From contig NZ_SOEF01000008.1 in the NCBI RefSeq assembly GCF_004366375.1, positions 1 through 64,000 of the forward strand: DNA of 64,000 bases. Direction: 5' to 3'. Positions 1 to 64,000 of the stretch are shown piece by piece (the first letter of the stretch is position 1; each line of letters starts with the position of its first letter). A program made the translations under genes and the position numbers. The DNA is from Halanaerobium congolense (GTDB taxonomy: Bacteria; Bacillota; Halanaerobiia; Halanaerobiales; Halanaerobiaceae). The notes beneath the pieces are model-generated. The model made no database searches and was not told where the DNA came from. It saw nothing but the letters and a program-made list of their open reading frames with translations.

Positions 1-64
1 TTTATTCCTTTCATATTTGTTGTAGGTAACAAATATTATATCAAAAGAAGGAATAAGTCGCCAA
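1..64 (-). promoter_or_regulatory. Promoter and palindromic operator of a leftward gene outside the window
   Basis: Read on the minus strand, TTGGCG (59-64) and TATAAT (35-40) are separated by 18 bases, a good sigma-A promoter pointing left. A perfect 9-bp inverted repeat, ATATTTGTT (13-21) and AACAAATAT (28-36), covers the -10 and expected start region. A second pair, TTATTCCTT (2-10) and AAGGAATAA (48-56), brackets it. AAAGGAA near positions 5-11 (minus) would be the Shine-Dalgarno of a gene starting just left of position 1. The nested palindromes look like a repressor operator. Gene and regulator are not visible. Confidence 0.6.
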
Positions 65-223
65 TTTTTTATCTAATTTTTTTGTAAAGTGGTGTTTTGT
101 TTATATTAACATGTTTTTATAAAAAAAGTCAAGTTTTTGCTCTTAAATTCACAATATTTTTCATATATATTTTAAAAATTCATGTTGTTAACGTTATTAT
201 ATTAGTTATAATTATCTGATTAT

Positions 224-237
224 CGAAAACGCTTTCG
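224..237. promoter_or_regulatory. LacI-family/cre-like palindrome
   Basis: CGAAAACGCTTTCG is a near-perfect palindrome with a central CG, the form typical of LacI/CcpA-family operators. It lies about 160 bases upstream of the leftward promoter at 35-64 and about 85 bases beyond the end of topA. Which gene it would control is unknown. Apart from this, the repeat at 254-298 and the promoter at 1-64, I see only AT-rich sequence in 1-320. Confidence 0.35.
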
Positions 238-253
238 CAAAATGAATTTTTAA

Positions 254-298
254 AGCTTTCCCCAAAATTATAAACAAACGCAAAAATTGGAGAAAGCT
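254..298 (-). terminator. Long-loop inverted repeat after topA, possible terminator
   Basis: AGCTTTCCCCAA (254-265) pairs with TTGGAGAAAGCT (287-298) with one mismatch around a 21-base loop, 23 bases beyond the topA stop. On the minus strand the second arm is followed by an AT-rich stretch but no clean U-run. It could terminate the dprA-smg-topA transcript or act as a protein site. Confidence 0.35.
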
Positions 299-320
299 AG
301 CTAGTCAAAAAGTTCAGTAA

Positions 321-2399
321 TTAATCTGCTTTTTCAGTATGTCCACATTCTTTGTTCGTACATTTATAATGTTTACCTTTGGCCTTAGTGGTTTTTTCTA
401 CCATTAAACTGCCGCATTCGGGGCAGGGCTTTTTAACCGGTTTGTTCCAACTCATAAAATTACAATCAGGATAATTACTGCAGCCATAAAATGTTCTACC
501 TTTTTTAGATGTTCGCTCAATAATTTCTCCATCTTCACATTCCGGACAGTCAACCCCAGTTTTGATCAAATAAGGTTTAGTATTTTTACATTCCGGATAA
601 CTTGAGCAGGCTAAAAACTTACCATAACGACCATACTTAACAACCATTGGACTACCACATTTTTCGCAAACTTCATCTGTTTCTTCTACAATTTGAACAC
701 TTTCCATATTTTCTCTCGCATTTTCTAAACGTTTATAGAAAGGTTCATAAAAATCTCTTAAGATTTTTTTCCAATTTTCATTACCTTTTTCAATTTCATC
801 AAGTCTCTTCTCTAAATCAGCAGTAAACTCAATATCTGTTACATCAGGAAAATATTCGGTTAATAATTCAGTAACAGTTTCTCCAAGCTCTGTTGGTTTA
901 AAATACCTTCCTTCTTTTTCCACATAATCTCTAGATTCAATTGTAGAAAGTGTAGGAGCATAAGTACTTGGACGTCCAATCCCTTCTTCTTCCAGAGTTT
1001 TTACCAGTGTTGCCTCAGAGTATCTTGGAGGTGGAGTGGTAAAATGCTGTTCAGGGTTTGTTTTAACTAAAGAATATTTATCTCCCTCGTTTAAAACAGG
1101 AAGATCAATATCATCTTCTTTTGCTTTACCAGTTAAAATTAAATGTCCCGGAAATAAGAGGCGGGATCCACTTACTCTAAATTTATATTTTTCTCCAGCT
1201 TTAAATTGAGCTGAAATGCTTTCGTAAAGTGCAGAACTCATCTGGCTTGCTACAAATCTTTTCCAAATTAAATCATACAGCTTAAATTGATCTTTAGATA
1301 AATGTTTTTTCATCTTCTCAGGTGTTCTCTGAGTATCAGTAGGTCTGATTGCTTCATGAGCATCCTGAGCATTAGAATTATTTTTAGATTTCTTCTTTGA
1401 ATTTTTTAAGAATTTATCGCCAAATTTATTTAAAATATAATTTTTAGCTCCATTTTTTGCTTCATTAGATAATCTTGTACTATCAGTTCTGATATATGAA
1501 ATCAAACCAACTGTACCCTCACTACCAACATCTATACCTTCATATAGCTGCTGAGCTATATACATAGTTTTTTTAGCAGTAAAGTTTAATTTATTTGAAG
1601 CGCGCTGCTGTAAGGTTGAAGTTGTAAAAGGAGATTTAGGATTTCTTCTTCTTTTTCTCTTTTTTACCTTTATTATTTCAAACTCTTCATTTTTTATGTC
1701 TTCAATTACCTGATCTGTTTCTTCTTTACTTTTTAAATTGAATTTTTTATTATCAATTCGATATAAATCAGCCTTAATTACTTCCCCGTTTTCATTTTTT
1801 AATTCAATTTCTAAACTCCAATATTCTTCCTCTTCAAAATTTCTTATTTCTTTTTCTCTCTCACAAATTATTTTAACAGCCACTGATTGAACTCGACCTG
1901 CACTTAAACCCTTACGAACTTTTTTCCATAACAAAGGACTTAAGCGATAACCAACTATGCGGTCCAATAATCTACGAGCCTGTTGTGCATCTACTAAGTC
2001 TTTATTAATTGTACGCGGATTTTTTATTGCATTTTTAATTGCGGTTTTAGTTATTTCATTAAATTCTATCCGGTTATTTTCTTCCTCTGATAATTTTAAG
2101 GCATAAGCTAGATGCCAGGAAATAGCTTCTCCTTCACGGTCAGGGTCAGTTGCAAGAAAAACTTCGTCACTTTTTTTAGCAGCTTTTCTTAATTTATTTA
2201 ATGTCTTACCCTTACCTCGAATTGTAATATAATTAGGTTCAAAATCATCTTCTAAATCAATACCTAATTTACTTTTTGGTAAATCTCTAACATGCCCCAT
2301 CGAAGCTTCTACCTTATAATTTCTTCCCAAAAATTTCTTAATTGTCTTTGCTTTTGCAGGTGACTCTACAATCACCAGATTCTTTTTTTTCTTTGCCAT
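321..2399 (-). CDS. topA: DNA topoisomerase I (type IA)
   Basis: This 692-residue type IA topoisomerase relaxes negative supercoils by cutting one strand through a 5'-phosphotyrosine. The N-terminal TOPRIM domain has the acidic motif DPDREGEA (85-92) and Glu12 in VESPAKA. SAGRVQSVAV (166-175) is typical of the family, and the catalytic tyrosine is Tyr302 in SYIRTDSTR. Three Cys4 zinc fingers fill roughly 570-690, the usual bacterial architecture and full length. A GGAGGT Shine-Dalgarno precedes the ATG at 2399. It is the last gene of dprA-smg-topA; the 24-base gap to smg implies cotranscription. Confidence 0.97.
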   Translation of the reverse strand: MAKKKKNLVIVESPAKAKTIKKFLGRNYKVEASMGHVRDLPKSKLGIDLEDDFEPNYITIRGKGKTLNKLRKAAKKSDEVFLATDPDREGEAISWHLAYALKLSEEENNRIEFNEITKTAIKNAIKNPRTINKDLVDAQQARRLLDRIVGYRLSPLLWKKVRKGLSAGRVQSVAVKIICEREKEIRNFEEEEYWSLEIELKNENGEVIKADLYRIDNKKFNLKSKEETDQVIEDIKNEEFEIIKVKKRKRRRNPKSPFTTSTLQQRASNKLNFTAKKTMYIAQQLYEGIDVGSEGTVGLISYIRTDSTRLSNEAKNGAKNYILNKFGDKFLKNSKKKSKNNSNAQDAHEAIRPTDTQRTPEKMKKHLSKDQFKLYDLIWKRFVASQMSSALYESISAQFKAGEKYKFRVSGSRLLFPGHLILTGKAKEDDIDLPVLNEGDKYSLVKTNPEQHFTTPPPRYSEATLVKTLEEEGIGRPSTYAPTLSTIESRDYVEKEGRYFKPTELGETVTELLTEYFPDVTDIEFTADLEKRLDEIEKGNENWKKILRDFYEPFYKRLENARENMESVQIVEETDEVCEKCGSPMVVKYGRYGKFLACSSYPECKNTKPYLIKTGVDCPECEDGEIIERTSKKGRTFYGCSNYPDCNFMSWNKPVKKPCPECGSLMVEKTTKAKGKHYKCTNKECGHTEKAD

Positions 2400-2423
2400 T
2401 AAATTTATACCTCCAGTAAACTC

Positions 2424-2912
2424 TTAGTTTACTCTCTGTTGTTTTAATAAACCACTGTTAAATTCCTTAAATTCAGCCGAAATTGTCATTAATGATTCAG
2501 AATCATCTACTACCTCATTAATTATTTCCCAAACAAGATCTGTTTCTAAATTATTAGCAGCAGCCAGCTGAGACATCCTAAATATAATAATTTCTAACTC
2601 ATCTGCAGTCAAAATACCCATTGCATTGAGTTTTAGAATTATAGATTTCATTTCTTTAGTAAAATAAAAATTTTCTACTTTTGTAAACACGCGATTATAA
2701 CCACTAGGCATTTCTTGATCTATATAATAGTCATTATCACTAACAGAAATCACTTCACTAAATAGAATATCAAATGCTTCACTAATATTTTCAATAGTAT
2801 GTCCTTTGTCTTCAAGTTCTATTACTATATCTTCTTGTTTTTTCCATAAATCTACATCATTCAGCATCTTATGAATTAATATACTTAAAATTTCTATGAC
2901 TTTTTTATTCAT
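2424..2912 (-). CDS. smg: Smg/DUF494 family protein
   Basis: This 162-residue all-helical, acidic protein resembles the Smg (DUF494) family: an N-terminal stretch on bending helices, then a C-terminal part with the pattern LNAMGILTADELE and VWEIINEVV, matching the conserved end of E. coli Smg. The biochemical role of Smg is unknown. Its place between dprA and topA is the same as in Proteobacteria (smf-smg-topA), which strengthens the call. No signal peptide or membrane segment is seen, so it is expected to be cytoplasmic. The gap to dprA is 63 bases. Confidence 0.8.
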   Translation of the reverse strand: MNKKVIEILSILIHKMLNDVDLWKKQEDIVIELEDKGHTIENISEAFDILFSEVISVSDNDYYIDQEMPSGYNRVFTKVENFYFTKEMKSIILKLNAMGILTADELEIIIFRMSQLAAANNLETDLVWEIINEVVDDSESLMTISAEFKEFNSGLLKQQRVN

Positions 2913-2975
2913 ATTATTCTGGCATTTCTGCCTTTAGGCCTCCCTACATTAAGAAAATCTTTAACTAGTATATTA

Positions 2976-4118
2976 TTATATTGGTTTAAGTAGATTTTGT
3001 AAACCCTTAAACTGATATTTTTTTCCTTTTAATCGAATTATAATATTCATCAATTCTAATTTTACCAGTATTCTATCAACTTTTTCTGTAGTCAAATTAC
3101 TTAATTTAATTAAATCATCATAATAAATTTCTATTTCATGCTGAAAAAGTTTTAATATTTTTAGCTCATCATGATTTAAATCTGGATATACCTTATTGAT
3201 CAGCTTCTTACTTTCTAAAAAGTCATTTTTACTTTCTTGCTGCTGCAGATATTGGTTCAGATAATCGGTAATATCACTCACCTTCGTAAAAATTGCTGCT
3301 CCCTTTTTTATAAGTTTGTTGCAGCCAACAGAATTAGGCCTATCAATATTTGCCGGTACAGCCATGATATCTTTACCCTGCTCTAAAGCATAATCAACTG
3401 TAATTAGAGTTCCACTTTTGGCTCCGGCCTCTACTACTAGTATTAAATCTGCGAGAGCACTAATAATCCTATTCCTTCTGGGAAAGTTTTGAGCTCGAGG
3501 CGGAACTTCTGGATTAAATTCCGTTATCATTAAACCATTATCAGCTATTTTTTTAGATAATATATTGTTTTGAGAAGGATAGAGATAATCAAAGCCATTG
3601 CCTAATACGGCTGTTGTTATTCCAGCTTCTACAGATAATGCCCCTTTATGAGCAGTACCATCTATCCCGTTGGCTAAGCCGCTAATTATATTTACACCCA
3701 TTTTAGCTAATTCTGCTGCAGTTCTAGCGGCAATTTTTCGACCATAAACAGTAGAATTTCTGGAACCGATGATGGCAACTGCTGGCAGCTGAAAGTTTAA
3801 GGTCCCCTTATAAAAGATAACAGGGGGTGGATCATAAATGTTTCTTAACTTTTGAGGATATTTATTATTATAAAGCGTTAGATATTTAATTTTTTTGTCA
3901 TTTAATTCCGCTATAATTTTTTTAGCATTAAAATTATTTTTAGTTTTATTAAACTCTTTAATTTGAGAATTCTTTAAACCTAATTTTTTTAACCTGTAAT
4001 TACTAAAGTGCCAGATTGATTCTAGATTATCTAATTTAACAGTTAAATTCTCAATAGTTTTAGGCCCAAAACCACTTATCCTGTTCAAAAAAATTATTAC
4101 CAGAGCATTAATATCCAT
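2976..4118 (-). CDS. dprA: DNA-processing protein DprA/Smf
   Basis: This 380-residue DprA homologue belongs to a family that protects incoming single-stranded DNA and loads RecA during transformation. An N-terminal helix-hairpin-helix-like region (1-60, ISGFGPK) leads into a Rossmann domain (about 80-290) with IIGSRNSTVYGRKIA near 117-130 and SGLANGIDGTAHKGA at 146-160. A C-terminal winged-helix DprA domain occupies 310-380. It is full length for the long form. A GGAGG Shine-Dalgarno lies before the ATG at 4118, and its own promoter is at 4144-4172. Together with the secretin/pilus operon and comM it suggests, but does not prove, competence. Confidence 0.95.
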   Translation of the reverse strand: MDINALVIIFLNRISGFGPKTIENLTVKLDNLESIWHFSNYRLKKLGLKNSQIKEFNKTKNNFNAKKIIAELNDKKIKYLTLYNNKYPQKLRNIYDPPPVIFYKGTLNFQLPAVAIIGSRNSTVYGRKIAARTAAELAKMGVNIISGLANGIDGTAHKGALSVEAGITTAVLGNGFDYLYPSQNNILSKKIADNGLMITEFNPEVPPRAQNFPRRNRIISALADLILVVEAGAKSGTLITVDYALEQGKDIMAVPANIDRPNSVGCNKLIKKGAAIFTKVSDITDYLNQYLQQQESKNDFLESKKLINKVYPDLNHDELKILKLFQHEIEIYYDDLIKLSNLTTEKVDRILVKLELMNIIIRLKGKKYQFKGLQNLLKPI

Positions 4119-4143
4119 AATTTACCTCCTTGAGTTTATTTAT

Positions 4144-4172
4144 ATTATATATCCAAAAAAATCTAATAGCAA
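4144..4172 (-). promoter_or_regulatory. Sigma-A promoter of dprA-smg-topA
   Basis: On the minus strand TTGCTA (4167-4172) and TATAAT (4144-4149) are 17 bases apart. The expected start is near 4137, about 20 bases before the dprA Shine-Dalgarno and ATG (4118). The intergenic region 4119-4276 separates this operon from the divergent trkH. Confidence 0.6.
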
Positions 4173-4276
4173 ATTTAATTTAGAATTTAAAGGAAGATTC
4201 CAATTGTTATTGAATAGTATAATTAATCGAGACTATTTATATTTTATTTCTGGATTTTTATTAAGGAGTGATTTTA

Positions 4277-5767
4277 TTGCTCAAATCTACCAAATACAAC
4301 ACTATTCTATATTTTCTAAGCATACTTGCGTTTATTATAGGCTTTATTATTGTAATCCCTTTATTACTAGCTTTTTTTTATCAGGAGGGAATTAATATTT
4401 ATCAAGCCTTTTATTACACGATAATTATTTCTTTAATCACAGGCACAATTTTAAAATTGCCAACCGATCCCGAAAATATTTATATTGACCTGACAACAGC
4501 AATGCTCTTATGTGCCTTGGGCTGGATTATAGTTTCAATTTTAGGAGCTCTTCCTTTTATGATCGGTATTGAAAAATCTTTTGTGGATTCATTTTTTGAA
4601 GCAGTCAGTGGTTTTACAACAACTGGAATTACTGTCTTTACCGGACTTGACTCAATGCCCAAGTCTATTATTTTTTGGAGAAGTTTAATGCAGCTTTTGG
4701 GTGGTTTGGGTATTTTAACTTTTTTCCTTTTAATTTCAACTAGAGCTAAGGGAGAAACCTGGCAGTTATTTAGTGCAGAAAGCCATAAAATTAATGTTTC
4801 GAGGCCGGTGCCAAATGTTTTTAAAACTGTAAAAATACTCTGGATGATTTATTTAGGTTTTATGCTTTTAGAAAGTATAATCTTGATTTCTCTGGGTTTA
4901 GCTCCATTTGATGCTTTAACTCATAGTTTTACAACCCTCTCAACCGGTGGGTTTTCACAGTATGATGCCAGTATAGCCCATTTTGCCGATAGTGGTTACA
5001 GCAATTATATTTTAATTGAATATGTTATAACATTTTTTATGTTTTTAGGTGGAGTCAATTTTTTACTTCACTTTAGATTTTTTACTAAAGACTATGAAAG
5101 CATTAAGAAAAATAGTGAATTGAAGACCTTTTTGAGATTAATCTTATATTCTACAGTTTTTATTAGTTTTTTAATTATAATTTTAAATACTGCTGGTGAT
5201 TTTAATGCTGAAGAAATTTTCAGAAAAACAATTTTTCAGGTAACCTCTATCATTACAACTACTGGTTTTGGAACTCATAATATTAATTCTAATTTTTTTC
5301 CAGCTGCAGCCAGACAGATTTTTATAGTCTTTATGTTGATCGGAGGTAGTGTTGGTTCTACATCTGGTGGAATTAAAGTAATGCGTTTAAATATTTTAGG
5401 GGGTTTATTTAAAAGAGAAGTCAAAAAAATATACCTACCAAACCATGCAGTACTACCTGTAACTTTAGATAAAAGTATTATTAATAGTGATGAAATAAAT
5501 AAACTTACAGGCCTATTTTCTTTCTGGCTGTTCATGATTGTTATTGGAGGTATAATAACTTCTATTTTTTCTGATCTCAATGGCTGGCAGGCTTTTTCAG
5601 GTATGTTTTCTGCAATGGGAAATATAGGGCCATTCTTCTTTTCTGTTGAAAAAATGGCTTCACTTTCTCCGATCATTAAACTGACTTATATTATTGGAAT
5701 GCTGGCCGGAAGGTTAGAAATTTTACCGATTATTATCTTATTTTCTAGAAAAGCCTGGAGAGATTAA
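4277..5767 (+). CDS. trkH: Potassium uptake protein TrkH/KtrB-type
   Basis: This is the membrane subunit of a Trk/Ktr K+ transporter, with about ten hydrophobic segments and four pore-loop repeats carrying filter-like glycines: SGFTTTGIT, TTLSTGGF, ITTTGFG and SAMGNIGP. The reading frame opens at GTG 4268, but that codon overlaps the AAGGAG at 4263-4268. TTG at 4277, 8 bases beyond this Shine-Dalgarno, is the better start and gives 496 residues. It lies 52 bases upstream of trkA, which encodes the cytoplasmic regulatory subunit. The pair mediates K+ uptake, needed for osmotic balance in a halophile. Confidence 0.93.
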   Translation: MLKSTKYNTILYFLSILAFIIGFIIVIPLLLAFFYQEGINIYQAFYYTIIISLITGTILKLPTDPENIYIDLTTAMLLCALGWIIVSILGALPFMIGIEKSFVDSFFEAVSGFTTTGITVFTGLDSMPKSIIFWRSLMQLLGGLGILTFFLLISTRAKGETWQLFSAESHKINVSRPVPNVFKTVKILWMIYLGFMLLESIILISLGLAPFDALTHSFTTLSTGGFSQYDASIAHFADSGYSNYILIEYVITFFMFLGGVNFLLHFRFFTKDYESIKKNSELKTFLRLILYSTVFISFLIIILNTAGDFNAEEIFRKTIFQVTSIITTTGFGTHNINSNFFPAAARQIFIVFMLIGGSVGSTSGGIKVMRLNILGGLFKREVKKIYLPNHAVLPVTLDKSIINSDEINKLTGLFSFWLFMIVIGGIITSIFSDLNGWQAFSGMFSAMGNIGPFFFSVEKMASLSPIIKLTYIIGMLAGRLEILPIIILFSRKAWRD

Positions 5768-5819
5768 GAACTATTGAAATTATTATTATAAATTTATATC
5801 AAAATTGGAGGTAAAATAA

Positions 5820-6494
5820 ATGTATATAATTATAGCTGGTGGAGGTATTGCCGGTAGGAATCTAACTAAAAATTTAGTTCAAAAACATGATGTAATTGTA
5901 ATTGAGAAAGAACAAAGTGTTGCTGAAAAAATATACAGCCGTTATGGAGCAGTAACTGTCTTAGGAAGTGCGACTAGAATTGATATTTTAAAAGAGGCTG
6001 GTATTGAAAAGTGTGATATAGCAATAGCAGTTATGAGAGATGATGCTGATAATCTTTCTTTTTCACTTTTAGCTAAAAACTTTGGGGTAAAAAAGATCTT
6101 AGTCAGAATGAGAGAGCCTGAATACGAAAATGCCTATCAGATGGCTGGTGCCACCAACATTGCAGCTACTATGGAATTAATTGTTGATCGTTTTATTACT
6201 GATATTGAAGAACCTGATGTAAGAAAAGTTGCCTCTTTAGGTGATGGAAAAGCTGAAGTTTCGATCTTAACTATCCCACCTGAATCATCCATTTCGGGTA
6301 TGAAGATTTCAGAAATAGTTAGTCAAAAAAACTTTCCTGAAAACTGTGTAATTGCAGGTATTTTTGACAAGGCTCAGGATAGATATATAGTCCCCCGAGG
6401 AAATAGGGAAATATTTGCTGGTAATCAAGTTTTTTTAGTGGCCTCAAAAGATGATATGGAAAGTGCAGCTGATTTTTTACTTAATAAAAAATAG
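5820..6494 (+). CDS. trkA: TrkA/KtrA family potassium channel regulatory subunit
   Basis: This 224-residue single-repeat RCK protein has an N-terminal Rossmann NAD(H)-binding fold (1-120, IAGGGIAGRN at 4-13 and Glu33 as the likely ribose-binding acid) and a C-terminal RCK_C domain (about 140-222). It is half the length of the two-repeat E. coli TrkA, as is usual in Firmicutes. It should gate TrkH at the cytoplasmic face in response to nucleotides. GGAGGT precedes the ATG. It is the last gene before the terminator at 6523-6556. Confidence 0.93.
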   Translation: MYIIIAGGGIAGRNLTKNLVQKHDVIVIEKEQSVAEKIYSRYGAVTVLGSATRIDILKEAGIEKCDIAIAVMRDDADNLSFSLLAKNFGVKKILVRMREPEYENAYQMAGATNIAATMELIVDRFITDIEEPDVRKVASLGDGKAEVSILTIPPESSISGMKISEIVSQKNFPENCVIAGIFDKAQDRYIVPRGNREIFAGNQVFLVASKDDMESAADFLLNKK

Positions 6495-6522
6495 GACATT
6501 TGCCTAAATGTAAATAATTAAC

Positions 6523-6556
6523 AAAAGCTGAGTACAGAAAACCGCACTCAGCTTTT
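6523..6556. terminator. Bidirectional intrinsic terminator between trkA and the SIMPL gene
   Basis: AAAAGCTGAGT (6523-6533) and ACTCAGCTTTT (6546-6556) form a perfect 11-bp stem around a 12-base loop. Each strand ends in a U-run, so it can serve the convergent trkA (plus) and SIMPL (minus) transcripts. Confidence 0.85.
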
Positions 6557-6581
6557 ATTATCTGTTCTATAAAAATTATAT

Positions 6582-7361
6582 TTAGTATAATTCTACTTCT
6601 GCTGAAACTGAAACATTTATATTTACCTTTTGTTCAGCCAGTGGAACTTCTGAAAATTTAGCTGATTCAGCACTTCTTGTCATTGACCTCAAAACATCAT
6701 TACCGTAAATATTCTGCTGACCAAAACTAATTTTTTTAATTCTGTAATTTTCTTTATCTAAGTTTTCAGCCATAAAAGCTGCCTTTTCTTTTAAAGAATT
6801 CAAAGCCATAGCTGTAACTTCTTCTAAAGCCTTTTCATTACTTTCCAAGCGGTAATTTATATTTACAACTCTATTAGCCCCGGCATTTAACAATTTCCCC
6901 AGCAATACCGGAAGTTCTCCTAAATTCTTAGTACTAAACTTAATCTGATTACTAACTCGATAGAAGGTTACTTTTTCTTCTTCATCTTCATCATCTAATG
7001 ATATATAATTAGTATAAGGATAAACTCTAAAACCCTGTGTTTCAATGTTTTCTAATTCTTCTGCTTCTAGAATTGACATTAATTTACTTACAATTCTATT
7101 ATTTTCTTCAACTGCAGTTGACTGTTCTCTGCTTTCATTTTCAAAACCAAGTACTACCTCAACTACCTCCGGATCATATTCACGCTGTTGATTAATACTT
7201 AAACTAGTAGTAATATAGTCTTCTTCAACCTTTTTTTCTGCAGGCCCTTCTTTTTCTGCTGTTTGTACTGCTGGAGTATTAAAATATAGACCATTTACAA
7301 CTAAAACTGATAATAAAATTAAAGCGATAAAAACTAAAAACATTCCTAGATTTTTACTCAT
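6582..7361 (-). CDS. SIMPL domain (DUF541) envelope protein
   Basis: This 259-residue protein has one N-terminal hydrophobic segment (about 5-27) followed by a SIMPL/DUF541 domain (about 50-255), shown by the order of VVEVVLGFENES, a conserved stretch of alternating strands, VNINYRLES and a closing VNINVSVSAEVELY. Members are periplasmic or membrane-anchored and have no agreed biochemical function; some are linked to envelope stress. A GGAGGG Shine-Dalgarno precedes the ATG. It follows exbD after 181 bases that contain repeat copy 1; whether it is transcribed with the TonB operon is unclear. Confidence 0.8.
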   Translation of the reverse strand: MSKNLGMFLVFIALILLSVLVVNGLYFNTPAVQTAEKEGPAEKKVEEDYITTSLSINQQREYDPEVVEVVLGFENESREQSTAVEENNRIVSKLMSILEAEELENIETQGFRVYPYTNYISLDDEDEEEKVTFYRVSNQIKFSTKNLGELPVLLGKLLNAGANRVVNINYRLESNEKALEEVTAMALNSLKEKAAFMAENLDKENYRIKKISFGQQNIYGNDVLRSMTRSAESAKFSEVPLAEQKVNINVSVSAEVELY

Positions 7362-7487
7362 AAAAATCCCTCCATTTAACTTTTATTAATATTATTGCAT
7401 TTTTATCTTTACCCTATTTATATAATTCTAATAAGATTGTAAAATTCCTTTATTAATTTTAATGATATTTTTATAGTTTAATGATCT

Positions 7488-7543
7488 TTGACCCTCCTCG
7501 GGCAAGTCCACGCGGTTTGCAAGCAGACTTTCACTCTATCACC
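7488..7543 (-). repeat. Intergenic repeat, copy 1
   Basis: This 56-base sequence recurs at 27490-27546 with one inserted base and four substitutions; 29 bases at one end are identical. It begins right at the exbD stop and ends in GAGGAGGG, a strong Shine-Dalgarno that has no start codon nearby here. A small hairpin with arms GCAAACC and GGACTTGC can form. In the minus orientation it contains an 18-codon open frame (GTG start, MKVCLQTAWTCP beginning) that is probably not a gene. Confidence 0.75.
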
Positions 7544-7941
7544 TAATTTTCTTCACGCAAAGCAAATGAAATGTTTTGAAAGTTTTTGTTTTTAAATTTT
7601 TCAATTAAAAATACAACTGCTTCAAAATTACTTTCTTTGTCAGCATAAATCTTTATTTTATTATTTTTTTCAGCGTTTAAATCAGTTATTAAATTATCTA
7701 TATCTTGTCGACTGTACTCTTTTTGATTGTAATAGATTTTATTATTTTGATCCAAAAAGATATTAACCATCTCTACATTTTTAGTTTTTCCAATACTGCT
7801 GTCCGGTACCGTAATATTATATAGGGCTTCTTCTCCCTGCAGTGTTGAAGAAACTAAAAAGAAGATTAACAATAAAAATACAATATCGATCATCGGGGCC
7901 AGATTTAAAGTTGAGCTCTTTTTTTTAGGCTGATAACTCAT
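7543..7941 (-). CDS. exbD: Biopolymer transport protein ExbD
   Basis: This 132-residue ExbD/TolR protein of the inner-membrane motor drives TonB. It has a short cytoplasmic N-terminus, one membrane helix (about 17-36) with Asp19 in APMIDIVFLLL matching the proton-carrying aspartate of ExbD, and a periplasmic domain. It overlaps exbB by 17 bases, so translation is probably coupled. It is the last gene of the receptor-tonB-exbB-exbD operon. TolR is the main alternative, but the linked receptor and tonB favour ExbD. Confidence 0.92.
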   Translation of the reverse strand: MSYQPKKKSSTLNLAPMIDIVFLLLIFFLVSSTLQGEEALYNITVPDSSIGKTKNVEMVNIFLDQNNKIYYNQKEYSRQDIDNLITDLNAEKNNKIKIYADKESNFEAVVFLIEKFKNKNFQNISFALREEN

Positions 7942-8572
7942 TCTTTTTCAACCCCTTTTTAGTTGTCTCCTCTATTTCTTTTTTGAAAAGCATACTCTCA
8001 CTTTCCAATCTTAAATTATTCAGCTGATTGTGTAGCTTCTCAATTTTTGCATAAAAATAATGATAAAATGCTGCAGCAGGTAATGAAATTATTAAACCAG
8101 CAGCTGTCGTAAATAGAGCTTCAGAAATACCTAAAGCCATCTGTTCCGGGTTCCCCCCTAGACCTAAGACCTGAAATGTTTTGATCATTCCACTAACAGT
8201 TCCTAAAAGGCCTAAAGTTGGCGCTACCTGGGCAATAAAATTTAAAAATCCTAAACGTTTTTCTAATTCTGGCAGCTGATCAACTTCCTCCGCATCAAGA
8301 TAAAGTTTAAATTCTTCTCTACTCTGTGGATTTCTTTTTAATGTATTATAATATATTTTTGCTGCAATTCCTTTTTGATTATGCAAGATATTATCCCCTA
8401 AATTACTTTCATCAAAATCTTCAATAGCTTTTAAATATTGTTCTTTATTAATTGTTCTATAATTTAAAATAAAAACTATAGTTCTTTCAAATATTATAAA
8501 AAGCATTAAAAATGCAGCTAAAAGCAGTGGGTATGCTACAACTCCTGCAGTTTCTATAAATTCTGTAATCAT
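7925..8572 (-). CDS. exbB: Biopolymer transport protein ExbB (MotA/TolQ/ExbB family)
   Basis: This 215-residue inner-membrane proton channel subunit has three hydrophobic segments (about 10-32, 108-130 and 150-172). The conserved core APTLGLLGTVSGMIKTF is followed by ALFTTAAGLIISLPAAA, the signature of the family. It forms the motor pentamer around ExbD and transmits proton-motive energy to TonB. It sits 14 bases after tonB and overlaps exbD. The length is typical. Confidence 0.95.
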   Translation of the reverse strand: MITEFIETAGVVAYPLLLAAFLMLFIIFERTIVFILNYRTINKEQYLKAIEDFDESNLGDNILHNQKGIAAKIYYNTLKRNPQSREEFKLYLDAEEVDQLPELEKRLGFLNFIAQVAPTLGLLGTVSGMIKTFQVLGLGGNPEQMALGISEALFTTAAGLIISLPAAAFYHYFYAKIEKLHNQLNNLRLESESMLFKKEIEETTKKGLKKNELSA

Positions 8573-8586
8573 TTATCTTACCTCCT

Positions 8587-9702
8587 TTAGTTCAACTCAA
8601 ATTTTATTGGCAGATTTACTATTACTTCGATCTTTTCCCCATCTTTTTCAGCAGCTTTAAATTCCCAATCACCTACCGCCTTCAGAGCAGCCTGGTCAAA
8701 CGACTTATAACCCGAGCTTTGATTAATCTTCAAATCATGTGTTTTTCCTTCTTTATCAATTCTTAAAGAAACTATAACCCTACCCTCTATATTTCTTCGC
8801 CTTAAATTAGAAGGGTATTCTGGCTGGCTATATTTACTAACCCCTGGTTTTTTAATTGAATCTGAATTACCTTTTCTTAGATCATAAACTTTATTTTCTT
8901 GATCAGCTTTATTTTTCGCTGCAGCAGAATTATCAGAGTTACTATTTTGAATGGTCTCAACTTTTTTTACTATTTTAGCATCTTTACTATTTATTGCTTC
9001 AGCTGTGCTGCTCTGATCTGATTGAAGATCTGCAGCTTCATTTTCTTCATTAACCTTATTTGTTTCAGCTGACTCCGATTTTTTATCTGCTTCGGCTTCC
9101 AAATTAGCTATATAACTATCTAAATCAAATTCATCTTTTTCATTTTGTTCTTCCTGCTCTACAGATTCTTTTTTTTCTGAGTTATTTGCTGAGTTCTGCA
9201 TCCAGGCTGGTGGCTCAGCTGTTTTTTCTGCTTTTTCTAATTTAGTTTTTTTATCAATTTGTTCATTTACATCATTCTTTTCCTGCTGCTTATCTTCTAT
9301 ATTATTTACTTTTGATTCTTTTAGTTTGTTTTCTGTTTGTTTAACTTCTTTTTTTGGTGTTTTCTTTTCTGCTATTATCTTATTTTCAACAAAGTCTTCC
9401 TCTTCTTCAGTAATTTCATCCTTTTTTTCAGCTAAACTATTTTTATCTACTTCCGCTTCATCATTTTGAGCCTGAGCAGCTGTTTCTTTTGTTTGGGGGT
9501 TTATTTCATTATTGACATCTGGCTGGTTTTCTTCCCCAGCAAGCTGTTTAGAAGCAGATAATAATAGTTCTATTTCAACTTCTTCTTTTTTCTTAATTTT
9601 TAGATCTTCTGCCAAAAGCTTTAAAGACCCAGCTTCCAGCAGTAAGATAAGGGATAATGATAAGAGGAAGGCTGTTAGATATATTATTTTGTTATTCTTC
9701 AT
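8587..9702 (-). CDS. tonB: TonB energy transducer with long charged linker
   Basis: The N-terminal membrane anchor (about 5-25) is followed by a very long Lys/Glu/Asn/Ser-rich linker (about 40-285) and a C-terminal TonB domain (about 290-371: YPSNLRRRNIEGRV, then VGDWEFKAA). It should span the periplasm and energise the adjacent receptor. The frame opens with two earlier ATGs at 9711 and 9708, but the AAAGGA at 9711-9716 favours the ATG at 9702, 8 bases downstream, giving 371 residues. The linker is charged instead of the Pro-Glu/Pro-Lys type of E. coli TonB. It is the second gene of the operon. Confidence 0.9.
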   Translation of the reverse strand: MKNNKIIYLTAFLLSLSLILLLEAGSLKLLAEDLKIKKKEEVEIELLLSASKQLAGEENQPDVNNEINPQTKETAAQAQNDEAEVDKNSLAEKKDEITEEEEDFVENKIIAEKKTPKKEVKQTENKLKESKVNNIEDKQQEKNDVNEQIDKKTKLEKAEKTAEPPAWMQNSANNSEKKESVEQEEQNEKDEFDLDSYIANLEAEADKKSESAETNKVNEENEAADLQSDQSSTAEAINSKDAKIVKKVETIQNSNSDNSAAAKNKADQENKVYDLRKGNSDSIKKPGVSKYSQPEYPSNLRRRNIEGRVIVSLRIDKEGKTHDLKINQSSGYKSFDQAALKAVGDWEFKAAEKDGEKIEVIVNLPIKFELN

Positions 9703-9740
9703 TATCATCATCCTTTCTATAAGTTAATTTGTAGGTTTAA

Positions 9741-11543
9741 CTAGAATTTGGTGCTGAGATTAACCATAAAGTTGCGGCCTGGCATTGGATAACCGTCTAC
9801 TACTTCATAATCTTTGTTAAAAAGGTTGTTGATAGAAAATAATAAATCTATTTTCTGATTAATTATATTTATTGGAACATTAATGCTTGAATCTACAACA
9901 AAGTATGAAGGCATTTCTGTACCACTAAATCCATCAATATTATCTGAAATTAATTTACCTGAAACAAAAAATGTTTTTTCGTCTTTTTTATACTTTAAAG
10001 AAATTTTAGCATTGTGGTAAGGATTACCGGCTATTCTATCTCCATTATTATCCTGACTGTCTAAATAAGTATAGTTAAAACTGGAACTTAATTTTCTAGT
10101 GAGTTGATTATCTATATTTAGTTCTATTCCTTTAAATTCTGATTTATCATCAACATTTTTCATTGTGTTCGGAGAAACACTGTAATCATTTGTAATTAAA
10201 TTAGTTACTTCTCTATAAAAATAACTAACACTTCCCTTTCCAATTACAGAATTAAATTTTAGACCAATTTCATAATTATCACTTTCTTCAGCTTCAAGAT
10301 CTGGATTACCTTCAAAACCCGGGTAATGCCAAGCTGGATTGGCTGCATAAACTCCATATAAATCATCAAAAGTTGGGGCTCTAAAAGCTTCAGAATATGA
10401 GATAAAAGTCTTATAATTTTTATTTAAATTATAATTAATAGCAGCTTGTGGACTTAAATTAGATCCATATTCCTCATGATCATCATATCGGGCTGCAAAT
10501 ATAAGATCTAATTCAGAATTGAAATTCCAATTATCTTTTACAAATAATGCTTTATTAGTATTTTCTTTATTCCCGTTTTCTATATCTGTACTTTTTACTT
10601 CATCCCTTTTAATTTCAACACCATAATTAAATGTATGGTTATCTAAATAATTAATATTATTTAAAATAAAACCACTCTGATCTTTTTCATGTAATGAATT
10701 ACTGGAAGGGTATTCTCTCTGCCTATCATTCTTATATATTCTAAAATTTGTTTCAATCGCTTCTGTCTGTCTTTTCCAGGATAAAGATAAATTTTGCTCT
10801 TCATCATTTTGATCTAAATTATTAATTACTTTATCAGAAATATTATTATTAAAAGTAAAGGTTATATCTGAATATTTACTTATATTATTATTTATTTTCA
10901 GAAAAACATTTTCCTGATCAAAATTACTTTCTTCTAAATAAGTATCAGAACTTTTATCTAAATAAGATAAATAAATACCAAAATCATCAATTTTTTCATT
11001 ATGAGAAAGTTGGTAAGTATTAGTGTTTTCAGAACCTAAACCTAAATCTAATTTAGTGACAGAAATATCTTCAATATTTTTTGTAATTATATTTACTACT
11101 CCCCCCATAGCATTAGCTCCATATATAACTGAAGCAGGTCCTTTAATTATTTCAATTTTTTCAATATTAGCTGCACTAATAATTGATAAATCCAAACCAC
11201 CATTATGGTTATCATTATAAGGAACACCATCAAATAGGACCAAAACTTGATCAGAACTTGCTCCTCTAATTTTAACACTTTTTGTTCCAACCTGACTGCC
11301 ATTATCTTTAATATAAACTCCTGTATATGTATCCAGAAGTTCTGCTACATTCTGGGCATTACTTCCTTCAATCTCCTCCTGATCAATAACTTCAATACTA
11401 ACCGGAGTATCCATAATACTTTCCTCATAACGGCTTGCTGTCACAACAACTTCTTCTAAATCCACAACTTCTTCCTGTGCACTTACCGGCACTGCTAAAA
11501 TTAAAAGTGCTGTAAGCATGACTAAAACTTTTTGCTTTAACAT
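9741..11543 (-). CDS. TonB-dependent outer-membrane receptor, BtuB-like (probable corrinoid uptake)
   Basis: This 600-residue outer-membrane beta-barrel receptor has a signal peptide (1-22, cleaved after VSA), a TonB box (DLEEVVVTA near 28), a plug domain (about 38-150, PVSIEVIDQEEIEG, then GPASVIYGANAMGGVVNI) and a 22-strand-type barrel ending in the terminal Phe expected for barrel assembly. Substrate is inferred from the cobalamin riboswitch directly upstream. Length matches BtuB (about 600). GGAGG precedes the ATG. Its presence requires an outer membrane, as in diderm Firmicutes. Confidence 0.92.
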   Translation of the reverse strand: MLKQKVLVMLTALLILAVPVSAQEEVVDLEEVVVTASRYEESIMDTPVSIEVIDQEEIEGSNAQNVAELLDTYTGVYIKDNGSQVGTKSVKIRGASSDQVLVLFDGVPYNDNHNGGLDLSIISAANIEKIEIIKGPASVIYGANAMGGVVNIITKNIEDISVTKLDLGLGSENTNTYQLSHNEKIDDFGIYLSYLDKSSDTYLEESNFDQENVFLKINNNISKYSDITFTFNNNISDKVINNLDQNDEEQNLSLSWKRQTEAIETNFRIYKNDRQREYPSSNSLHEKDQSGFILNNINYLDNHTFNYGVEIKRDEVKSTDIENGNKENTNKALFVKDNWNFNSELDLIFAARYDDHEEYGSNLSPQAAINYNLNKNYKTFISYSEAFRAPTFDDLYGVYAANPAWHYPGFEGNPDLEAEESDNYEIGLKFNSVIGKGSVSYFYREVTNLITNDYSVSPNTMKNVDDKSEFKGIELNIDNQLTRKLSSSFNYTYLDSQDNNGDRIAGNPYHNAKISLKYKKDEKTFFVSGKLISDNIDGFSGTEMPSYFVVDSSINVPINIINQKIDLLFSINNLFNKDYEVVDGYPMPGRNFMVNLSTKF

Positions 11544-11605
11544 TAATAATTCCTCCCTGTTTTTGTCTGCTCACAGCCACCCTAGACAAAATAGGCTATA
11601 CAATA

Positions 11606-11637
11606 GAAAAAGACACCCAGGTAAATTGAGGGTGTCT
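11606..11637 (-). terminator. Riboswitch expression-platform terminator
   Basis: On the minus strand AGACACCC (11630-11637) pairs perfectly with GGGTGTCT (11611-11618) around an 11-base loop and is followed by a U-run (11606-11610). It lies between the cobalamin aptamer and the receptor start, as expected for ligand-dependent premature termination. Confidence 0.88.
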
Positions 11638-11684
11638 ATAAATATTTAAATAGCCCACAACCAGTCCTGTCTCGAAGATGGCTG

Positions 11685-11845
11685 TTATCCTCTTAGGCAG
11701 GTCTCCTGACTTTACAGCTTTACTGATTAACCTTCCCCATTATAATCTAAATGAGTGATTTTAATCAGCCTACTGATTTACAGTGGCGGACCCGTTCAGG
11801 AATTTCACCTGATTCCCTATTATCTTCCATTTAAAGAAGCACCTA
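11685..11845 (-). promoter_or_regulatory. Cobalamin (B12) riboswitch aptamer
   Basis: The minus strand has, in order, GGTGCTTC at the 5' edge, GGGAATCAGGTGAAATTCC, ACGGGTCCGCCACTGTAA, and the 3' B12-box AGTCAGGAGACCTGCC (about 11696-11711). These are the conserved blocks of the cobalamin riboswitch. An intrinsic terminator follows at 11606-11637, so adenosylcobalamin or a related corrinoid should switch off the receptor-tonB-exbB-exbD operon. The rest of 11544-12040 holds only the leader, a Shine-Dalgarno and AT-rich sequence before yraN. Confidence 0.95.
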
Positions 11846-12040
11846 AAAAGAGAACATTATTTTCTTTTCTATTACTTTTATTCTAGTAATTTTTAAAAAA
11901 TCCTTTAAATTAGTATTAATTATTTTAAAAATTTTTGAATTTAGCTTAAAATAAAACTTTGTGAAAAAATTATAAAAAAATAAAGGAGTTTCTAATTATT
12001 TACATAATTATATATTATATCTAATAAAGGAGGTTTTTTT

Positions 12041-12406
12041 ATGGCGTTACATAATAAAATTGGTGTTTTAGGTGAAGAAATTGCAGTTAGGTATTTAAAA
12101 AAGGAAGGTTATTATATTGTTGAGCGAAACTATAGGAATAAATTTGGAGAAATTGACATCATCGCTGCTAAAGAAAGCTATACAATTTTTGTTGAAGTGA
12201 AAAGCAGAAGTTCAGAAAATTATATTGAACTGGCACAATCACTCTATCATAAACAGCTGCACAATATCCGGCAAGCTGCAATTTTTTATTTTTCTGAAAA
12301 AAATATTCATTTAAGTTCAATTCGCTTTGATTTAATTGCACTAAAGATTGATCCAGATGCTAAAAAAATTGATAAACTCAAACATTTTACCAATATTATC
12401 AATTAA
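12041..12406 (+). CDS. yraN: YraN/UPF0102 family endonuclease-like protein
   Basis: This 121-residue UPF0102 protein has a PD-(D/E)XK nuclease-like core, with GEIDIIA (about 37-43) followed by FVEVKSRS (about 51-58), the acidic and ExK residues of the RecB-type fold. Start and length are typical, with a strong AAAGGAGG site before the ATG. The family is widely conserved but its role is not settled. It lies 40 bases upstream of comM in a two-gene plus-strand operon, a common pairing in Firmicutes. Confidence 0.92.
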   Translation: MALHNKIGVLGEEIAVRYLKKEGYYIVERNYRNKFGEIDIIAAKESYTIFVEVKSRSSENYIELAQSLYHKQLHNIRQAAIFYFSEKNIHLSSIRFDLIALKIDPDAKKIDKLKHFTNIIN

Positions 12407-12446
12407 TTATTTTATTTAAAGGTCAGACTTAAGGAAGGAGAAAATT

Positions 12447-13973
12447 ATGTATTCATATCTCTATTCAGCGGTTATTCATGGAGTTAAAGCAGAAATTGTC
12501 AGAGTTGAAGTAGATATTTCTAGAGGCTTACCCGGTTTCAATATAGTTGGCTTAGCCGGTAAAACTGTACGAGAATCTGCAAAAAGGGTTCGTTCAGCTA
12601 TTATAAATTCCGGTTTTGAATGGCCGGTTAAAAAAATAACTGTAAACCTGGCTCCGGGAAATATTAATAAATATGGTTCTCATTTTGATTTAGCGATAGC
12701 TGCAGTTTTATTGGAATGTTCGGGCCAAATTAAAATTAAGAATAAAAACAAAAAGTTTTTTGCTGGTGAATTAAATTTAAATGGAAATATAAATCATGTC
12801 AAAGGTGTCTTATCTATGCTGTTAGCAGCTCAAGAAAATAATTTTAAGGAAGCTGTGCTTCCAGCTCAAAATAAGAAAGAATCATTTTTAGTCAAAAATT
12901 TAAGCTCTTATCTAATCAAACATCTGCGGGATGTTGATAATTTAGAAGATAATCAAGAAAATATATTAATCACTCCCAAAACAGAAATTAAACCAGCTGT
13001 AGATTATACTGATCTTTCTGATATACGAGGTCAAAAAAATGCTAAAAAAGCTATTATCACTGCTGCAGCTGGAGGTCATAATTTACTTTTAATTGGACCA
13101 CCAGGCTGTGGTAAAACAGTTTTAGCAGAATCAATTGTACAATTATTAGCCCCTTTAGATAAAAAGGAATTATTAGAAACTGCTTCAATTTACAGCATCA
13201 ACAATAATTTAGAAGAATTAAATTTGGTCAAAAAAAGGCGTCCATTTGTTGCACCACATCATTCTATTACAGCCGCTGCTTTAATTGGAGGTGGTCATAT
13301 ACCTGTTCCAGGGGAGATATCTTTAGCCCATAATGGTGTCCTGTTTTTAGATGAACTACCCGAGTTTAAAAGCAGTGTACTGGCAAATTTAAGAGAACCC
13401 TTAGAAAAAAAGAGAATTAAGATTGTAAGACAACAGGGCAGTTATTACTTTCCAGCTGATTTTCAATTTATTGCAGCTATGAATCCCTGTCCCTGCGGTT
13501 TTTCTGGTGTCAAAGATAGAAGCTGTAAATGCTCAGAAAGAGATATTGTTAGATATCAACAAAAATTATCAGGACCCTTAAAAGATCGAATTGATTTACA
13601 GATTGAAGTTTTACCTTTAGAAAAAGATGAAATATTAACTACTCCTCCTACAGCTAAAGATCAAAATTATACTGATAAAATAGAAATAGCCCGCAAAATG
13701 CAGGCTGAAAGATATCTAAATTCTAATTTGAAAAATAACTCTGAACTGCTTTTAAAAGACATCGAAAAATACTGCCAGCTTGATCAAAAAAGTCAAAAGA
13801 TATTAAATCAGGCCTATCAAAGACTTAAGTTGAGTGTCAGAGGTTATATTAGATTAATGAGGGTTGCAAGAACAATAGCTGATTTAAATAATAATGATCT
13901 GATTAAAGAATCGGATTTAATTGAAGCTGTCGATTTTCGCTGGTATGCAGAAAAATCAGAAATGCTTCTTTAA
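12447..13973 (+). CDS. comM: YifB/ComM family Mg-chelatase-like AAA ATPase
   Basis: This 508-residue protein has an N-terminal Lon-substrate-like domain (about 20-165), a Mg-chelatase-type AAA+ domain (about 190-400; Walker A GPPGCGKT near 214, Walker B GVLFLDELPEF) and a C-terminal helical domain. A Cys cluster (NPCPCGF with CKC) follows the Walker region as in the family. In Vibrio, ComM is a hexameric helicase that promotes branch migration of incoming DNA. With dprA nearby this supports a transformation role, but the family is also common in non-competent bacteria. Its 3' end overlaps the convergent queT-like gene by 18 bases. Confidence 0.93.
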   Translation: MYSYLYSAVIHGVKAEIVRVEVDISRGLPGFNIVGLAGKTVRESAKRVRSAIINSGFEWPVKKITVNLAPGNINKYGSHFDLAIAAVLLECSGQIKIKNKNKKFFAGELNLNGNINHVKGVLSMLLAAQENNFKEAVLPAQNKKESFLVKNLSSYLIKHLRDVDNLEDNQENILITPKTEIKPAVDYTDLSDIRGQKNAKKAIITAAAGGHNLLLIGPPGCGKTVLAESIVQLLAPLDKKELLETASIYSINNNLEELNLVKKRRPFVAPHHSITAAALIGGGHIPVPGEISLAHNGVLFLDELPEFKSSVLANLREPLEKKRIKIVRQQGSYYFPADFQFIAAMNPCPCGFSGVKDRSCKCSERDIVRYQQKLSGPLKDRIDLQIEVLPLEKDEILTTPPTAKDQNYTDKIEIARKMQAERYLNSNLKNNSELLLKDIEKYCQLDQKSQKILNQAYQRLKLSVRGYIRLMRVARTIADLNNNDLIKESDLIEAVDFRWYAEKSEMLL

Positions 13974-14402
13974 ATATTTAATTAGTGGAACTCCTAAAAT
14001 TAAAACTACTGCTGCTTCACTTAAGCCAATTTGAATTACATTTAACCAGTAAGGAAGATCAAATAAAAGATGCAGATAAATACTAATTAAAAATGCATTA
14101 AATAAAATTGGGCTTAAATAAGCAAAAAAATTGTCTTTGTTTTTATAAGTAACATAGGCAGCTAAAAGAGTAACTAAACTACCTCCAACTATATCAACCA
14201 TACCAAGACCACCAATAACATTAGCCAGCATTACACCTAAAAATAAAGCCGGTACAGCTTCTGGAAAAATTATTGGTAAAACCGTTAAAGCTTCTGCTGC
14301 TCTAAACTGGATTGGCCCAAAACTAATAGGAGCCAAAAAATAAGTGATTACAACATATAAGGCTGTAATTGCTGCACCTCTGGCAATTTTTTGTGTATCC
14401 AT
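13956..14402 (-). CDS. queT: QueT-family transporter (ECF S component-like)
   Basis: This 148-residue membrane protein has four or five hydrophobic segments and the QueT-family signature LAPISFGPIQFRAAEALTVL (about 23-42), then a glycine-rich GVMLANVIGGLG. QueT proteins are thought to be substrate-binding subunits of energy-coupling-factor transporters for queuosine precursors. I looked for a preQ1 riboswitch in the 117 bases upstream and could not recognise one. A GGAGA site precedes the ATG. It converges on and overlaps comM by 18 bases. Confidence 0.85.
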   Translation of the reverse strand: MDTQKIARGAAITALYVVITYFLAPISFGPIQFRAAEALTVLPIIFPEAVPALFLGVMLANVIGGLGMVDIVGGSLVTLLAAYVTYKNKDNFFAYLSPILFNAFLISIYLHLLFDLPYWLNVIQIGLSEAAVVLILGVPLIKYLKKHF

Positions 14403-14519
14403 TTTCTTATCTCCTTTCCAAGAGCTTATTTAGATTTTAAATGAATTATTAACATTCAGCATATTTTATATATTATTGAGCTAGCCCCTCTAATCTTGGA
14501 CAAGCTTTAATATGATTTA

Positions 14520-15386
14520 TTAATCTTTTAATTTTCTTTTTGGTACTCTGCCAAAGGATTTACGATGAACTGGTGATGATCCATGTTTTTCTAAAGCTGC
14601 AATATGCTCAGCTGTTCCATAGCCTTTATTTGACTTAAAATTATATTGAGGATATTTTTTTGCATATTTAAAAATAATATTATCCCTGCTTACCTTAGCA
14701 ATAATTGAAGCTGCAGCAATTGCATTAATATCTGCATCACCATCAATTATTGCTTTCTGTTCCATAGTTAAATTAGGAATTAAGGCATTTCCATCAACTA
14801 ATAAAATATCAGGATGCTTATCTAAATTTGGCAGTAGATTTTTCACTGCTCTCTTCATAGCCACAAAAGTGGCTTCTCTAATATTATATTTATCAATTTC
14901 GCTGCTGCTTGCCTTACCAACTCCAACCAGAGCCTTAGAATAAATTTCCTCATATAATTCCTCTCTCTTTTGACAGGAAAGTTTTTTAGAATCATCGAGT
15001 CCATATATTTTTCGTTCTGGATCTAAAATTACTGCTGCAGCAACTACCGGACCAGCAAGTGGACCTCTGCCTGCTTCATCTATACCAACGATCAGCTGAT
15101 ATCCCTGAGCAGAAAGTTCAGCCTCAATTTCATTCATCTGCTTCCATTTAGTAATGACTGCTTCTTTTTTTGCAATCTTTCGCTCCAATTGAGCTGCAAT
15201 CTTTTGCACCCCTTTACGAGAATCTGCTTCTAAAATTTCTATTATTTCTGGAAGTTTTTGGTCAACTTCTAAATCAGAAGTCAATTTTTTAACCTCTTTA
15301 ATTGTAAGTTCACTTATCTTAGTGAAGTCTTTTAGATCATTCTGCTCTTTAGATTTCTTTGTTTTAAAATTTTGATCATTCCTCAT
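14520..15386 (-). CDS. rnhB: Ribonuclease HII
   Basis: This 288-residue RNase HII removes ribonucleotides and RNA primers from RNA:DNA hybrids. It has an N-terminal extension of about 100 residues (like the 255-residue B. subtilis enzyme, slightly longer) and a catalytic core with GIDEAGRGPLAGP (metal ligands Asp and Glu), DDSKKLS, LLVDGNAL and AAASIIAKVSRD. The ATG at 15386 lies inside the end of rbgA (11-base overlap), the usual rbgA-rnhB coupling. It ends the ribosome-biogenesis block. Confidence 0.95.
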   Translation of the reverse strand: MRNDQNFKTKKSKEQNDLKDFTKISELTIKEVKKLTSDLEVDQKLPEIIEILEADSRKGVQKIAAQLERKIAKKEAVITKWKQMNEIEAELSAQGYQLIVGIDEAGRGPLAGPVVAAAVILDPERKIYGLDDSKKLSCQKREELYEEIYSKALVGVGKASSSEIDKYNIREATFVAMKRAVKNLLPNLDKHPDILLVDGNALIPNLTMEQKAIIDGDADINAIAAASIIAKVSRDNIIFKYAKKYPQYNFKSNKGYGTAEHIAALEKHGSSPVHRKSFGRVPKRKLKD

Positions 15387-16260
15387 TATCAGTTTCCACC
15401 TTCAGTTCAGCTGCTTCTGCTGGTTTTTCTAGAGTGATTCTACCCAATTTACCGTCTCTAAAATCATTAATGACTATTCCGGCAGCACGATTGCGATCAA
15501 CTTTACCTCCAGTCATTAAGCAGCCTCTTTTACGAGCTATATCAGCCAGTATATCGTAAGCCTGTGTTTCTAAATAATCAAGTCCGTAAGCATCTAATAG
15601 AAGATCTTCATTGATCTCAATTATAAAATCAATTAATTTATAAGCAGCAAGTTCTGCGTCAAAAATGTCATTATCAACAGCCCCAGTTAAGGCTAATTTA
15701 TATGCCTTATCCTCATCAGAAAATTTAGGCCACAAAATACCAGGTGTATCAAGCAATCTAATTTTTTTGCTGACATTAACCCATTGTCTACCTTTAGTAA
15801 CACCAGGTTTGTTACCAATTGTAGTGATTTTTGAACCAGCTAATAAATTTATCAGTGCAGATTTTCCCACATTGGGAATACCAATAATCATTGCCCTCAG
15901 GCGGCGAGGGTTTCTACCCTTTTGCGCCAGTTTAGAAGCAATTTGATCATAAGTATTATTTAAAATACTCTTTAGCTCACTAACTCCGTCACCTGTTAAT
16001 GAATTAAGTAAAACTGCATCTTTATCTGTTTGATTTTGAAAAAAATCAATCCACTTCTGATTAAATTCAGCATCAGCCAGATCTTTTTTATTTAAAACAG
16101 TAACTTTTGACTGCTCATTAATTAATTTTCTTAAATCAGGATTCTGACTGCTGATTGGAATTCTAGCATCAGCAACTTCGATTACTATATCTACTAATTT
16201 TAAATCTTCTTTTAGTATTCTCTTTGCTTTGGCCATATGGCCGGGATACCACTGTATCAT
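15376..16260 (-). CDS. rbgA: Ribosome biogenesis GTPase RbgA (YlqF)
   Basis: This 294-residue circularly permuted GTPase is required for late 50S subunit maturation. The G motifs appear in permuted order: NKKD (G4, about 57-60) first, then GIPNVGKSALINLL (G1, about 127-140) and DTPGILWP (G3). A C-terminal helical RNA-binding domain follows. Length and motif order match B. subtilis RbgA. The neighbours rplS and rnhB are also the usual ones. A GGAG site precedes the ATG. Confidence 0.96.
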   Translation of the reverse strand: MIQWYPGHMAKAKRILKEDLKLVDIVIEVADARIPISSQNPDLRKLINEQSKVTVLNKKDLADAEFNQKWIDFFQNQTDKDAVLLNSLTGDGVSELKSILNNTYDQIASKLAQKGRNPRRLRAMIIGIPNVGKSALINLLAGSKITTIGNKPGVTKGRQWVNVSKKIRLLDTPGILWPKFSDEDKAYKLALTGAVDNDIFDAELAAYKLIDFIIEINEDLLLDAYGLDYLETQAYDILADIARKRGCLMTGGKVDRNRAAGIVINDFRDGKLGRITLEKPAEAAELKVETDNEE

Positions 16261-16315
16261 AATTAAAACTCCTTAAAAATAATAAAATTTATTAAAAATT
16301 TAGCTTTAGATATTG

Positions 16316-16342
16316 AAAAAAGGTGGAGAAGTTCCCCACCTT
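16316..16342 (-). terminator. Intrinsic terminator after rplS
   Basis: On the minus strand AAGGTGG (16336-16342) pairs with CCACCTT (16320-16326), followed by a U-run (16316-16320). It lies between rplS and rbgA, so rbgA-rnhB is read by leakage or from another promoter. Confidence 0.75.
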
Positions 16343-16354
16343 AGTCTCAAATAA

Positions 16355-16708
16355 TTACTTTCTTTCTTCTCTTTTTTCCTTAATTCTAGAAGCTTTACCT
16401 CTTCTGTCACGCAGGTAATAAAGGCGAGATCTTCTAACATCACCACGACGAACCACAGTAATTGTATCTAATTTAGAAGTATGGAGGGGAAAAGTTCTTT
16501 CCACACCTACACCGTGAGCGATCTTACGAATAGTAAAAGTCTCATTCAGACCACCACCATTTCTACGGATAACTACACCTCTAAATGGCTGTAATCTTTC
16601 TTTTCCACCCTCAGAAATTAAAACTTTAAGATCTAATGTATCTCCAACAGCAAATTCTGGGATATCATCACGAATTTGTTCTTTTTCTATTTCATTGATA
16701 ATATTCAT
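16355..16708 (-). CDS. rplS: 50S ribosomal protein L19
   Basis: This 117-residue L19 sits at the 30S-50S interface. It shows the family sequence pattern [41 protein letters not shown] and a basic [19 protein letters not shown] tail region. Length is typical. GGAGG precedes the ATG. It is the downstream partner of trmD and the methyltransferase gene in the ffh-rplS block. Confidence 0.98.
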
Positions 16709-16739
16709 CTATAAACCTCCTCTCAAAAAATATTTAAAT

Positions 16740-17324
16740 TTATGCTTCCCACCAGGGATCAGATAACAAGCGGTCCATAATTATCGAAGCAGCACTTCTA
16801 ACTGAAAGATGATTAAAATCGCCTCTACCCCAGATTGGATAAAGCACATAATCACAGTCAGCAACCATCTCTTTAGTTAATCCATAACCGGTTCCATAAA
16901 TAATTAAAAATGGACGATCAATCTGCTGCAGTTCCTTTCGCATATCTTTATAAGAAATGTTATTAGGATATTCTCTAGCATCAGTAGCAATCAGCAGCGG
17001 CTCTTTTCCGGTTTCTTCTCTGATATTCTCTTTTGCTTCCTCTAATTCAGAAGCAATTTCGAGAACAGAAAAAGCCTGATGACGATTATATACATAATCC
17101 GCACCTCGACCACCGGTCCAGTAATCTCTAACTCTTTCCACTAATTCCTGCTGTGACTTTAAATTATTTATTATATAGTATTTTTTTATATCATATGTTT
17201 TTGCAGCTCTTGAAATATCGTGTAAATCATAATTTGTTACAGTTGTTGTTATGATTTCGTCCAATTTGTTATAAATAGGATTATGGACTAATCCAAGATA
17301 GACATCTGCCTCAATATTACTCAT
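16740..17324 (-). CDS. SpoU/TrmD-fold RNA methyltransferase (TM1570-like, DUF2168)
   Basis: This SAM-dependent methyltransferase of the SPOUT superfamily resembles the T. maritima TM1570 type: an N-terminal [13 protein letters not shown], a middle [17 protein letters not shown], and the knot region [14 protein letters not shown] then [16 protein letters not shown]. Its RNA target is not known. The frame opens at GTG 17333, but the ATG at 17324, with AAGGGTG 6 bases upstream, is preferred (194 residues) and overlaps the trmD stop by 8 bases. It lies between trmD and rplS, as in several Thermotogae and Clostridia. Confidence 0.85.
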
Positions 17325-18069
17325 TAACTTCACCCTTTAGTTCCAGCTTTATTTCTTTAAGTAATTCAATTTCTTGATCACTAAATTTTTTATCTTCCAG
17401 CAGGTCTTTTCTTCTTAAAAAAGTTCTCTTAAGAGACTCTTTTTTGCGCCAGCGCTCGATTAACTGATGGTTACCGCTGAGTAAAACATCAGGAACCTTA
17501 AGACCATTAAATTCTCGTGGTCTGGTGTAATGGGGATGTTCTAAAAGTCCATTATAAAATGAATCATTTTTAGAAGAATCTTCATCACCTAAAACTCCAG
17601 TTAAAAGACGAGAAATAGAGTCTACAAGAACCATTGCCGGCAGTTCTCCACCAGTAAGTACGTAATCACCGATAGAAATTTCTTGATCAACAATAGTTTC
17701 TCTAACCCGCTCATCTACACCTTCATAACGACCACAAATTATTGTTAAACCTTTCTCTTTACTCAGATCTTTAACTAAATCTTGACTCAATTCCTTACCC
17801 TGTGGACTCATTAAAATTGTTTTTGACTTATGCTCTCTTTTATTTTGAGTATCCTGCCAGGCTTTAAAGATCGGTTCTGCCTTCATCACCATACCAGCTC
17901 CCCCACCATAAGGTGGTTCATCTGTTGTATGATGTTTATCTTCAGCAAAATCACGGATATTAACTGTTTTAATATCTATCAAATCTTTTTCTCTGGCTCT
18001 TTTTAAAATACTCTCACTAAAAGGTCCCGCAAACATTTTAGGGAAAAGAGTTAAAATATCAAAAAACAT
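17317..18069 (-). CDS. trmD: tRNA (guanine37-N1)-methyltransferase TrmD
   Basis: This 250-residue knotted methyltransferase makes m1G37, preventing frameshifting. Motifs: [11 protein letters not shown] at the start, [35 protein letters not shown] and [15 protein letters not shown] in the SAM-binding knot, then [10 protein letters not shown]. Length is typical. It begins 11 bases after rimM, its usual neighbour. Confidence 0.98.
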
Positions 18070-18080
18070 AAATTCAGCTC

Positions 18081-18593
18081 CTAAAGATCTAAGATTCCTG
18101 GTATCGGATCAACAATAATCTTTTTATTCTCAAGATCAATTTCTAAAATCATCTCACGACTGGCAGGTAACATATATTTTTTATCCTGGCCTTGGACCAG
18201 AAAAATATCTGTACCTGAAGTATCAACCACATCTATTAATGTTCCTAGATATCTGCCAGATTCTAAATAGACTTCACAGTCAATCAAATCACTGACATAA
18301 AAATTATCTTCTGGAAGTAAATATTTTTCAGACTTATCAATCAAAACCTGATAATTTTTAAGTTTTTCAGCTTCATCAATAGAATTGACAGCAAAAAACT
18401 TAATTATTACAAATTGTTTATGGAAACGAATATATTCAATTTCCAGCTCTTTTAACTCTTTTCCTCTTTTTAGATATACAAAATCTAAATCAAGGAAACG
18501 CTCGGGAATATCAGTTGTTGCTTTGATACGCACCTCACCTTTATTTCCCTGAAAACGAGTTATTATTCCAATTTCTAAGTAATTATCATTCAA
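18081..18593 (-). CDS. rimM: 16S rRNA processing protein RimM
   Basis: This 170-residue RimM binds S19 and helps 30S head maturation. It has an N-terminal RimM domain ([17 protein letters not shown], about 6-22) and a C-terminal PRC barrel (about 95-170, [18 protein letters not shown]). Length is normal. The gene lies between khpA and trmD; ylqD, which often occurs here in Bacilli, is absent. Confidence 0.95.
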
Positions 18594-18614
18594 TTATTTC
18601 ACCAGCCTGAAAAT

Positions 18615-18842
18615 TTATTTAATATCAACCTTTACATTCGTTCCTTCTTTGGCTGCTGCAGCGTTAACAACGGTTCTAATTGCTTTAGCAATTCGGCCTC
18701 TCTTACCAATAACTTTACCCATATCTTCATCTGCAACAGAAAGTTCTACAGTGATAGAATTTTCTTCTTCAACCCTGTTAACTGAAACTTCTGAAGGATT
18801 ATCTACAATTGATTCGGCAATAAATTTTATTAGTTCTTCCAT
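18615..18842 (-). CDS. khpA: KH-domain RNA-binding protein KhpA
   Basis: This 75-residue single KH-domain protein has the KH signature VIGKRGRIAKAIR (about 44-56, GxxG loop GKRG). It typically pairs with KhpB/Jag to bind small RNAs and mRNAs and influence cell-wall growth. It is in its standard place between rpsP and rimM. GGAGG precedes the ATG. Confidence 0.95.
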   Translation of the reverse strand: MEELIKFIAESIVDNPSEVSVNRVEEENSITVELSVADEDMGKVIGKRGRIAKAIRTVVNAAAAKEGTNVKVDIK

Positions 18843-18861
18843 GGAGAAAACCTCCTTTTAA

Positions 18862-19122
18862 TTACTCATTACCGTGATACTTTGCCATTACACCTGACTT
18901 CTTTAATAAAGTCTTAACTGTATCTGAAGGCTTCGCACCATTGTTTAACCACTTGAGTGCTTTTTCCTCATCAATGTTATAAGTTTCTGGTTCAGTTGTA
19001 GGATCATAAAAACCTAATTCCTCTACAAAATATCCTTGAGGAGCTCTCTTGGAATCAGATACAATAATTCTGTATGATGCATTACGCTTACTTCCCATTC
19101 TTTTTAAACGAATTTTAACCAT
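18862..19122 (-). CDS. rpsP: 30S ribosomal protein S16
   Basis: This 86-residue S16 starts with VKIRLKRMGSKRNASYRIIV and continues with GYFVEELGFYDPTTEP and EKALKWLNNGAKPSDTV, which are diagnostic. Length is typical. A strong GAGGAGGTG site precedes the ATG. Its leader contains two hairpins (19146-19182). Confidence 0.98.
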   Translation of the reverse strand: MVKIRLKRMGSKRNASYRIIVSDSKRAPQGYFVEELGFYDPTTEPETYNIDEEKALKWLNNGAKPSDTVKTLLKKSGVMAKYHGNE

Positions 19123-19145
19123 CTATCAAACACCTCCTCTCATTC

Positions 19146-19182
19146 GCACTTAAAGTGCAAATTTGATCAGGGCCAAAAGCCC
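19146..19182 (-). promoter_or_regulatory. Hairpins in the ffh-rpsP intergenic leader
   Basis: GCACTTAAAGTGC (19146-19158) is a perfect palindrome and GGGC/GCCC (19170-19173 with 19179-19182) forms a small hairpin. Both lie in the 91 bases between ffh and rpsP, just before the rpsP Shine-Dalgarno. They could be RNA-processing or translational-control structures. Confidence 0.4.
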
Positions 19183-19213
19183 ATCCTTTAAATTTTAGTA
19201 ATTACTTTTTATT

Positions 19214-20554
19214 TTAATTAAAAAATGGTAGATTTAAGCCTCCACCTTTTTTCATTTTTCCACTATTTAACTGCTTCATCATTTTCTTGATCTGTCTAAA
19301 CTGTTTTAAAAGCCTGTTTACTTCCTGAATACTGGTTCCACTACCCTGAGCAATTCTTTTTCGACGGGAGCCGTTTATTACTTCCGGATCTCTTCGTTCT
19401 TCAGGAGTCATTGATGAAATAATAGCTTCAATATAGTCAAGCTGTTTATCATCAACCTGCATATTTTTTAGCTGTTTGGCTCCACCCATTCCCGGAATCA
19501 TTCCAAGAATTTCATCCATGGGGCCCATATTTCTAACCTGTTCCATCTGTTCCATAAAATCTTCCAACGTAAACTCATTTTTCCTTAATTTTTCTTCTAA
19601 AGCCTTAGCTTTTTCCTGGTCGATGCTTTTTTCAGCCTTTTCAATTAAGCTTAAAACATCACCCATACCTAAAATTCTGGAAGACATTCGGTCTGGATGG
19701 AATGTTTCTAAGTCGGCTAATTTTTCACCAGTACCTGCAAATTTAATTGGTTTACCTGTGATAGCTTTAATTGATAAAGCTGCACCACCACGAGCATCAC
19801 CATCCATCTTAGTTAAAACAATTCCATCGATATCAAGACGCTGGTCAAAGTTTTTAGCTACATTAACCGCATCCTGACCGGTCATTGCATCAACAACCAG
19901 CAGAATCTCATCAGGTTCAACTGTACCCTTAATATTTTCTAGTTCTTCCATCATTTCCTGATCTATATGCAGCCGACCTGCTGTATCAAGAATAATAGTG
20001 TCACAGTTATGAGAAGCAGCATAATTAATACTTCCCTTAGCAATATCAACCGGATTACTGTCCTCTCCCATTGAAAATACAGGCAGTTCTAATCTTTCAC
20101 CTAAAACCTGCAGCTGTCTAATAGCAGCCGGACGGTAAACATCGGCAGCAACTAATAATGGGTTTTTACCATCTTTGGATAACTTACGGGCCAGCTTACC
20201 AGCACTGGTAGTTTTACCAGAGCCCTGAAGACCAACCATCATAATAATTGTTGGCGGCTCAGAAGAAATCGCAATATCTTCTTTGCTGCCTCCCATTAGT
20301 TCCTGCATTTCTTCATTTACAATTTTAATTACATGCTGTCCGGGAGTTAAACTTTCCATAACTTCCTTACCAACAGCTCTCTCTTCAATTTTGGAAATAA
20401 AGTCTTTTACAACTTTATAGTTTACATCTGCTTCTAAAAGGGCCATTTTAACCTCTTTTAAAGCAGCCTTAACATCTTTTTCTGTCAGCTTACCCTTGCC
20501 TCTTAACTTATCAAAGGTATCCTGCAGTTTTTCAGCCAGACTGGAAAAAATCAT
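19214..20554 (-). CDS. ffh: Signal recognition particle protein Ffh (SRP54)
   Basis: This 446-residue SRP GTPase targets membrane and exported proteins to the Sec machinery. An N-terminal four-helix bundle is followed by the G domain (GLQGSGKTTSAGKLA near 107, DTAGRLH, TKMDGDARGGAALS) and a C-terminal methionine-rich M domain (about 310-446, FMEQMEQVRNMGPM, IPGMGG, RRKRIAQGSG) that binds 4.5S RNA and signal peptides. Full length. It is the second gene after ylxM, 12 bases away. Confidence 0.98.
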   Translation of the reverse strand: MIFSSLAEKLQDTFDKLRGKGKLTEKDVKAALKEVKMALLEADVNYKVVKDFISKIEERAVGKEVMESLTPGQHVIKIVNEEMQELMGGSKEDIAISSEPPTIIMMVGLQGSGKTTSAGKLARKLSKDGKNPLLVAADVYRPAAIRQLQVLGERLELPVFSMGEDSNPVDIAKGSINYAASHNCDTIILDTAGRLHIDQEMMEELENIKGTVEPDEILLVVDAMTGQDAVNVAKNFDQRLDIDGIVLTKMDGDARGGAALSIKAITGKPIKFAGTGEKLADLETFHPDRMSSRILGMGDVLSLIEKAEKSIDQEKAKALEEKLRKNEFTLEDFMEQMEQVRNMGPMDEILGMIPGMGGAKQLKNMQVDDKQLDYIEAIISSMTPEERRDPEVINGSRRKRIAQGSGTSIQEVNRLLKQFRQIKKMMKQLNSGKMKKGGGLNLPFFN

Positions 20555-20566
20555 AATATACCTCCT

Positions 20567-20911
20567 CTAGAGGATCGATTTGATCGATTCTAGTTTTTTG
20601 CGTAAATCTTCATTCTTATCTTCGGCTAAAATTCCTTTCTCAGTCATAATAGCCTCTAAATCATTTATATTCTTTCTTATCTTATTGTACTTTTTTAAAA
20701 GACCTAATTTAGCTTCATAGTCTTCAAGACTTTCTTCACTTCGGTGTAAATGATCGTAAACTCCCTGCCGGCTGATACCAATATTATCGGCAATTTCCGA
20801 AAGAGATAAATCATTATAGAAGTAGCTTTTAATAATTTGACGCTGTTTTTCTGTTAATAATGAGCCATAAAAATCAAATAACATTGTTATTTTAATTGTT
20901 TTTTTTAGCAA
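20567..20911 (-). CDS. ylxM: YlxM/p13-like SRP-associated helix-turn-helix protein
   Basis: This small UPF0122/YlxM protein carries a sigma-70 region 4-like helix-turn-helix (LSLSEIADNIGISRQGVYDH); in streptococci YlxM modulates SRP. The frame extends upstream to 20980, but the first 23 codons run back through the -10 and -35 boxes. I place the start at TTG 20911, preceded by AGGTGAT, giving 114 residues that begin MLKKTIKITMLFDFYGSLL and match the length and start of family members. Neighbour ffh is the usual partner. Confidence 0.87.
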   Translation of the reverse strand: MLKKTIKITMLFDFYGSLLTEKQRQIIKSYFYNDLSLSEIADNIGISRQGVYDHLHRSEESLEDYEAKLGLLKKYNKIRKNINDLEAIMTEKGILAEDKNEDLRKKLESIKSIL

Positions 20912-20915
20912 AAAA

Positions 20916-20980
20916 ATCACCTGTAAAGTTAATTTACTTAACACAGGTGATAGTATATGATATTTTGGAGCTTTTGTCAA
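20916..20980 (-). promoter_or_regulatory. ylxM-ffh promoter with overlapping palindrome
   Basis: On the minus strand TTGACA (20975-20980) and TATACT (20952-20957), 17 bases apart, form a strong promoter. A perfect 9-bp inverted repeat, ATCACCTGT (20916-20924) and ACAGGTGAT (20943-20951), abuts the -10; its downstream arm contains the ylxM Shine-Dalgarno and is followed by a T7 run. With the start expected near 20944, only part of the first arm would be transcribed, so a DNA operator is as likely as an RNA hairpin. Confidence 0.75.
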
Positions 20981-21056
20981 GCTGAAATTTACAAAACTCT
21001 CTTTATTAATATCTGGATTAACAAAGAATCTGCAGATATCTTAGCTAAGGACTTAA

Positions 21057-21980
21057 TTATTCTTCACTGCTAAAAAGAGCCTTTATAAATTCATCTGGAT
21101 CAAAGTTCTGCAGATCTTCTGCTGCTTCTCCGACTCCGATTAGTTTAATTGGAATTTGAAGCTCATTTTTAACTGCAATGACAATCCCACCTTTGGCAGT
21201 ACCATCAAGTTTAGTTAAAGCTATTCCATCAACATTAACAGCATCATTAAATAATTTAGCTTGAGAAATTGCATTCTGGCCGGTTGTGGCATCTAAAACT
21301 AGCAGTACTTCGACTCCAGCTTTTATTTCAGCTGCCTCCCTGTCGATTACTCGTTTTACCTTTTTTAACTCTTCCATTAGGTTAGTTTGAGTGTGCAGAC
21401 GACCGGCTGTATCTACAATTAAAAGGTCAACACCTTTGGCTCTAGCCGACTGAACCGCATCATAGGCAACTGCTGCTGCATCTGAACCTTCCTGCTGAGC
21501 AATTACATTTACTCCCAGGCGGTCACCCCAAATTTGCAGCTGCTCAATCGCTCCAGCTCGAAAAGTATCTCCAGCTGCCAGCATTACTTTTTTGTCCTGA
21601 TCTTTATAACGACCGGCAATTTTGGCAATTGTAGTAGTTTTACCTGCACCATTAACACCTACAACCATTATAATATTTAAATCCTTATCAAAATTAAATC
21701 CACCCTCATCATTCTGCAGCAGGCTCTTTAATTCTTTTTGGAAATACTGCATCAATTCTTCAGGTTCTGTAATTTCTTCTTTTTCAACATCATCCTTTAA
21801 TTTATCAATTAAGGTAAAAGTAGTTTTAACACCAACATCTGCCTGAATTAATACTTCTTCTAACTCTTCAAATAATTCATCGTCAATATTAGTCCTACCT
21901 GTAAAAATATTTGTTACCTTATCTACAAAACCTTCTTTTGTTTTTTTTAGTCCATCTTTTAATCTCTGTAAAAATCCCAC
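21057..21980 (-). CDS. ftsY: SRP receptor FtsY
   Basis: This 307-residue SRP receptor GTPase partners Ffh at the membrane. It has a short basic/amphipathic N-terminus (no long acidic A domain, as in many Firmicutes), a four-helix bundle, and a G domain with GVNGAGKTTTIAKIAG (about 108-123), DTAGRLHTQ and TKLDGTAKGG. It starts at GTG 21980 with AAGGAGG 8 bases upstream, immediately after the smc stop. It is translated with smc; the ylxM promoter lies downstream. Confidence 0.97.
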   Translation of the reverse strand: MGFLQRLKDGLKKTKEGFVDKVTNIFTGRTNIDDELFEELEEVLIQADVGVKTTFTLIDKLKDDVEKEEITEPEELMQYFQKELKSLLQNDEGGFNFDKDLNIIMVVGVNGAGKTTTIAKIAGRYKDQDKKVMLAAGDTFRAGAIEQLQIWGDRLGVNVIAQQEGSDAAAVAYDAVQSARAKGVDLLIVDTAGRLHTQTNLMEELKKVKRVIDREAAEIKAGVEVLLVLDATTGQNAISQAKLFNDAVNVDGIALTKLDGTAKGGIVIAVKNELQIPIKLIGVGEAAEDLQNFDPDEFIKALFSSEE

Positions 21981-24900
21981 TTATAAAGCCTCCTTGATAT
22001 AGTTATCGTTAAATTTTTCTGTTTGATCCAGTTTTAAAGACACCAGACGTGATACACCAGATTTTTCCATTGTTACACCGTAGAGAGAATCAACCTCTGT
22101 CATCATGTAGCGGCGGTGAGTAATTATAATAAACTGAGCTACTTTTGCATATTTTTTAATGAAGCTAGCAAAACGAACAATATTAACATCATCCAAAGGA
22201 GCATCAATCTCATCTAAAACATAAAAAGGACTTGGCTTAACCTGAATGAAGGCAAAGATTAAAGCAATAGCAGTTAAAGCCCTTTCTCCACCTGATAAGA
22301 GAGATAAACTCTTCAGACTTTTACCAGGTGGTTGAGCATGGATTTCTACTCCAGTTGTTAAAAGTTCTTCCGGATTAGTTAATTCTAATTCGGCTTTCCC
22401 TCCCTGAAATAAAGCTTTAAAAACCTTGGCAAATTCTTCTTTTACCTGATAAAAAGTTTTAGCAAACATTTTTTCCATCGACTCTTCAATATCAGAGATT
22501 ACTAATTCAATTGAATTTCTGGCATGTTTTAAATCATCCTGCTGTTCATGCAGATAATCTAATCTTTCTTTTAATTCAGCAAATTCTTCCACAGCTGCTT
22601 CATTAACCGGGTGTAATTTTTCCATCTTCTGTCTTAAAAATTTGATTTTTGTCTCAACTTCTGCTTCATCTTCATCCTTAATTTCTATTAAATTAGTCAT
22701 ATCAATTTCTGCTGGTTCTAAACTGTAATCTTCTAATAAAATTGATTTTATATTTTCTAGTTTATCATCTAATTTAGTGTAATCTAAATCAAGCTGATGA
22801 AAATTATCTTTAATCTTATTTAAATCCTGCTGCAGTTTTTTTGACTCTTTTTCTTTAACTTCAACCTGCTGCTCTAAATCTTTTAGCTCTTTAGTTAAGT
22901 TTTCTTTTCGCTCTTTTAATTTTTCACCTGCAGCTTCCAATTTTTCTTTTTTTTGCTGCAAATTGATTCTGCGATCAGTAATTTTTTCTAAATTGCTATT
23001 AATAGCTTCTATTTCTTGTCTGCAATTTTCAATTTCTTCGATTTTATACTCTAAATTTTTTTGCATTTCAGTTAGTTTTTCCTGAGCGTTATTCCTTTTT
23101 TCAGAAATTCTGGCTCCATCTAATTCTAGCTCTTTTAGCTGGGGCTCAATTTCAGCCATATTTTCTTTTTTAATATTTAAAGCGGCTCTGAGATCATTGA
23201 TATCGATATTTAAATCATTAATCTCAATTTTTAATTCTTTAATTTTTTTCTGCTTAGCTTCAATTGAATTCTGACTGCTTTTTAAATTGTTATCCAGATT
23301 AGAAAAATTATTATTTCTTTGATCTTGATTAACTTTTAGATCATTTAAATTTTCTTCAATCCTATTTTGGCGGTTTATTATATTGTTTTCTTCCATTTTT
23401 AAGGACTGCAGTTTAGATTTTATACTTTCTAGTTTTTCCTGTTTTTGATCAAGATTTTTTTTATCATTTTCTAATTTTTTGACAAGGGATTTCCCTTTTT
23501 GCTGTAATTTAGCCTTTTTCTTTTTCAGTTCTTTAATTTTGCGACTGCGTCCAATTAAGTCGCGGCTGCTGCTGGAACTGCTGCCCCCAGAAATTGCTCC
23601 TCCCGGATAAACAACATCTCCTTCCGTGGTAACAATTCTAAAGCTTCTTTTGCTGTTTTTAGACATTTTAACAGCATGATCAAGATTATCGCTGACTACT
23701 ATCTGTCCTAAAAGAAAATTGAATATATTTTCAAGACGCTTCGGAAAATCTACCAAGTCAACTGCCAGGCCAATAAAACCTTCCTGCTGAGAGAGCTGAT
23801 TTAAATAATGATTTCTTAAACGGGAACCATTAACCATATTTAGTGGTAAAAATGTTGCCCGGCCTCTATTATTTTTCTTTAAATATTGAACAGCATCACG
23901 AGCAGTCTGATCGTCTTCAACAATAATATTCTGCATTTTAGCACCAAGAGCAGTATCTATAGCCTGTTCATACTCGGCCTTAACAGAAACTATTTCGGCA
24001 ACTACGTCAATCAAACCGCTAAACTGCTCTCTTTTTTCTAAAATACTGCGCACACCATTATAATAACCTTCATAACTATCCTGCATCTCTTCCATCAGCT
24101 GCAGCCTGGAGTTATAATGCTGATAATTTTCTTTAGTTTCTAAAAGTAAGTCCTTACCTTCTTCTAAAGCTTCTGCTCCAGTTTTGACCTGCTCTTTTAA
24201 TTTTTTTAAAAAAGACTCAGTTTCGTCAATCTCAGCTTTTATCTCTTTTAGTTCTGCCTCTACCAATGCTGCTTTATCTTTTTTCTCACCAATTTTAGAG
24301 CTGATTTCGGCCTGAGATTCCGATATTTCTTCAAGTCTGGCCTTAGAAATTTCAACTCTTTCTTTTAACCTTTCCAGAGCTGATCGTTCTGCCTGTATTT
24401 CTTCTTTTTTTCTTTCAATCTTATTTTTTTTAATTTCAATCTGCTGCTTTAAGCTTTCAATTTTTTTACTGCTGTTTTTAATTTTACTTTTTAAATTATC
24501 TATTTCATTTTTTATATTCTGCTGATCAGAATTAATTAGTTCAAAATTTTCTCGGGCTTTTTTAACTTCACTTTCTTCCTGCTGAAGCTCTGTTTTTAAT
24601 TGAACTAATTTTTCTTTTAAATTATCTTTGTTTTTTATGTAATTGTTTTTTCTTTCTTTCATTACATTTAAATTATTATTAATTTCATTTACCTTATTTT
24701 GATTTTGAAAGTACTGCTTGCTAACCTCTTCTTTTTCATTTTTTACAGTCTTCAAGTTATCTTTGAAATTATCAAGTTTATATGTTAGGGCATTATAGCT
24801 GCTTTCTTTTTCAGTTAATTTCTTTTGCACATTTTTTCTTTTCTGGCTCAGTTCTTCAAATTCTGATGAATGCTCCTGCCACTGCTTATTTAATAAACTA

Positions 24901-25598
24901 ATCTCTAAATCTGAAAGTTGATCTTTATAGCCCTTATATTTCTTAGCCTTTTTGGCTGCTTTTTCTAAGGGATCATGGCGTTTTTCCAGCTCATCTACTA
25001 TATCATAAATTCTATTTAAATCAGTATTAGTATTTTCTAATCGTTTTTCAGCTTCTTCTTTTCTGGACTTATGTTTCATTATTCCAGCAGCTTCTTCAAA
25101 AAAGAGGCGCATTTTATCGGGCTTTGATTTAATAATTGAATCAATTCGACCCTGACCGACTATTGAATAACCATCACTTCCCAGTCCACTATCCATTAAA
25201 AGCATTTCAATATCTTTTAAGCGGCAGGAAGCACCATTGATTAAATAATCACTGCGGCCATCATCTTCAACCTGACGCCCCAGAGTCAATTCCTGGCCCT
25301 CAACCGGCAGCTCTCCATTCGAATTATCAAAAAACAAAGTTACACTGGCCTTCTTTTTCGGGCTTAGTTCTTCACTTCCAGAAAATATAATATCTGACAT
25401 TCTGCTGCCGCGCAGATTTTTGGCACTCTGCTCACCTAAAACCCAGCGGATTGCATCAACGATATTACTTTTACCACTGCCATTTGGACCTACTACGGCA
25501 GTGATATTTTCTTCAATTTCTATATCTGTTTTATTGGCAAAAGATTTAAATCCTTTTAGCCTAATTTTTTTAAGAAAAATATTAATCACCAACCTCAC
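21981..25598 (-). CDS. smc: Chromosome segregation protein SMC
   Basis: This 1205-residue SMC ATPase condenses the nucleoid together with ScpA and ScpB (also in this window). Walker A is GPNGSGKSNIVDAIRWVLG (about 37-55). Two long coiled coils flank the hinge (about 520-680, GLIDVVAEIVSV through GGAISGG). The C-terminal head carries the signature LSGGERALTAIAL and Walker B FYVLDEIDAPLDDVN. The GTG at 25598 has only a weak Shine-Dalgarno; a start a few codons later is possible because most SMCs begin near the FLKKI at residue 8. Confidence 0.97.
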   Translation of the reverse strand: MRLVINIFLKKIRLKGFKSFANKTDIEIEENITAVVGPNGSGKSNIVDAIRWVLGEQSAKNLRGSRMSDIIFSGSEELSPKKKASVTLFFDNSNGELPVEGQELTLGRQVEDDGRSDYLINGASCRLKDIEMLLMDSGLGSDGYSIVGQGRIDSIIKSKPDKMRLFFEEAAGIMKHKSRKEEAEKRLENTNTDLNRIYDIVDELEKRHDPLEKAAKKAKKYKGYKDQLSDLEISLLNKQWQEHSSEFEELSQKRKNVQKKLTEKESSYNALTYKLDNFKDNLKTVKNEKEEVSKQYFQNQNKVNEINNNLNVMKERKNNYIKNKDNLKEKLVQLKTELQQEESEVKKARENFELINSDQQNIKNEIDNLKSKIKNSSKKIESLKQQIEIKKNKIERKKEEIQAERSALERLKERVEISKARLEEISESQAEISSKIGEKKDKAALVEAELKEIKAEIDETESFLKKLKEQVKTGAEALEEGKDLLLETKENYQHYNSRLQLMEEMQDSYEGYYNGVRSILEKREQFSGLIDVVAEIVSVKAEYEQAIDTALGAKMQNIIVEDDQTARDAVQYLKKNNRGRATFLPLNMVNGSRLRNHYLNQLSQQEGFIGLAVDLVDFPKRLENIFNFLLGQIVVSDNLDHAVKMSKNSKRSFRIVTTEGDVVYPGGAISGGSSSSSSRDLIGRSRKIKELKKKKAKLQQKGKSLVKKLENDKKNLDQKQEKLESIKSKLQSLKMEENNIINRQNRIEENLNDLKVNQDQRNNNFSNLDNNLKSSQNSIEAKQKKIKELKIEINDLNIDINDLRAALNIKKENMAEIEPQLKELELDGARISEKRNNAQEKLTEMQKNLEYKIEEIENCRQEIEAINSNLEKITDRRINLQQKKEKLEAAGEKLKERKENLTKELKDLEQQVEVKEKESKKLQQDLNKIKDNFHQLDLDYTKLDDKLENIKSILLEDYSLEPAEIDMTNLIEIKDEDEAEVETKIKFLRQKMEKLHPVNEAAVEEFAELKERLDYLHEQQDDLKHARNSIELVISDIEESMEKMFAKTFYQVKEEFAKVFKALFQGGKAELELTNPEELLTTGVEIHAQPPGKSLKSLSLLSGGERALTAIALIFAFIQVKPSPFYVLDEIDAPLDDVNIVRFASFIKKYAKVAQFIIITHRRYMMTEVDSLYGVTMEKSGVSRLVSLKLDQTEKFNDNYIKEAL

Positions 25599-25620
25599 AA
25601 TTCAGCCTAATTTGCATTTA

Positions 25621-25646
25621 AAAACCTATCCGCATGGATAGGTTTT
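25621..25646 (-). terminator. Intrinsic terminator between spoVS and smc
   Basis: AAAACCTATCC (25621-25631) and GGATAGGTTTT (25636-25646) form a perfect 11-bp stem with a GCAT loop, 14 bases after the spoVS stop. On the minus strand the stem ends in a short U-run, so it separates spoVS from smc-ftsY. Confidence 0.8.
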
Positions 25647-25659
25647 AAAAGCACCTGAT

Positions 25660-25920
25660 TTATCTCGGCTCAACTAAAAATTTAATAGCTGTTCTTTCTT
25701 CTCCATCAATTTCAATTTCTACAAATGCAGGTATCATAATTAAGTCCATTCCATTCGGAGCAACATAACCTCTAGAAATTGCTATTGCTTTGATAGTCTG
25801 ATTAACTGCTCCAGCCCCAACTGCCTGTAGTTCTACTTGTTTTTGATCTCTTAACACTGCTGCTACAGCACCAGCAACAGCCTTTGGATCTGATTTTGAT
25901 GAAACCTTTAATTCTTCCAT
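25660..25920 (-). CDS. spoVS: Stage V sporulation protein S (SpoVS)
   Basis: This 86-residue SpoVS is a small Alba-like protein, highly conserved: LKVSSKSDPKAVAGAVAAVL at the start, GAGAVNQTIKAIAISRGYVAP in the middle and IEIDGEERTAIKF at the end. In B. subtilis it affects septation and spore coat formation; it also occurs in non-spore-formers. It is followed by a terminator, so it is probably monocistronic, and preceded by a sigma-H-like promoter (26042-26067). Confidence 0.95.
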   Translation of the reverse strand: MEELKVSSKSDPKAVAGAVAAVLRDQKQVELQAVGAGAVNQTIKAIAISRGYVAPNGMDLIMIPAFVEIEIDGEERTAIKFLVEPR

Positions 25921-26041
25921 AAATAATCTGGCTCCCCCTTAAATTTATTCTGATATTTTTAAAATAGGTGGAGAATCTTAAGTATTATCTAATTAAACCT
26001 GAAAATACTTAACTTGAGAATATTTAAACAGCTAGTTATCT

Positions 26042-26067
26042 AATTCTTGATTGAAGAAGATTTTCCT
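26042..26067 (-). promoter_or_regulatory. Candidate sigma-H promoter upstream of spoVS
   Basis: On the minus strand AGGAAAA (26061-26067) and GAATT (26042-26046) are separated by 14 bases, the arrangement of known sigma-H promoters such as B. subtilis spoVG. The predicted start is about 115 bases before the spoVS ATG. This rests on pattern only. Confidence 0.5.
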
Positions 26068-26082
26068 TCTTTATCGACTTAA

Positions 26083-26793
26083 TTAGGCCAGTTTTTTTAA
26101 TCTAACCACTTCCTGATCACTTAAATATCTAAAATCGCCCTCTTTAACCCCGTCTAAGGTTAAAAAAGCAAAACCAATTCTCTGTAGAGAAATTACTGAA
26201 AACCCTGCTATTCTGCACATTCTTCTTACCTGTCTATTTCGACCTTCATGAATTACAATTTCAAATTCTGTTTTATCACCTTTATAATTAATATTAGAAA
26301 TTTCTGCTGGTGCTGTTTTTTGACCGTCAATTACCATTCCTGCTTCAAATTTTTCAAAATCTTCCTGACACACTTCTCCCTGAGCCAGCACCTTATATTT
26401 TTTATCAACCTCTTTTTTAGGATGAGTTAATTTGTAGGTTAAATCACCATCATTAGTCATAATTAAAAGTCCAGAACTATCATAATCAAGTCGCCCTGCT
26501 GGATATAATCTCTGCTTTAAATCAGGTATTAAATCCATAACCGTTGGCCGTCCTTCTGGATCAGAAACAGTTGTGATATAACCTTCGGGCTTATTTAATA
26601 AGATATATCTTTTCTTTTCCTCACTAATTATTTCTTCATCAACAATTATTTCATCCTCTTCAGGATCTACTTTAAAACCCATTTCAGTAACAACTTTACC
26701 ATTGACCTTAACTCTACCTTCTGCTATTATCTCTTCTGACTTTCTTCGGGAAGCAACCCCGGCATGAGCCATAACTTTCTGCAGTCTTTCCAT
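26083..26793 (-). CDS. rluB: 23S rRNA/RsuA-family pseudouridine synthase RluB
   Basis: This 236-residue pseudouridine synthase has an N-terminal S4 RNA-binding domain (about 1-55, MAHAGVASRRKSEEII) and a catalytic domain with GRLDYDSSGLLIMTNDG (catalytic Asp, about 99-115) and HEGRNRQVRRM (about 180-190). It probably modifies 23S rRNA helix 90, as RluB does. It follows scpB by 15 bases, the usual Firmicute arrangement. Confidence 0.94.
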   Translation of the reverse strand: MERLQKVMAHAGVASRRKSEEIIAEGRVKVNGKVVTEMGFKVDPEEDEIIVDEEIISEEKKRYILLNKPEGYITTVSDPEGRPTVMDLIPDLKQRLYPAGRLDYDSSGLLIMTNDGDLTYKLTHPKKEVDKKYKVLAQGEVCQEDFEKFEAGMVIDGQKTAPAEISNINYKGDKTEFEIVIHEGRNRQVRRMCRIAGFSVISLQRIGFAFLTLDGVKEGDFRYLSDQEVVRLKKLA

Positions 26794-26808
26794 TTTTCCA
26801 CCTCTAAA

Positions 26809-27486
26809 TTATTCAATTTCTTCTTCATCTTCTTTTTTATCTTCTGCTGCTGCTTTTTTAGCAGCTTCTTCAATTTCTTCGGCAAATAATTTTTCAACTC
26901 TTTCTATTTCTGGCAAATCATTTAAATCTTCAATGTCTAGATATTCTAAGAACTGATCAGTGGTACCATAGATAATTGGATTACCAATAGTTTCTTTTCT
27001 GCCAACTTCTTCTATCAGCTCATATTTACTTAAAGTGCTTAGAGTTCGCTCAACACTAACGCCTCTAATTTCTTCGATTTCCGATCGAGTAACAGGCTGT
27101 CTATAAGCAATAATAGCCAGTGTTTCCATAGAAGCAGTAGAAAGAGAAGAAACCTTTGTTATATCAAATAACTGCTCAATTTCAGCTGCAAACCCTTTTT
27201 TTGTCTGGAATAAATAACTGTTATTATATTCCTTTAACTGAATACCGAATTCTAGACTCTGATATTTTTTATCTAAATAAATAATAATTCTTTCTAATTT
27301 TTCATCAGAAAAAGAAGTTATTTCTTTAATTACTTGATGTGGCAGCTTTTTTTTACTGCTGAAAATAAGAGCTTCAACCAGAGCAATATCCTTTGGCTTT
27401 AAGTCTTCAAAACCCAAATTATCGAGAATTTGCTGATCTTTTTCCCTTCTTTTATTGCTTAGGTAACTAATATTATCTTCACTCAT
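26809..27486 (-). CDS. scpB: Segregation and condensation protein B
   Basis: This ScpB winged-helix kleisin-interacting subunit of the SMC complex has paired winged-helix domains (KDIALVEALIFSS, then SLSTASMETLAIIAYRQPVTRSEIEEIRGV). The frame extends upstream to 27537, but those 17 codons are encoded by repeat copy 2. I set the start at ATG 27486, with GAGGAGGG 6 bases upstream, giving 225 residues. The acidic Glu/Lys-rich tail (about 205-225) is unusual in composition. ScpA lies directly upstream. Confidence 0.93.
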   Translation of the reverse strand: MSEDNISYLSNKRREKDQQILDNLGFEDLKPKDIALVEALIFSSKKKLPHQVIKEITSFSDEKLERIIIYLDKKYQSLEFGIQLKEYNNSYLFQTKKGFAAEIEQLFDITKVSSLSTASMETLAIIAYRQPVTRSEIEEIRGVSVERTLSTLSKYELIEEVGRKETIGNPIIYGTTDQFLEYLDIEDLNDLPEIERVEKLFAEEIEEAAKKAAAEDKKEDEEEIE

Positions 27487-27489
27487 TAA

Positions 27490-27546
27490 TTGACCCTCCT
27501 CGGGGCAAGCCCACAAAGTTTGCAAGCAGACTTTCACTCTATCACC
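27490..27546 (-). repeat. Intergenic repeat, copy 2
   Basis: This 57-base sequence closely matches 7488-7543 (one inserted base and four substitutions), in the same orientation. Here its 5' end supplies the TGA stop of scpA (27542-27544), and its 3' end, GAGGAGGG, supplies the Shine-Dalgarno of scpB. One difference between copies changes a U-G pair to C-G in the small hairpin arm, keeping the pairing. Confidence 0.78.
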
Positions 27547-28270
27547 TTTCCATACTTATTCTAATATCTGAAAAATTACTTTCCTGGACTACTTTAATTC
27601 TTTTGCGCTTCATTAATTCTAATAGTGCCAAAAGACTTACTACTATCTCTAATTGATTGTTTTCTTCTTTGATAAGATTAAAAAATGATATTTCCTGATT
27701 AAGCTGCCTGATATCCTTTAAAATATCTCTAATCTTATTACCAATATTAAATTTCTCTTCTTTTAAGTATTCAAGTTTAGGATTTTTAAGAACTTCTGTT
27801 TCTTCTTCTTTTTCAGCAGTAATCGCCTTAACAACAAGTTCATGTAATTCAGATGCAGATATTTCTAAGTCAAGCTGCAGCATTTCAGGCATTAATTCTT
27901 CTAAATCAACCTGGGCCCGATAGCGGCTGCCTGCTTCAGCCTCCCACTCTTTTAAAAGCTGAGCAATATTTTTAAACAATTCGTACTCTCTTAAGCGTAT
28001 AATTAATTCATGTTCGCTTTCTTCCTCCTCGGCTTCAGCTTCAGCTGGGAGTAGTGCTTTTATCTTTATCTCAATTAGCTCAGCAGCAATAATCAAAAAT
28101 TCACTGGCCAGATCAATATCAAATTCCCTCATCTGATCTAAATAATCAAGGTATTGATCAGTAATTCTGGCAAGTGAAAGTTCTGAAATATTAATTTCAT
28201 TTTTTTTGACCAGCTTATACAAAAGTTCCAGCGGACCTTCGAAATCATCAAGCACAATTTTATAATCCAT
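27542..28270 (-). CDS. scpA: Segregation and condensation protein A (kleisin)
   Basis: This 242-residue kleisin links the SMC heads. It starts with the typical YKIVLDDFEGPLELLYKLVKK, has ARITDQYLDYLDQM and ASEFLIIAAELIEIKIKALLP, a middle acidic region, and a C-terminal winged-helix domain that ends LLALLELMKRKRIKVVQ. GGAGAGG precedes the ATG. The stop codon lies inside repeat copy 2, so the natural end may once have differed. It is flanked by the M50 protease gene and scpB. Confidence 0.95.
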   Translation of the reverse strand: MDYKIVLDDFEGPLELLYKLVKKNEINISELSLARITDQYLDYLDQMREFDIDLASEFLIIAAELIEIKIKALLPAEAEAEEEESEHELIIRLREYELFKNIAQLLKEWEAEAGSRYRAQVDLEELMPEMLQLDLEISASELHELVVKAITAEKEEETEVLKNPKLEYLKEEKFNIGNKIRDILKDIRQLNQEISFFNLIKEENNQLEIVVSLLALLELMKRKRIKVVQESNFSDIRISMER

Positions 28271-28285
28271 AACTTAACCTCTCTC

Positions 28286-28927
28286 CTATAATAATAGGCC
28301 GTATACCGTATTAACCAATGGTCCAATGACACTCCACAAAACACCTGTATAAGCCAACAGTAATAACAAGATCATTCCATAAGGTCCTTCCAGTTTGCGA
28401 ATATATTTATCAAATTTAGGTGGTAAAATCCCCATCAATATTTTTGAGCCGTCAAGTGGCGGCACCGGTAAAAGATTAAAAAAACCCAAACTTAAATTAA
28501 TAATAACTGCCAGCTGGAAAAAAACAAAAATAGTCTGAACTAAATTACCATAACCAGCCATCTGCAGCTGATAAAGAGTGGATGAACTAAAAAAGACAAT
28601 AACTCTAGCAATGAGGGCAAATACTGCTGCTAGAAAAAAGTTAGCACCAGGGCCAGCTAAACTAACCAGCATCATCCCCTGCCTTGGATTTTTATAATAA
28701 TTTGGATTAATCGGCACCGGTTTTGCCCAGCCAAAACGTCTAGTTAAAATCAAAACCAAGCTCCCCATTGGATCAAGATGTGCAAGGGGATTTAAAGTTA
28801 ATCTTCCTTGAGATTTAGGAGTTGGATCTCCCAATTTATAGGAAGCATAACCATGCATAAATTCGTGTAGTGATAACGAAAATAATAAAACTGGAATTAA
28901 TAATAATAATTCGTAAATTGTATTCAT
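28286..28927 (-). CDS. Site-2 protease-like M50 family zinc metalloprotease
   Basis: This 213-residue membrane metalloprotease is of the YwhC/M50B type. The zinc site HEFMH (21-25) lies in the first membrane helix, and the third ligand motif LLPVPPLDGSK (about 147-157) in a later one. About five or six hydrophobic segments are present. It would cleave transmembrane substrates inside the bilayer; no substrate is indicated. Its location directly before scpA-scpB is conserved in many Firmicutes. GGTGG precedes the ATG. Confidence 0.9.
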   Translation of the reverse strand: MNTIYELLLLIPVLLFSLSLHEFMHGYASYKLGDPTPKSQGRLTLNPLAHLDPMGSLVLILTRRFGWAKPVPINPNYYKNPRQGMMLVSLAGPGANFFLAAVFALIARVIVFFSSSTLYQLQMAGYGNLVQTIFVFFQLAVIINLSLGFFNLLPVPPLDGSKILMGILPPKFDKYIRKLEGPYGMILLLLLAYTGVLWSVIGPLVNTVYGLLL

Positions 28928-28955
28928 ATTCCACCTCTTATAAAAGACAAATAAA

Positions 28956-30584
28956 CTAAATAATATTTCTTAAATATTCCAATGCCTGCTGGCGATTGGA
29001 AATATTTTCTCTTAAAATTTGATCTCTAACTTCTAACAAATATTCCTTTATTTTAGGTCCCTGTTCTAAACCAAGCTCTAATAAATCATGACCCGAAACA
29101 GGTATTTCTATTTCTTTCCTTAAGCGCAGATGCTTAAAAATTTCTTCAACATAATCCTGCTTAAAATTTATAATTGTAAATAATAATAACTCTTCAGGCT
29201 GATAAGATTCCAATTCTCTGTATCTTAAAGCTGGATCTTTAGTATCAAAAACTGAAGTAGAAATAGACTCCCAGCTTTTCCTGATAAATGTTTTCTTTTC
29301 CGGGATTGAAAGCGGCCAGGACTGAATTACGCTTTTTTTACTATTATAAAACAAAATTATTAATCTGACAAGAAAATGATTAACATTAATTCCCTTCTCC
29401 CGGCTGAGAGCAAGAATTTTTTCTCCTTTTAGAAAATCAGCATCTCGATCAGCATCAAATTTAAAGTTATCTTTAATTAATTTTAAAACAGGAATCTGAT
29501 TTAATAAAATTGAAGAAAATTGAGAGATATCTTTCTGAGCTTTAAATAAATATGACAGCTCAGTAAAAACTCTTTCAATTGCTAGTTTATGGTAATCGTA
29601 ATTTTTTAATGAACGGCGGCTTAATTCAACGGTTTCTGCACTCAATCTAAAGTCTTTTAGAGTCTGAAAACGAATACCTCTTAAAATCCTTAAAGGATCA
29701 TCCCTAAAACTGTAGTTATGCAGCACCTTTAGAATCCGATTATCTAAATCATAAAGACCACCAAAAAAATCATAGAGTATTCCTTTCCGATCAGGATGCA
29801 GATCAATAACCAGTGTATTTACTGTAAAATCTCTTCTAAATAAATCAGAAAAAAGATCAGCCTTTTCAACCAGCGGTAGTGAACCGGGAAAATGATATTT
29901 TTCCTCTCTGCAGCTGGCTATATCAATGGAGTAACCGTATTCATTATGCAGAAAACCGGTAGAAAATACACTATTATAATCATATTCATATCCATATTTT
30001 TCGGCTAAATGCTTGAAAAAATCTTTCAAATCTCCATCTAATAAAATATCCAGATCCTTATTTAATGGTAGATCAATTAAGATATCACGAACCTGTCCCC
30101 CAACTAAATAGAGATTATATCCTAACTCAGCAGCCTCTGCAGCTAAAAACAACAGCAGTTCTCTTCTTTCCTGCGGCAGTTCAGCTAAAAGATTTGATTT
30201 ATAGTGTAAAAAAGAGGCCTGCTCATGATTGTTCTGTCTGTATTTTTTGAGTAAATCAAGCCCCTTATCCAAATCAATACTCAAACTTTTATACTTTTCG
30301 CTATTATGATAGGGGATATCATGTTCACCAGATTTAATTTTACCCAAAAATTGAATCTTATATTTTAATAAATTAACACTTTCTTTGTTAAAATAAACAT
30401 TATCCTGGTCAATTAAATACTGATCTTCCTTATAATACCTATAATCAACCTGATCAATATGTGCTGCTGCTTTTTTGAATTCAACTTCTTTGAGATTATT
30501 CACCTTGATGATTTGATCATTATAAGTATAATATTCCTCAGCTACTGAATTTAAAAGTTTTTTTAATAAATTATTATTTTTCAT
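28956..30584 (-). CDS. CCA tRNA nucleotidyltransferase/poly(A) polymerase family protein with N-terminal extension
   Basis: This 542-residue class II nucleotidyltransferase has the polymerase core at about 155-290: YLVGGQVRDILIDLPLNKDLDILL, the metal Asp pair DLDIL, RRDFTVNTL, DPLRILRGIRFQ. An HD-like or arm region follows (about 290-540). An extra 140 residues precede the core (MKNNNLLKKLLNSVAEEYY onward) with no domain I recognise. It probably adds or repairs the 3' CCA of tRNA, but poly(A) polymerase cannot be excluded. No start alternatives with a better Shine-Dalgarno are visible. Confidence 0.88.
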   Translation of the reverse strand: MKNNNLLKKLLNSVAEEYYTYNDQIIKVNNLKEVEFKKAAAHIDQVDYRYYKEDQYLIDQDNVYFNKESVNLLKYKIQFLGKIKSGEHDIPYHNSEKYKSLSIDLDKGLDLLKKYRQNNHEQASFLHYKSNLLAELPQERRELLLFLAAEAAELGYNLYLVGGQVRDILIDLPLNKDLDILLDGDLKDFFKHLAEKYGYEYDYNSVFSTGFLHNEYGYSIDIASCREEKYHFPGSLPLVEKADLFSDLFRRDFTVNTLVIDLHPDRKGILYDFFGGLYDLDNRILKVLHNYSFRDDPLRILRGIRFQTLKDFRLSAETVELSRRSLKNYDYHKLAIERVFTELSYLFKAQKDISQFSSILLNQIPVLKLIKDNFKFDADRDADFLKGEKILALSREKGINVNHFLVRLIILFYNSKKSVIQSWPLSIPEKKTFIRKSWESISTSVFDTKDPALRYRELESYQPEELLLFTIINFKQDYVEEIFKHLRLRKEIEIPVSGHDLLELGLEQGPKIKEYLLEVRDQILRENISNRQQALEYLRNII

Positions 30585-30601
30585 CTGCTGCTCACCACTT
30601 T

Positions 30602-30629
30602 AAAAGACTGCCTCGATCGAGACAGCCTT
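30602..30629 (-). terminator. Intrinsic terminator after pncB
   Basis: AAGACTGCCTC (30604-30614) pairs with GAGACAGCCTT (30619-30629) through two G-U pairs around a GATC loop. On the minus strand it is followed by a short U-run (30602-30605), between pncB and the nucleotidyltransferase gene. Confidence 0.75.
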
Positions 30630-30681
30630 AATTATAGTCTTAATGATACTTCTTAAAATAATATTTCTAAAATCGAACTTG

Positions 30682-32010
30682 CTAATTAATTTTCTTTAAA
30701 TCTATTTTCTTTAATTTGGGATTATCTGCAGCTGAGCGGCCAACTTTAGACAACTCAATCCATTCCCCATCGATTTTAACTTTAACAACATCTCCAGTAA
30801 AATCATTTTTAGTTCCCTCACAAGAGCAATTTGATAAAAGCCAGCTGCCCACTCCATAGATATCCACCGGTACCTGTGATGATTCAAAGCGGTCAATTTT
30901 TTCCGGATTAAAACCACCAGTTGCAATTATTTTTACATCCTGGCAGTAATTTTTAGCAATTTCTAAATCTTCCGGTCTCAAATCCCAATCTTTATAGGCA
31001 TCATCCAGAGCCTTTCTCAGATTGAAAATCAAACGGGCATTAACCCCATTATCCAATTCTTTTTTACCAAGTGGCTCAACGCTTTTATCTCTTAAATCAG
31101 AGGAATTGTCTGGCCTAACTCCAAATAATTTATATCTTTTTGCTTCTTTAACTTGATCTGATTTTAAAAGCTCAAGGTATTTGTCAAACATTGTCTTTAA
31201 AACTTTTAGACTGGTGGAGACACAGTTATTTTCAAAATCTACCAAAGCAATTCTGTTAACATCAAGCGGCATTAATCTGCAAAACTGCAGCATTGATTCT
31301 GCAGTATCTCCTAAAAATGAAGCTACATAAGAATGGCTAATAGTTCCACCACCCTTTCCACCCCACCAGGCTCCCTGCTCATCAGTAGAAATATAGCGCT
31401 GGGTATTTGTTCCATATTCATTATTGTAGGCATTCACTCCCAGAGAATAGGCATAACCATGCATTGCTTGCGATTTATAATGAGTAAATCTAGCCGGGAA
31501 AAAGAGAATATCCTTACCCCGAGCAGCAACCATAACTTTATAAACATTGGTTGCAATTCTAGAAACCTCAGTTAAGGAGCCTAAAATAGGGGTTTCTAAA
31601 ATTGAAAAATCACGATAACGACCTCTAATTTTGATTACAGGATCAACATTATGTGGATTTCCTTTATAATAAGCTTTTTCTCCATCATGACAGGCTTCAA
31701 TTTTTAATTTAGATGAAGTATTAACAAAATTTCCATCCTCATTTTTATAACCTGCAGCTGTTTTTAAAATAGAAAGTGCTTCATCTATCCCACCTAATAT
31801 ACAAAAGGGTTGACGTCTGGGAAAAATCTGCATTTCTACTTCGATATTTCCTATATCCTGCCCTTTGAATTCATAATCTTCTTTTGATAACTTAGTTAAA
31901 ATACGCGCAATGTTGCGGAAATAGACATCGGAATACCACCCCTCTGCCATTCTTTCTCGATCAAGCTGAAATAATTTTGTCTCCAGACGCTTCCCATTAA
32001 AAATTGTCAT
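30682..32010 (-). CDS. pncB: Nicotinate phosphoribosyltransferase
   Basis: This 442-residue protein matches nicotinate phosphoribosyltransferase: FPARFTHYKSQAMHGYAYS, the substrate-loop sequence GGKGGGTISHSYVASFLGDT, VDFENNCVST and IIATGGFNPEKI near the C-terminal phosphate-binding site. It converts nicotinate and PRPP to nicotinate mononucleotide in NAD salvage. The hydrophilic Cys-containing tail SNCSCEGTKNDFTGDVVKV is usual. It precedes the phosphorylase genes in the minus-strand salvage group. Confidence 0.9.
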   Translation of the reverse strand: MTIFNGKRLETKLFQLDRERMAEGWYSDVYFRNIARILTKLSKEDYEFKGQDIGNIEVEMQIFPRRQPFCILGGIDEALSILKTAAGYKNEDGNFVNTSSKLKIEACHDGEKAYYKGNPHNVDPVIKIRGRYRDFSILETPILGSLTEVSRIATNVYKVMVAARGKDILFFPARFTHYKSQAMHGYAYSLGVNAYNNEYGTNTQRYISTDEQGAWWGGKGGGTISHSYVASFLGDTAESMLQFCRLMPLDVNRIALVDFENNCVSTSLKVLKTMFDKYLELLKSDQVKEAKRYKLFGVRPDNSSDLRDKSVEPLGKKELDNGVNARLIFNLRKALDDAYKDWDLRPEDLEIAKNYCQDVKIIATGGFNPEKIDRFESSQVPVDIYGVGSWLLSNCSCEGTKNDFTGDVVKVKIDGEWIELSKVGRSAADNPKLKKIDLKKIN

Positions 32011-32032
32011 AAACTCACCCCAAAAAAATTTC

Positions 32033-33337
32033 TTATTTAATTATTTCATAAAGCAATTTATTTTTTTTTGTTTTTGCTTCTGTTATTGTAAAAGCAGATA
32101 ACAGTTTAGCTTTTGCCTCTTCTAAATTTTTACTTTCATTATAATGCAGAAGGGCTAAAGCATCTCCAACTTCAACCCGGTCTGCCTTCTTTTTCTTTAA
32201 CTCCAATCCAACTGCTAAATCTATTTTAGATTCTTTATTTTCCCTACCAGCACCCAGAATCATTGCTGCCAAACCAACGTCCAGTGCCTTGATTTCGGAA
32301 ATATAACCTGCTTTTTCTGCCTTAACTTCAACAGTATCAGCAGCTGTTGGTAGTAAGGAAAGATCTTCAACTACTTCGGCATTTCCTCCCTGAGCTCTAA
32401 TCATCTCAGCAAATTTAGCCAGTGCTTTTCCATTCTTTAAATTTTCTCTTAAAACTTCTTTTCCCTTTTCTAAATCTTCAAATTCACCTGCAAGCTGAAG
32501 CATTGCTGCTCCTAACTCTACACAGAGTTCAGTTAAATCTTCCGGTCCCTGCCCCTTAAGAGTTTGAATAGCCTCTTTAACTTCAAGAGCATTACCAACT
32601 GCATTTCCTAAAGGTTGATTCATATCAGTAATATAAGCAGCTATGTTCCGACCAAGATTTTTACCAATCGCAACCATCGCTTCTGCTAATCTTTTAGCAG
32701 AGTCAAAATCCTTCATAAATGCACCATTACCCGTTTTTACATCAAGCACTATCGCATCAGCCCCACCTGCCAGCTTTTTACTCATAATACTGCTGGCAAT
32801 TAAGGGAATAGATTCCACAGTAGCAGTTACATCTCGTAAAGCATAAAGTTTTTTGTCAGCCGGGGTCAAATTACCTGTCTGCCCCATCACTGAAACTCCA
32901 TGCTGATTTACATTGTCAAAAAATTTATCGCGACTTAGTGATGTATTGAAATTAGGTATTGATTCGAGTTTATCGATTGTACCTCCGGTATGACCCAGTC
33001 CCCTACCTGACATTTTAGCAACTGGAATTCCAGCAGATGCTGCTAAAGGTGCTAAAACTAAAGTTGTAGTATCTCCAACACCTCCGGTGCTGTGTTTATC
33101 AACTTTTATTCCTTTAATTGGACTTAAATCTATCATATCACCTGATTCGGCCATCAGCATAGTTAAATCTGCAGTTTCCTCTGCATCCATCCCCTGAAAA
33201 TAGACTGCCATCGCCCAGGCTGACATCTGATAATCAGGAATATCTCCTTCAACATAACCTTTAATTAAAAACTCTAATTCATCTTTAGTTAATTTTTGAC
33301 CTTCTCTTTTTTTATATATTATGTCATATGCTCGCAT
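32033..33337 (-). CDS. pdp: Pyrimidine-nucleoside phosphorylase
   Basis: This glycosyltransferase family 3 phosphorylase of thymidine/uridine has the phosphate-site motif [18 protein letters not shown] (about 80-97), then [16 protein letters not shown] (the family signature). The frame opens at GTG 33352; the ATG at 33337 after GGAGGG is preferred, giving 434 residues starting [13 protein letters not shown]. It lies directly behind punA, so purine and pyrimidine nucleosides are salvaged together. Confidence 0.95.
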
Positions 33338-33352
33338 ATATAAACCCTCCAA

Positions 33353-34165
33353 CTAGATATTTTTGATAATACCTCTCATCAGTTTGATAAAATCAGGTCT
33401 AACTTTTTCTGCAATTTCTACAACCTCTTTGTGATTCAGTGGTTGTGGCAGTACACCTGCAGCCATATTAGTAATACAGGAAACTCCAACGATTCCTAAG
33501 CCCATATGGTTAGCAGCAATTACTTCTGGCACTGTTGACATACCAACAGCATCAGCACCAATTGTTCTTAAAAATTTAATTTCAGCTGGTGTTTCATAAC
33601 TAGGCCCTGATTCAGCCGCATAAACTCCTTTACGAGTTAAAATTCCATTTTCTCTTGCTGCATTTTCTGCTATTTCAATTAGCTCTTTATTATAGGCCTC
33701 TGACATATCAGGAAAACGAGGACCAAATTCAGCAAAATTTTCTCCAATCAGCGGATTATCTCCCATTAAATTAATATGATCAGAAATAATCATAAATTCA
33801 CCAGCAGAAAATTCCTCATTTACTCCCCCAGCTGCATTGGTTAAAATTAATTTTTCAATACCAACTTCTTTCATTATTCTAACGGGCATCACAAGTTCCT
33901 GCATTGAATAACCTTCGTAATAATGAGTCCTTCCCTGCATAGCAATAACTTTTTTGGCTTCCAATTCGCCAATTACAAAGCGTCCTGCATGACCTTCTAC
34001 TGTAGAAATTGGGAAGTTTTTAAGTTCACCATAATCAATATAGATTGGGTTTTCGATTTCTTCAGCCATAACTCCAAGTCCGGAACCTAAAATAAGTCCA
34101 ATTTCCGGCCTATAATCAAGTTTTTCAGTAATAATCTGAGCATTATTTTTAATGTCTTCAAGCAT
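33353..34165 (-). CDS. punA: Purine-nucleoside phosphorylase
   Basis: This 270-residue trimeric-type purine nucleoside phosphorylase has GLILGSGLGVMAEEI (phosphate site, about 23-37), GRTHYYEGYSMQELVMPVR and LTNAAGGVNEEF (purine-binding site). It cleaves guanosine and inosine to base plus ribose 1-phosphate. Length is normal. GGAGG precedes the ATG, with only AT-rich sequence and a 4-bp CCGG hairpin in the 103 bases to the next gene. Confidence 0.95.
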   Translation of the reverse strand: MLEDIKNNAQIITEKLDYRPEIGLILGSGLGVMAEEIENPIYIDYGELKNFPISTVEGHAGRFVIGELEAKKVIAMQGRTHYYEGYSMQELVMPVRIMKEVGIEKLILTNAAGGVNEEFSAGEFMIISDHINLMGDNPLIGENFAEFGPRFPDMSEAYNKELIEIAENAARENGILTRKGVYAAESGPSYETPAEIKFLRTIGADAVGMSTVPEVIAANHMGLGIVGVSCITNMAAGVLPQPLNHKEVVEIAEKVRPDFIKLMRGIIKNI

Positions 34166-34268
34166 AAATTAAAACCTCCATCTTTAAATTTTTATTTTTT
34201 TCCGGATCAACCCCGGCTAAATTTTTGGTGTTATTGTGCCTTAAGATTCTTATTTCATACCACTTTCT

Positions 34269-35453
34269 TTAAAAAATTACCTTACCATAAGTTCCGCCAC
34301 CACCAGATTGAAAAGTAAATTCCTGCTGACGGGCCTTTTGAATTTTCTTGAATATTCTGCTGCTCATACATTCTTGTAAATCTGCAGCAGCTAAATTATG
34401 AATTACATCCATTTCTGTTCCACAATTTTCAAATAATTTGGCCGCTGTTTTTTTACCAATACCAGGAATATCAAGTAAAGGAACCTGATAAATATATTCT
34501 GCTCGATAAGGTGGATGCTGTGGGGTTTTCATTTCTGCAATTTCTAAAATCCTATCCTTTACCCCCACCACTACTTTATTAGAATCACATTTAGGACACT
34601 TAGTTACTGCCTGTTTACCACTAAATATACTATCACATTCTTCACAGTGAGATCTATGATATTTACCTAACTCAGGGTTTAAACCATAATTTTTTATAAT
34701 CTTATTACCTGCTTCTCTTTTTAAAGCCTTAATTACTGAATTATAATTTAAAGCCTCTAATTTCATTATGTTATATTCTCTTGCAATCTTAGGTAATGAA
34801 TGGGCATCAGAATTACTTAAAAATGATTTTCCGCTTAATTCCGGCATTAAATCAGCCATTTTAGTATCCGCACTTAAGCCAAGTTCTACTGCCGGAATCT
34901 TATCCCATTCTGCTGGGCTGAAAATTTCAGAGTAAGTATCAAAAGCTCTTCCATAAAAACTTTTATGGGGAGTAAAAATATGAGCAGGAATCATTATTCC
35001 ACCGTGATAATCAACAATTTTTAATAATTCTTTTCCGGTTAAACTCGCAGCCTGAGAGCTTAAAGTTATATTCGAAATATAATTATCCATAGTGCTGCTG
35101 AATTCTTTAATCTGATTAATTTTCGGAAAAAATGAGAGATAATGAACCTGACCTCCATTTTTCTCCCTACTTTCGATTTCTGCTCCCGGCAAAATTAAAA
35201 GCTGATCCTGATAAAGAATTCCACCTTGATCCAGTTCTTTCATTTCATCAGCAGCCAGCATTTGATCGATATCGTTTAAAACCACCGGAGAAGCACAGTC
35301 AATAATCCCTATAATATCCAAACCTTTTTTGAAAGCTGCTTCTTTTAAAATATTAGGGAAGTTTAATTTTCTGGAAGCCGTAATCTTAACTGGACTGCCG
35401 TCACTACCTCCCCCAATGTGCAGATGTAGATCTACAAAAAACTCTTTTAACAT
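34269..35453 (-). CDS. Endonuclease Q-like PHP-domain protein (TIGR00375 family)
   Basis: This 394-residue PHP-domain phosphoesterase has the N-terminal metal-binding motif FVDLHLHIGGGSDG (6-19), further His/Asp ligands in HYLSFFPK and LSNSDAHSLPKIA, a Cys4 zinc ribbon (CEECDSI with CPKCDS, about 269-291) and a C-terminal helix-hairpin-helix (DIPGIGKKTAAKL, about 332-344). This matches the EndoQ family, which nicks DNA 5' of deaminated bases; its B. subtilis member YqxK is likewise next to nudF. It overlaps nudF by one base. Substrate specificity is inferred. Confidence 0.8.
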   Translation of the reverse strand: MLKEFFVDLHLHIGGGSDGSPVKITASRKLNFPNILKEAAFKKGLDIIGIIDCASPVVLNDIDQMLAADEMKELDQGGILYQDQLLILPGAEIESREKNGGQVHYLSFFPKINQIKEFSSTMDNYISNITLSSQAASLTGKELLKIVDYHGGIMIPAHIFTPHKSFYGRAFDTYSEIFSPAEWDKIPAVELGLSADTKMADLMPELSGKSFLSNSDAHSLPKIAREYNIMKLEALNYNSVIKALKREAGNKIIKNYGLNPELGKYHRSHCEECDSIFSGKQAVTKCPKCDSNKVVVGVKDRILEIAEMKTPQHPPYRAEYIYQVPLLDIPGIGKKTAAKLFENCGTEMDVIHNLAAADLQECMSSRIFKKIQKARQQEFTFQSGGGGTYGKVIF

Positions 35454-35986
35454 TAAAAATCACCAAGATAATACATGACAGCAATTAAAGTTTTGCTGTC
35501 TTTTATTTTTCCTGACTGAAAGAGTTCTTTTAATTCACTTTTTGATTTGGGAACAACTTCAATGTATTCTCCTTCTTCTAAATCTGTACCGACAAATTCT
35601 AAATTTTCAGCTTGATAGATATATATTTTTTCTGTGCTGTAACCGGGGGTAGGAAAAAATTCGAATAGTTTGCTGAACTTTTCAGCAGTATAACCAGTTT
35701 CCTCTCTCAGTTCACGGCTGGCACAGTCTTCTGCTTTTTCTCCAATTTCTAATTTACCAGCTGGGATTTCATAAATTACTTCATCAACTGGATAGCGATA
35801 TTGTTTAATCAAAAGAATTTTTCCCTCTTCATTTTCAGCAAGTACTGAAACACCACCGCTGTGTTCTACTACCTCTCGTGCAGTTTGATGTTGATTAGGA
35901 AATTCAACCTCATCTCTAAATAATCTTAAAATATTGCCGTCATATATTGTTTTTCCTTTAATTTTCTTTTCTTTCTTAATTTCCAT
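35453..35986 (-). CDS. nudF: ADP-ribose pyrophosphatase (Nudix)
   Basis: This 177-residue Nudix hydrolase has the box GKLEIGEKAEDCASRELREE (about 78-97, then TGY). The surrounding EVVEHSGGVSVLA and FFPTPGYSTEKIYIYQAENL are typical of ADP-ribose/ADP-sugar pyrophosphatases. It cleaves ADP-ribose to AMP and ribose 5-phosphate, removing toxic ADP-ribose. The stop codon shares one base with the ATG of the EndoQ-like gene. Confidence 0.92.
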   Translation of the reverse strand: MEIKKEKKIKGKTIYDGNILRLFRDEVEFPNQHQTAREVVEHSGGVSVLAENEEGKILLIKQYRYPVDEVIYEIPAGKLEIGEKAEDCASRELREETGYTAEKFSKLFEFFPTPGYSTEKIYIYQAENLEFVGTDLEEGEYIEVVPKSKSELKELFQSGKIKDSKTLIAVMYYLGDF

Positions 35987-35999
35987 GTTCTGCCTCCAT

Positions 36000-36785
36000 T
36001 TATGACACTTTTAGTCCAACCATTATTTCATCTGCTATTCTGGCTATAAATTGTGAATTTGTCGGTTTATTATTTTCACTTAGATTATTGCTGAAATATT
36101 TTTCCAATGCATCTTCATTTCCACGTTTCCAGGCTACATCAATTGCATGTCTAATTGCTCTTTCAACTCTACTTGAGGTAGAATCAAATTCTTCTGCAAC
36201 CTGGGGATAAAGCTTTTTAGTCACAGCACTCAACATATTCATATCATTAATCACCAATTTTACTGCATAGCGCACATATCTATAACCTTTGATATGAGAT
36301 GGAATCCCCAGTTCTCTAATTATTTTTGTAATATATGGTGTGTAATTTCCTTTTTTAAGTTCTGATTCTATTTCTTGTAGAAATAGATCAGAATTCTTAT
36401 CATCTGAATTCATTAATAAATTTATTCTATCTATTAACTTATCTAAATCAAAAGGTTTCATAATATAATAATGAACCCCCAAATCAAAAACATTCTTCAT
36501 TATTTTATCATGACCCATTGCTGATAAGGCTATAATTTTCATATCTTTAATCAAATTTTCAGAATTAAGTTCTTCTAAAACACCAACACCATCAAGATAA
36601 GGCATTATTAAATCTAAAATCATTAAATCAGGATTCTTATTATTTTTTAAATATTCCAGAACCTGTTCTCCATTATGCAGAATTTGTACAACATTGAAAT
36701 CACTATTTAAATCGAAAAATTCAGCCAGCAGCTGGCAAAATTCTTTATTATCATCAACTATTAACACATCAACAGACTTAGTCAT
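36000..36785 (-). CDS. spo0A: Sporulation response regulator Spo0A
   Basis: This 261-residue Spo0A has an N-terminal receiver domain (Asp11, Asp12 and phosphoacceptor Asp58 in LMILDLIMPYLDG, Lys near 110 in MKPFD) and a C-terminal Spo0A DNA-binding domain (about 145-261) with the recognition segment TSSRVERAIRHAIDVAWKRG and the end PTNSQFIARIADEI. It is complete. It follows recN with a 56-base gap; spoIVB, which normally lies between recN and spo0A, is absent. It may act as a general regulator in a non-sporulating strain. Confidence 0.97.
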   Translation of the reverse strand: MTKSVDVLIVDDNKEFCQLLAEFFDLNSDFNVVQILHNGEQVLEYLKNNKNPDLMILDLIMPYLDGVGVLEELNSENLIKDMKIIALSAMGHDKIMKNVFDLGVHYYIMKPFDLDKLIDRINLLMNSDDKNSDLFLQEIESELKKGNYTPYITKIIRELGIPSHIKGYRYVRYAVKLVINDMNMLSAVTKKLYPQVAEEFDSTSSRVERAIRHAIDVAWKRGNEDALEKYFSNNLSENNKPTNSQFIARIADEIMVGLKVS

Positions 36786-36841
36786 TTTAAACCTCCAGTT
36801 AATTATTTAATTTTACATTTTTTCTCCTTCAGCTTAATTTT

Positions 36842-38521
36842 TTAATCTTTTGCCAAAAGCACCATTTCTTCTGCATGGGCCAGAGTTTTATCTGTAATTG
36901 TAGCACCACCAATCATTCTTGCAATTTCAGCAACTCTTTCGTCTTTATCTAAAGCATAAATTTTTGTAAAAGTCCTATTTTTACCTCTTTCCTTTTTGAT
37001 TAAAAAGTGATGATTAGCTGCACTTGCTAATTGCGGCAGATGTGTTATACAAATAATCTGTCTTTCGGCTGCAATTTGGCTTAATTTTGCAGCCATTTTA
37101 GCAGCTGTTTTACCACCAACACCGCTGTCAACCTCATCAAAAATTAAAGTATCTACCTGATCAAGAGCTGCCGTAATTGTCTTTAAAGAAAGCATTATTC
37201 TTGATAATTCTCCCCCAGAAGCTATTTTGGCAAGTGATTTTAAATCCTCACCTCTATTAGGAGAAATTAAAAATTCAATTTGATCAGTCCCATCAGCCGT
37301 AATCTCTTTCTGCTTAAAATCAACTTTAAATCTGACATCTTCCATTGCTAAATCTTTAAGCTCAGCTTTTAATTTAACCTCTAATTTTTTAGCATATTCT
37401 TTTCTGAGCTGAGATAGCTCTCCTGATTTTTTTAAAATTTCTTTTTTAAATTTATTATTTTTCTTAGTTAGAGATGAAATCTTTTCCTCAACATTCTCTA
37501 ATTTATCTCTTTTTTGATAAAGTTCTTCTAAATATGAAAGCACGGTTTCTATATCTTCACCATATTTTCTGAGCAGGGTGTTTATTAAATCAAGTCGATC
37601 ACTAATAATTGCTATTCTTTGCTCATCATAGTTAAAAGCACTTTCAAAATCACCCAGATCAAAAACAAATTCTTCTAAACTATAATATATATCAGCAAAT
37701 TTCTTGTTTAACTTTTTTAAACGTTGATTATAGTCTTCGATTTCCACAAATTTATTTTTTAAAACAGCAAGCCGGTCCATTATGCCCTTCTCACTGTAGT
37801 CATCACCACTTAAAGCGCTTATCAGTTCGGCCACAACTTGGTAAATTTCTTCAGCATGGGAAAGAGACTTATATTCTTCTTTTAAATCCTCATATTCGCC
37901 TTTCATTAACGAAGCTTCTTCTATTTCATCGATTTGAAAATTTATTATATCTAATTCTCTAGCCCTTTGAGAATCATCAATTTCAATTTCTGCTAGCTCT
38001 TTTTGAACCTTATTTAGCTCCTGATAAAGTGATTTTATATTATTTTTCAAAGGTTGAATTTCCTGGCCGATAAAAGCATCAAGAATCATCAAATGGGAGC
38101 CCGGATCTAAAAGCAGCTGATGTTCGTGTTGGCCGTGAATATCTATCAAATAACGACTGATTTTTTTTACTATTTTGAGGGTAGCCAGCTGACCATTAAT
38201 TAGAGTCCGATTGCGTCCATTTTCTCTAATTTCACGGGCAATCAAAATTCCGGAATCTTCTTTTTCGATTCCGGCTTCAGTTAAAATTTTATTGATAATT
38301 GTTAGTTCTTCCGGCTGAAAAAAAGCTGAGATATAAGCGGCTTCTTTACCACTTCGAATTACATCAGTATTTGCGCGTGCACCTAAAAGTAAATCTAAGG
38401 CCCCAATTATTATTGATTTTCCAGCTCCGGTTTCTCCACTTAAAATATTTAAACCTTTTTTGAAATTGATATTAACCTGATTTATCAGTGCAAAATTTTT
38501 AACCTGTAAATCACTGAGCAT
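36842..38521 (-). CDS. recN: DNA repair protein RecN
   Basis: This 559-residue SMC-like ATPase acts in double-strand-break repair. Walker A is GETGAGKSIIIGALDLLLGA (about 29-48), followed by a coiled-coil arm and a C-terminal head with IASGGELSRIMLSLKTI (signature) and DTLIFDEVDSGVGGKTA (Walker B). Length is typical. It sits between nadK and spo0A, 17 bases after nadK, without the usual ahrC gene between. Confidence 0.96.
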   Translation of the reverse strand: MLSDLQVKNFALINQVNINFKKGLNILSGETGAGKSIIIGALDLLLGARANTDVIRSGKEAAYISAFFQPEELTIINKILTEAGIEKEDSGILIAREIRENGRNRTLINGQLATLKIVKKISRYLIDIHGQHEHQLLLDPGSHLMILDAFIGQEIQPLKNNIKSLYQELNKVQKELAEIEIDDSQRARELDIINFQIDEIEEASLMKGEYEDLKEEYKSLSHAEEIYQVVAELISALSGDDYSEKGIMDRLAVLKNKFVEIEDYNQRLKKLNKKFADIYYSLEEFVFDLGDFESAFNYDEQRIAIISDRLDLINTLLRKYGEDIETVLSYLEELYQKRDKLENVEEKISSLTKKNNKFKKEILKKSGELSQLRKEYAKKLEVKLKAELKDLAMEDVRFKVDFKQKEITADGTDQIEFLISPNRGEDLKSLAKIASGGELSRIMLSLKTITAALDQVDTLIFDEVDSGVGGKTAAKMAAKLSQIAAERQIICITHLPQLASAANHHFLIKKERGKNRTFTKIYALDKDERVAEIARMIGGATITDKTLAHAEEMVLLAKD

Positions 38522-38538
38522 AAGTTCTCCTCCTGTAA

Positions 38539-39393
38539 TTAGGCAAGATTCATTTTTTCTTTAATTGTAGTATAAAAAGTACGATCGGGTAATTTAATAA
38601 TTGAAAGTTCCTGATCAGCACCACTGATTAGGATTTCATCACCCGGCACAATTTCGTTTTGCTGTCTACCATCAGCACAACCTTTAACAGTATGTCCATC
38701 ACTATCAATTTTTATTCTTATTTCTTCCTGTTCAGAAATAACCATTGGTCTCAGATGTAAATTGTGAGGGCAAATAGGCGTGATCAGAATAGCTTTAATT
38801 AAATGTGGATTAATGATTGGACCACCAGCAGATAAAGAATAGGCGGTAGAGCCGGTTGGAGTTGATATAATTAATCCATCACCTCTAAAATTATTAACTA
38901 ATTCTTTGTTGATAAATAGTTCAATTTTTAACATATGAGATTCGGGATCACGGTTGATAACATAATCATTTAGCGCATAACTGCTGGCTATTTTTTGATC
39001 AGAACGGTAATGATTTATTTGAATCATCATTCTTTTTTCTATATTATAATTATCATTATCAATCATCTCTAAAGCCTTGGTTAATTCTTCAGTTTCAACA
39101 TCGGTTAAAAAACCAAGATGACCAACATTAATTCCCAAAAGTGGAATATCACTGCCGATAAAATGGTGAGAACTATGTAAAAACGTACCATCACCACCAA
39201 TTATAATAATATAATCTGCTTCTTTTTTTATTTTTTCATAATCGGCTTCTTTCTCAGTTTTATCAAGCTGAAAAGCAGCTTGCTTTTCAATTAAATAATC
39301 TTTATTTCTAGCTTCAAACCACTGCATAGCCCTTTTGGCTACAGTAAAAGCTTCTTTTTTATCAATATTTACTATTAAAGCAGCTCTATCCAT
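38539..39393 (-). CDS. nadK: NAD kinase
   Basis: This 284-residue ATP-NAD kinase phosphorylates NAD to NADP. It has the GGD motif IIGGDGTFL (about 65-73; Asp68 likely catalytic), then LGINVGHLGFLTD, NDYVINR and GDGLIISTPTGSTAYSLSAGG (the NAD site). Full length. It follows tlyA directly (2-base gap) in the isoprenoid-repair operon. Confidence 0.95.
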   Translation of the reverse strand: MDRAALIVNIDKKEAFTVAKRAMQWFEARNKDYLIEKQAAFQLDKTEKEADYEKIKKEADYIIIIGGDGTFLHSSHHFIGSDIPLLGINVGHLGFLTDVETEELTKALEMIDNDNYNIEKRMMIQINHYRSDQKIASSYALNDYVINRDPESHMLKIELFINKELVNNFRGDGLIISTPTGSTAYSLSAGGPIINPHLIKAILITPICPHNLHLRPMVISEQEEIRIKIDSDGHTVKGCADGRQQNEIVPGDEILISGADQELSIIKLPDRTFYTTIKEKMNLA

Positions 39394-39395
39394 CT

Positions 39396-40220
39396 TTATC
39401 CCCCCAACTCTAAATGTGCAGACTCGATTACTTTTAAAATCTTATTCTTCCAATTTTCTCGATCAAAATCTTTAATCTGATCCCTATATTTTAAGCGTAT
39501 CAAAAATTCTATGTTTTTACTTGAAGCCCCGGTTATCGGTGAATAATTAAGATCCAAAGGCTCCATTCCTTCTTTAAGAAAAAAATCACTTAAACTACTT
39601 AGCACCTCCTGGTGAACATCAGGGTCCTTAACGACTCCATTTTTGCCAACTCTTTCTCGACCTGCTTCAAATTGAGGTTTTACTAAAGCAATAAATTCAC
39701 CGTTTTTTTCTAAAAATTTCTTGACTCCGGGGACAATTAATCTTAGAGAAATAAAAGATACATCAGTTACGACCAGCGGAACTTCTACCTCCAACTGATT
39801 TTTTTCTAAATGGCGAAAGTTGCAGCGTTCTAAAACTTCAACCCGCTGATCCTGCCGTAATTTCCAGGCCAGCTGACCATAACCAACATCTATCGCATAT
39901 ACTTTTTTTGCCCCCTGCTGCAGCAGACAGTCAGTAAAGCCTCCAGTTGAAGCTCCAATATCGATTACTTCTTTACCGGCAGGATCTATATTAAATACTT
40001 TTAAAGCTTTTTCAAGTTTATAGCCACCGCGGCTGACATAAGGGTTTTTATCACCTTTGAATTCTATTTCAGCCCCTGGATCAATTTGGGTACCTGCCTT
40101 ATCTTCCCGCTGACCATTGACAAAAACTAAACCAGCCATAATTGCTCTTTTGGCCCGAGACCTGCTTTTAAACATTCCTCGCTCAGTTACTACAATATCT
40201 AATCTTTTTTTTCTGGCCAT
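39396..40220 (-). CDS. tlyA: TlyA family rRNA methyltransferase
   Basis: This 274-residue S4-domain methyltransferase has an S4 RNA-binding domain (about 3-60, RLDIVVTERGMFKSRSRAKR), then a FtsJ-like Rossmann fold with VIDIGASTGGFTDCLLQQGA (SAM site, about 81-100), VYAIDVGYGQL and VTDVSFISLR. TlyA makes 2'-O-methyl cytidine on 16S/23S rRNA and is also reported as a hemolysin-like protein. It overlaps dxs by 22 bases, so translation is coupled. Confidence 0.94.
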   Translation of the reverse strand: MARKKRLDIVVTERGMFKSRSRAKRAIMAGLVFVNGQREDKAGTQIDPGAEIEFKGDKNPYVSRGGYKLEKALKVFNIDPAGKEVIDIGASTGGFTDCLLQQGAKKVYAIDVGYGQLAWKLRQDQRVEVLERCNFRHLEKNQLEVEVPLVVTDVSFISLRLIVPGVKKFLEKNGEFIALVKPQFEAGRERVGKNGVVKDPDVHQEVLSSLSDFFLKEGMEPLDLNYSPITGASSKNIEFLIRLKYRDQIKDFDRENWKNKILKVIESAHLELGG

Positions 40221-42130
40221 AATTTCTTTACCTCCTCTGCTTTCGAAAGCAAAGAAAGTGCATTTTCTAAAATTCCACGGGCATCAAGCTGATATTCTTT
40301 TTTCATTTCTTCCATTCCACCGTGGGTTACAAATTCATCTCCAATCCCGATTCGCTTAATGTTTTTAACTGCGACTCCTCTATCAGCTGCTAATTCTAAA
40401 ACAGCAGAAGAAAAACCGCCTGCCAAAACCTGTTCTTCAGCAGTTATTATATTTTTCGAGTTTTTAAGCGCTTTTAGGATAATTTCTTCATCCAGTGGTT
40501 TAATAAAGCGGGCATCAACAACTGCAGTTTGATAGCCATTATTATTCAATATTTCAGCAGCTTTTTGAGCAGGAATAACAGTTGAACCAACTGCTAAAAT
40601 TGTAAGATCCATATCTTCTTTGATCTCAATTAATTCTTCCGCTTTTCCAATTTCAATTTGCTGCAGTTCTTCAACTTTGCGTGGTGTATATTCTCCAGCA
40701 GCAGTTCCCCGGGGATAGCGAAGTACTGCAGGTCCTTCATAGTTTACTGCTGTATAGAGCATCTGCTGCAGCTGTTCTGCATCTTTGACAGCCATCATCA
40801 CTAAGTTGGGTACCGGCCTCAGAAATGAATAATCAAATAACCCCTGGTGTGTTTCACCATCATTACCAACAATTCCGGCTCTATCTACAGCTATTGTCAA
40901 ATCAATATTCTGCAGAGCAGCATCATGGATCACCTGATCATACCCCCGCTGTAGAAAAGTAGAGTAAATAGCAGCTACTGGTTTCATGCCTCCACGGGCC
41001 AAACCGGTGCTCATAGTTATCGCATGCTGTTCAGCTATCCCTACATCATAATAGCGCTCTGGATATGCCTCAGCAAAAATATCCAATCCGGTTCCAGCTG
41101 CCATTGCCGCAGTAACTCCGGCAATTTTTTTGTCTGCAGCAGCCATTCTGCTTAAAGTCTCACCAAAGATCTGGCTGTAACTCGGCTTTAATTTAGATTT
41201 CTTAGAACTGCCATCCTTAATATTAAAGGCTCCAACTCCATGAAATTTATCGGGATTCTTTTCAGCAGGTAGATAGCCTTTTCCTTTTTTAGTTACAACA
41301 TGTAAAAGCACAGGCCCTTTAATCGCTTCTGCCTGTTTAAAATGCTTCATCAACTCTATAATATTATGTCCATCAATTGGACCCAAATAATTAAAACCAA
41401 ATTCTTCAAAAAGCACACCCTGAATAAAACTATATTTCAAAGCATTTTTAACCCGATCTACTGTGTTAGAAACCGTTTTTCCAATCCGGGGAATTTTGTT
41501 AATTAAAAATTCTATATCTTCCTGAACTCTTTTTACTGTGGGATCATTTCTTAAAGTCGAGAGATAATTGGAAATTGCCCCAACATTATTGGCAATCGAC
41601 ATTTCATTATCATTCAAAATAACATTAATATCGGCTCCAATATGACCGGCATGATTTAAAGCTTCAAAGGCCATACCTCCTGTCAGAGCACCATCACCGA
41701 TTACCGCATAAATATCTCCCATTTGATCTAAGTTTTCTCGGGCTAGAGATAGACCAACTGCAGCTGAAATTGAAGTGCTGCTGTGGCCAGCTCCAATTAT
41801 ATCATGAGGAGATTCCGTACATTTGGGATAACCACTGATTCCGTCCTTTTGTCTCAAACTTGAAAAGCATTCCTTACGACCTGTTAAAATTTTATGAGTA
41901 TAGGCCTGATGTCCAACATCCCAGATTATTTTATCTGTAGGAGAGTTTAAATAATGATGAAGGGCAATTGTTAATTCAACTGTCCCTAGATTTGAAGCAA
42001 GATGCCCCCCAGTTTTCGATATATTTTCTAATAAAAACTCTCTAATTTCAGCAGCCAATTCTTTAAGCTGTGAAGATTTTAAACGTTTTAAATCATCAAT
42101 TCCATTGATTTTTGATAAATAATTTTCCAT
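40199..42130 (-). CDS. dxs: 1-deoxy-D-xylulose-5-phosphate synthase
   Basis: This thiamine diphosphate enzyme is the first step of the methylerythritol phosphate isoprenoid pathway. It has GGHLASNLGTVELTIALHH, GAGHSSTSISAAVG, the TPP-Mg motif GDGALTGGMAFEALNHAG and the C-terminal half with TFLQRGYDQVIHDAALQN. The frame opens at GTG 42139, but the ATG at 42130 is preferred: GAGGTGG lies before it and it overlaps the oapA stop by one base (643 residues). Full length. It is cotranscribed with oapA, tlyA and nadK. Confidence 0.95.
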   Translation of the reverse strand: MENYLSKINGIDDLKRLKSSQLKELAAEIREFLLENISKTGGHLASNLGTVELTIALHHYLNSPTDKIIWDVGHQAYTHKILTGRKECFSSLRQKDGISGYPKCTESPHDIIGAGHSSTSISAAVGLSLARENLDQMGDIYAVIGDGALTGGMAFEALNHAGHIGADINVILNDNEMSIANNVGAISNYLSTLRNDPTVKRVQEDIEFLINKIPRIGKTVSNTVDRVKNALKYSFIQGVLFEEFGFNYLGPIDGHNIIELMKHFKQAEAIKGPVLLHVVTKKGKGYLPAEKNPDKFHGVGAFNIKDGSSKKSKLKPSYSQIFGETLSRMAAADKKIAGVTAAMAAGTGLDIFAEAYPERYYDVGIAEQHAITMSTGLARGGMKPVAAIYSTFLQRGYDQVIHDAALQNIDLTIAVDRAGIVGNDGETHQGLFDYSFLRPVPNLVMMAVKDAEQLQQMLYTAVNYEGPAVLRYPRGTAAGEYTPRKVEELQQIEIGKAEELIEIKEDMDLTILAVGSTVIPAQKAAEILNNNGYQTAVVDARFIKPLDEEIILKALKNSKNIITAEEQVLAGGFSSAVLELAADRGVAVKNIKRIGIGDEFVTHGGMEEMKKEYQLDARGILENALSLLSKAEEVKKLWPEKKD

Positions 42131-42687
42131 TAATTCCACCTCTTTTTTAAAAAATCATAAATTTTGTCATAGATAAGATGAAAAAATGCTAAAAACCTAC
42201 CAACTAAAAATATAATTTCTGTTGATTTTTTCATTCCGTAATATTTAAAAAAGGCTTTACCTCCAACTGTCAGGGATGATGCCAATCCTATAATTACAAG
42301 ATTTGTCCAAAAATTAGAAAAGCCGTAGTAATTGATTAAATCAATTGCAATTACAGCTCCAATTGCTCCACTTATTGTTCCACAAATATCCCCAACAATA
42401 TCACACATTAAACTCGCTACTTTATCTCCATTTTGGGCAAGAAAAAGAGAAGTTTTTGCACCAAAAATTTTCTTAGCAGCTTTAGCATTAAAGGGTTCAG
42501 TTCTAGAAACAGTTGCTGCCACTCCAACCATATCCGCTAAAACTCCTACTATTATAATAATTAACAGTATTATTACTGCCATCGGTAATGGTACAAAACG
42601 CACCTGTGTTTGAGAAACTGAAGAAACACTTACCGCAATAAAAAAGGTCATTATAGCAATAATAATACTGCTCTTTAAATTATCCAA
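42130..42687 (-). CDS. oapA: OLE-associated membrane protein OapA-like
   Basis: This 185-residue integral membrane protein has hydrophobic segments near 6-28, 34-58, 100-120 and 125-145, and a basic tail. The cytoplasmic or membrane-edge motif DIVGD (Asp96 and Asp100) is the DxxxD motif reported as essential in B. halodurans OapA; ADMVGVAATVSRTEPFN is another conserved-looking stretch. The start is TTG 42687, with GAGGTG 7 bases upstream. It directly follows the structured RNA at 42715-43286, the diagnostic arrangement for OLE RNA and its protein. Its molecular function is not settled. Confidence 0.85.
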   Translation of the reverse strand: MDNLKSSIIIAIMTFFIAVSVSSVSQTQVRFVPLPMAVIILLIIIIVGVLADMVGVAATVSRTEPFNAKAAKKIFGAKTSLFLAQNGDKVASLMCDIVGDICGTISGAIGAVIAIDLINYYGFSNFWTNLVIIGLASSLTVGGKAFFKYYGMKKSTEIIFLVGRFLAFFHLIYDKIYDFLKKRWN

Positions 42688-42714
42688 AAATATTCACCTC
42701 TATTTTAAAAATAA

Positions 42715-43286
42715 CAGATGGTAATATAATAGATAAATGCTGTGTCATAGGTCCAGCAGGTTTTCCCCAGGAATTCCCATCTGTCACCATCTGGGAGATT
42801 TCTCTTTAAATTCCCGCCGCAGGGTCTCCCTCTACAGAGCTGGATTGCCACTAAGAACACACTTTAATCCCTATTATATCCCCTTATGGACAGTCTAGAA
42901 GTTTTCCTTTACAGCATTTAAACTATCTTCTAGCTTCTTTTGCAGTACAAGTTTCCAGCAGGTTCAACATAGAGCTGGATCCAAGCATCTATGTTTTGCT
43001 ACTGTCTCCAGTACCACTTCAAAGCAGGCTACACTGCTCAACCTTACGATCAAAGCAGGTGAACCTAGCCTTGCTATGTATTATATAACTCGACCAGGCC
43101 TCCGCGGGAAAGGGGTCAACGCCCACATGCCATTGTGGATCGCCCCAAACCCTTATCTCCCTGCAACAGCCCCCGACTGGGCGTCAGCAGCCATTACAAA
43201 GAACTTCATCGATGTGCCCGTTGACGGATTTTTAGCCCCGCCTTCAAAGATAGTATGCTGACTAGAATACTGCACCATCTGCATTT
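42715..43286 (-). ncRNA. OLE (ornate large extremophilic) noncoding RNA, probable
   Basis: The 634 bases between ispA and oapA carry no plausible gene on the minus strand but are rich in pairing. The ends pair: CCATCTG (43275-43281) with CAGATGG (42715-42721). Internal stems include GGGG/CCCC (43112-43115, 43143-43146) enclosing CCACA/TGTGG (43123-43127, 43134-43138), AGCAG/CTGCT near 43024-43038, AACATAG/CTATGTT (42966-42972, 42989-42995) and CTAGAAG/CTTCTAG (42895-42901, 42927-42933). Size (about 570 nt), position in an ispA-OLE-oapA-dxs operon and neighbour OapA all fit the OLE RNA class of anaerobic/alkaliphilic Firmicutes, which forms a membrane ribonucleoprotein. No covariance model was run. 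Confidence 0.85.
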
Positions 43287-43292
43287 TAACTA

Positions 43293-43321
43293 ATTATAAC
43301 ATATTTATTTAGACCCTTCAA
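43293..43321 (-). promoter_or_regulatory. Promoter of the OLE RNA
   Basis: On the minus strand TTGAAG (43316-43321) and TATAAT (43293-43298) are exactly 17 bases apart, directly after the ispA stop codon. The expected start (about 43286) falls a few bases before the 5' arm of the end-closing stem (43275-43281), so the RNA would begin where its structure begins. Confidence 0.7.
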
Positions 43322-44203
43322 TTAATGCTGTCTCTTTAAGATATAATCAACTAAAGCCTTTAAGTCTCCGGCTTTTTCTCCAAAAATATCTAATTCGACT
43401 TTAGCCTGAGCTGCATGTTCTTCAGCTGCCTTTTTAGCAGCTTCCAGGCCCAATAGTTTAGGATAAGTTGATTTATTTAACTCCTCATCGCGTCCTACAA
43501 CTTTACCCATTTTTTCTGTATCTCCTGTTTGGTCAAGCAGATCATCAACAATTTGAAATAAAACACCTATATTTTCTGCATAAGCCAAAAGAGCCTTTTC
43601 TGCACTGGCATCATATTCTGAACAGTAAACACCATTTAAAACAGCTGCTTTAATTAAAGCTCCTGTTTTTGCTTGGTGGACTTTCTGCATTTCCGCCAGC
43701 GTTAACTCTTTGTTTTCTGCTTCTAAATCTAAAATCTGACCGCCAACCATTCCCTGCTGTCCAGAATATTTAGCAGTATTGGTAATTATTTTAACTTTAG
43801 CTGCAGGATCTAAATTTAATCCAGCTAGTACTTCAAATGCATATGTTAAAAGAGCATCTCCAGCTAAAATTGCTGCTGCTTCTCCAAAAACAAGATGATT
43901 TGTTTTTTTACCGCGGCGGAGCTGATCATCATCCATTGCCGGCAGATCATCATGGATTAATGAATAACTGTGGATCATCTCTAAAGCAGAGCCAGCCCTC
44001 AAGGCAGCCTCATAATTTCCTGATAATAATTCTGCTGTTAATAATGTTAAAACAGGTCTGATTCTTTTACCACCAGAAAGCAGAGTATACTGCATGGCTT
44101 CTGTTAATTGAGGAGCTGTTTCCTCTTCTAAAGTCATTAACTCTTCCAAATCTTTTTCGACTTCTTCAGCTTTGCTTTTTAATATTTCCTTTATCTGCTG
44201 CAA
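43322..44203 (-). CDS. ispA: Farnesyl/geranyl diphosphate synthase
   Basis: This 293-residue trans-isoprenyl diphosphate synthase has the first aspartate-rich motif DDLPAMDDDQLRRGK (about 85-99) and the second DDLLDQTGD (about 226-234), with LLSGGKRIRPVL at 41-52. It condenses IPP with DMAPP/GPP to make farnesyl diphosphate for undecaprenyl and quinone-type lipids. It lies 2 bases after xseB, the normal xseA-xseB-ispA arrangement, and just before the OLE RNA promoter. Confidence 0.95.
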   Translation of the reverse strand: MQQIKEILKSKAEEVEKDLEELMTLEEETAPQLTEAMQYTLLSGGKRIRPVLTLLTAELLSGNYEAALRAGSALEMIHSYSLIHDDLPAMDDDQLRRGKKTNHLVFGEAAAILAGDALLTYAFEVLAGLNLDPAAKVKIITNTAKYSGQQGMVGGQILDLEAENKELTLAEMQKVHQAKTGALIKAAVLNGVYCSEYDASAEKALLAYAENIGVLFQIVDDLLDQTGDTEKMGKVVGRDEELNKSTYPKLLGLEAAKKAAEEHAAQAKVELDIFGEKAGDLKALVDYILKRQH

Positions 44204-44205
44204 AA

Positions 44206-44478
44206 TTAATCCTCCTCAATCACATTTTCAAAGGGGACCTCTCTTTTAAATTCATCATTTTCTTTGATCATTAACTCAATTTTCTTTTCAGCTTTGTCTA
44301 ATTTTTGATTACAAAATTTTAGCAGCTGCATTCCCTGATTAAATTCTTTTAATGTTTGATCAAGGGAAAGGCCTCCTTTTTCAAGTTCTTCTACAATTTT
44401 TTGTAACTTCTCTAAAGCTGATTCAAAATCTAAATTTTCAAGATCAAGCACATCTTCTTTATCTTTTTTATTAGTCAT
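44206..44478 (-). CDS. xseB: Exodeoxyribonuclease VII small subunit
   Basis: This small subunit of exonuclease VII (degrades single-stranded DNA from both ends) has the diagnostic helical pattern FESALEKLQKIVEELEKGGL and LDQTLKEFNQGMQLLKFCNQ. The frame opens at TTG 44490; the ATG at 44478, with GGTGAT upstream, overlaps the xseA stop by 8 bases and is preferred, giving 90 residues. Confidence 0.95.
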   Translation of the reverse strand: MTNKKDKEDVLDLENLDFESALEKLQKIVEELEKGGLSLDQTLKEFNQGMQLLKFCNQKLDKAEKKIELMIKENDEFKREVPFENVIEED

Positions 44479-45727
44479 TATTATCACCAACTTTTCTAGT
44501 AGCTTTTACTTCTAATTCTGCAAGTCCATCACTTAAACGAGCATTTAAAATTTCTCCAGTTTTAATTTCATCTACAGATTTGATAGTGTTCTCATTTTCA
44601 TCCTGAAGAATTGAATAACCACGATCTAAAGTCTGAAGTGGACTCAAATTATTTAGTTTCTGATATAATAATTGGTATTTATTTTCCCAGTTCTTGTAAT
44701 CTTTTTCGATTTGATGGATTAAACCAGTCTCCAGTCGATCAAGTTCCTGCTCATAGCTGCGGAAAAGTTCTTCTGGAGAGCTGAAGATTCGTCTCTCGAA
44801 AATACTCTCTACCTTATTTTTATATTCTTTGATTTTTGTAGAACTGCTGTTTAAAAGCCTTTTAGTTAAATTTTCCAATCTATTTAAAATTTCTTCCCTG
44901 TTTGCAGTAGCCAGCTCAGCAGCTGCAGAAGGGGTAGGTGCCCTTAAATCAGCCACAAAGTCAGAAATGGTGAAATCAGTTTCATGACCAACTCCACTAA
45001 TCACCGGTAGTTTAGAATTATAAATAGCTCTTGCCACCTCTTCTTCATTAAAAGGCCAGAGATCTTCAATTGAGCCTCCACCACGACTGATAATAATTAA
45101 ATCTATGTCATCACGGCTGTTTAAATACTTAATACCAGCAGTTATTTCGCCCTTAGCCAAATTACCCTGAACATGAGCCGGAACAATTAAAACAGAAAAA
45201 TTACCACTGCGTCTTTTCATCACGGAAAGTATATCCCTAATGGCTGCTCCAGTTGGGGAGGTAACTATTCCAATTTTTTTGGCCAACAGTGGTATTTCTT
45301 TTTTCTTAGACTCAGCAAATAAGCCTTCTTTTTCTAAATTTTCCTTTAATTTTTCAAAAGCCTCATATAATTTACCTTTACCAGCTTTTATCATTTCGCG
45401 GGCATAAAACTGATATTCTCCCCGCTGGGCGTAGATATCTAAACTACCTCTAGCTTCAACCTGCATCCCTTCTTCTGGTTCAAAATCCAGAGAAGAATTA
45501 TAGCCTTTAAACATTACACTTTTCAGCTGAGAGTTTTTATCTTTTAGAGTAAAATACATATGACCGGAGCTGTGGTGATAAAAGTTTGAAATCTCACCAC
45601 TTATCCAAAAATCAGAAAGAAGAGTATCTTCTTTAATTAAAGCCTGAAGATACTCTGTAATTTCTGCTACTGTATATATCTTTTTTTCTTTTTTTGCAAA
45701 TAAATTGTCCTGATATAAATCTGACAT
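44471..45727 (-). CDS. xseA: Exodeoxyribonuclease VII large subunit
   Basis: This large subunit of exonuclease VII has an N-terminal OB-fold (about 10-100, TVAEITEYLQALI and ISGEISNFYHHSSGHMYFTL), a central catalytic domain with IGIVTSPTGAAIRDI, IIISRGGGSIEDLWPFNEE and PVISGVGHETDFTISD, and a C-terminal coiled coil. The frame opens at GTG 45739; the ATG at 45727 (418 residues, MSDLYQDNLF) fits family length better. It follows nfnB by 13 bases. Confidence 0.95.
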   Translation of the reverse strand: MSDLYQDNLFAKKEKKIYTVAEITEYLQALIKEDTLLSDFWISGEISNFYHHSSGHMYFTLKDKNSQLKSVMFKGYNSSLDFEPEEGMQVEARGSLDIYAQRGEYQFYAREMIKAGKGKLYEAFEKLKENLEKEGLFAESKKKEIPLLAKKIGIVTSPTGAAIRDILSVMKRRSGNFSVLIVPAHVQGNLAKGEITAGIKYLNSRDDIDLIIISRGGGSIEDLWPFNEEEVARAIYNSKLPVISGVGHETDFTISDFVADLRAPTPSAAAELATANREEILNRLENLTKRLLNSSSTKIKEYKNKVESIFERRIFSSPEELFRSYEQELDRLETGLIHQIEKDYKNWENKYQLLYQKLNNLSPLQTLDRGYSILQDENENTIKSVDEIKTGEILNARLSDGLAELEVKATRKVGDNND

Positions 45728-45740
45728 AAAATCAACCACT

Positions 45741-47156
45741 CTATTTTTTAGATTTGTTTAACAGATAATTTTTGATATTTTCTGCTGCAGTTTTCCCAGC
45801 ACCCATTGCTTTGATAACAGTTGCAGCACCAGTTACTACATCTCCTCCAGCATAAACTCCTTCTCGGCTTGTCTGCTGGTTCTCATCGACTTTAATTCCA
45901 CCCCAACTTTTTGTTTCAATATCTTTAGTATTAGAAGTTAACATGGGATTAGGATTCTGACCAATAGCTATGACAACTGTATCTAAATCCAGCATCCAGT
46001 TAGAGCCTTCAATTGGAATTGGACGTCTTCTGCCTGAATCGTCTTTTTCTCCAAGCTTCATTTTTAAACATTCCATCTTATCAACTCGACCATCTTTACC
46101 GTGAATTGCAACTGGATTATTCAGCAGTTTAAACTCAATTCCTTCTTCTTGAGCGTGATGTATTTCTTCACTTCGAGCAGGCATCTGTTCGGCAGCTCTT
46201 CTGTAAACTATGTATACATCTTCTGCTCCCAGTCGTTTTGCAGTTCTAGCCGAGTCCATTGCTACATTACCGGCACCAACGACAGCTACTCGATCACCGA
46301 CAACAACTGGAGTTCTATATTCAGGATATTTATAAGCCTTCATCAAATTAACTCTGGTTAAAAATTCGTTTGCAGAATAAACTCCATTTAAATTTTCACC
46401 TGGAATATTTAAAAATCTAGGTAAACCAGCACCTACCCCGATAAACATTGATTCATAACCCTGATCAAATAGTTCCTCAACTGTAATGGATTTGCCAACC
46501 ACTACATTCAACTTAATTTCAACACCAAGTTCTTTAATTGCTTCTACTTCCTGATCAACTATCTTTTTAGGCAGCCTAAATTCGGGAATACCGTAACGTA
46601 AAACACCTCCGGTATCATGTAAAGCTTCAAAAATAGTTACATCAAGGCCATATTTTGCCAGGTCAGCTGCTGCAGTTAAACCTGCTGGTCCAGCTCCAAT
46701 TACAGCTACCTTTCTGCCTTCTAACTCAGGTATTTTCAGCTTTTCTACCTCTTCAGCTTTAGTTCGATCGGTTCCTTTTTCCATATTATAATCTGCCACA
46801 TATCGCTCTAAGCGGCCAATTGCTACCGGTTCATTTTTTATTCCCATTACACAGACATCTTCACACTGTTCTTCCTGAGGACAAACTCGACCACAAACAG
46901 CAGGCAAATTATTTTTACTCTTAATTATCTGATTTGCTTTGACAACATCTTCATCTAAAATTGACTGAATAAACTGCGGAATTGGTACATGAACCGGACA
47001 GCCTTCAACACAGGGCTGATGTTTACACTGCAGGCATCTTTCTGCCTCAGCTATCGCTTCTTCATCACTATAACCAAATGGAACTTCATCAAAGTTTTTT
47101 ATCCGTTCTTCCGGTTTTTGCTCCTTCATTGGAGTTTTTTTCTTTTGTAAAGCCAT
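45741..47156 (-). CDS. nfnB: NfnB/GltA-type NADPH-dependent oxidoreductase large subunit
   Basis: This 471-residue iron-sulfur flavoprotein has N-terminal Cys clusters (CLQCKHQPCVEGCPV at 41-55, then CGRVCPQEEQCEDVCV) for two [4Fe-4S] centres, an FAD site (VIGAGPAGLTAAADLAKYG, about 153-171) and an NADP site (VVGAGNVAMDSARTAKRLG). It resembles glutamate synthase small subunits. Paired with the flavodoxin-reductase-like gene, it is best read as NfnB of the electron-bifurcating NADH-dependent ferredoxin:NADP oxidoreductase. A standalone sulfide dehydrogenase (SudA) is the alternative. Confidence 0.88.
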   Translation of the reverse strand: MALQKKKTPMKEQKPEERIKNFDEVPFGYSDEEAIAEAERCLQCKHQPCVEGCPVHVPIPQFIQSILDEDVVKANQIIKSKNNLPAVCGRVCPQEEQCEDVCVMGIKNEPVAIGRLERYVADYNMEKGTDRTKAEEVEKLKIPELEGRKVAVIGAGPAGLTAAADLAKYGLDVTIFEALHDTGGVLRYGIPEFRLPKKIVDQEVEAIKELGVEIKLNVVVGKSITVEELFDQGYESMFIGVGAGLPRFLNIPGENLNGVYSANEFLTRVNLMKAYKYPEYRTPVVVGDRVAVVGAGNVAMDSARTAKRLGAEDVYIVYRRAAEQMPARSEEIHHAQEEGIEFKLLNNPVAIHGKDGRVDKMECLKMKLGEKDDSGRRRPIPIEGSNWMLDLDTVVIAIGQNPNPMLTSNTKDIETKSWGGIKVDENQQTSREGVYAGGDVVTGAATVIKAMGAGKTAAENIKNYLLNKSKK

Positions 47157-47986
47157 TAATTATCCTCCTCAACTTCTTCTTCATGAACTAAATCGTCTTC
47201 GTTTTGATAAAAGTTCAATCTATTCATTAGTTCTTTAAAATCAACCTGGTGAGCATTAAATGCCGGTCCATCAACACAGGTGAACTTTCTTTCTCCACCG
47301 ACAGTTACCCTACAGGCTCCACACATTCCAGTTCCATCAACCATTATCGCATTTAAACTAACTATAGTTTCTATTCCATACTCTTTAGTCATATCTGCAA
47401 CCGCTTTCATCATCGGAACCGGTCCAATCGCTACTACTAAATCAATATCATCCTCGTCTTCCAACAGGTCCTTTAAAATATCTGTAACAAAACCATGGTG
47501 CCCATAGCTGCCATCATCAGTAGCAATATATACTCGATCACTGTATTGATTTAATTCATCTTCTAAAATAATTAAATTTTTAGTTCTGGCCCCTGTAATA
47601 CTTATTACTTCAGCGCCCTGCTCATAAAAACCTCTAACTTTAGGATACAAGAGAGCTGTTCCAGTTCCTCCACCTAATAAAACAACTTTTTCATAACCCT
47701 CCATATCTATGTGATGCCCTAAAGGACCGACAATATCCTTAATATAATCACCTTTATCCATCTTTCCTAATAATTTAGTCGAATATCCAACTTCCTGAAA
47801 AATTATGGTAATAACTCCTGTTTCTCGCTCATAATCAGCTACAGTCAGTGGGATACGTTCTCCCTTCTCATCTACTCTTAATATTATAAAATTACCTGGC
47901 TGAGTTTTTTCTGCAATCAAAGGTGCTTTAACCTTCAATTTTTTAATAGTTGGTGCCAGAACTTCCTTCTCTAAAATTTCGTACAT
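47156..47986 (-). CDS. nfnA: NfnA/ferredoxin-NADP reductase-like small subunit
   Basis: This 276-residue FAD/NAD-binding reductase has an N-terminal FAD domain (1-95), an NAD domain (about 95-220, VVLLGGGTGTALLYPKVRGF) and a C-terminal Cys motif MCGACRVTVGGERKFTC (about 222-238) following VDGTG, which fits the NfnA [2Fe-2S] site bound by three Cys and one Asp. It shares one base with nfnB (stop/start overlap). Together they would move electrons between NADH, NADPH and ferredoxin in a fermentative anaerobe. Confidence 0.88.
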   Translation of the reverse strand: MYEILEKEVLAPTIKKLKVKAPLIAEKTQPGNFIILRVDEKGERIPLTVADYERETGVITIIFQEVGYSTKLLGKMDKGDYIKDIVGPLGHHIDMEGYEKVVLLGGGTGTALLYPKVRGFYEQGAEVISITGARTKNLIILEDELNQYSDRVYIATDDGSYGHHGFVTDILKDLLEDEDDIDLVVAIGPVPMMKAVADMTKEYGIETIVSLNAIMVDGTGMCGACRVTVGGERKFTCVDGPAFNAHQVDFKELMNRLNFYQNEDDLVHEEEVEEDN

Positions 47987-48166
47987 AATTTACCTCCTCG
48001 TTTTTTAAAAAAGCAAAATATTTCTGCTGCTTCTATCAATTAATTCTTTACCAGGACCACTAAATCCTTCTTATTTTGAGAAATAATCAACATTTAAACC
48101 AAGTTATTTTTTTCATTAAGTTTTACTGCAATAATTTTGAAAATTAAGCAATATCTAAAAATTACC

Positions 48167-48195
48167 TTGACAAAAATAATATTTTAAGTTAGAAT
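48167..48195 (+). promoter_or_regulatory. Promoter of tRNA-Leu
   Basis: TTGACA (48167-48172) and TAGAAT (48190-48195) are exactly 17 bases apart, ending 13 bases before the tRNA (48209). This matches the strong sigma-A consensus. The rest of the flank to nfnA (47987-48166) holds only the nfnA leader and a weak hairpin ending in a U-run. Confidence 0.85.
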
Positions 48196-48208
48196 ATTAT
48201 TTGTCAAC

Positions 48209-48295
48209 GCGAAAGTGGCGGAACTGGCAGACGCGCTAGGTTCAGGGTCTAGTGGTCTCACGACCGTGAGGGTTCGAATCCCTCCTTTCGCACCA
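48209..48295 (+). tRNA. tRNA-Leu (anticodon CAG), CCA encoded
   Basis: The 87-base class II tRNA folds as a cloverleaf: acceptor stem GCGAAAG with CTTTCGC, then A and a genomic CCA; D-loop with TGGCGGAACTGGCAGACGC; anticodon loop TTCAGGG giving CAG; long variable arm with GTGGTCTCACGACC; T arm GAGGGTTCGAATCCCTC. It decodes CUG. It stands alone on the plus strand, with its own promoter and terminator. Confidence 0.97.
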
Positions 48296-48320
48296 TTTTA
48301 AAATTATAACCGCAGTTTAA

Positions 48321-48345
48321 AGAGCAGAGTTTTCTGCTCTTTTTT
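48321..48345 (+). terminator. Intrinsic terminator of tRNA-Leu
   Basis: AGAGCAGA (48321-48328) and TCTGCTCT (48333-48340) form an 8-bp stem with a GTTT loop, followed by a T-run. The stem ends 25 bases beyond the tRNA CCA. Confidence 0.9.
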
Positions 48346-48416
48346 ATTTGCCCAAATATTATTTACATTAAAGATTGAAGCTAAAAGTTGATAAATTTAA
48401 ACTTTTTCTACTCCTT

Positions 48417-49619
48417 TTAGGCTTCAAGTCTAGCTGCAAAATCAGCAATCCTACTGATACCTTCTCTAATTTTCTCTTTACTTAAAGCAAAAGATATCCG
48501 AATAAAATTATCCATTCCAAAAGCTATTCCTGGAACTACTGCCACCTTATTATATTCCAATAATAAATCGGTAAAAGAAAGTGAATCTTCAATTTCCTGT
48601 CCCTCAATCTTTTTTGAAATCAGTTCTGAAATATCAATGAAAAAATAAAAAGCTCCAGCGGGTGTTATTGTTTTAAGACCTGCAATATCAGCCAACAATT
48701 TTGCGGTTAAATCTCTTCTTTCTTGATAAATTTGGCAGCGGTCTTTGACTATTTTTTTTAGCTCTGGACTGGCTAATGCTTTAGCACTTGCATACTGAGC
48801 AATTGTATTAACATTGGAAGTGGTATGACTTTGAATTTTTGTCATCTTAGCTATCCATTCACTGCTGGCAAAACCTAAGCCAACTCTCCACCCAGTCATC
48901 GAATATGATTTTGACATTCCATTAACAACTAAAATCTTTTCTTTTAGCTCCGGAAATAATTCAATCATTGATGAAAAATCCCGTCCATCATAAAGAAGTT
49001 TATCATAGATTTCATCACTGATAATAAAAATATCCTCAGCAGCAATAATCTCAATCAGCTGCCTTAGTTCTGATTTTGAATAAAAGTGACCGTCGGGATT
49101 AGAAGGAGAATTAATAATGACTGCCTTTGTCTGAGCTGTAATAGCTGCTTTTAATTCAGCGGCTGTTAATTTATATTTATTTTCAACCTTTGTTTCAATA
49201 AAGCGAGGTTTACCACCTGCTAGTTTAACTATTTCAGGATAAGAAACCCAATAAGGCTTCGGAATTAAAATCTCATCTTCAGGTTCTACAATTGCTGATA
49301 AAGCATTAAAAAGTACCTGTTTCCCCCCATTACAAACAATAACTTCATCAGTTGAATACTCATAGGAATAGTTATCTGCAAAATAATTTACAGCAGATTC
49401 CTTTAATTCCGGTAAACCAGAAACTGAAGTATAGCCAGTGTAGCCTTTATCCATCGCTTCCACAGCAGCCTTTTTTATGAATTCAGGTGTTGGAAAATCG
49501 GGTTCCCCCGCCCCAAAGCTTACTATATCTTCTCCATCTGCGGTTAATTTATCTGCTTTTTTACTTACCGCAAGTGTTTTTGATTCTTCAATTTTTGCTA
49601 TTCTTGCTGAATAATCCAT
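48417..49619 (-). CDS. aspC: Class I pyridoxal-phosphate aminotransferase (aspartate aminotransferase-like)
   Basis: This PLP enzyme has the substrate-site GAGEPDFPTP (about 35-44), the asparagine/aspartate ligands NSPSNPDGHFYS and DEIYDKLLYDG, and the lysine of the internal aldimine in GMSKSYSMTGWRVG (about 234-247). It is a Bacillus-type 1b aspartate aminotransferase. Start codons GTG 49625, ATG 49622 and ATG 49619 are all near the GGGG; I chose the last. The exact amino-acid specificity is not proven. It is near nusB but separated by a terminator. Confidence 0.9.
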   Translation of the reverse strand: MDYSARIAKIEESKTLAVSKKADKLTADGEDIVSFGAGEPDFPTPEFIKKAAVEAMDKGYTGYTSVSGLPELKESAVNYFADNYSYEYSTDEVIVCNGGKQVLFNALSAIVEPEDEILIPKPYWVSYPEIVKLAGGKPRFIETKVENKYKLTAAELKAAITAQTKAVIINSPSNPDGHFYSKSELRQLIEIIAAEDIFIISDEIYDKLLYDGRDFSSMIELFPELKEKILVVNGMSKSYSMTGWRVGLGFASSEWIAKMTKIQSHTTSNVNTIAQYASAKALASPELKKIVKDRCQIYQERRDLTAKLLADIAGLKTITPAGAFYFFIDISELISKKIEGQEIEDSLSFTDLLLEYNKVAVVPGIAFGMDNFIRISFALSKEKIREGISRIADFAARLEA

Positions 49620-49717
49620 CATCACACCCCATTAAATTATTGATTTCTTGAGCCTCTATTTTGTAAGCAAATATTACTACATAAAATATACCATAAAAAC
49701 AGTTAAAAAACAAAAAA

Positions 49718-49738
49718 AAGAAGGCCCAAAGCCCTCTT
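49718..49738 (-). terminator. Intrinsic terminator overlapping the end of nusB
   Basis: AAGAAGGC (49718-49725) pairs with GCCCTCTT (49731-49738) through one G-U pair around a 5-base loop. On the minus strand a long U-run follows, giving a clear terminator that starts two bases beyond the nusB stop. Confidence 0.85.
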
Positions 49739-49739
49739 T

Positions 49740-50141
49740 TTAAGCAAATTTTGATAGTATTCCATTAATAAAAGAAGGTGAACTATCATCTGCATATTTT
49801 TTTGCGATTTTTACCGCCTCATTAATAGCAACTTTAACGGGAATCTCATGCTGAATTTCATAAGCAGCAATTCTTAAAATATTCCTATCAATTGCCGGCA
49901 TTCTCTCAATATCCCAGTTAATAGCATATTTATTGATCTGAGCGTCCAGCAGCTCAAGTTCCATTATAATCCCTTCCAGAAGTTCCGCGGCATATAAATT
50001 TTCTTCTATAATACCCTTTTCAGCAATAAAATTATCATAAGTATTTTTATAATTTTCTAGATCAAGTTTTTTTCTGATATCTAGACCATAAAGAATCTGT
50101 AAAACCCAGATCCTCTGTTTGTGTCTTGAAACTTTTTGCAT
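49740..50141 (-). CDS. nusB: Transcription antitermination factor NusB
   Basis: This 133-residue all-helical NusB binds boxA RNA with S10/NusE for rRNA antitermination. It shows the basic start HKQRIWVLQILYGLDI and the conserved C-terminal IPVKVAINEAVKIAKKYADD and SPSFINGILSKF. Length is normal. It lies 24 bases after the DUF2273 gene, in the standard asp23-amaP-DUF2273-nusB order. Confidence 0.95.
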   Translation of the reverse strand: MQKVSRHKQRIWVLQILYGLDIRKKLDLENYKNTYDNFIAEKGIIEENLYAAELLEGIIMELELLDAQINKYAINWDIERMPAIDRNILRIAAYEIQHEIPVKVAINEAVKIAKKYADDSSPSFINGILSKFA

Positions 50142-50165
50142 AAAGCAAATACCTCATTTCTAACT

Positions 50166-50402
50166 CTATTTAAATCTTTCCGGAATAATTCTTAAAATAA
50201 AATCTTTCAAGTCTTCTTCAAAACGCCAGCGCATCCCAAAATAATAGCCAAGCAGAGTAGTTAAGCAGAGCAATAAAGTTTTAAAAAAACCGATTGTTAA
50301 AATTAAAATACCGATAATTAAACCAACTAAAGCTCCTATAATCTTTCTCCGGTTTTGGTATATAAATTGAGATAATTCCTCTTTTAATTCTTTTTTATCC
50401 AT
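50166..50402 (-). CDS. DUF2273 small membrane protein
   Basis: This 78-residue protein has one or two strongly hydrophobic segments (about 22-58, IGALVGLIIGILILTIGFF then LLLCLTTLLGYYFGMRW) and is of the DUF2273 type usually found with Asp23 and AmaP. It is thought to help anchor Asp23 at the membrane. The frame opens at GTG 50414; the ATG at 50402 with GAGGTGG 8 bases upstream is preferred. It precedes nusB. Confidence 0.85.
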   Translation of the reverse strand: MDKKELKEELSQFIYQNRRKIIGALVGLIIGILILTIGFFKTLLLCLTTLLGYYFGMRWRFEEDLKDFILRIIPERFK

Positions 50403-50415
50403 TTTAGAGACCACC

Positions 50416-50955
50416 TCATTCTACATTTTTAGGCAGTTTATTATCCTTTTTTACATCATCAATGCGAATCTGTACTTTTTCTACCTCTATTCCTGTAGTT
50501 TTTGTAATATAGCTTTTTAAATCCTGCTGGATGTTTTCACTAATAGCAGGTAAATCTCCAGGAACAGTTAGATCTCCACTCAAAATAATCTTTAAGCCAG
50601 CTTCCATTTCTTCCAGCTTAACTTTAATATTATCAAATTTCTCTTTTTCTTTAACTCGATCTTTTATTAAATTTGATAGAGCGGAGATTGTAATTGTAAT
50701 ATCTCCAGATTCAGAAGTTAATAACCTGGTTGATTTAAACTTTTTATCAGTAAAATAAGGATAGATCACAAGCAAAGACATAAAAAGGAAGACAAGATAT
50801 ACAACTGCAATCTGCCAATTATTATAGCTTGTGGAAATTAAATCAGGTATAAAGTTTGCTGATAAAAGTCCAAAACTATATAGAGAAAGAGTAATAGTTA
50901 AAACGATAAGAACTAAAGCAATTAAAAAAGAAAATATGTTTTGTATAATTTTCAT
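50416..50955 (-). CDS. amaP: Alkaline shock membrane anchor protein AmaP
   Basis: This 179-residue protein has two N-terminal membrane segments (about 6-30 and 48-68) and a C-terminal cytoplasmic domain (about 80-170) resembling the Asp23 fold (GDITITISALSNLIKDRV, TTGIEVEKVQIRID). AmaP anchors Asp23 at the membrane in staphylococci. It lies between asp23 and the DUF2273 gene. Confidence 0.88.
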   Translation of the reverse strand: MKIIQNIFSFLIALVLIVLTITLSLYSFGLLSANFIPDLISTSYNNWQIAVVYLVFLFMSLLVIYPYFTDKKFKSTRLLTSESGDITITISALSNLIKDRVKEKEKFDNIKVKLEEMEAGLKIILSGDLTVPGDLPAISENIQQDLKSYITKTTGIEVEKVQIRIDDVKKDNKLPKNVE

Positions 50956-50987
50956 TTGGCTTAACCCCCAATCATTTTCAAAGAATG

Positions 50988-51440
50988 TTATTCTTTGTCT
51001 TCTGCTTCCTCTACTTCTTCTTTTTCAACTTCTTCAACTTCTTCCTGATCGTCTTCAGGAAAATTAACCCCCTGAACATGAACATTAACAGCCTTAACAT
51101 CCAAACCTGTCATCCCTTCAATCGCCTGTTTAACATTGTCCTGAATTTTCCAGGCAACATCTGGAATTGAATTTCCATAATTGATAATTACATACACATC
51201 TACTAAGGCAGTTTCATCTTCAACTTCAACTTTTACACCCTTGCTTAAATTTTTTCTGCCAAGCATATCTGCTAAGCCGCCAGCAAGACCACCGCTCATC
51301 CCTGCAACTCCATCAATTTCTGTAGCTGCCAGGCCTGTAATAATTCCTACTACCTCGTCAGCAATTTTGATACTTCCTTCATCGATATTTTCAGCTTCTA
51401 AATTTTCTGCTTTCAGGTCTTGATTTTTTTGGTCACTCAT
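50988..51440 (-). CDS. Asp23/Gls24 family envelope stress protein
   Basis: This 150-residue Asp23 homologue has GSIKIADEVVGIITGLAATEIDGVAG at its start and VDVYVIINYGNSIPDVAWKIQDNVKQAIEGMTGLDVKAVNVHV in the core, the family pattern. The N- and C-termini are strongly acidic (Glu-rich tail). It forms membrane-associated clusters in Gram-positives. A GGAGG site precedes the ATG. It is the first gene of the asp23-amaP-DUF2273-nusB set. Confidence 0.93.
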   Translation of the reverse strand: MSDQKNQDLKAENLEAENIDEGSIKIADEVVGIITGLAATEIDGVAGMSGGLAGGLADMLGRKNLSKGVKVEVEDETALVDVYVIINYGNSIPDVAWKIQDNVKQAIEGMTGLDVKAVNVHVQGVNFPEDDQEEVEEVEKEEVEEAEDKE

Positions 51441-51467
51441 TTTTTAACCTCCTTCATTTACTAAAAT

Positions 51468-52595
51468 TTATCGTTTAATATCAGCCAAAATTTGATTTTG
51501 GTCAGAATATTGACCAACAATTAAAACTCCAATTTTTTCGCCATTATTTTTAATCAACTTTACATAAGTATCATTATCTACAATAATTTCTTCTTCATAT
51601 TCTCCTTCTTTATTTAACTCACCTAAAGAAACAACATTTATACCTGCAACTTTCAATTTATGGGAAGGAACATAACCATCAAATTCAGCTTCGCCTCCAC
51701 TCATTATTGTACCAGCTACTCTTCCCTGAGCCAGAGCAGGAGGCCAAATTCCACAAATTTCACCTTTATATTCTGCTACATCACCAGCAGCGTAAATATC
51801 AGGATTTGAAGTCTGCATTTTACTATTTACTTTAACACCTATATTAATTTCAAGATCAAGATGTTCGATCAAAGATGTATTTGACCTAATTCCAGTTGAA
51901 ATCAAAACAAGATCTGCTTCAATTTCCCTGTCTTTTAGAATAACTTTTTCTACATTCTGCTTACCTTCAAAGCCTTTTGTGCTGGCATCAGTAATTACTT
52001 TTACATTATTAGCCCTAAGTTTCTGTTCAAGGAGATCTCCTCCTTTTTTATCAAGCTGCATTGGCAGCAAATAAGGGGCCACTTCTAAAACAGTAGTGTC
52101 CAGACCGGCTTTAGCAAAATTATAAGCGATCTCTAAACCTAAAAGTCCACCACCTACTACAACTGCTTTTTTAGCATTTTCAGCCGCCTTATTAATAACT
52201 TTTACATCAGCTGCAGTTCTTAAAGTAAAAATATTTTCCAACTCTACTCCAAAAAACGGAGGAATAAAACAATGAGAACCGTTTGCTAAAAGTAATTTAT
52301 CAAATTTATATTTGCCATTATCACTTTTAATAAATTTATTTTTCCCATCAACTTCTATAATTTTTTCGTTAAGATGGAGATCAATATTATTATTTTCAAA
52401 CCACTGCTGATCATTAATAATAATATCTTCTACATCAACTTCGCCAGATAAACATTCAATCAGCCGTGGTCTATAATAAAATGGATAATTTTCATCAGTG
52501 AATATAGAAATTTGATCATTTTCTTTTCTATTTTTTAAAATCTCTTTTACTGCAGAAACTCCAGCCGCACAGGCTCCAATAATTAAATAGTTCAT
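51468..52595 (-). CDS. FAD-dependent pyridine nucleotide-disulfide oxidoreductase
   Basis: This 375-residue flavoprotein has FAD-binding GACAAGVSAVKEI (N-terminus), NAD-binding VVVGGGLLGLEIAYNFAKAG (about 140-159) and PDIYAAGDVAEYKG (FAD, about 264-277). It resembles the NADH:rubredoxin/nitrite reductase flavin domain group, which often reduces rubredoxin in anaerobes for oxygen or superoxide defence. The partner is not visible. It lies 28 bases upstream of asp23; operon membership is uncertain. Confidence 0.82.
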   Translation of the reverse strand: MNYLIIGACAAGVSAVKEILKNRKENDQISIFTDENYPFYYRPRLIECLSGEVDVEDIIINDQQWFENNNIDLHLNEKIIEVDGKNKFIKSDNGKYKFDKLLLANGSHCFIPPFFGVELENIFTLRTAADVKVINKAAENAKKAVVVGGGLLGLEIAYNFAKAGLDTTVLEVAPYLLPMQLDKKGGDLLEQKLRANNVKVITDASTKGFEGKQNVEKVILKDREIEADLVLISTGIRSNTSLIEHLDLEINIGVKVNSKMQTSNPDIYAAGDVAEYKGEICGIWPPALAQGRVAGTIMSGGEAEFDGYVPSHKLKVAGINVVSLGELNKEGEYEEEIIVDNDTYVKLIKNNGEKIGVLIVGQYSDQNQILADIKR

Positions 52596-52638
52596 CTATT
52601 ATCGCCCCCATTAATTATAAATTGATTTTTAGACCTTT

Positions 52639-53202
52639 TTAACTATTAACTCTTTCAATATATTCATTACTTCTTGTATCTATTTTTAGAATATCCCCTT
52701 CTTCAATAAATAGAGGAACCTGAACTACTAAACCAGTCTCCATAGTAGCCGGCTTATTACCACCAGATACTGTATTCCCTCTAATGTTAGGCTGAGTATC
52801 CTCAACTTTTAATTCAACAAAAGTAGGTAAATCAATATCAATTGGACGTCCTTTGTAAACAGCTATCTCCAATTCCATATTTTCTTTTAAATATTTAACC
52901 TTATCTCCAAGCTGTTCCGTACTGAGATGAAATTGGTCATATGTATCATTATCCATAAAAATATAGTCATTACCATCCCAGTATAGATACTGCATTTTCT
53001 TTTTCTCAACGTGAGCAGTTTCTACCTTTTCTCCAGCTTTAAAAGTTTTGTTAATCGTATATCCTTCTTCAACATTACGTAATTTTGTTCTAACAAATGC
53101 ACTTCCTCTACCAGATTTTGAGTGTTGAAATTCTATAACCTGATAAACTTCTCCATCCAGCTCTATTGTTAAACCTGTATTAAAATCATTTGTTGAAATC
53201 AT
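52639..53202 (-). CDS. efp: Elongation factor P with arginine at the tip position
   Basis: This EF-P prevents ribosome stalling at polyproline. It has an N-terminal KOW-like domain, central OB domain and C-terminal OB domain. The frame opens at GTG 53217, but the ATG at 53202, with GGAGGTG upstream, gives 187 residues and places Arg32 (in [13 protein letters not shown]) where most EF-Ps have the modified Lys32/34. The usual PGK is SGR. Arg32 is known in Pseudomonas-type EF-P (rhamnosylated by EarP), but no EarP is visible here. It follows pepP. Confidence 0.96.
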
Positions 53203-53356
53203 TTTAAACACCTCCACTATTTTTTACTGCAGTTCAATTATAGCAGAAATTAGCTTTTTAAACAAATTATTGCCTTTAAATAATACAACTCCTGCTGATA
53301 TTTTAGTTTGAAGATGCTGTGCTTAAATATAATAATTTGATCAAACAATCAGTTTT

Positions 53357-54424
53357 TTACAAGATAATTAGTTCTTTAGGAGCGGAATTCAAAACCTCAC
53401 AGCCGTTTTCTGTAATTAAAAGATCATCTTCAATTCTGACTCCACCAAGACCCGAAACATAAATACCCGGCTCATCTGTTACAACCATCCCAGGTTTCAA
53501 AGCAGCTTCAGATGTATAAGAAAGTCTTGGGCTTTCATGAATTTCAAGTCCTAAACCATGACCCAATCCATGACCGAAGTTATCCTTATAACCCGCTTCA
53601 GCTATAAAATCTCTGGCGATTTTATCTGCATCAAAACAGCTCATTCCGGCTTTGATTTCAGCAATTACTTTTTCTTGGGCTGTTAAAACTAGTTCAAAAA
53701 TATCTCTTAGTTTATTATCCGGTTCTCCCACAGCAATTGTCCTTGTTATATCAGAGTGATAGCCCTGAACTACTGTTCCAAAATCAATTGTAACCAGATC
53801 GCCCATTTCAATTTTTTTGTCTGAAGCCACCCCATGTGGAAGTGCTCCTCTTTTCCCGGAAGCTACAATAAAATCAAAAGCATTGGCCTCTCCCCCCTGT
53901 TTTTTCATAAAAAATTCCAGTTCTAAAGCAACTTCTCTTTCCGTTTTTCCCGGCTGAATAAAATCAACTAAAAATTGAAATCCCTGGTCGGCAATTTCTA
54001 CCGCTTTTTTAATTTTATCTATTTCAAATTGATCCTTGATCATTCTCAATTCTTCCACAATCGAGTCCTGTGGATTCAAAGATTCAATCTTTAATTTTTC
54101 CTTTAATTTTTGGTAAGTTTTAAAATTTAAATCCTGGCTTTCAAAACTTAGATTTTTAATTTTTTTCTTTTTAAGCAGCTCCGAAAATCCTTCTGCAAAA
54201 TTACTGCTAATTTCTTCAATCACACAGCCATTAGTCTGATCAGCTGCTTGATCTAAATAGCGAAAATCAGTAATAAAAATGCTTTCATTTTGAGTTATTA
54301 AAAGTTTACCGGCAGTACCGGTAAATTGACTTAAATAACGAATATTTTCTTTTTTAGTCACTAAAAAAGCTTCTATTTGCTTTTCTTTTAATTTTTCTTT
54401 AAGTTTATTTATTCTCTTTTCCAT
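53357..54424 (-). CDS. pepP: Xaa-Pro aminopeptidase/dipeptidase (M24B)
   Basis: This M24 metallopeptidase has an N-terminal creatinase-like domain (about 1-120) and a pita-bread catalytic domain with metal ligands VTIDFGTVVQGYHSDITRT (two Asp), HGLGHGLGLEIHE (His) and VTDEPGIYVSGLGGVRIEDD (two Glu). It removes X-Pro from peptides. The frame opens at 54463, inside aroQ, but the ATG at 54424 overlaps the aroQ stop by one base and starts MEKRINKLKEK, 355 residues, which fits better. It precedes efp in a common pepP-efp pair. Confidence 0.94.
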   Translation of the reverse strand: MEKRINKLKEKLKEKQIEAFLVTKKENIRYLSQFTGTAGKLLITQNESIFITDFRYLDQAADQTNGCVIEEISSNFAEGFSELLKKKKIKNLSFESQDLNFKTYQKLKEKLKIESLNPQDSIVEELRMIKDQFEIDKIKKAVEIADQGFQFLVDFIQPGKTEREVALELEFFMKKQGGEANAFDFIVASGKRGALPHGVASDKKIEMGDLVTIDFGTVVQGYHSDITRTIAVGEPDNKLRDIFELVLTAQEKVIAEIKAGMSCFDADKIARDFIAEAGYKDNFGHGLGHGLGLEIHESPRLSYTSEAALKPGMVVTDEPGIYVSGLGGVRIEDDLLITENGCEVLNSAPKELIIL

Positions 54425-54870
54425 TAATACTTCCCCTTTCTTAAAACATCTTTTAGACCCCAAAGGCCTAAAATATAACCATAAGTTCCCATCCCACTAA
54501 TCTGAGCAACTGCTGCTTCTGCAGTTATTGATTTTTTTCGAAATTCTTCCCGGCGGTAAATATTGCTGATATGTACTTCAATTACCGGCAGCCGAACTGA
54601 GGCCACTGCATCCCTCAAAACAACACTGGTATGAGTCAGTCCTCCTGGATTAATAATAACACCAGCCAGTTCTTTATAGTTCTGATGTAAATAGTCAACA
54701 ATTTCTCCTTCGTGGTTGCTCTGCATAATTTCTAGCTCTAAATCTAATTTTACAGCTTCTGCTTCCAATTCTTTATTTAACATTTCTAAATTTTTTGTCC
54801 CATAAACTTCTGGTTCTCTTACACCCAACATATTTAAATTTGGTCCATGTATTACAGCCACTTTTTGCAT
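54424..54870 (-). CDS. aroQ: 3-dehydroquinate dehydratase, type II
   Basis: This 148-residue type II dehydroquinase has GPNLNMLGVREPEVYG (N-terminal, with the catalytic Tyr in the VYG), QSNHEGEIVDYLHQ and INPGGLTHTSVVLRDA and VEVHISNIYRREEFR (with the catalytic His). It converts 3-dehydroquinate to 3-dehydroshikimate. It overlaps aroKB by 19 bases and pepP by one. Confidence 0.95.
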   Translation of the reverse strand: MQKVAVIHGPNLNMLGVREPEVYGTKNLEMLNKELEAEAVKLDLELEIMQSNHEGEIVDYLHQNYKELAGVIINPGGLTHTSVVLRDAVASVRLPVIEVHISNIYRREEFRKKSITAEAAVAQISGMGTYGYILGLWGLKDVLRKGKY

Positions 54871-56456
54871 AAATATTCCTCCATATATTCTTGAATATTA
54901 TTATGATCAAATCTATCACTTAAATAAGTATCACCAATATCATTAATTAAAACCCACCACATTTTATTGTCGGCAATTTTTTTGTCATGAGCAATATAAG
55001 ATGCAAGTTCTGATGCCTCTATTTTATCAGAGGGGAAAAGCTGATAATCATAAATATTAATCAGCTCGATGATTTCCTGAAAAGACTCATTATTTAATTT
55101 GCCAATTTTATTTGATAAAAAGGCTGTAAAAGCAATTCCCATCACCACAGCTTCTCCGTGTTTATATTTGAATTTTTCTGCCGCTTCCACTGCATGACCA
55201 AAACTATGGCCTAAATTCAGTTTTTTGCGTAAGCCCTGGTCTTTGACATCATCACTGACATAATAATCTTTCATCTGCAGAGAAATTTTTGAGATTTCAA
55301 GCATCAGATTTTGGTCTAAATTTAGAAATTTATCTTTGCTTTCTTTAAGAATTTTAAAAAGAGGATTACCACCTAAAACAGCATATTTTATAACCTCACC
55401 CAACCCCGATTTAAGCTCTTCTAAAGCCAGAGTTTTTAACCATTCAAGTTGGTAATAAACAAGTTCTGCCTGATAAAAGCTGCCTATTAAATTTTTAGTG
55501 TTTTTAAAATTAACAGCCGTTTTACCCCCAACACTGCTGTCCAGCTGTGAAATTAAAGTCGTCGGCATCTGAATCAGTTTAATTCCTCTTAAAAAAGTAG
55601 CAGCCGCCAGACCACCGAGATCTCCAATTGTTCCACCACCAAAAGCAATTAAATAATCAGAACGGCTGAAATTATTTTCATATAAAAGATTATAAATTTG
55701 TTCTAATACTTTTAAATCTTTGATCTTTTCCCCAGCTTCCAGTTCAAGTTTGATCAGTTCAGCTGCATTTTTCTCTAAAAGATTGATAGTCGGCTCAGCA
55801 TGTTCAGCGACAACTTTTTCATCAGCTAAAAGCAGCACCTTTCTTCTTTTGATTTTAGCTGTTATTTTAGCAAAACTTTTTTTATTAAATTCCCGGTCAA
55901 TGATTACTGGATAACTTTGATCCTGATTCTTTATTTCAATGGTTAATTTTTGATCAGGCAGTTCAGAAATAATCAAATCTACTATTTCTGCAGCTGAATA
56001 CTTTTCGCTGTCAATATGAAATGGAATTTCTGCATAATATGAATTTCTTTCTTTTAAAAGCGACTGAACCACTGCTGAGGGCTGATCAACTTCTAAAAGC
56101 GGCCTCACTATCTCACTCTCTTTATTTCTTTCTAATACTGCTTCTGCAGTTATATCAAGACAAAAAGCCTCTGATTTATTAATAATCATCTTTCGGATTT
56201 CCTGATTTAAAACTGCACCACCACCTGGTGCAAGGACAAGATCTTCTTTAGAATTTAAAAGTTCGGCAATGACTTCTTTTTCTACTTTTCTAAAATATTC
56301 TTCTCCCTCTAACTCAAAAATCTGCTCAATACTCATTCCTTCTCTTTCAGTTATTAAATCATCACTATCATAAAACTTAAAATTTTTGCGGGCAGCCAAT
56401 TTTTTGCCGACTGTAGTCTTTCCCGCTGCCATAAAGCCAGTTAAAACAATTTTCAT
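54852..56456 (-). CDS. aroKB: Bifunctional shikimate kinase/3-dehydroquinate synthase
   Basis: This 534-residue fusion has an N-terminal shikimate kinase (about 1-165; Walker A GFMAAGKTTVGKKLA at 7-21, DSDDLI, APGGGAVL) and a C-terminal dehydroquinate synthase (about 175-534; YLIAFGGGTIGDLGGLAAAT, TTLISQLDSSVGGKTAVNF, GLGEVIKYAVLGG, LNLGHSFGHAVE). It carries two non-consecutive steps of chorismate synthesis. The same fusion is known in Thermotoga. It lies after a large hairpin (56511-56555) and the secretin gene. Confidence 0.95.
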   Translation of the reverse strand: MKIVLTGFMAAGKTTVGKKLAARKNFKFYDSDDLITEREGMSIEQIFELEGEEYFRKVEKEVIAELLNSKEDLVLAPGGGAVLNQEIRKMIINKSEAFCLDITAEAVLERNKESEIVRPLLEVDQPSAVVQSLLKERNSYYAEIPFHIDSEKYSAAEIVDLIISELPDQKLTIEIKNQDQSYPVIIDREFNKKSFAKITAKIKRRKVLLLADEKVVAEHAEPTINLLEKNAAELIKLELEAGEKIKDLKVLEQIYNLLYENNFSRSDYLIAFGGGTIGDLGGLAAATFLRGIKLIQMPTTLISQLDSSVGGKTAVNFKNTKNLIGSFYQAELVYYQLEWLKTLALEELKSGLGEVIKYAVLGGNPLFKILKESKDKFLNLDQNLMLEISKISLQMKDYYVSDDVKDQGLRKKLNLGHSFGHAVEAAEKFKYKHGEAVVMGIAFTAFLSNKIGKLNNESFQEIIELINIYDYQLFPSDKIEASELASYIAHDKKIADNKMWWVLINDIGDTYLSDRFDHNNIQEYMEEYLCKKWL

Positions 56457-56510
56457 CTGCTTCTTTCCTCCTCAAAATCTTCTCTAAAATTTATAATATA
56501 AAGAGCTGTA

Positions 56511-56555
56511 TTTAGAGAAAAATTCAGGGTTTCCCCTGAATTAAATTTCTCTAAA
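56511..56555 (-). terminator. Large hairpin between the secretin gene and aroKB
   Basis: An inner perfect stem AATTCAGGG/CCCTGAATT (56521-56529 with 56534-56542, TTTC loop) is enclosed by TTTAGAGAAA/TTTCTCTAAA (56511-56520 with 56546-56555). On the minus strand it follows the secretin stop by 20 bases and has a short U-run, so it likely ends or attenuates the pilus operon transcript before aroKB. Confidence 0.7.
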
Positions 56556-56574
56556 AACTGTAAATATCCTTTTT

Positions 56575-57927
56575 TTATTTATTTAAAATTTCTTCTATTT
56601 CTTGAGCAGTTAATGTTTTAAATCCTCTATTATCTATATTCGTCTTTTCCCCCTTAATCTCCTGCTTTTTATCTGCAGTATTTATTGATTCTATTTCAAC
56701 AGCATCTTCTACCTTAGTTTCATTTTCAGCAGCAGCTCCTCCAATGAATTCTTTTTCAGGTTTTTCAGTTATAATTTCAGGGGTAATAAATATTATTAAC
56801 TCTGTCTCAATATCATTTTTTTCTTCAGCTGAAAAGAGCCTTCCCAAAAGTGGAATATCTGCTAAAATTGGAACTTCTCTTACCGAGCGCAGCTCATCTT
56901 TTTTTATTAGACCTCCAATAGCAAGTGTTTCTCCGTTTTCTAAAACCACTGTTGTTTCAGCACTGCGGGAGTTAACAGCAGGCAGTCCATCTGCCAGGAT
57001 CTGGCCAATGCTGTTTACTGAAGGTTTTATTTCTAATAAGACTTCATTATTGTTTAAGATTTTAGGCAAAAACTCTAAAACAATACCTGCTTCAATATAA
57101 CTAATTGTTGAAACAGTCTGTTCATCTTCGATCCTTTCTAATTTGACCGGTATCTGATCGCCAATGATTAATTTAGCTTTTTTGCGGTCGACAGTCATTA
57201 AGCTGGGATTTGCCAATATATTAGACAAACCCTCTTCATTTAAAGCTCTTAATGTCTCAGGCCAGCTGGCTTTTAACTTATCTATATCCCCGGCTTCGTT
57301 TTTTATTATTTTTAACTCTGATAACTGGTTTGGATTGATTCCCAGCTCTTTAATCTTAGTTCGGCTTATTTCTTCAACTCTGGCTTTAATCATAATTTGT
57401 TTTTGCGGCTGGTCAATCTTTTTAATTATATTTTCTATTTCGCTGATATTGTTTTTCTCACAGCTGACTATTAGCCCCTCACTATTTAAATTAATTATTT
57501 TAATTTTTTCAAAATTAGCTATTAAAATATCAGCAGCCGCTTCTGAACTTAGATTCTTTAATTTAAAATTTCTGCTGATAACTTCTTTATTTCTTGCAGC
57601 TAACTTTTCGGCTGTACTGATATAAATTATCTCATTTTGGTAACTATAATCTAGATCAAAACTATCGGTTATTAAATCTAGAGCATTCTCGAATGGAATA
57701 TCATTAAAGATTACAGTTAGTTTGCCGGCAACTGAACTATCACAAATCAAGTTTTTATCCGCTGTATTTGCCAGCATTATTAAAGCAGTTTCTAATTCAA
57801 CATTTCTTAAATTTATAGAAATTATTTCAGCTGCACTACCATTTTCGATCTTTATGAAAGCAGATAACAGCAGTAAAAGAATAACTAAAACTAATATCTG
57901 CAGCAGCTGTTTATTTTTAGTTTTCAT
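56575..57927 (-). CDS. pilQ: Secretin PilQ/GspD-like
   Basis: This 450-residue outer-membrane secretin has an N-terminal signal/anchor (about 8-28), STN and N domains (about 35-190, LRNVELETALIMLANTADKN, then ITDSFDLDYSYQNEIIYI) and the secretin domain (about 190-400, QKQIMIKARVEEISRTKIKELGI to LLGRLFSAEEKNDIETELIIFITPEI). A charged tail ends in VEDAVEIESINTADKKQ. It needs an outer membrane. It is smaller than typical PilQ. It is the last gene of the pilus/secretion operon. Confidence 0.9.
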   Translation of the reverse strand: MKTKNKQLLQILVLVILLLLLSAFIKIENGSAAEIISINLRNVELETALIMLANTADKNLICDSSVAGKLTVIFNDIPFENALDLITDSFDLDYSYQNEIIYISTAEKLAARNKEVISRNFKLKNLSSEAAADILIANFEKIKIINLNSEGLIVSCEKNNISEIENIIKKIDQPQKQIMIKARVEEISRTKIKELGINPNQLSELKIIKNEAGDIDKLKASWPETLRALNEEGLSNILANPSLMTVDRKKAKLIIGDQIPVKLERIEDEQTVSTISYIEAGIVLEFLPKILNNNEVLLEIKPSVNSIGQILADGLPAVNSRSAETTVVLENGETLAIGGLIKKDELRSVREVPILADIPLLGRLFSAEEKNDIETELIIFITPEIITEKPEKEFIGGAAAENETKVEDAVEIESINTADKKQEIKGEKTNIDNRGFKTLTAQEIEEILNK

Positions 57928-58672
57928 TTACTTCCTCCTTCCAGAGGCTGATTTTTATTGTTTCATTTTGATAACTAATAGTAATTTCCTGTTTTTTTAT
58001 GGCTTCTATCTTAAATATATCTATCTTATCCTTTTCTTGCTTCAAAATATTTTTACCCTGATAAAGAAAAAGTGCAGAAGCGCTGTTCTCATTTTTTATT
58101 ATTCCAAGCAGTTTAAAGGGTAATTTGATTTTTTGTAACTGCTCCTTCTGCTCTTTCTCTACAGAAGCTAACTTCACAGAATCATTTTTTTTGTCATTTG
58201 GAAAAAGTTCAGCAGCTGATTTATCTTTAAACTTTAGTTTTTCTGCAATTATGTTTTTTTCTAAGAAAATCAGTTCTTTTCTCTGCTGATTTTTAGAGTT
58301 TAATTCAATTTTGGCTGCTTTTGTTTCTGCTTGGGCAGAAATCGCAAATGGATCTTTTATTTCACTAATTAAAGCAATGCTTTTAATTTCTTTTTTTTCA
58401 GCCTTTTCTTTTACTCCTGCAGCCTGCTTTTTACTTTCTTTCAACATCTTTTCCTCTTTTCGTTGCTGATTCTTTGCCTGCACTACTTTTTCTTCTTCTT
58501 CACCTTTCTTTTTTTTATTAAAAAACAACTCATCTGCTGAACTTTTATCTTTATTAAATAATTCTAGAAGAGAATGATCTGCTGTTTTAATGTAGTTTGA
58601 GACCAGAATTACAAGCAGGATAACTGTTAGCACAATTAAAATTATTTTTTTATTAAGAACTATTTTTTTCAT
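57917..58672 (-). CDS. PilP/GspC-like inner-membrane protein
   Basis: This 251-residue protein has a single N-terminal membrane segment (about 8-28), a long Lys/Glu-rich linker (about 38-150) with an IKDPFAISAQ motif typical of PilP/GspC proteins, and a C-terminal beta-rich domain (about 170-250, LPFKLLGIIKNENSASALFLYQGKN). This suits a homology-region domain that connects the inner-membrane platform to the secretin. It overlaps the secretin gene by 11 bases. The identification is by position and pattern. Confidence 0.65.
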   Translation of the reverse strand: MKKIVLNKKIILIVLTVILLVILVSNYIKTADHSLLELFNKDKSSADELFFNKKKKGEEEEKVVQAKNQQRKEEKMLKESKKQAAGVKEKAEKKEIKSIALISEIKDPFAISAQAETKAAKIELNSKNQQRKELIFLEKNIIAEKLKFKDKSAAELFPNDKKNDSVKLASVEKEQKEQLQKIKLPFKLLGIIKNENSASALFLYQGKNILKQEKDKIDIFKIEAIKKQEITISYQNETIKISLWKEEVNEN

Positions 58673-59129
58673 TTTTGATCAGCTCATTTTTTAGTTTTAA
58701 GAAGAAAAATAACTTATTACCATTATTTTTAATTTTAAACTCAGTTATTTCTAATTGATTCTGCTCCAGCTCCAAATATTGAATAAATTTCAATATTGAA
58801 TGAAAATCACCCTTAAGATTTAAATTAAGTTCAGTTTGAGCACTGCTTAAATCAACTAAAACTAAATTTAACTTTTTTGACTGCTCAATTATTTCTGCAG
58901 TATTTTTTTTAAGAGTAACTGCCTTATTTCTCAGGTCTGGCCTCAACTTAAGCTGATTTTTATATTTTCTTTTTAATTTTTCATTCTGCAGCCGCTGATT
59001 TTTTATTTGACTCTGCAGGAGTTCCTTTTTATTTAAAAAATTTCTGCTGGCTGCTGTTTGAACTATAAAAACAATTAAGAGCAGAACAATCAACAGCAGT
59101 CTTATTAATTTCTCATTTTTAAATTTCAT
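58653..59129 (-). CDS. PilO/GspM-like inner-membrane protein
   Basis: This protein has one N-terminal membrane segment (about 9-27), a coiled coil (about 30-80) and a periplasmic ferredoxin-like domain (about 95-155, GDFHSILKFIQYLELEQNQLEI), the PilO pattern. The frame opens at GTG 59138; the ATG at 59129 with GAGGGTGG is preferred, giving 158 residues. It overlaps the next gene by 20 bases. Low sequence similarity makes the name tentative. Confidence 0.65.
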   Translation of the reverse strand: MKFKNEKLIRLLLIVLLLIVFIVQTAASRNFLNKKELLQSQIKNQRLQNEKLKRKYKNQLKLRPDLRNKAVTLKKNTAEIIEQSKKLNLVLVDLSSAQTELNLNLKGDFHSILKFIQYLELEQNQLEITEFKIKNNGNKLFFFLKLKNELIKNEKNSS

Positions 59130-59156
59130 TAATTCCACCCTCTATCCTGCAGTAAT

Positions 59157-59618
59157 TCATTCTAAAGTTTTTAGTTCAAGCTCAAAATAAATTTTATCTT
59201 TTTGGTTGATTTTAAGTAATCTTAAATCTTTAAATTTCTGATCTGCTTTTAACTTTTCTATTAACTTAAAAATCATTTTTTGTTCTAAACTTACAGCCGT
59301 AAGCTTGATTCCACTTTCTTTAAAATGAATCGAATTAAAGATTATATCTTCAGCCGCTTGCGCCAGCTGTATTAATAAAATAGAATATTTATTTTTACTG
59401 CTCTCAGCTTTTTCGTTCCCTAAATTATTAATTAAAAGCTGATACTTTGATTTTTCCTTATTTAAATTCTCTAAATCAACCTTGAGCCGCTGCACTTTTT
59501 TATTAAAAATAAAATTAATACTGGTTGTTAAAACCACTAGAATCAACAGTAATATAGTTATATTCTTAATCAATATTAAAAGTTGATCATAATGTCTTTC
59601 TTTAAAGATTATTGACAT
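59157..59618 (-). CDS. PilN-like inner-membrane protein
   Basis: This 153-residue protein has a short cytoplasmic N-terminus, one membrane helix (about 16-36), a coiled-coil stretch and a small alpha/beta periplasmic domain (about 90-153, FNSIHFKESGIKLTAVSLEQK). It fits PilN in the PilMNO platform, placed between the PilM-like and PilO-like genes and overlapping the former by 10 bases. No N-terminal FNL-type motif was recognised. Confidence 0.6.
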   Translation of the reverse strand: MSIIFKERHYDQLLILIKNITILLLILVVLTTSINFIFNKKVQRLKVDLENLNKEKSKYQLLINNLGNEKAESSKNKYSILLIQLAQAAEDIIFNSIHFKESGIKLTAVSLEQKMIFKLIEKLKADQKFKDLRLLKINQKDKIYFELELKTLE

Positions 59619-60352
59619 TTTTCAATACTCCAGAGCATTGAAGTTAGAAAAACAAAATCTTCATCTTCTAAATCCATAAACTCTTCTAAATTTAAGAGCG
59701 AACTCTTTCCTGCTAATACTTTCAGCTTGATATTTTTATTATTCAAATAATACTTTTGAGTCTTATCAATTTCACTCTGCAGCTCAGCTGGAGAAATTGA
59801 GGCCTGTAATAAATCTAACTTTTTATTTACGGCTGTCAGCATAGTATAACTACCATTTATTTTGTAGTATAAGAGATAATTTGATTGAGCTACAACTTTA
59901 TTAACAGTATTAAAAACAGCAACCGGCAGAGCTGAAATAAAATAATTATTTTTATATTTATCCAGATTTTCAGTTATACTGTCCAGCAGTGTTTTCTCTG
60001 CTGCAAAGAATTTAATTTCTCTTTCTTTTGTTTTCTCAGAAACTATTTCTAAATAATCATAGTAAAATTCTTCTTCAAAATTTTCTTTTACCTCAGCAAA
60101 TTTACTCAATATGTTATCCTCACTAATTCGATAAGGATTTTTTTCAGCTAGAGGAGCTGAATGATAAAATAAAGATGCTGCTGGTAATAAAACTACATAA
60201 TGACAGTTATAGTTAAACTTTTTTATTTTACCTATTGCTGATATTTCATTTATTCCGTCCATAAAATGGATCTGATCATTTTTAGCTCTTACAACAAGAT
60301 TTTTTAAAGTATTTTCTGTTGGAATTGTTACTGAATAATAATTATTTAACAT
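59609..60352 (-). CDS. PilM/GspL-like protein, not clearly recognised
   Basis: This 247-residue soluble protein lies where PilM (or the cytoplasmic half of GspL) is expected, before the PilN-like gene. It has a mixed alpha/beta sequence (FNYNCHYVVLLPAASLFYH, NYFISALPVAVFNTVNKVV, NYLLYYKINGSYTMLTAVN) compatible with a divergent actin-like fold, but I see no ATP-binding DxG or phosphate motifs. No membrane segment. The function is inferred from position only. Confidence 0.45.
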   Translation of the reverse strand: MLNNYYSVTIPTENTLKNLVVRAKNDQIHFMDGINEISAIGKIKKFNYNCHYVVLLPAASLFYHSAPLAEKNPYRISEDNILSKFAEVKENFEEEFYYDYLEIVSEKTKEREIKFFAAEKTLLDSITENLDKYKNNYFISALPVAVFNTVNKVVAQSNYLLYYKINGSYTMLTAVNKKLDLLQASISPAELQSEIDKTQKYYLNNKNIKLKVLAGKSSLLNLEEFMDLEDEDFVFLTSMLWSIEKCQ

Positions 60353-60354
60353 AG

Positions 60355-60738
60355 CTATTCACTCCTATATATTTTTTTATCTATTATTTTAAAATCTTCT
60401 TTACTAAGCTTCATTTCAGCGTTATAGGGAATCACATCATCCAAATAAGTATAAAAATAAATATAATTACTGTCCTCCTCTCCTCTCAGCCTGAGCTCTA
60501 TTTCATTATCTAAATAAATTTTTTGATTACAGAGCTTAGACTTATTTTTTAAAAAATATAACTGGTACTGCAGTCCAGATTCAACTGCTTCTTTATTTTG
60601 AGCAGCCTTAATTCTGCTGCTTAAAATCCTATAGTTTATTTTTTGTTCCTGAATCACTAAGGGTATAAACAGTGCAATTAGAGTTATTAAAATTAAGTTA
60701 AGGAATAAAACATAACCGGCCTGGTTTTTTAATTTCAT
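60355..60738 (-). CDS. PilX/GspK-like minor pseudopilin
   Basis: This protein has an N-terminal hydrophobic helix beginning QAGYVLFLNLILITLIALFI, i.e. Gly followed by the N-terminal Tyr of a prepilin-like helix but without the Glu5 of major pilins, as in GspK/PilX. A periplasmic part of about 95 residues follows. The frame opens at GTG 60750; the ATG at 60738 gives 127 residues. It ends 2 bases before the PilM-like gene. Confidence 0.6.
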   Translation of the reverse strand: MKLKNQAGYVLFLNLILITLIALFIPLVIQEQKINYRILSSRIKAAQNKEAVESGLQYQLYFLKNKSKLCNQKIYLDNEIELRLRGEEDSNYIYFYTYLDDVIPYNAEMKLSKEDFKIIDKKIYRSE

Positions 60739-60757
60739 TTTATGACCCACTTTTTAT

Positions 60758-61288
60758 TTAAATTTTAATCAGTCTGCTGACAGTTAATTTTTTAATACCG
60801 CTTTTCATTTTTTCTTTAACGGTTAAGCTTATTTTTAACAAACCGGGTTTAACAATTTCAAAACTCAAATCATCAATTCCATCAAATAAAGAAAGATTTC
60901 TGCCAAAATCTTTATAATTTAAGTCACTGCCGCCAATGCTTCGCCCTAAATTGTCATTACCATTGCTCTGATAGACATTAAACTTTAACCACTGATATTC
61001 TTCGTTATAATAACTAAAAATATCTAGTTGATGCTGGTCAATTATTTCTACTTTTTTAGAACTCTTAATCTGATCAGCAATAAAATCAACTGCAAGATAG
61101 GCATCAAGCTGCCAGGCATTATTTAAACTAAAAAAATCATTTTGCTGATAAATATCTACCAGCAGCTGTAGAAAGACTGCCGCCAGCAGAGAAGAAATAG
61201 TGATAACCAGCATCATTTCTAAAAGGCTGAAACCTGCTTCGTTACTAAAATCAGCTGATTTAGCGATAGAGCAAGCTGAAAAGTTCAT
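60758..61288 (-). CDS. PilW/GspJ-like minor pseudopilin
   Basis: This pseudopilin has the prepilin cleavage site NEAG-FSLLEMMLVITISSLL (cut after Gly, Glu at position 5 of the mature helix). The mature region of about 155 residues is predicted beta-rich (DDLSFEIVKPGLLKISLTV at the end). The frame opens at 61327, but the ATG at 61288, with AGGAG 7 bases upstream, gives 176 residues and overlaps the preceding gene by 29 bases. Confidence 0.72.
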   Translation of the reverse strand: MNFSACSIAKSADFSNEAGFSLLEMMLVITISSLLAAVFLQLLVDIYQQNDFFSLNNAWQLDAYLAVDFIADQIKSSKKVEIIDQHQLDIFSYYNEEYQWLKFNVYQSNGNDNLGRSIGGSDLNYKDFGRNLSLFDGIDDLSFEIVKPGLLKISLTVKEKMKSGIKKLTVSRLIKI

Positions 61289-61670
61289 TTTGATGCTCCT
61301 CATTCTGACAGTTAAATTTAACCTCAATTTTTAGTTTATATAAGCCTTCATATCTAATCCCATCTTCAAGATAGGGAATAATTTCAACTCTGGTCATTTC
61401 GTAATTTTTAGGCAGCGACTCACTTTCCAATATTTCTAAATTTCTGATAAAGCTATTACTGCTGTCTTCAATCCCTTCCTGGATATGGTCTCTATTTTTA
61501 TATGCTTCAAGTACAGATTCTGTCCAATTGACAGCTGCATTTTTATCAGCTAAAAAACCCTGGACCTCCAAACCTGTTTTAATAGTCCTGCTCATTACCG
61601 CCAGCACAACACCTGCCAGTGAGATTGTGATTATAACCTCCAGCAGTGAAAAACCTTCATTATTTTTCAA
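61260..61670 (-). CDS. PilV/GspI-like minor pseudopilin
   Basis: This 136-residue pseudopilin starts MKNNEG-FSLLEVIITISLAGVVL, with the cut after Gly6 and mature Glu5. The short mature domain and the position between a GspH-like and a GspJ-like gene fit GspI/PilV. It overlaps both neighbours (11 bases upstream, 29 downstream), as in tightly coupled pseudopilin operons. Confidence 0.75.
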   Translation of the reverse strand: MKNNEGFSLLEVIITISLAGVVLAVMSRTIKTGLEVQGFLADKNAAVNWTESVLEAYKNRDHIQEGIEDSSNSFIRNLEILESESLPKNYEMTRVEIIPYLEDGIRYEGLYKLKIEVKFNCQNEEHQNELFSLLYR

Positions 61671-62145
61671 CTCTAACCCTCCCTAGTTGATTGACTGTAA
61701 CTTTATATTTTTCGGCATTTGGGTGTGCTTTAGCCAGGCCTACTGTTCCTCCACGAGCAGTTGCAGTATTATTAAACCTAATCCACTCATAATATTCTGC
61801 TTCTACAACTTTTAAACTTAGTGTTTTATATAAGATTAAATCAGAAGAATAATAGCCCTTTTTCTTAATTATTTTTTGATCATTTTCTTTAACATAAAAG
61901 TAATAGGGGATTTTATTAGCGGCACTACTTTCTTTGACCGTGTAAATTCTGAAAATATAGGTCTGATTATCTAAGATTGCCTTATTCCTCGCCCACCTGA
62001 GGTCTGCTGCCAGGCTATCTAACTGCTGTTTTATTTCAAAATCACTTTTAAGCTGTGGTCTAAAACTAATCGTTAATAAAATCCCCATAATTGTAATTAC
62101 TAATAATAACTCAATTAAGCTAAAGCCTCCTTCATATTTTTTCAT
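61660..62145 (-). CDS. GspH/FimT-like pseudopilin
   Basis: This 161-residue pseudopilin has the prepilin start MKKYEGG-FSLIELLLVITIMGIL, then LDSLAADLRWARNKAILDNQ, a hallmark of GspH/FimT. A C-terminal ending RVRVEK follows NTATARGGTVGL. It starts 4 bases after the major pilin-like gene and overlaps the next by 11. Confidence 0.8.
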   Translation of the reverse strand: MKKYEGGFSLIELLLVITIMGILLTISFRPQLKSDFEIKQQLDSLAADLRWARNKAILDNQTYIFRIYTVKESSAANKIPYYFYVKENDQKIIKKKGYYSSDLILYKTLSLKVVEAEYYEWIRFNNTATARGGTVGLAKAHPNAEKYKVTVNQLGRVRVEK

Positions 62146-62149
62146 CTAC

Positions 62150-62587
62150 CTATAATGAAGGTGCTGTGGATTCAGGTCCAACTAAGGATGAAGCAGCAGT
62201 TGAAATATAATAATATTCGTCATCGGCTGCCTGATAAGAAATTAAATATTCTTCTCCATCTGCATCTGTAACATAATTGTAAGCTGCTGCAGTATTTTTA
62301 ATATTTAGTTCATCTAAACTTTCTGCTACAGTAGTAAAATCTGCCTCCACAGCTTGAGCCGGATATGCTCCTGCATCTAAATAATACATCTCTAGGCTCT
62401 GCATTATATTATGCAGATCAGCCTTTGCTACTGCAGTATCCGCTTTATCTTTGACTCCACTTAAAGCCGGAACCGCCATTGACATCAAAATTCCGAGCAC
62501 CACAATTACAATCAAAAGTTCAATTAGAGTAAAACCGGCCTCATGATTTTTTCTCTCGATTTGAGCAGCTTTCAAAATTTTAAACAT
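62150..62587 (-). CDS. Major type IV pilin/GspG-like pseudopilin
   Basis: This prepilin has NHEAG-FTLIELLIVIVVLGILMSMAVPAL, with cleavage after Gly and mature Glu5, then KADLHNIMQSLEMYYLDAGAYPA, matching major pseudopilins (GspG/PilE). It contains no Cys pair. The frame opens at ATG 62593; the second ATG at 62587 is better spaced from AAAGGG, giving 145 residues. A 93-base gap separates it from pilC. Confidence 0.82.
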   Translation of the reverse strand: MFKILKAAQIERKNHEAGFTLIELLIVIVVLGILMSMAVPALSGVKDKADTAVAKADLHNIMQSLEMYYLDAGAYPAQAVEADFTTVAESLDELNIKNTAAAYNYVTDADGEEYLISYQAADDEYYYISTAASSLVGPESTAPSL

Positions 62588-62686
62588 TAACATTATCCCT
62601 TTCTATTTTTGTTTTCCTTTGATTTTTGTCTGTACTTTGTTTTAAAGCAAAAATGCTGTGAGTTGACTATATAAGAATTTTATAAA

Positions 62687-63724
62687 TTAAATTATCAAAT
62701 AGATTTGAAACATCGGCATCATTACTGCTGCAGCAAGTAAAGCTACAAAAATTGCAGTTAATGTTATTAAAAAAGGCTCTAAATACTGCAGCATTCTTGC
62801 AATTTCTTCTTTTAACTTTTGGTAATAATAATCACCTGCTCTTTCCAACATGGTTTCCATTTGAGCTGTTTCTTCACCAGTCATTATCAGATAATAAAAA
62901 AGATCCGGGATATACTTACTATCTGAAAAACAATCTGTTAAAGATGCTCCTTTTGAAATATTTAAAGCTGTATTTTGAATAAATTTTTGATAATGATAGT
63001 CTGTAATAATATTTTTTAATAATTCTAAGGCTGAAATTAATTTTAAGCCACTTTTCAAAAGCAGTGACAAATAAATTGCAATCTGAGTTAAAATTAAATC
63101 TTGATATAAACTAGAAAAAAGAGGAAGCTTCAATAAAATCTGGCTTTTTAAAGCCCTTCGCTTTTTGCTTTTAAATAAAATCACTAAAGTCATTACTAGA
63201 AAAATTAAAAAAATTAAAATTAAAAGGAAGTAATTATTAAATATAGAGCTTATCTTTAAAAAGATTCTGGTTATTAAAGGCAGCTCACCGCTGAATTCAG
63301 CAAACAGATCAACAAAAACTGGTAATATAAATCTAAAGATAAAGGCTGCTGCTAAAAAGACTGTAATAATCACAGTTAGCGGATAAAAGGAAGCCTGTTT
63401 AATTTCCTTTTTTAAATCATCCCGACTGCTGTAGTAGTTTTCCAGACTTGCTAAAACCGGGACCAGGCTGCCGCTTTCTTCACCTGCCTGGACAACTGCT
63501 GTAAAGAGATCAGTAAAAACTAATTCTTCTTTTAAAGCTTCAGCTAAACTTAAGCCTGATTCGATATTTTTTAAAATCTCATTATAGATATCTGCTTCAC
63601 TTTCGTCTTTTGTCTGTTTTGAGATAATCATCAAAGATCTATTTAGATTCAAACCAGATTTGAGCATTATTTTTAGCTGTGAAGCAAAAAATTTAAGATC
63701 AAACTCTTTTTTTTTGAAGATAAT
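62687..63724 (-). CDS. pilC: PilC/GspF-like inner-membrane platform protein, start uncertain
   Basis: This polytopic platform protein has two GspF repeats: one starting ASQLKIMLKSGLNLNRSLM, with GLSLAEALKEE, and a second with YLSLLLKSGLKLISALELLK, GASLTDCFSDS and the pattern MTGEETAQMETMLERAGDYY. Three or four membrane helices follow the usual layout. The first ATG (63667) lies inside the conserved repeat, so translation probably starts upstream: AGGAGGG (63729-63735) is followed in frame by ATT (63724) and ATC but no ATG/GTG/TTG. The N-terminal 50-60 residues of typical PilC are missing. Confidence 0.8.
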   Translation of the reverse strand: MIFKKKEFDLKFFASQLKIMLKSGLNLNRSLMIISKQTKDESEADIYNEILKNIESGLSLAEALKEELVFTDLFTAVVQAGEESGSLVPVLASLENYYSSRDDLKKEIKQASFYPLTVIITVFLAAAFIFRFILPVFVDLFAEFSGELPLITRIFLKISSIFNNYFLLILIFLIFLVMTLVILFKSKKRRALKSQILLKLPLFSSLYQDLILTQIAIYLSLLLKSGLKLISALELLKNIITDYHYQKFIQNTALNISKGASLTDCFSDSKYIPDLFYYLIMTGEETAQMETMLERAGDYYYQKLKEEIARMLQYLEPFLITLTAIFVALLAAAVMMPMFQIYLII

Positions 63725-63788
63725 TAGTCCCTCCTTTAAACAGCAGAATATTAAATATCTATTATAATAATTCAGCTATTTGATTTAT

Positions 63789-63814
63789 AAAGTTAAATTC
63801 TAAAGTTAAATTCT
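63789..63814. repeat. Tandem 13-bp duplication
   Basis: AAAGTTAAATTCT occurs twice in immediate succession (63789-63801 and 63802-63814) between the pilB-like and pilC-like genes; the second copy runs into the pilB-like stop codon. Probably replication slippage in an AT-rich spacer. Confidence 0.7.
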
Positions 63815-64000
63815 AATGATTTATATCGATAACCCTCATCATTTCGGCTGGAGAGCTCTGACCCGTTTTTATCTTGCTTAAGGCGGAGTCATATAAGCTG
63901 ATCATTCCGCTGGCAGCTGCCGCGGCTTTTAACTCTGCATAATCTGCATTCTGATTGATTATCTTTTTCATCTGATCATTGAGCAGCAAGATTTCTGCAG
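63813..64000 (-). CDS. PilB/GspE-family ATPase, C-terminal end (partial)
   Basis: Only the last 61 or so codons lie in the window; the gene runs past the right edge. The visible end reads AEILLLNDQMKKIINQ, then AAAAASGMISLYDSALSKIK, and closes SPAEMMRVIDINH. This is the pattern of the C-terminal domain of assembly ATPases (E-L-L/M-x-x-D-x-I, ... MR-T/L-x-x-D ... G-x-T-x-x-E-V-x-R-V). It should power pilus or pseudopilus assembly with pilC. Confidence 0.82.
   Translation of the reverse strand, partial: AEILLLNDQMKKIINQNADYAELKAAAAASGMISLYDSALSKIKTGQSSPAEMMRVIDINH

Follow-up and report, generated by a model that had tools for sequence, protein, structure and literature searches.

What is a complete TonB import system doing behind a cobalamin riboswitch in a Firmicute-type genome, and what does it import? 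The window analysed here, 64,000 nucleotides long, is part of contig C8 of a 2.83 Mb genome that is 99.9% complete. On its minus strand it carries, in order, a cobalamin aptamer, an intrinsic terminator, btuB, tonB, exbB and exbD, the four genes spanning 11543-7543 (Table 1). The first-pass annotation had described a full, consecutive receptor-TonB-ExbBD set beneath a B12 aptamer and terminator at 7543-11850. The RF00174 match, the Pfam domains and the terminator sequence confirmed this arrangement, and the coordinates proved correct to within 11 nt, the aptamer reaching 11861. TonB_C, MotA_ExbB and ExbD domains lie within the one operon. It is bordered upstream by a divergently oriented YraN-family gene and downstream by a gene with a SIMPL domain; a search for more RNA families within the operon found none. 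The gene order was seen again in 14 further genomes from the same order and so is not due to chance. The locus very probably serves vitamin B12 uptake across the outer membrane of a B12-importing Halanaerobium, as an operon that corrinoids repress.

Table 1. Features of the operon and its leader, in window coordinates.
Feature	Position	Strand	Basis or remark
Cobalamin riboswitch aptamer	11679..11861	-	RF00174, full length; L5 kissing bases GUCCG at 11791-11787, read from sequence
P13 hairpin	11657..11685	-	Stem ACAGCCAU / UGGUUGU, loop CUUCGAGACAGGAC; conserved in 12 leaders
Putative antiterminator	11623..11662	-	Fold of pre-terminator RNA
Intrinsic terminator	11607..11637	-	AGACACCC-UCAAUUUACCU-GGGUGUCU-UUUU; in all leaders of this operon across the order
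Post-terminator arm	11573..11599	-	Complementary, in nested order, to GGGCUAU, L13 and the P13 5' strand
Ribosome-binding site of btuB	11552..11557	-	GGGAGG, read from sequence
btuB-like TonB-dependent receptor, 600 aa	9741..11543	-	Only Plug domain of the genome
Barrel and Plug domains of this receptor	11543-9741	-	Pfam
tonB, 374 aa	8587..9711	-	Pfam TonB_C; transmembrane helix with S18, Ile22 for His20, Glu26
exbB, 215 aa	7925..8572	-	Pfam MotA_ExbB; Ala20 at the E. coli ExbB Ser34 position
exbD, 132 aa	7543..7941	-	Pfam ExbD; transmembrane Asp conserved, in LAPMIDIVF

The host genome groups with salt-loving Halanaerobium, or very near it, in the diderm Firmicute order Halanaerobiales, whose double-membraned cells with an LPS outer membrane are well established (PMC5007114). 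A TonB system is therefore expected here. The first-pass annotation had presented it as a surprise in a Firmicute-type genome, a view that did not hold, and we rejected the idea of a monoderm-Firmicute oddity. It also took the operon as showing that the outer membrane is functional, which fits the data but adds nothing new. For Halothermothrix orenii, the genome paper described TonB-ExbB-ExbD but no receptor (PMC2626281), and a search of G031, a single-contig genome of the order, found no Plug domain.

The aptamer scores 103.7 bits (E 7.1e-25) with Rfam RF00174, whose gathering score is 31.5, far from the absence of an aptamer score that would have counted against the initial reading. P13 begins directly after it, and bases CGAGAC of L13 (11674-11669) can pair with the L5 bases with one A bulged, so that, as far as sequence tells, the expression platform holds both P13 and an L5-L13 kissing loop. 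The kissing pair is conserved; in G005 and G008 it is CCCCG with CGGAGG. The terminator lies 42 nt past the aptamer. A terminator scan limited to loops of 8 nt or fewer had returned none because the loop, UCAAUUUACCU, is 11 nt long; the hairpin and its U-run are present. In the fold of RNA that stops short of the full terminator, the 3' strand of P13 is paired to the 5' half of the terminator and the conserved loop CAAUU (GGUUG-U-GGGCUAU with AUAG-ACA-CCC-U-CAAUU). Both the terminator and this P13-antiterminator pairing occur in all leaders of this operon type.

The same antiterminator and L5-L13 kissing loop characterise P. megaterium metE, a repressing corrinoid riboswitch whose layout has been dissected; it regulates a different gene, and the available part of that report does not describe a post-terminator arm (PMC10653944). 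By analogy, the leader studied here has a repressing layout and the switch is probably repressing, with AdoCbl as the predicted ligand. At low AdoCbl, the P13 3' strand would pair with the terminator 5' half, polymerase would read through, and BtuB, TonB, ExbB and ExbD would be produced together. Powered by the ion gradient, ExbB-ExbD would drive TonB, and TonB would open BtuB; the genes for a BtuC/BtuD-like inner-membrane transporter lie elsewhere (contig C33). At high AdoCbl, the bound aptamer would hold L5 to L13, P13 would be closed, the terminator would form and the operon would be off.

The receptor is the only TonB-dependent receptor of the genome. Its best NCBIfam family was TIGR01779, the TonB-dependent B12 receptor, at 260.8 bits against a cut-off of 599.7, and PRK10641 gave 216.8 against 836 bits; because this is the best family but lies under the curated cut-offs, we call the protein BtuB-like rather than a BtuB equivalog. 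By sequence alone, Cir was the best solved structure, above BtuB. We then turned to structure, using 15 relatives to model the receptor with AlphaFold (pLDDT 80.7, pTM 0.83). The model has the TonB-dependent receptor fold with its plug, and its nearest structure by both Foldseek and VIA-align is E. coli BtuB (533 residues superposed at rmsd 1.9, Z 44.0). A TonB-box-like EEVVVTASR can be read from the sequence at the N-terminus, and the C-terminal Phe is invariant. With one Plug domain in a nearly complete genome and BtuB as top structural match, the term "dedicated" used in the first-pass annotation is apt. The predicted cargo of the receptor is, almost certainly, vitamin B12.

Gene content agrees with a need for import. 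Single family searches, the method used for all pathway genes, found neither CbiC nor CobS in the genome; both are present in several genus-mates, and G011, G014 and G016 share the pattern of the window genome. Encoded B12 users include the AdoCbl-dependent ribonucleotide reductase RTPR (386.6 bits, cut-off 340), a MetH-like protein, the B12 subunit of methylmalonyl-CoA mutase and MeaB. An NrdJ_Z-type class II reductase was considered; the match was weak and the enzyme proved to be the monomeric AdoCbl-dependent RTPR. Since CbiC and CobS are lacking yet B12-dependent enzymes are encoded, the cell probably must import corrinoid. Contig C33 holds a FecCD permease and ATPase pair with best matches to BtuC and a corrinoid ATPase; no BtuF gene was found beside this pair. 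The only other cobalamin riboswitch in the genome precedes nrdD-nrdG, a B12-independent reductase, and gene content suggests that the two switched transcripts provide an import machine and a B12-free bypass. The NrdD behind that second switch (1446 aa; L008 2662-7002, contig C4) apparently contains two intein-like insertions.

The arrangement is widely conserved. A single receptor sequence as query found no relative; an alignment query found them. Of the 22 Plug domains of the order, 15 have a cobalamin aptamer on their own strand 261-330 nt upstream. They are spread singly over 15 of the 16 receptor-bearing genomes, and tonB, exbB and exbD follow btuB in all 15, one broken tonB included. This last gene, in the MAG G032 (L073 1090-2700), is split by a frameshift, with its C-terminal domain intact in another frame, possibly through an assembly error. 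Three more Plug domains lie 3.2-3.4 kb past an aptamer, at the ends of operons encoding a binding protein, FecCD permease and ATPase. Relatives with such a second btuB-like receptor, closing a riboswitch-led operon of this kind, are found at L075, L076 and L079; the window genome lost one or never had it. Outside the order, btuB and tonB-exbBD stand behind a cobalamin aptamer at eight loci in Atribacterota, a ninth being cut at its contig end, and btuB with tonB-exbBD genes does so in several Bacillota MAGs and one Aerophobetes MAG. A literature search returned nothing joining Halanaerobium or Atribacterota with B12-linked TonB, although such absence proves little. Because it occurs in Halanaerobiales, Atribacterota and Bacillota MAGs, the operon is a useful marker for the evolution of B12 uptake in diderms near Firmicutes.

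Could the receptor instead carry another TonB substrate, such as a ferric siderophore, haem or other cofactor, with the B12 switch only tying it to corrinoid status? The sequence scores of Cir and haem receptors are near that of BtuB, but structure puts BtuB clearly ahead (Z 44, compared to 38.6 for Cir and 37.9 for ChuA), the pairing of aptamer and receptor is maintained across phyla, and the gene content is that of an auxotroph; we consider a different cargo very improbable. Still harder to sustain is a switch of opposite sign, in which corrinoids would turn the operon on. One natural activating corrinoid riboswitch exists, and in it P13 and the terminator share bases (PMC10653944). In the leader studied here they are separate (11685-11657 and 11637-11607), so that both can coexist; moreover, the terminator 5' half is the pairing partner of the P13 3' strand, and an importer induced by its own product would be unusual. 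Repression of a B12 importer is the reading we retain.

Within the motor, one contact departs from the canonical pattern. In E. coli, TonB touches ExbB Ser34 and Trp38 through its own Ser16 and His20; published work calls the His essential (PMC12215075) and lists TonB H20A as inactive (PMC11658791). The window motor shares with E. coli TonB-ExbB-ExbD the ExbD transmembrane Asp, the conserved ExbB Thr/Glu stretch, the TonB C-terminal domain and the Ser16 position, and differs in that TonB His20 is replaced by Ile, ExbB Ser34 by Ala, and a Glu lies one helical turn later (PMC12215075). The Ser of the Ser-x3-His in the SHLS motif is kept in all 11 Halanaerobium-type TonBs, each of which has a hydrophobic residue at the His position and a Glu one turn on. 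TonBs of other genera, of other phyla and of a second set on contig C3 retain a His in the helix. The residue at the ExbB Ser34 position is Ala in 11/11 Halanaerobium-type ExbBs and Ser in 21/21 other clearly aligned ExbBs. Lacking the SHLS His, this TonB belongs to a variant of the canonical motor. Because both changes fall on one branch, the co-change, as judged from the alignments, is a single paired evolutionary event rather than many, which suggests but does not prove compensation. A misplaced tonB start concealing an extra membrane helix was rejected, the btuB-tonB gap being only about 30 nt.

The set on contig C3 (L009 6340-8332) comprises TonB, ExbD and ExbB without a receptor, beside an SLH-domain gene, and TolQ/TolR models score best on its ExbB and ExbD. 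At least one TonB_C is present in 35 of the 38 genomes of the order, and weaker-scoring TonB_C genes like that of C3 occur across it, including in genomes without a TonB receptor. H. orenii, of the same order, has TonB, ExbB and ExbD clustered, and no receptor was found there (PMC2626281); its set probably corresponds to this weaker-scoring family, whereas the window set is a second, receptor-linked and B12-controlled one.

Beyond the terminator, the leader contains an arm whose complementarity to P13 and L13 exceeded that of shuffled sequences in 12/12 leaders (no more than 3 of 500 shuffles reach it); the full leader fold has a z of -2.94. In G032, which belongs to another family, the outer stem has been swapped wholesale with pairing retained. 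We looked for the arm in Atribacterota leaders, Bacillota leaders and the cobalamin leaders of other genes and did not see it, whereas three leaders of this operon run alongside did show it; the arm was therefore rejected as a general feature of cobalamin leaders. As the closest leaders are near-identical, the independent evidence amounts to about four lineages. Being made after the termination decision, the arm most likely keeps read-through RNA folded in a way that prevents the kissing loop, and may lock such transcripts ON.

Both departures admit other explanations. The C3 set could drive BtuB, its TonB and ExbB retaining the canonical His and Ser, and the His-less TonB of the operon would then be degenerate or regulatory. 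However, tonB, exbB and exbD of the operon are kept in every receptor-bearing genome and are well conserved, and the C3 type is present also where there is no receptor at all, which makes it an improbable motor for BtuB. The case is far more balanced for the arm, for which a mRNA-stabilising or chance structure with no locking role has a chance only a little short of even. Transcribed too late to set the termination decision, the arm is backed by few independent lineages; yet it pairs specifically with P13 and the kissing loop, that pairing outlasted replacement of the whole outer stem in G032, and other cobalamin leaders do without it.

Placing the whole Ton system under B12 control is a variant of the btuB riboswitch theme, built from known parts. 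E. coli btuB and btuB2 of the diderm Firmicute Sporomusa ovata (PMC9600662) have the same RF00174 aptamer before an outer-membrane B12 receptor, with P13 and kissing loop; unlike them, the window operon includes tonB-exbB-exbD and has the post-terminator arm complementary to P13 and L13, and its control is by a terminator, whereas E. coli btuB acts on translation. Caldithrix abyssi also has a cobalamin riboswitch before btuB and no de novo cobalamin synthesis, with uptake predicted, but there the switched operon is btuB-btuF and TonB-ExbBD was not reported within it (PMC5317091). The layout is conserved and mostly expected, and what looks new is the His-free TonB paired with a Ser-to-Ala ExbB, together with the arm. 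A fuller scheme, which we offer tentatively and think unlikely to hold in all its parts, would be a working B12-only Ton motor that lost TonB His and ExbB Ser together, with the Glu one turn on partly coupling in their stead, and a dedicated arm of the read-through RNA that keeps the kissing loop from forming and fixes the transcript in the ON state. If the His-free TonB works, the view of the His as indispensable needs revising, and the ExbB co-change indicates which contact matters. A Ton motor for a single receptor, switched by its presumed cargo, would be a clean case for Ton energetics.

Several minor features lie downstream or elsewhere in the window. The SIMPL/DUF541 gene (6582-7361, minus strand) comes after exbD in each of the ten genomes of the genus that were compared, and does not in the other genera compared. 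A G+C-rich stretch of about 55 nt (7485-7541) lying between exbD and this gene occurs only once in the window, and nine relatives lack it at the corresponding place. At 42702-43294, on the minus strand, is a full-length OLE RNA (448.6 bits). It has a polyprenyl-synthase-like gene (43322-44203) on one side and, on the other, a gene for a small membrane protein and then a dxs-like gene.
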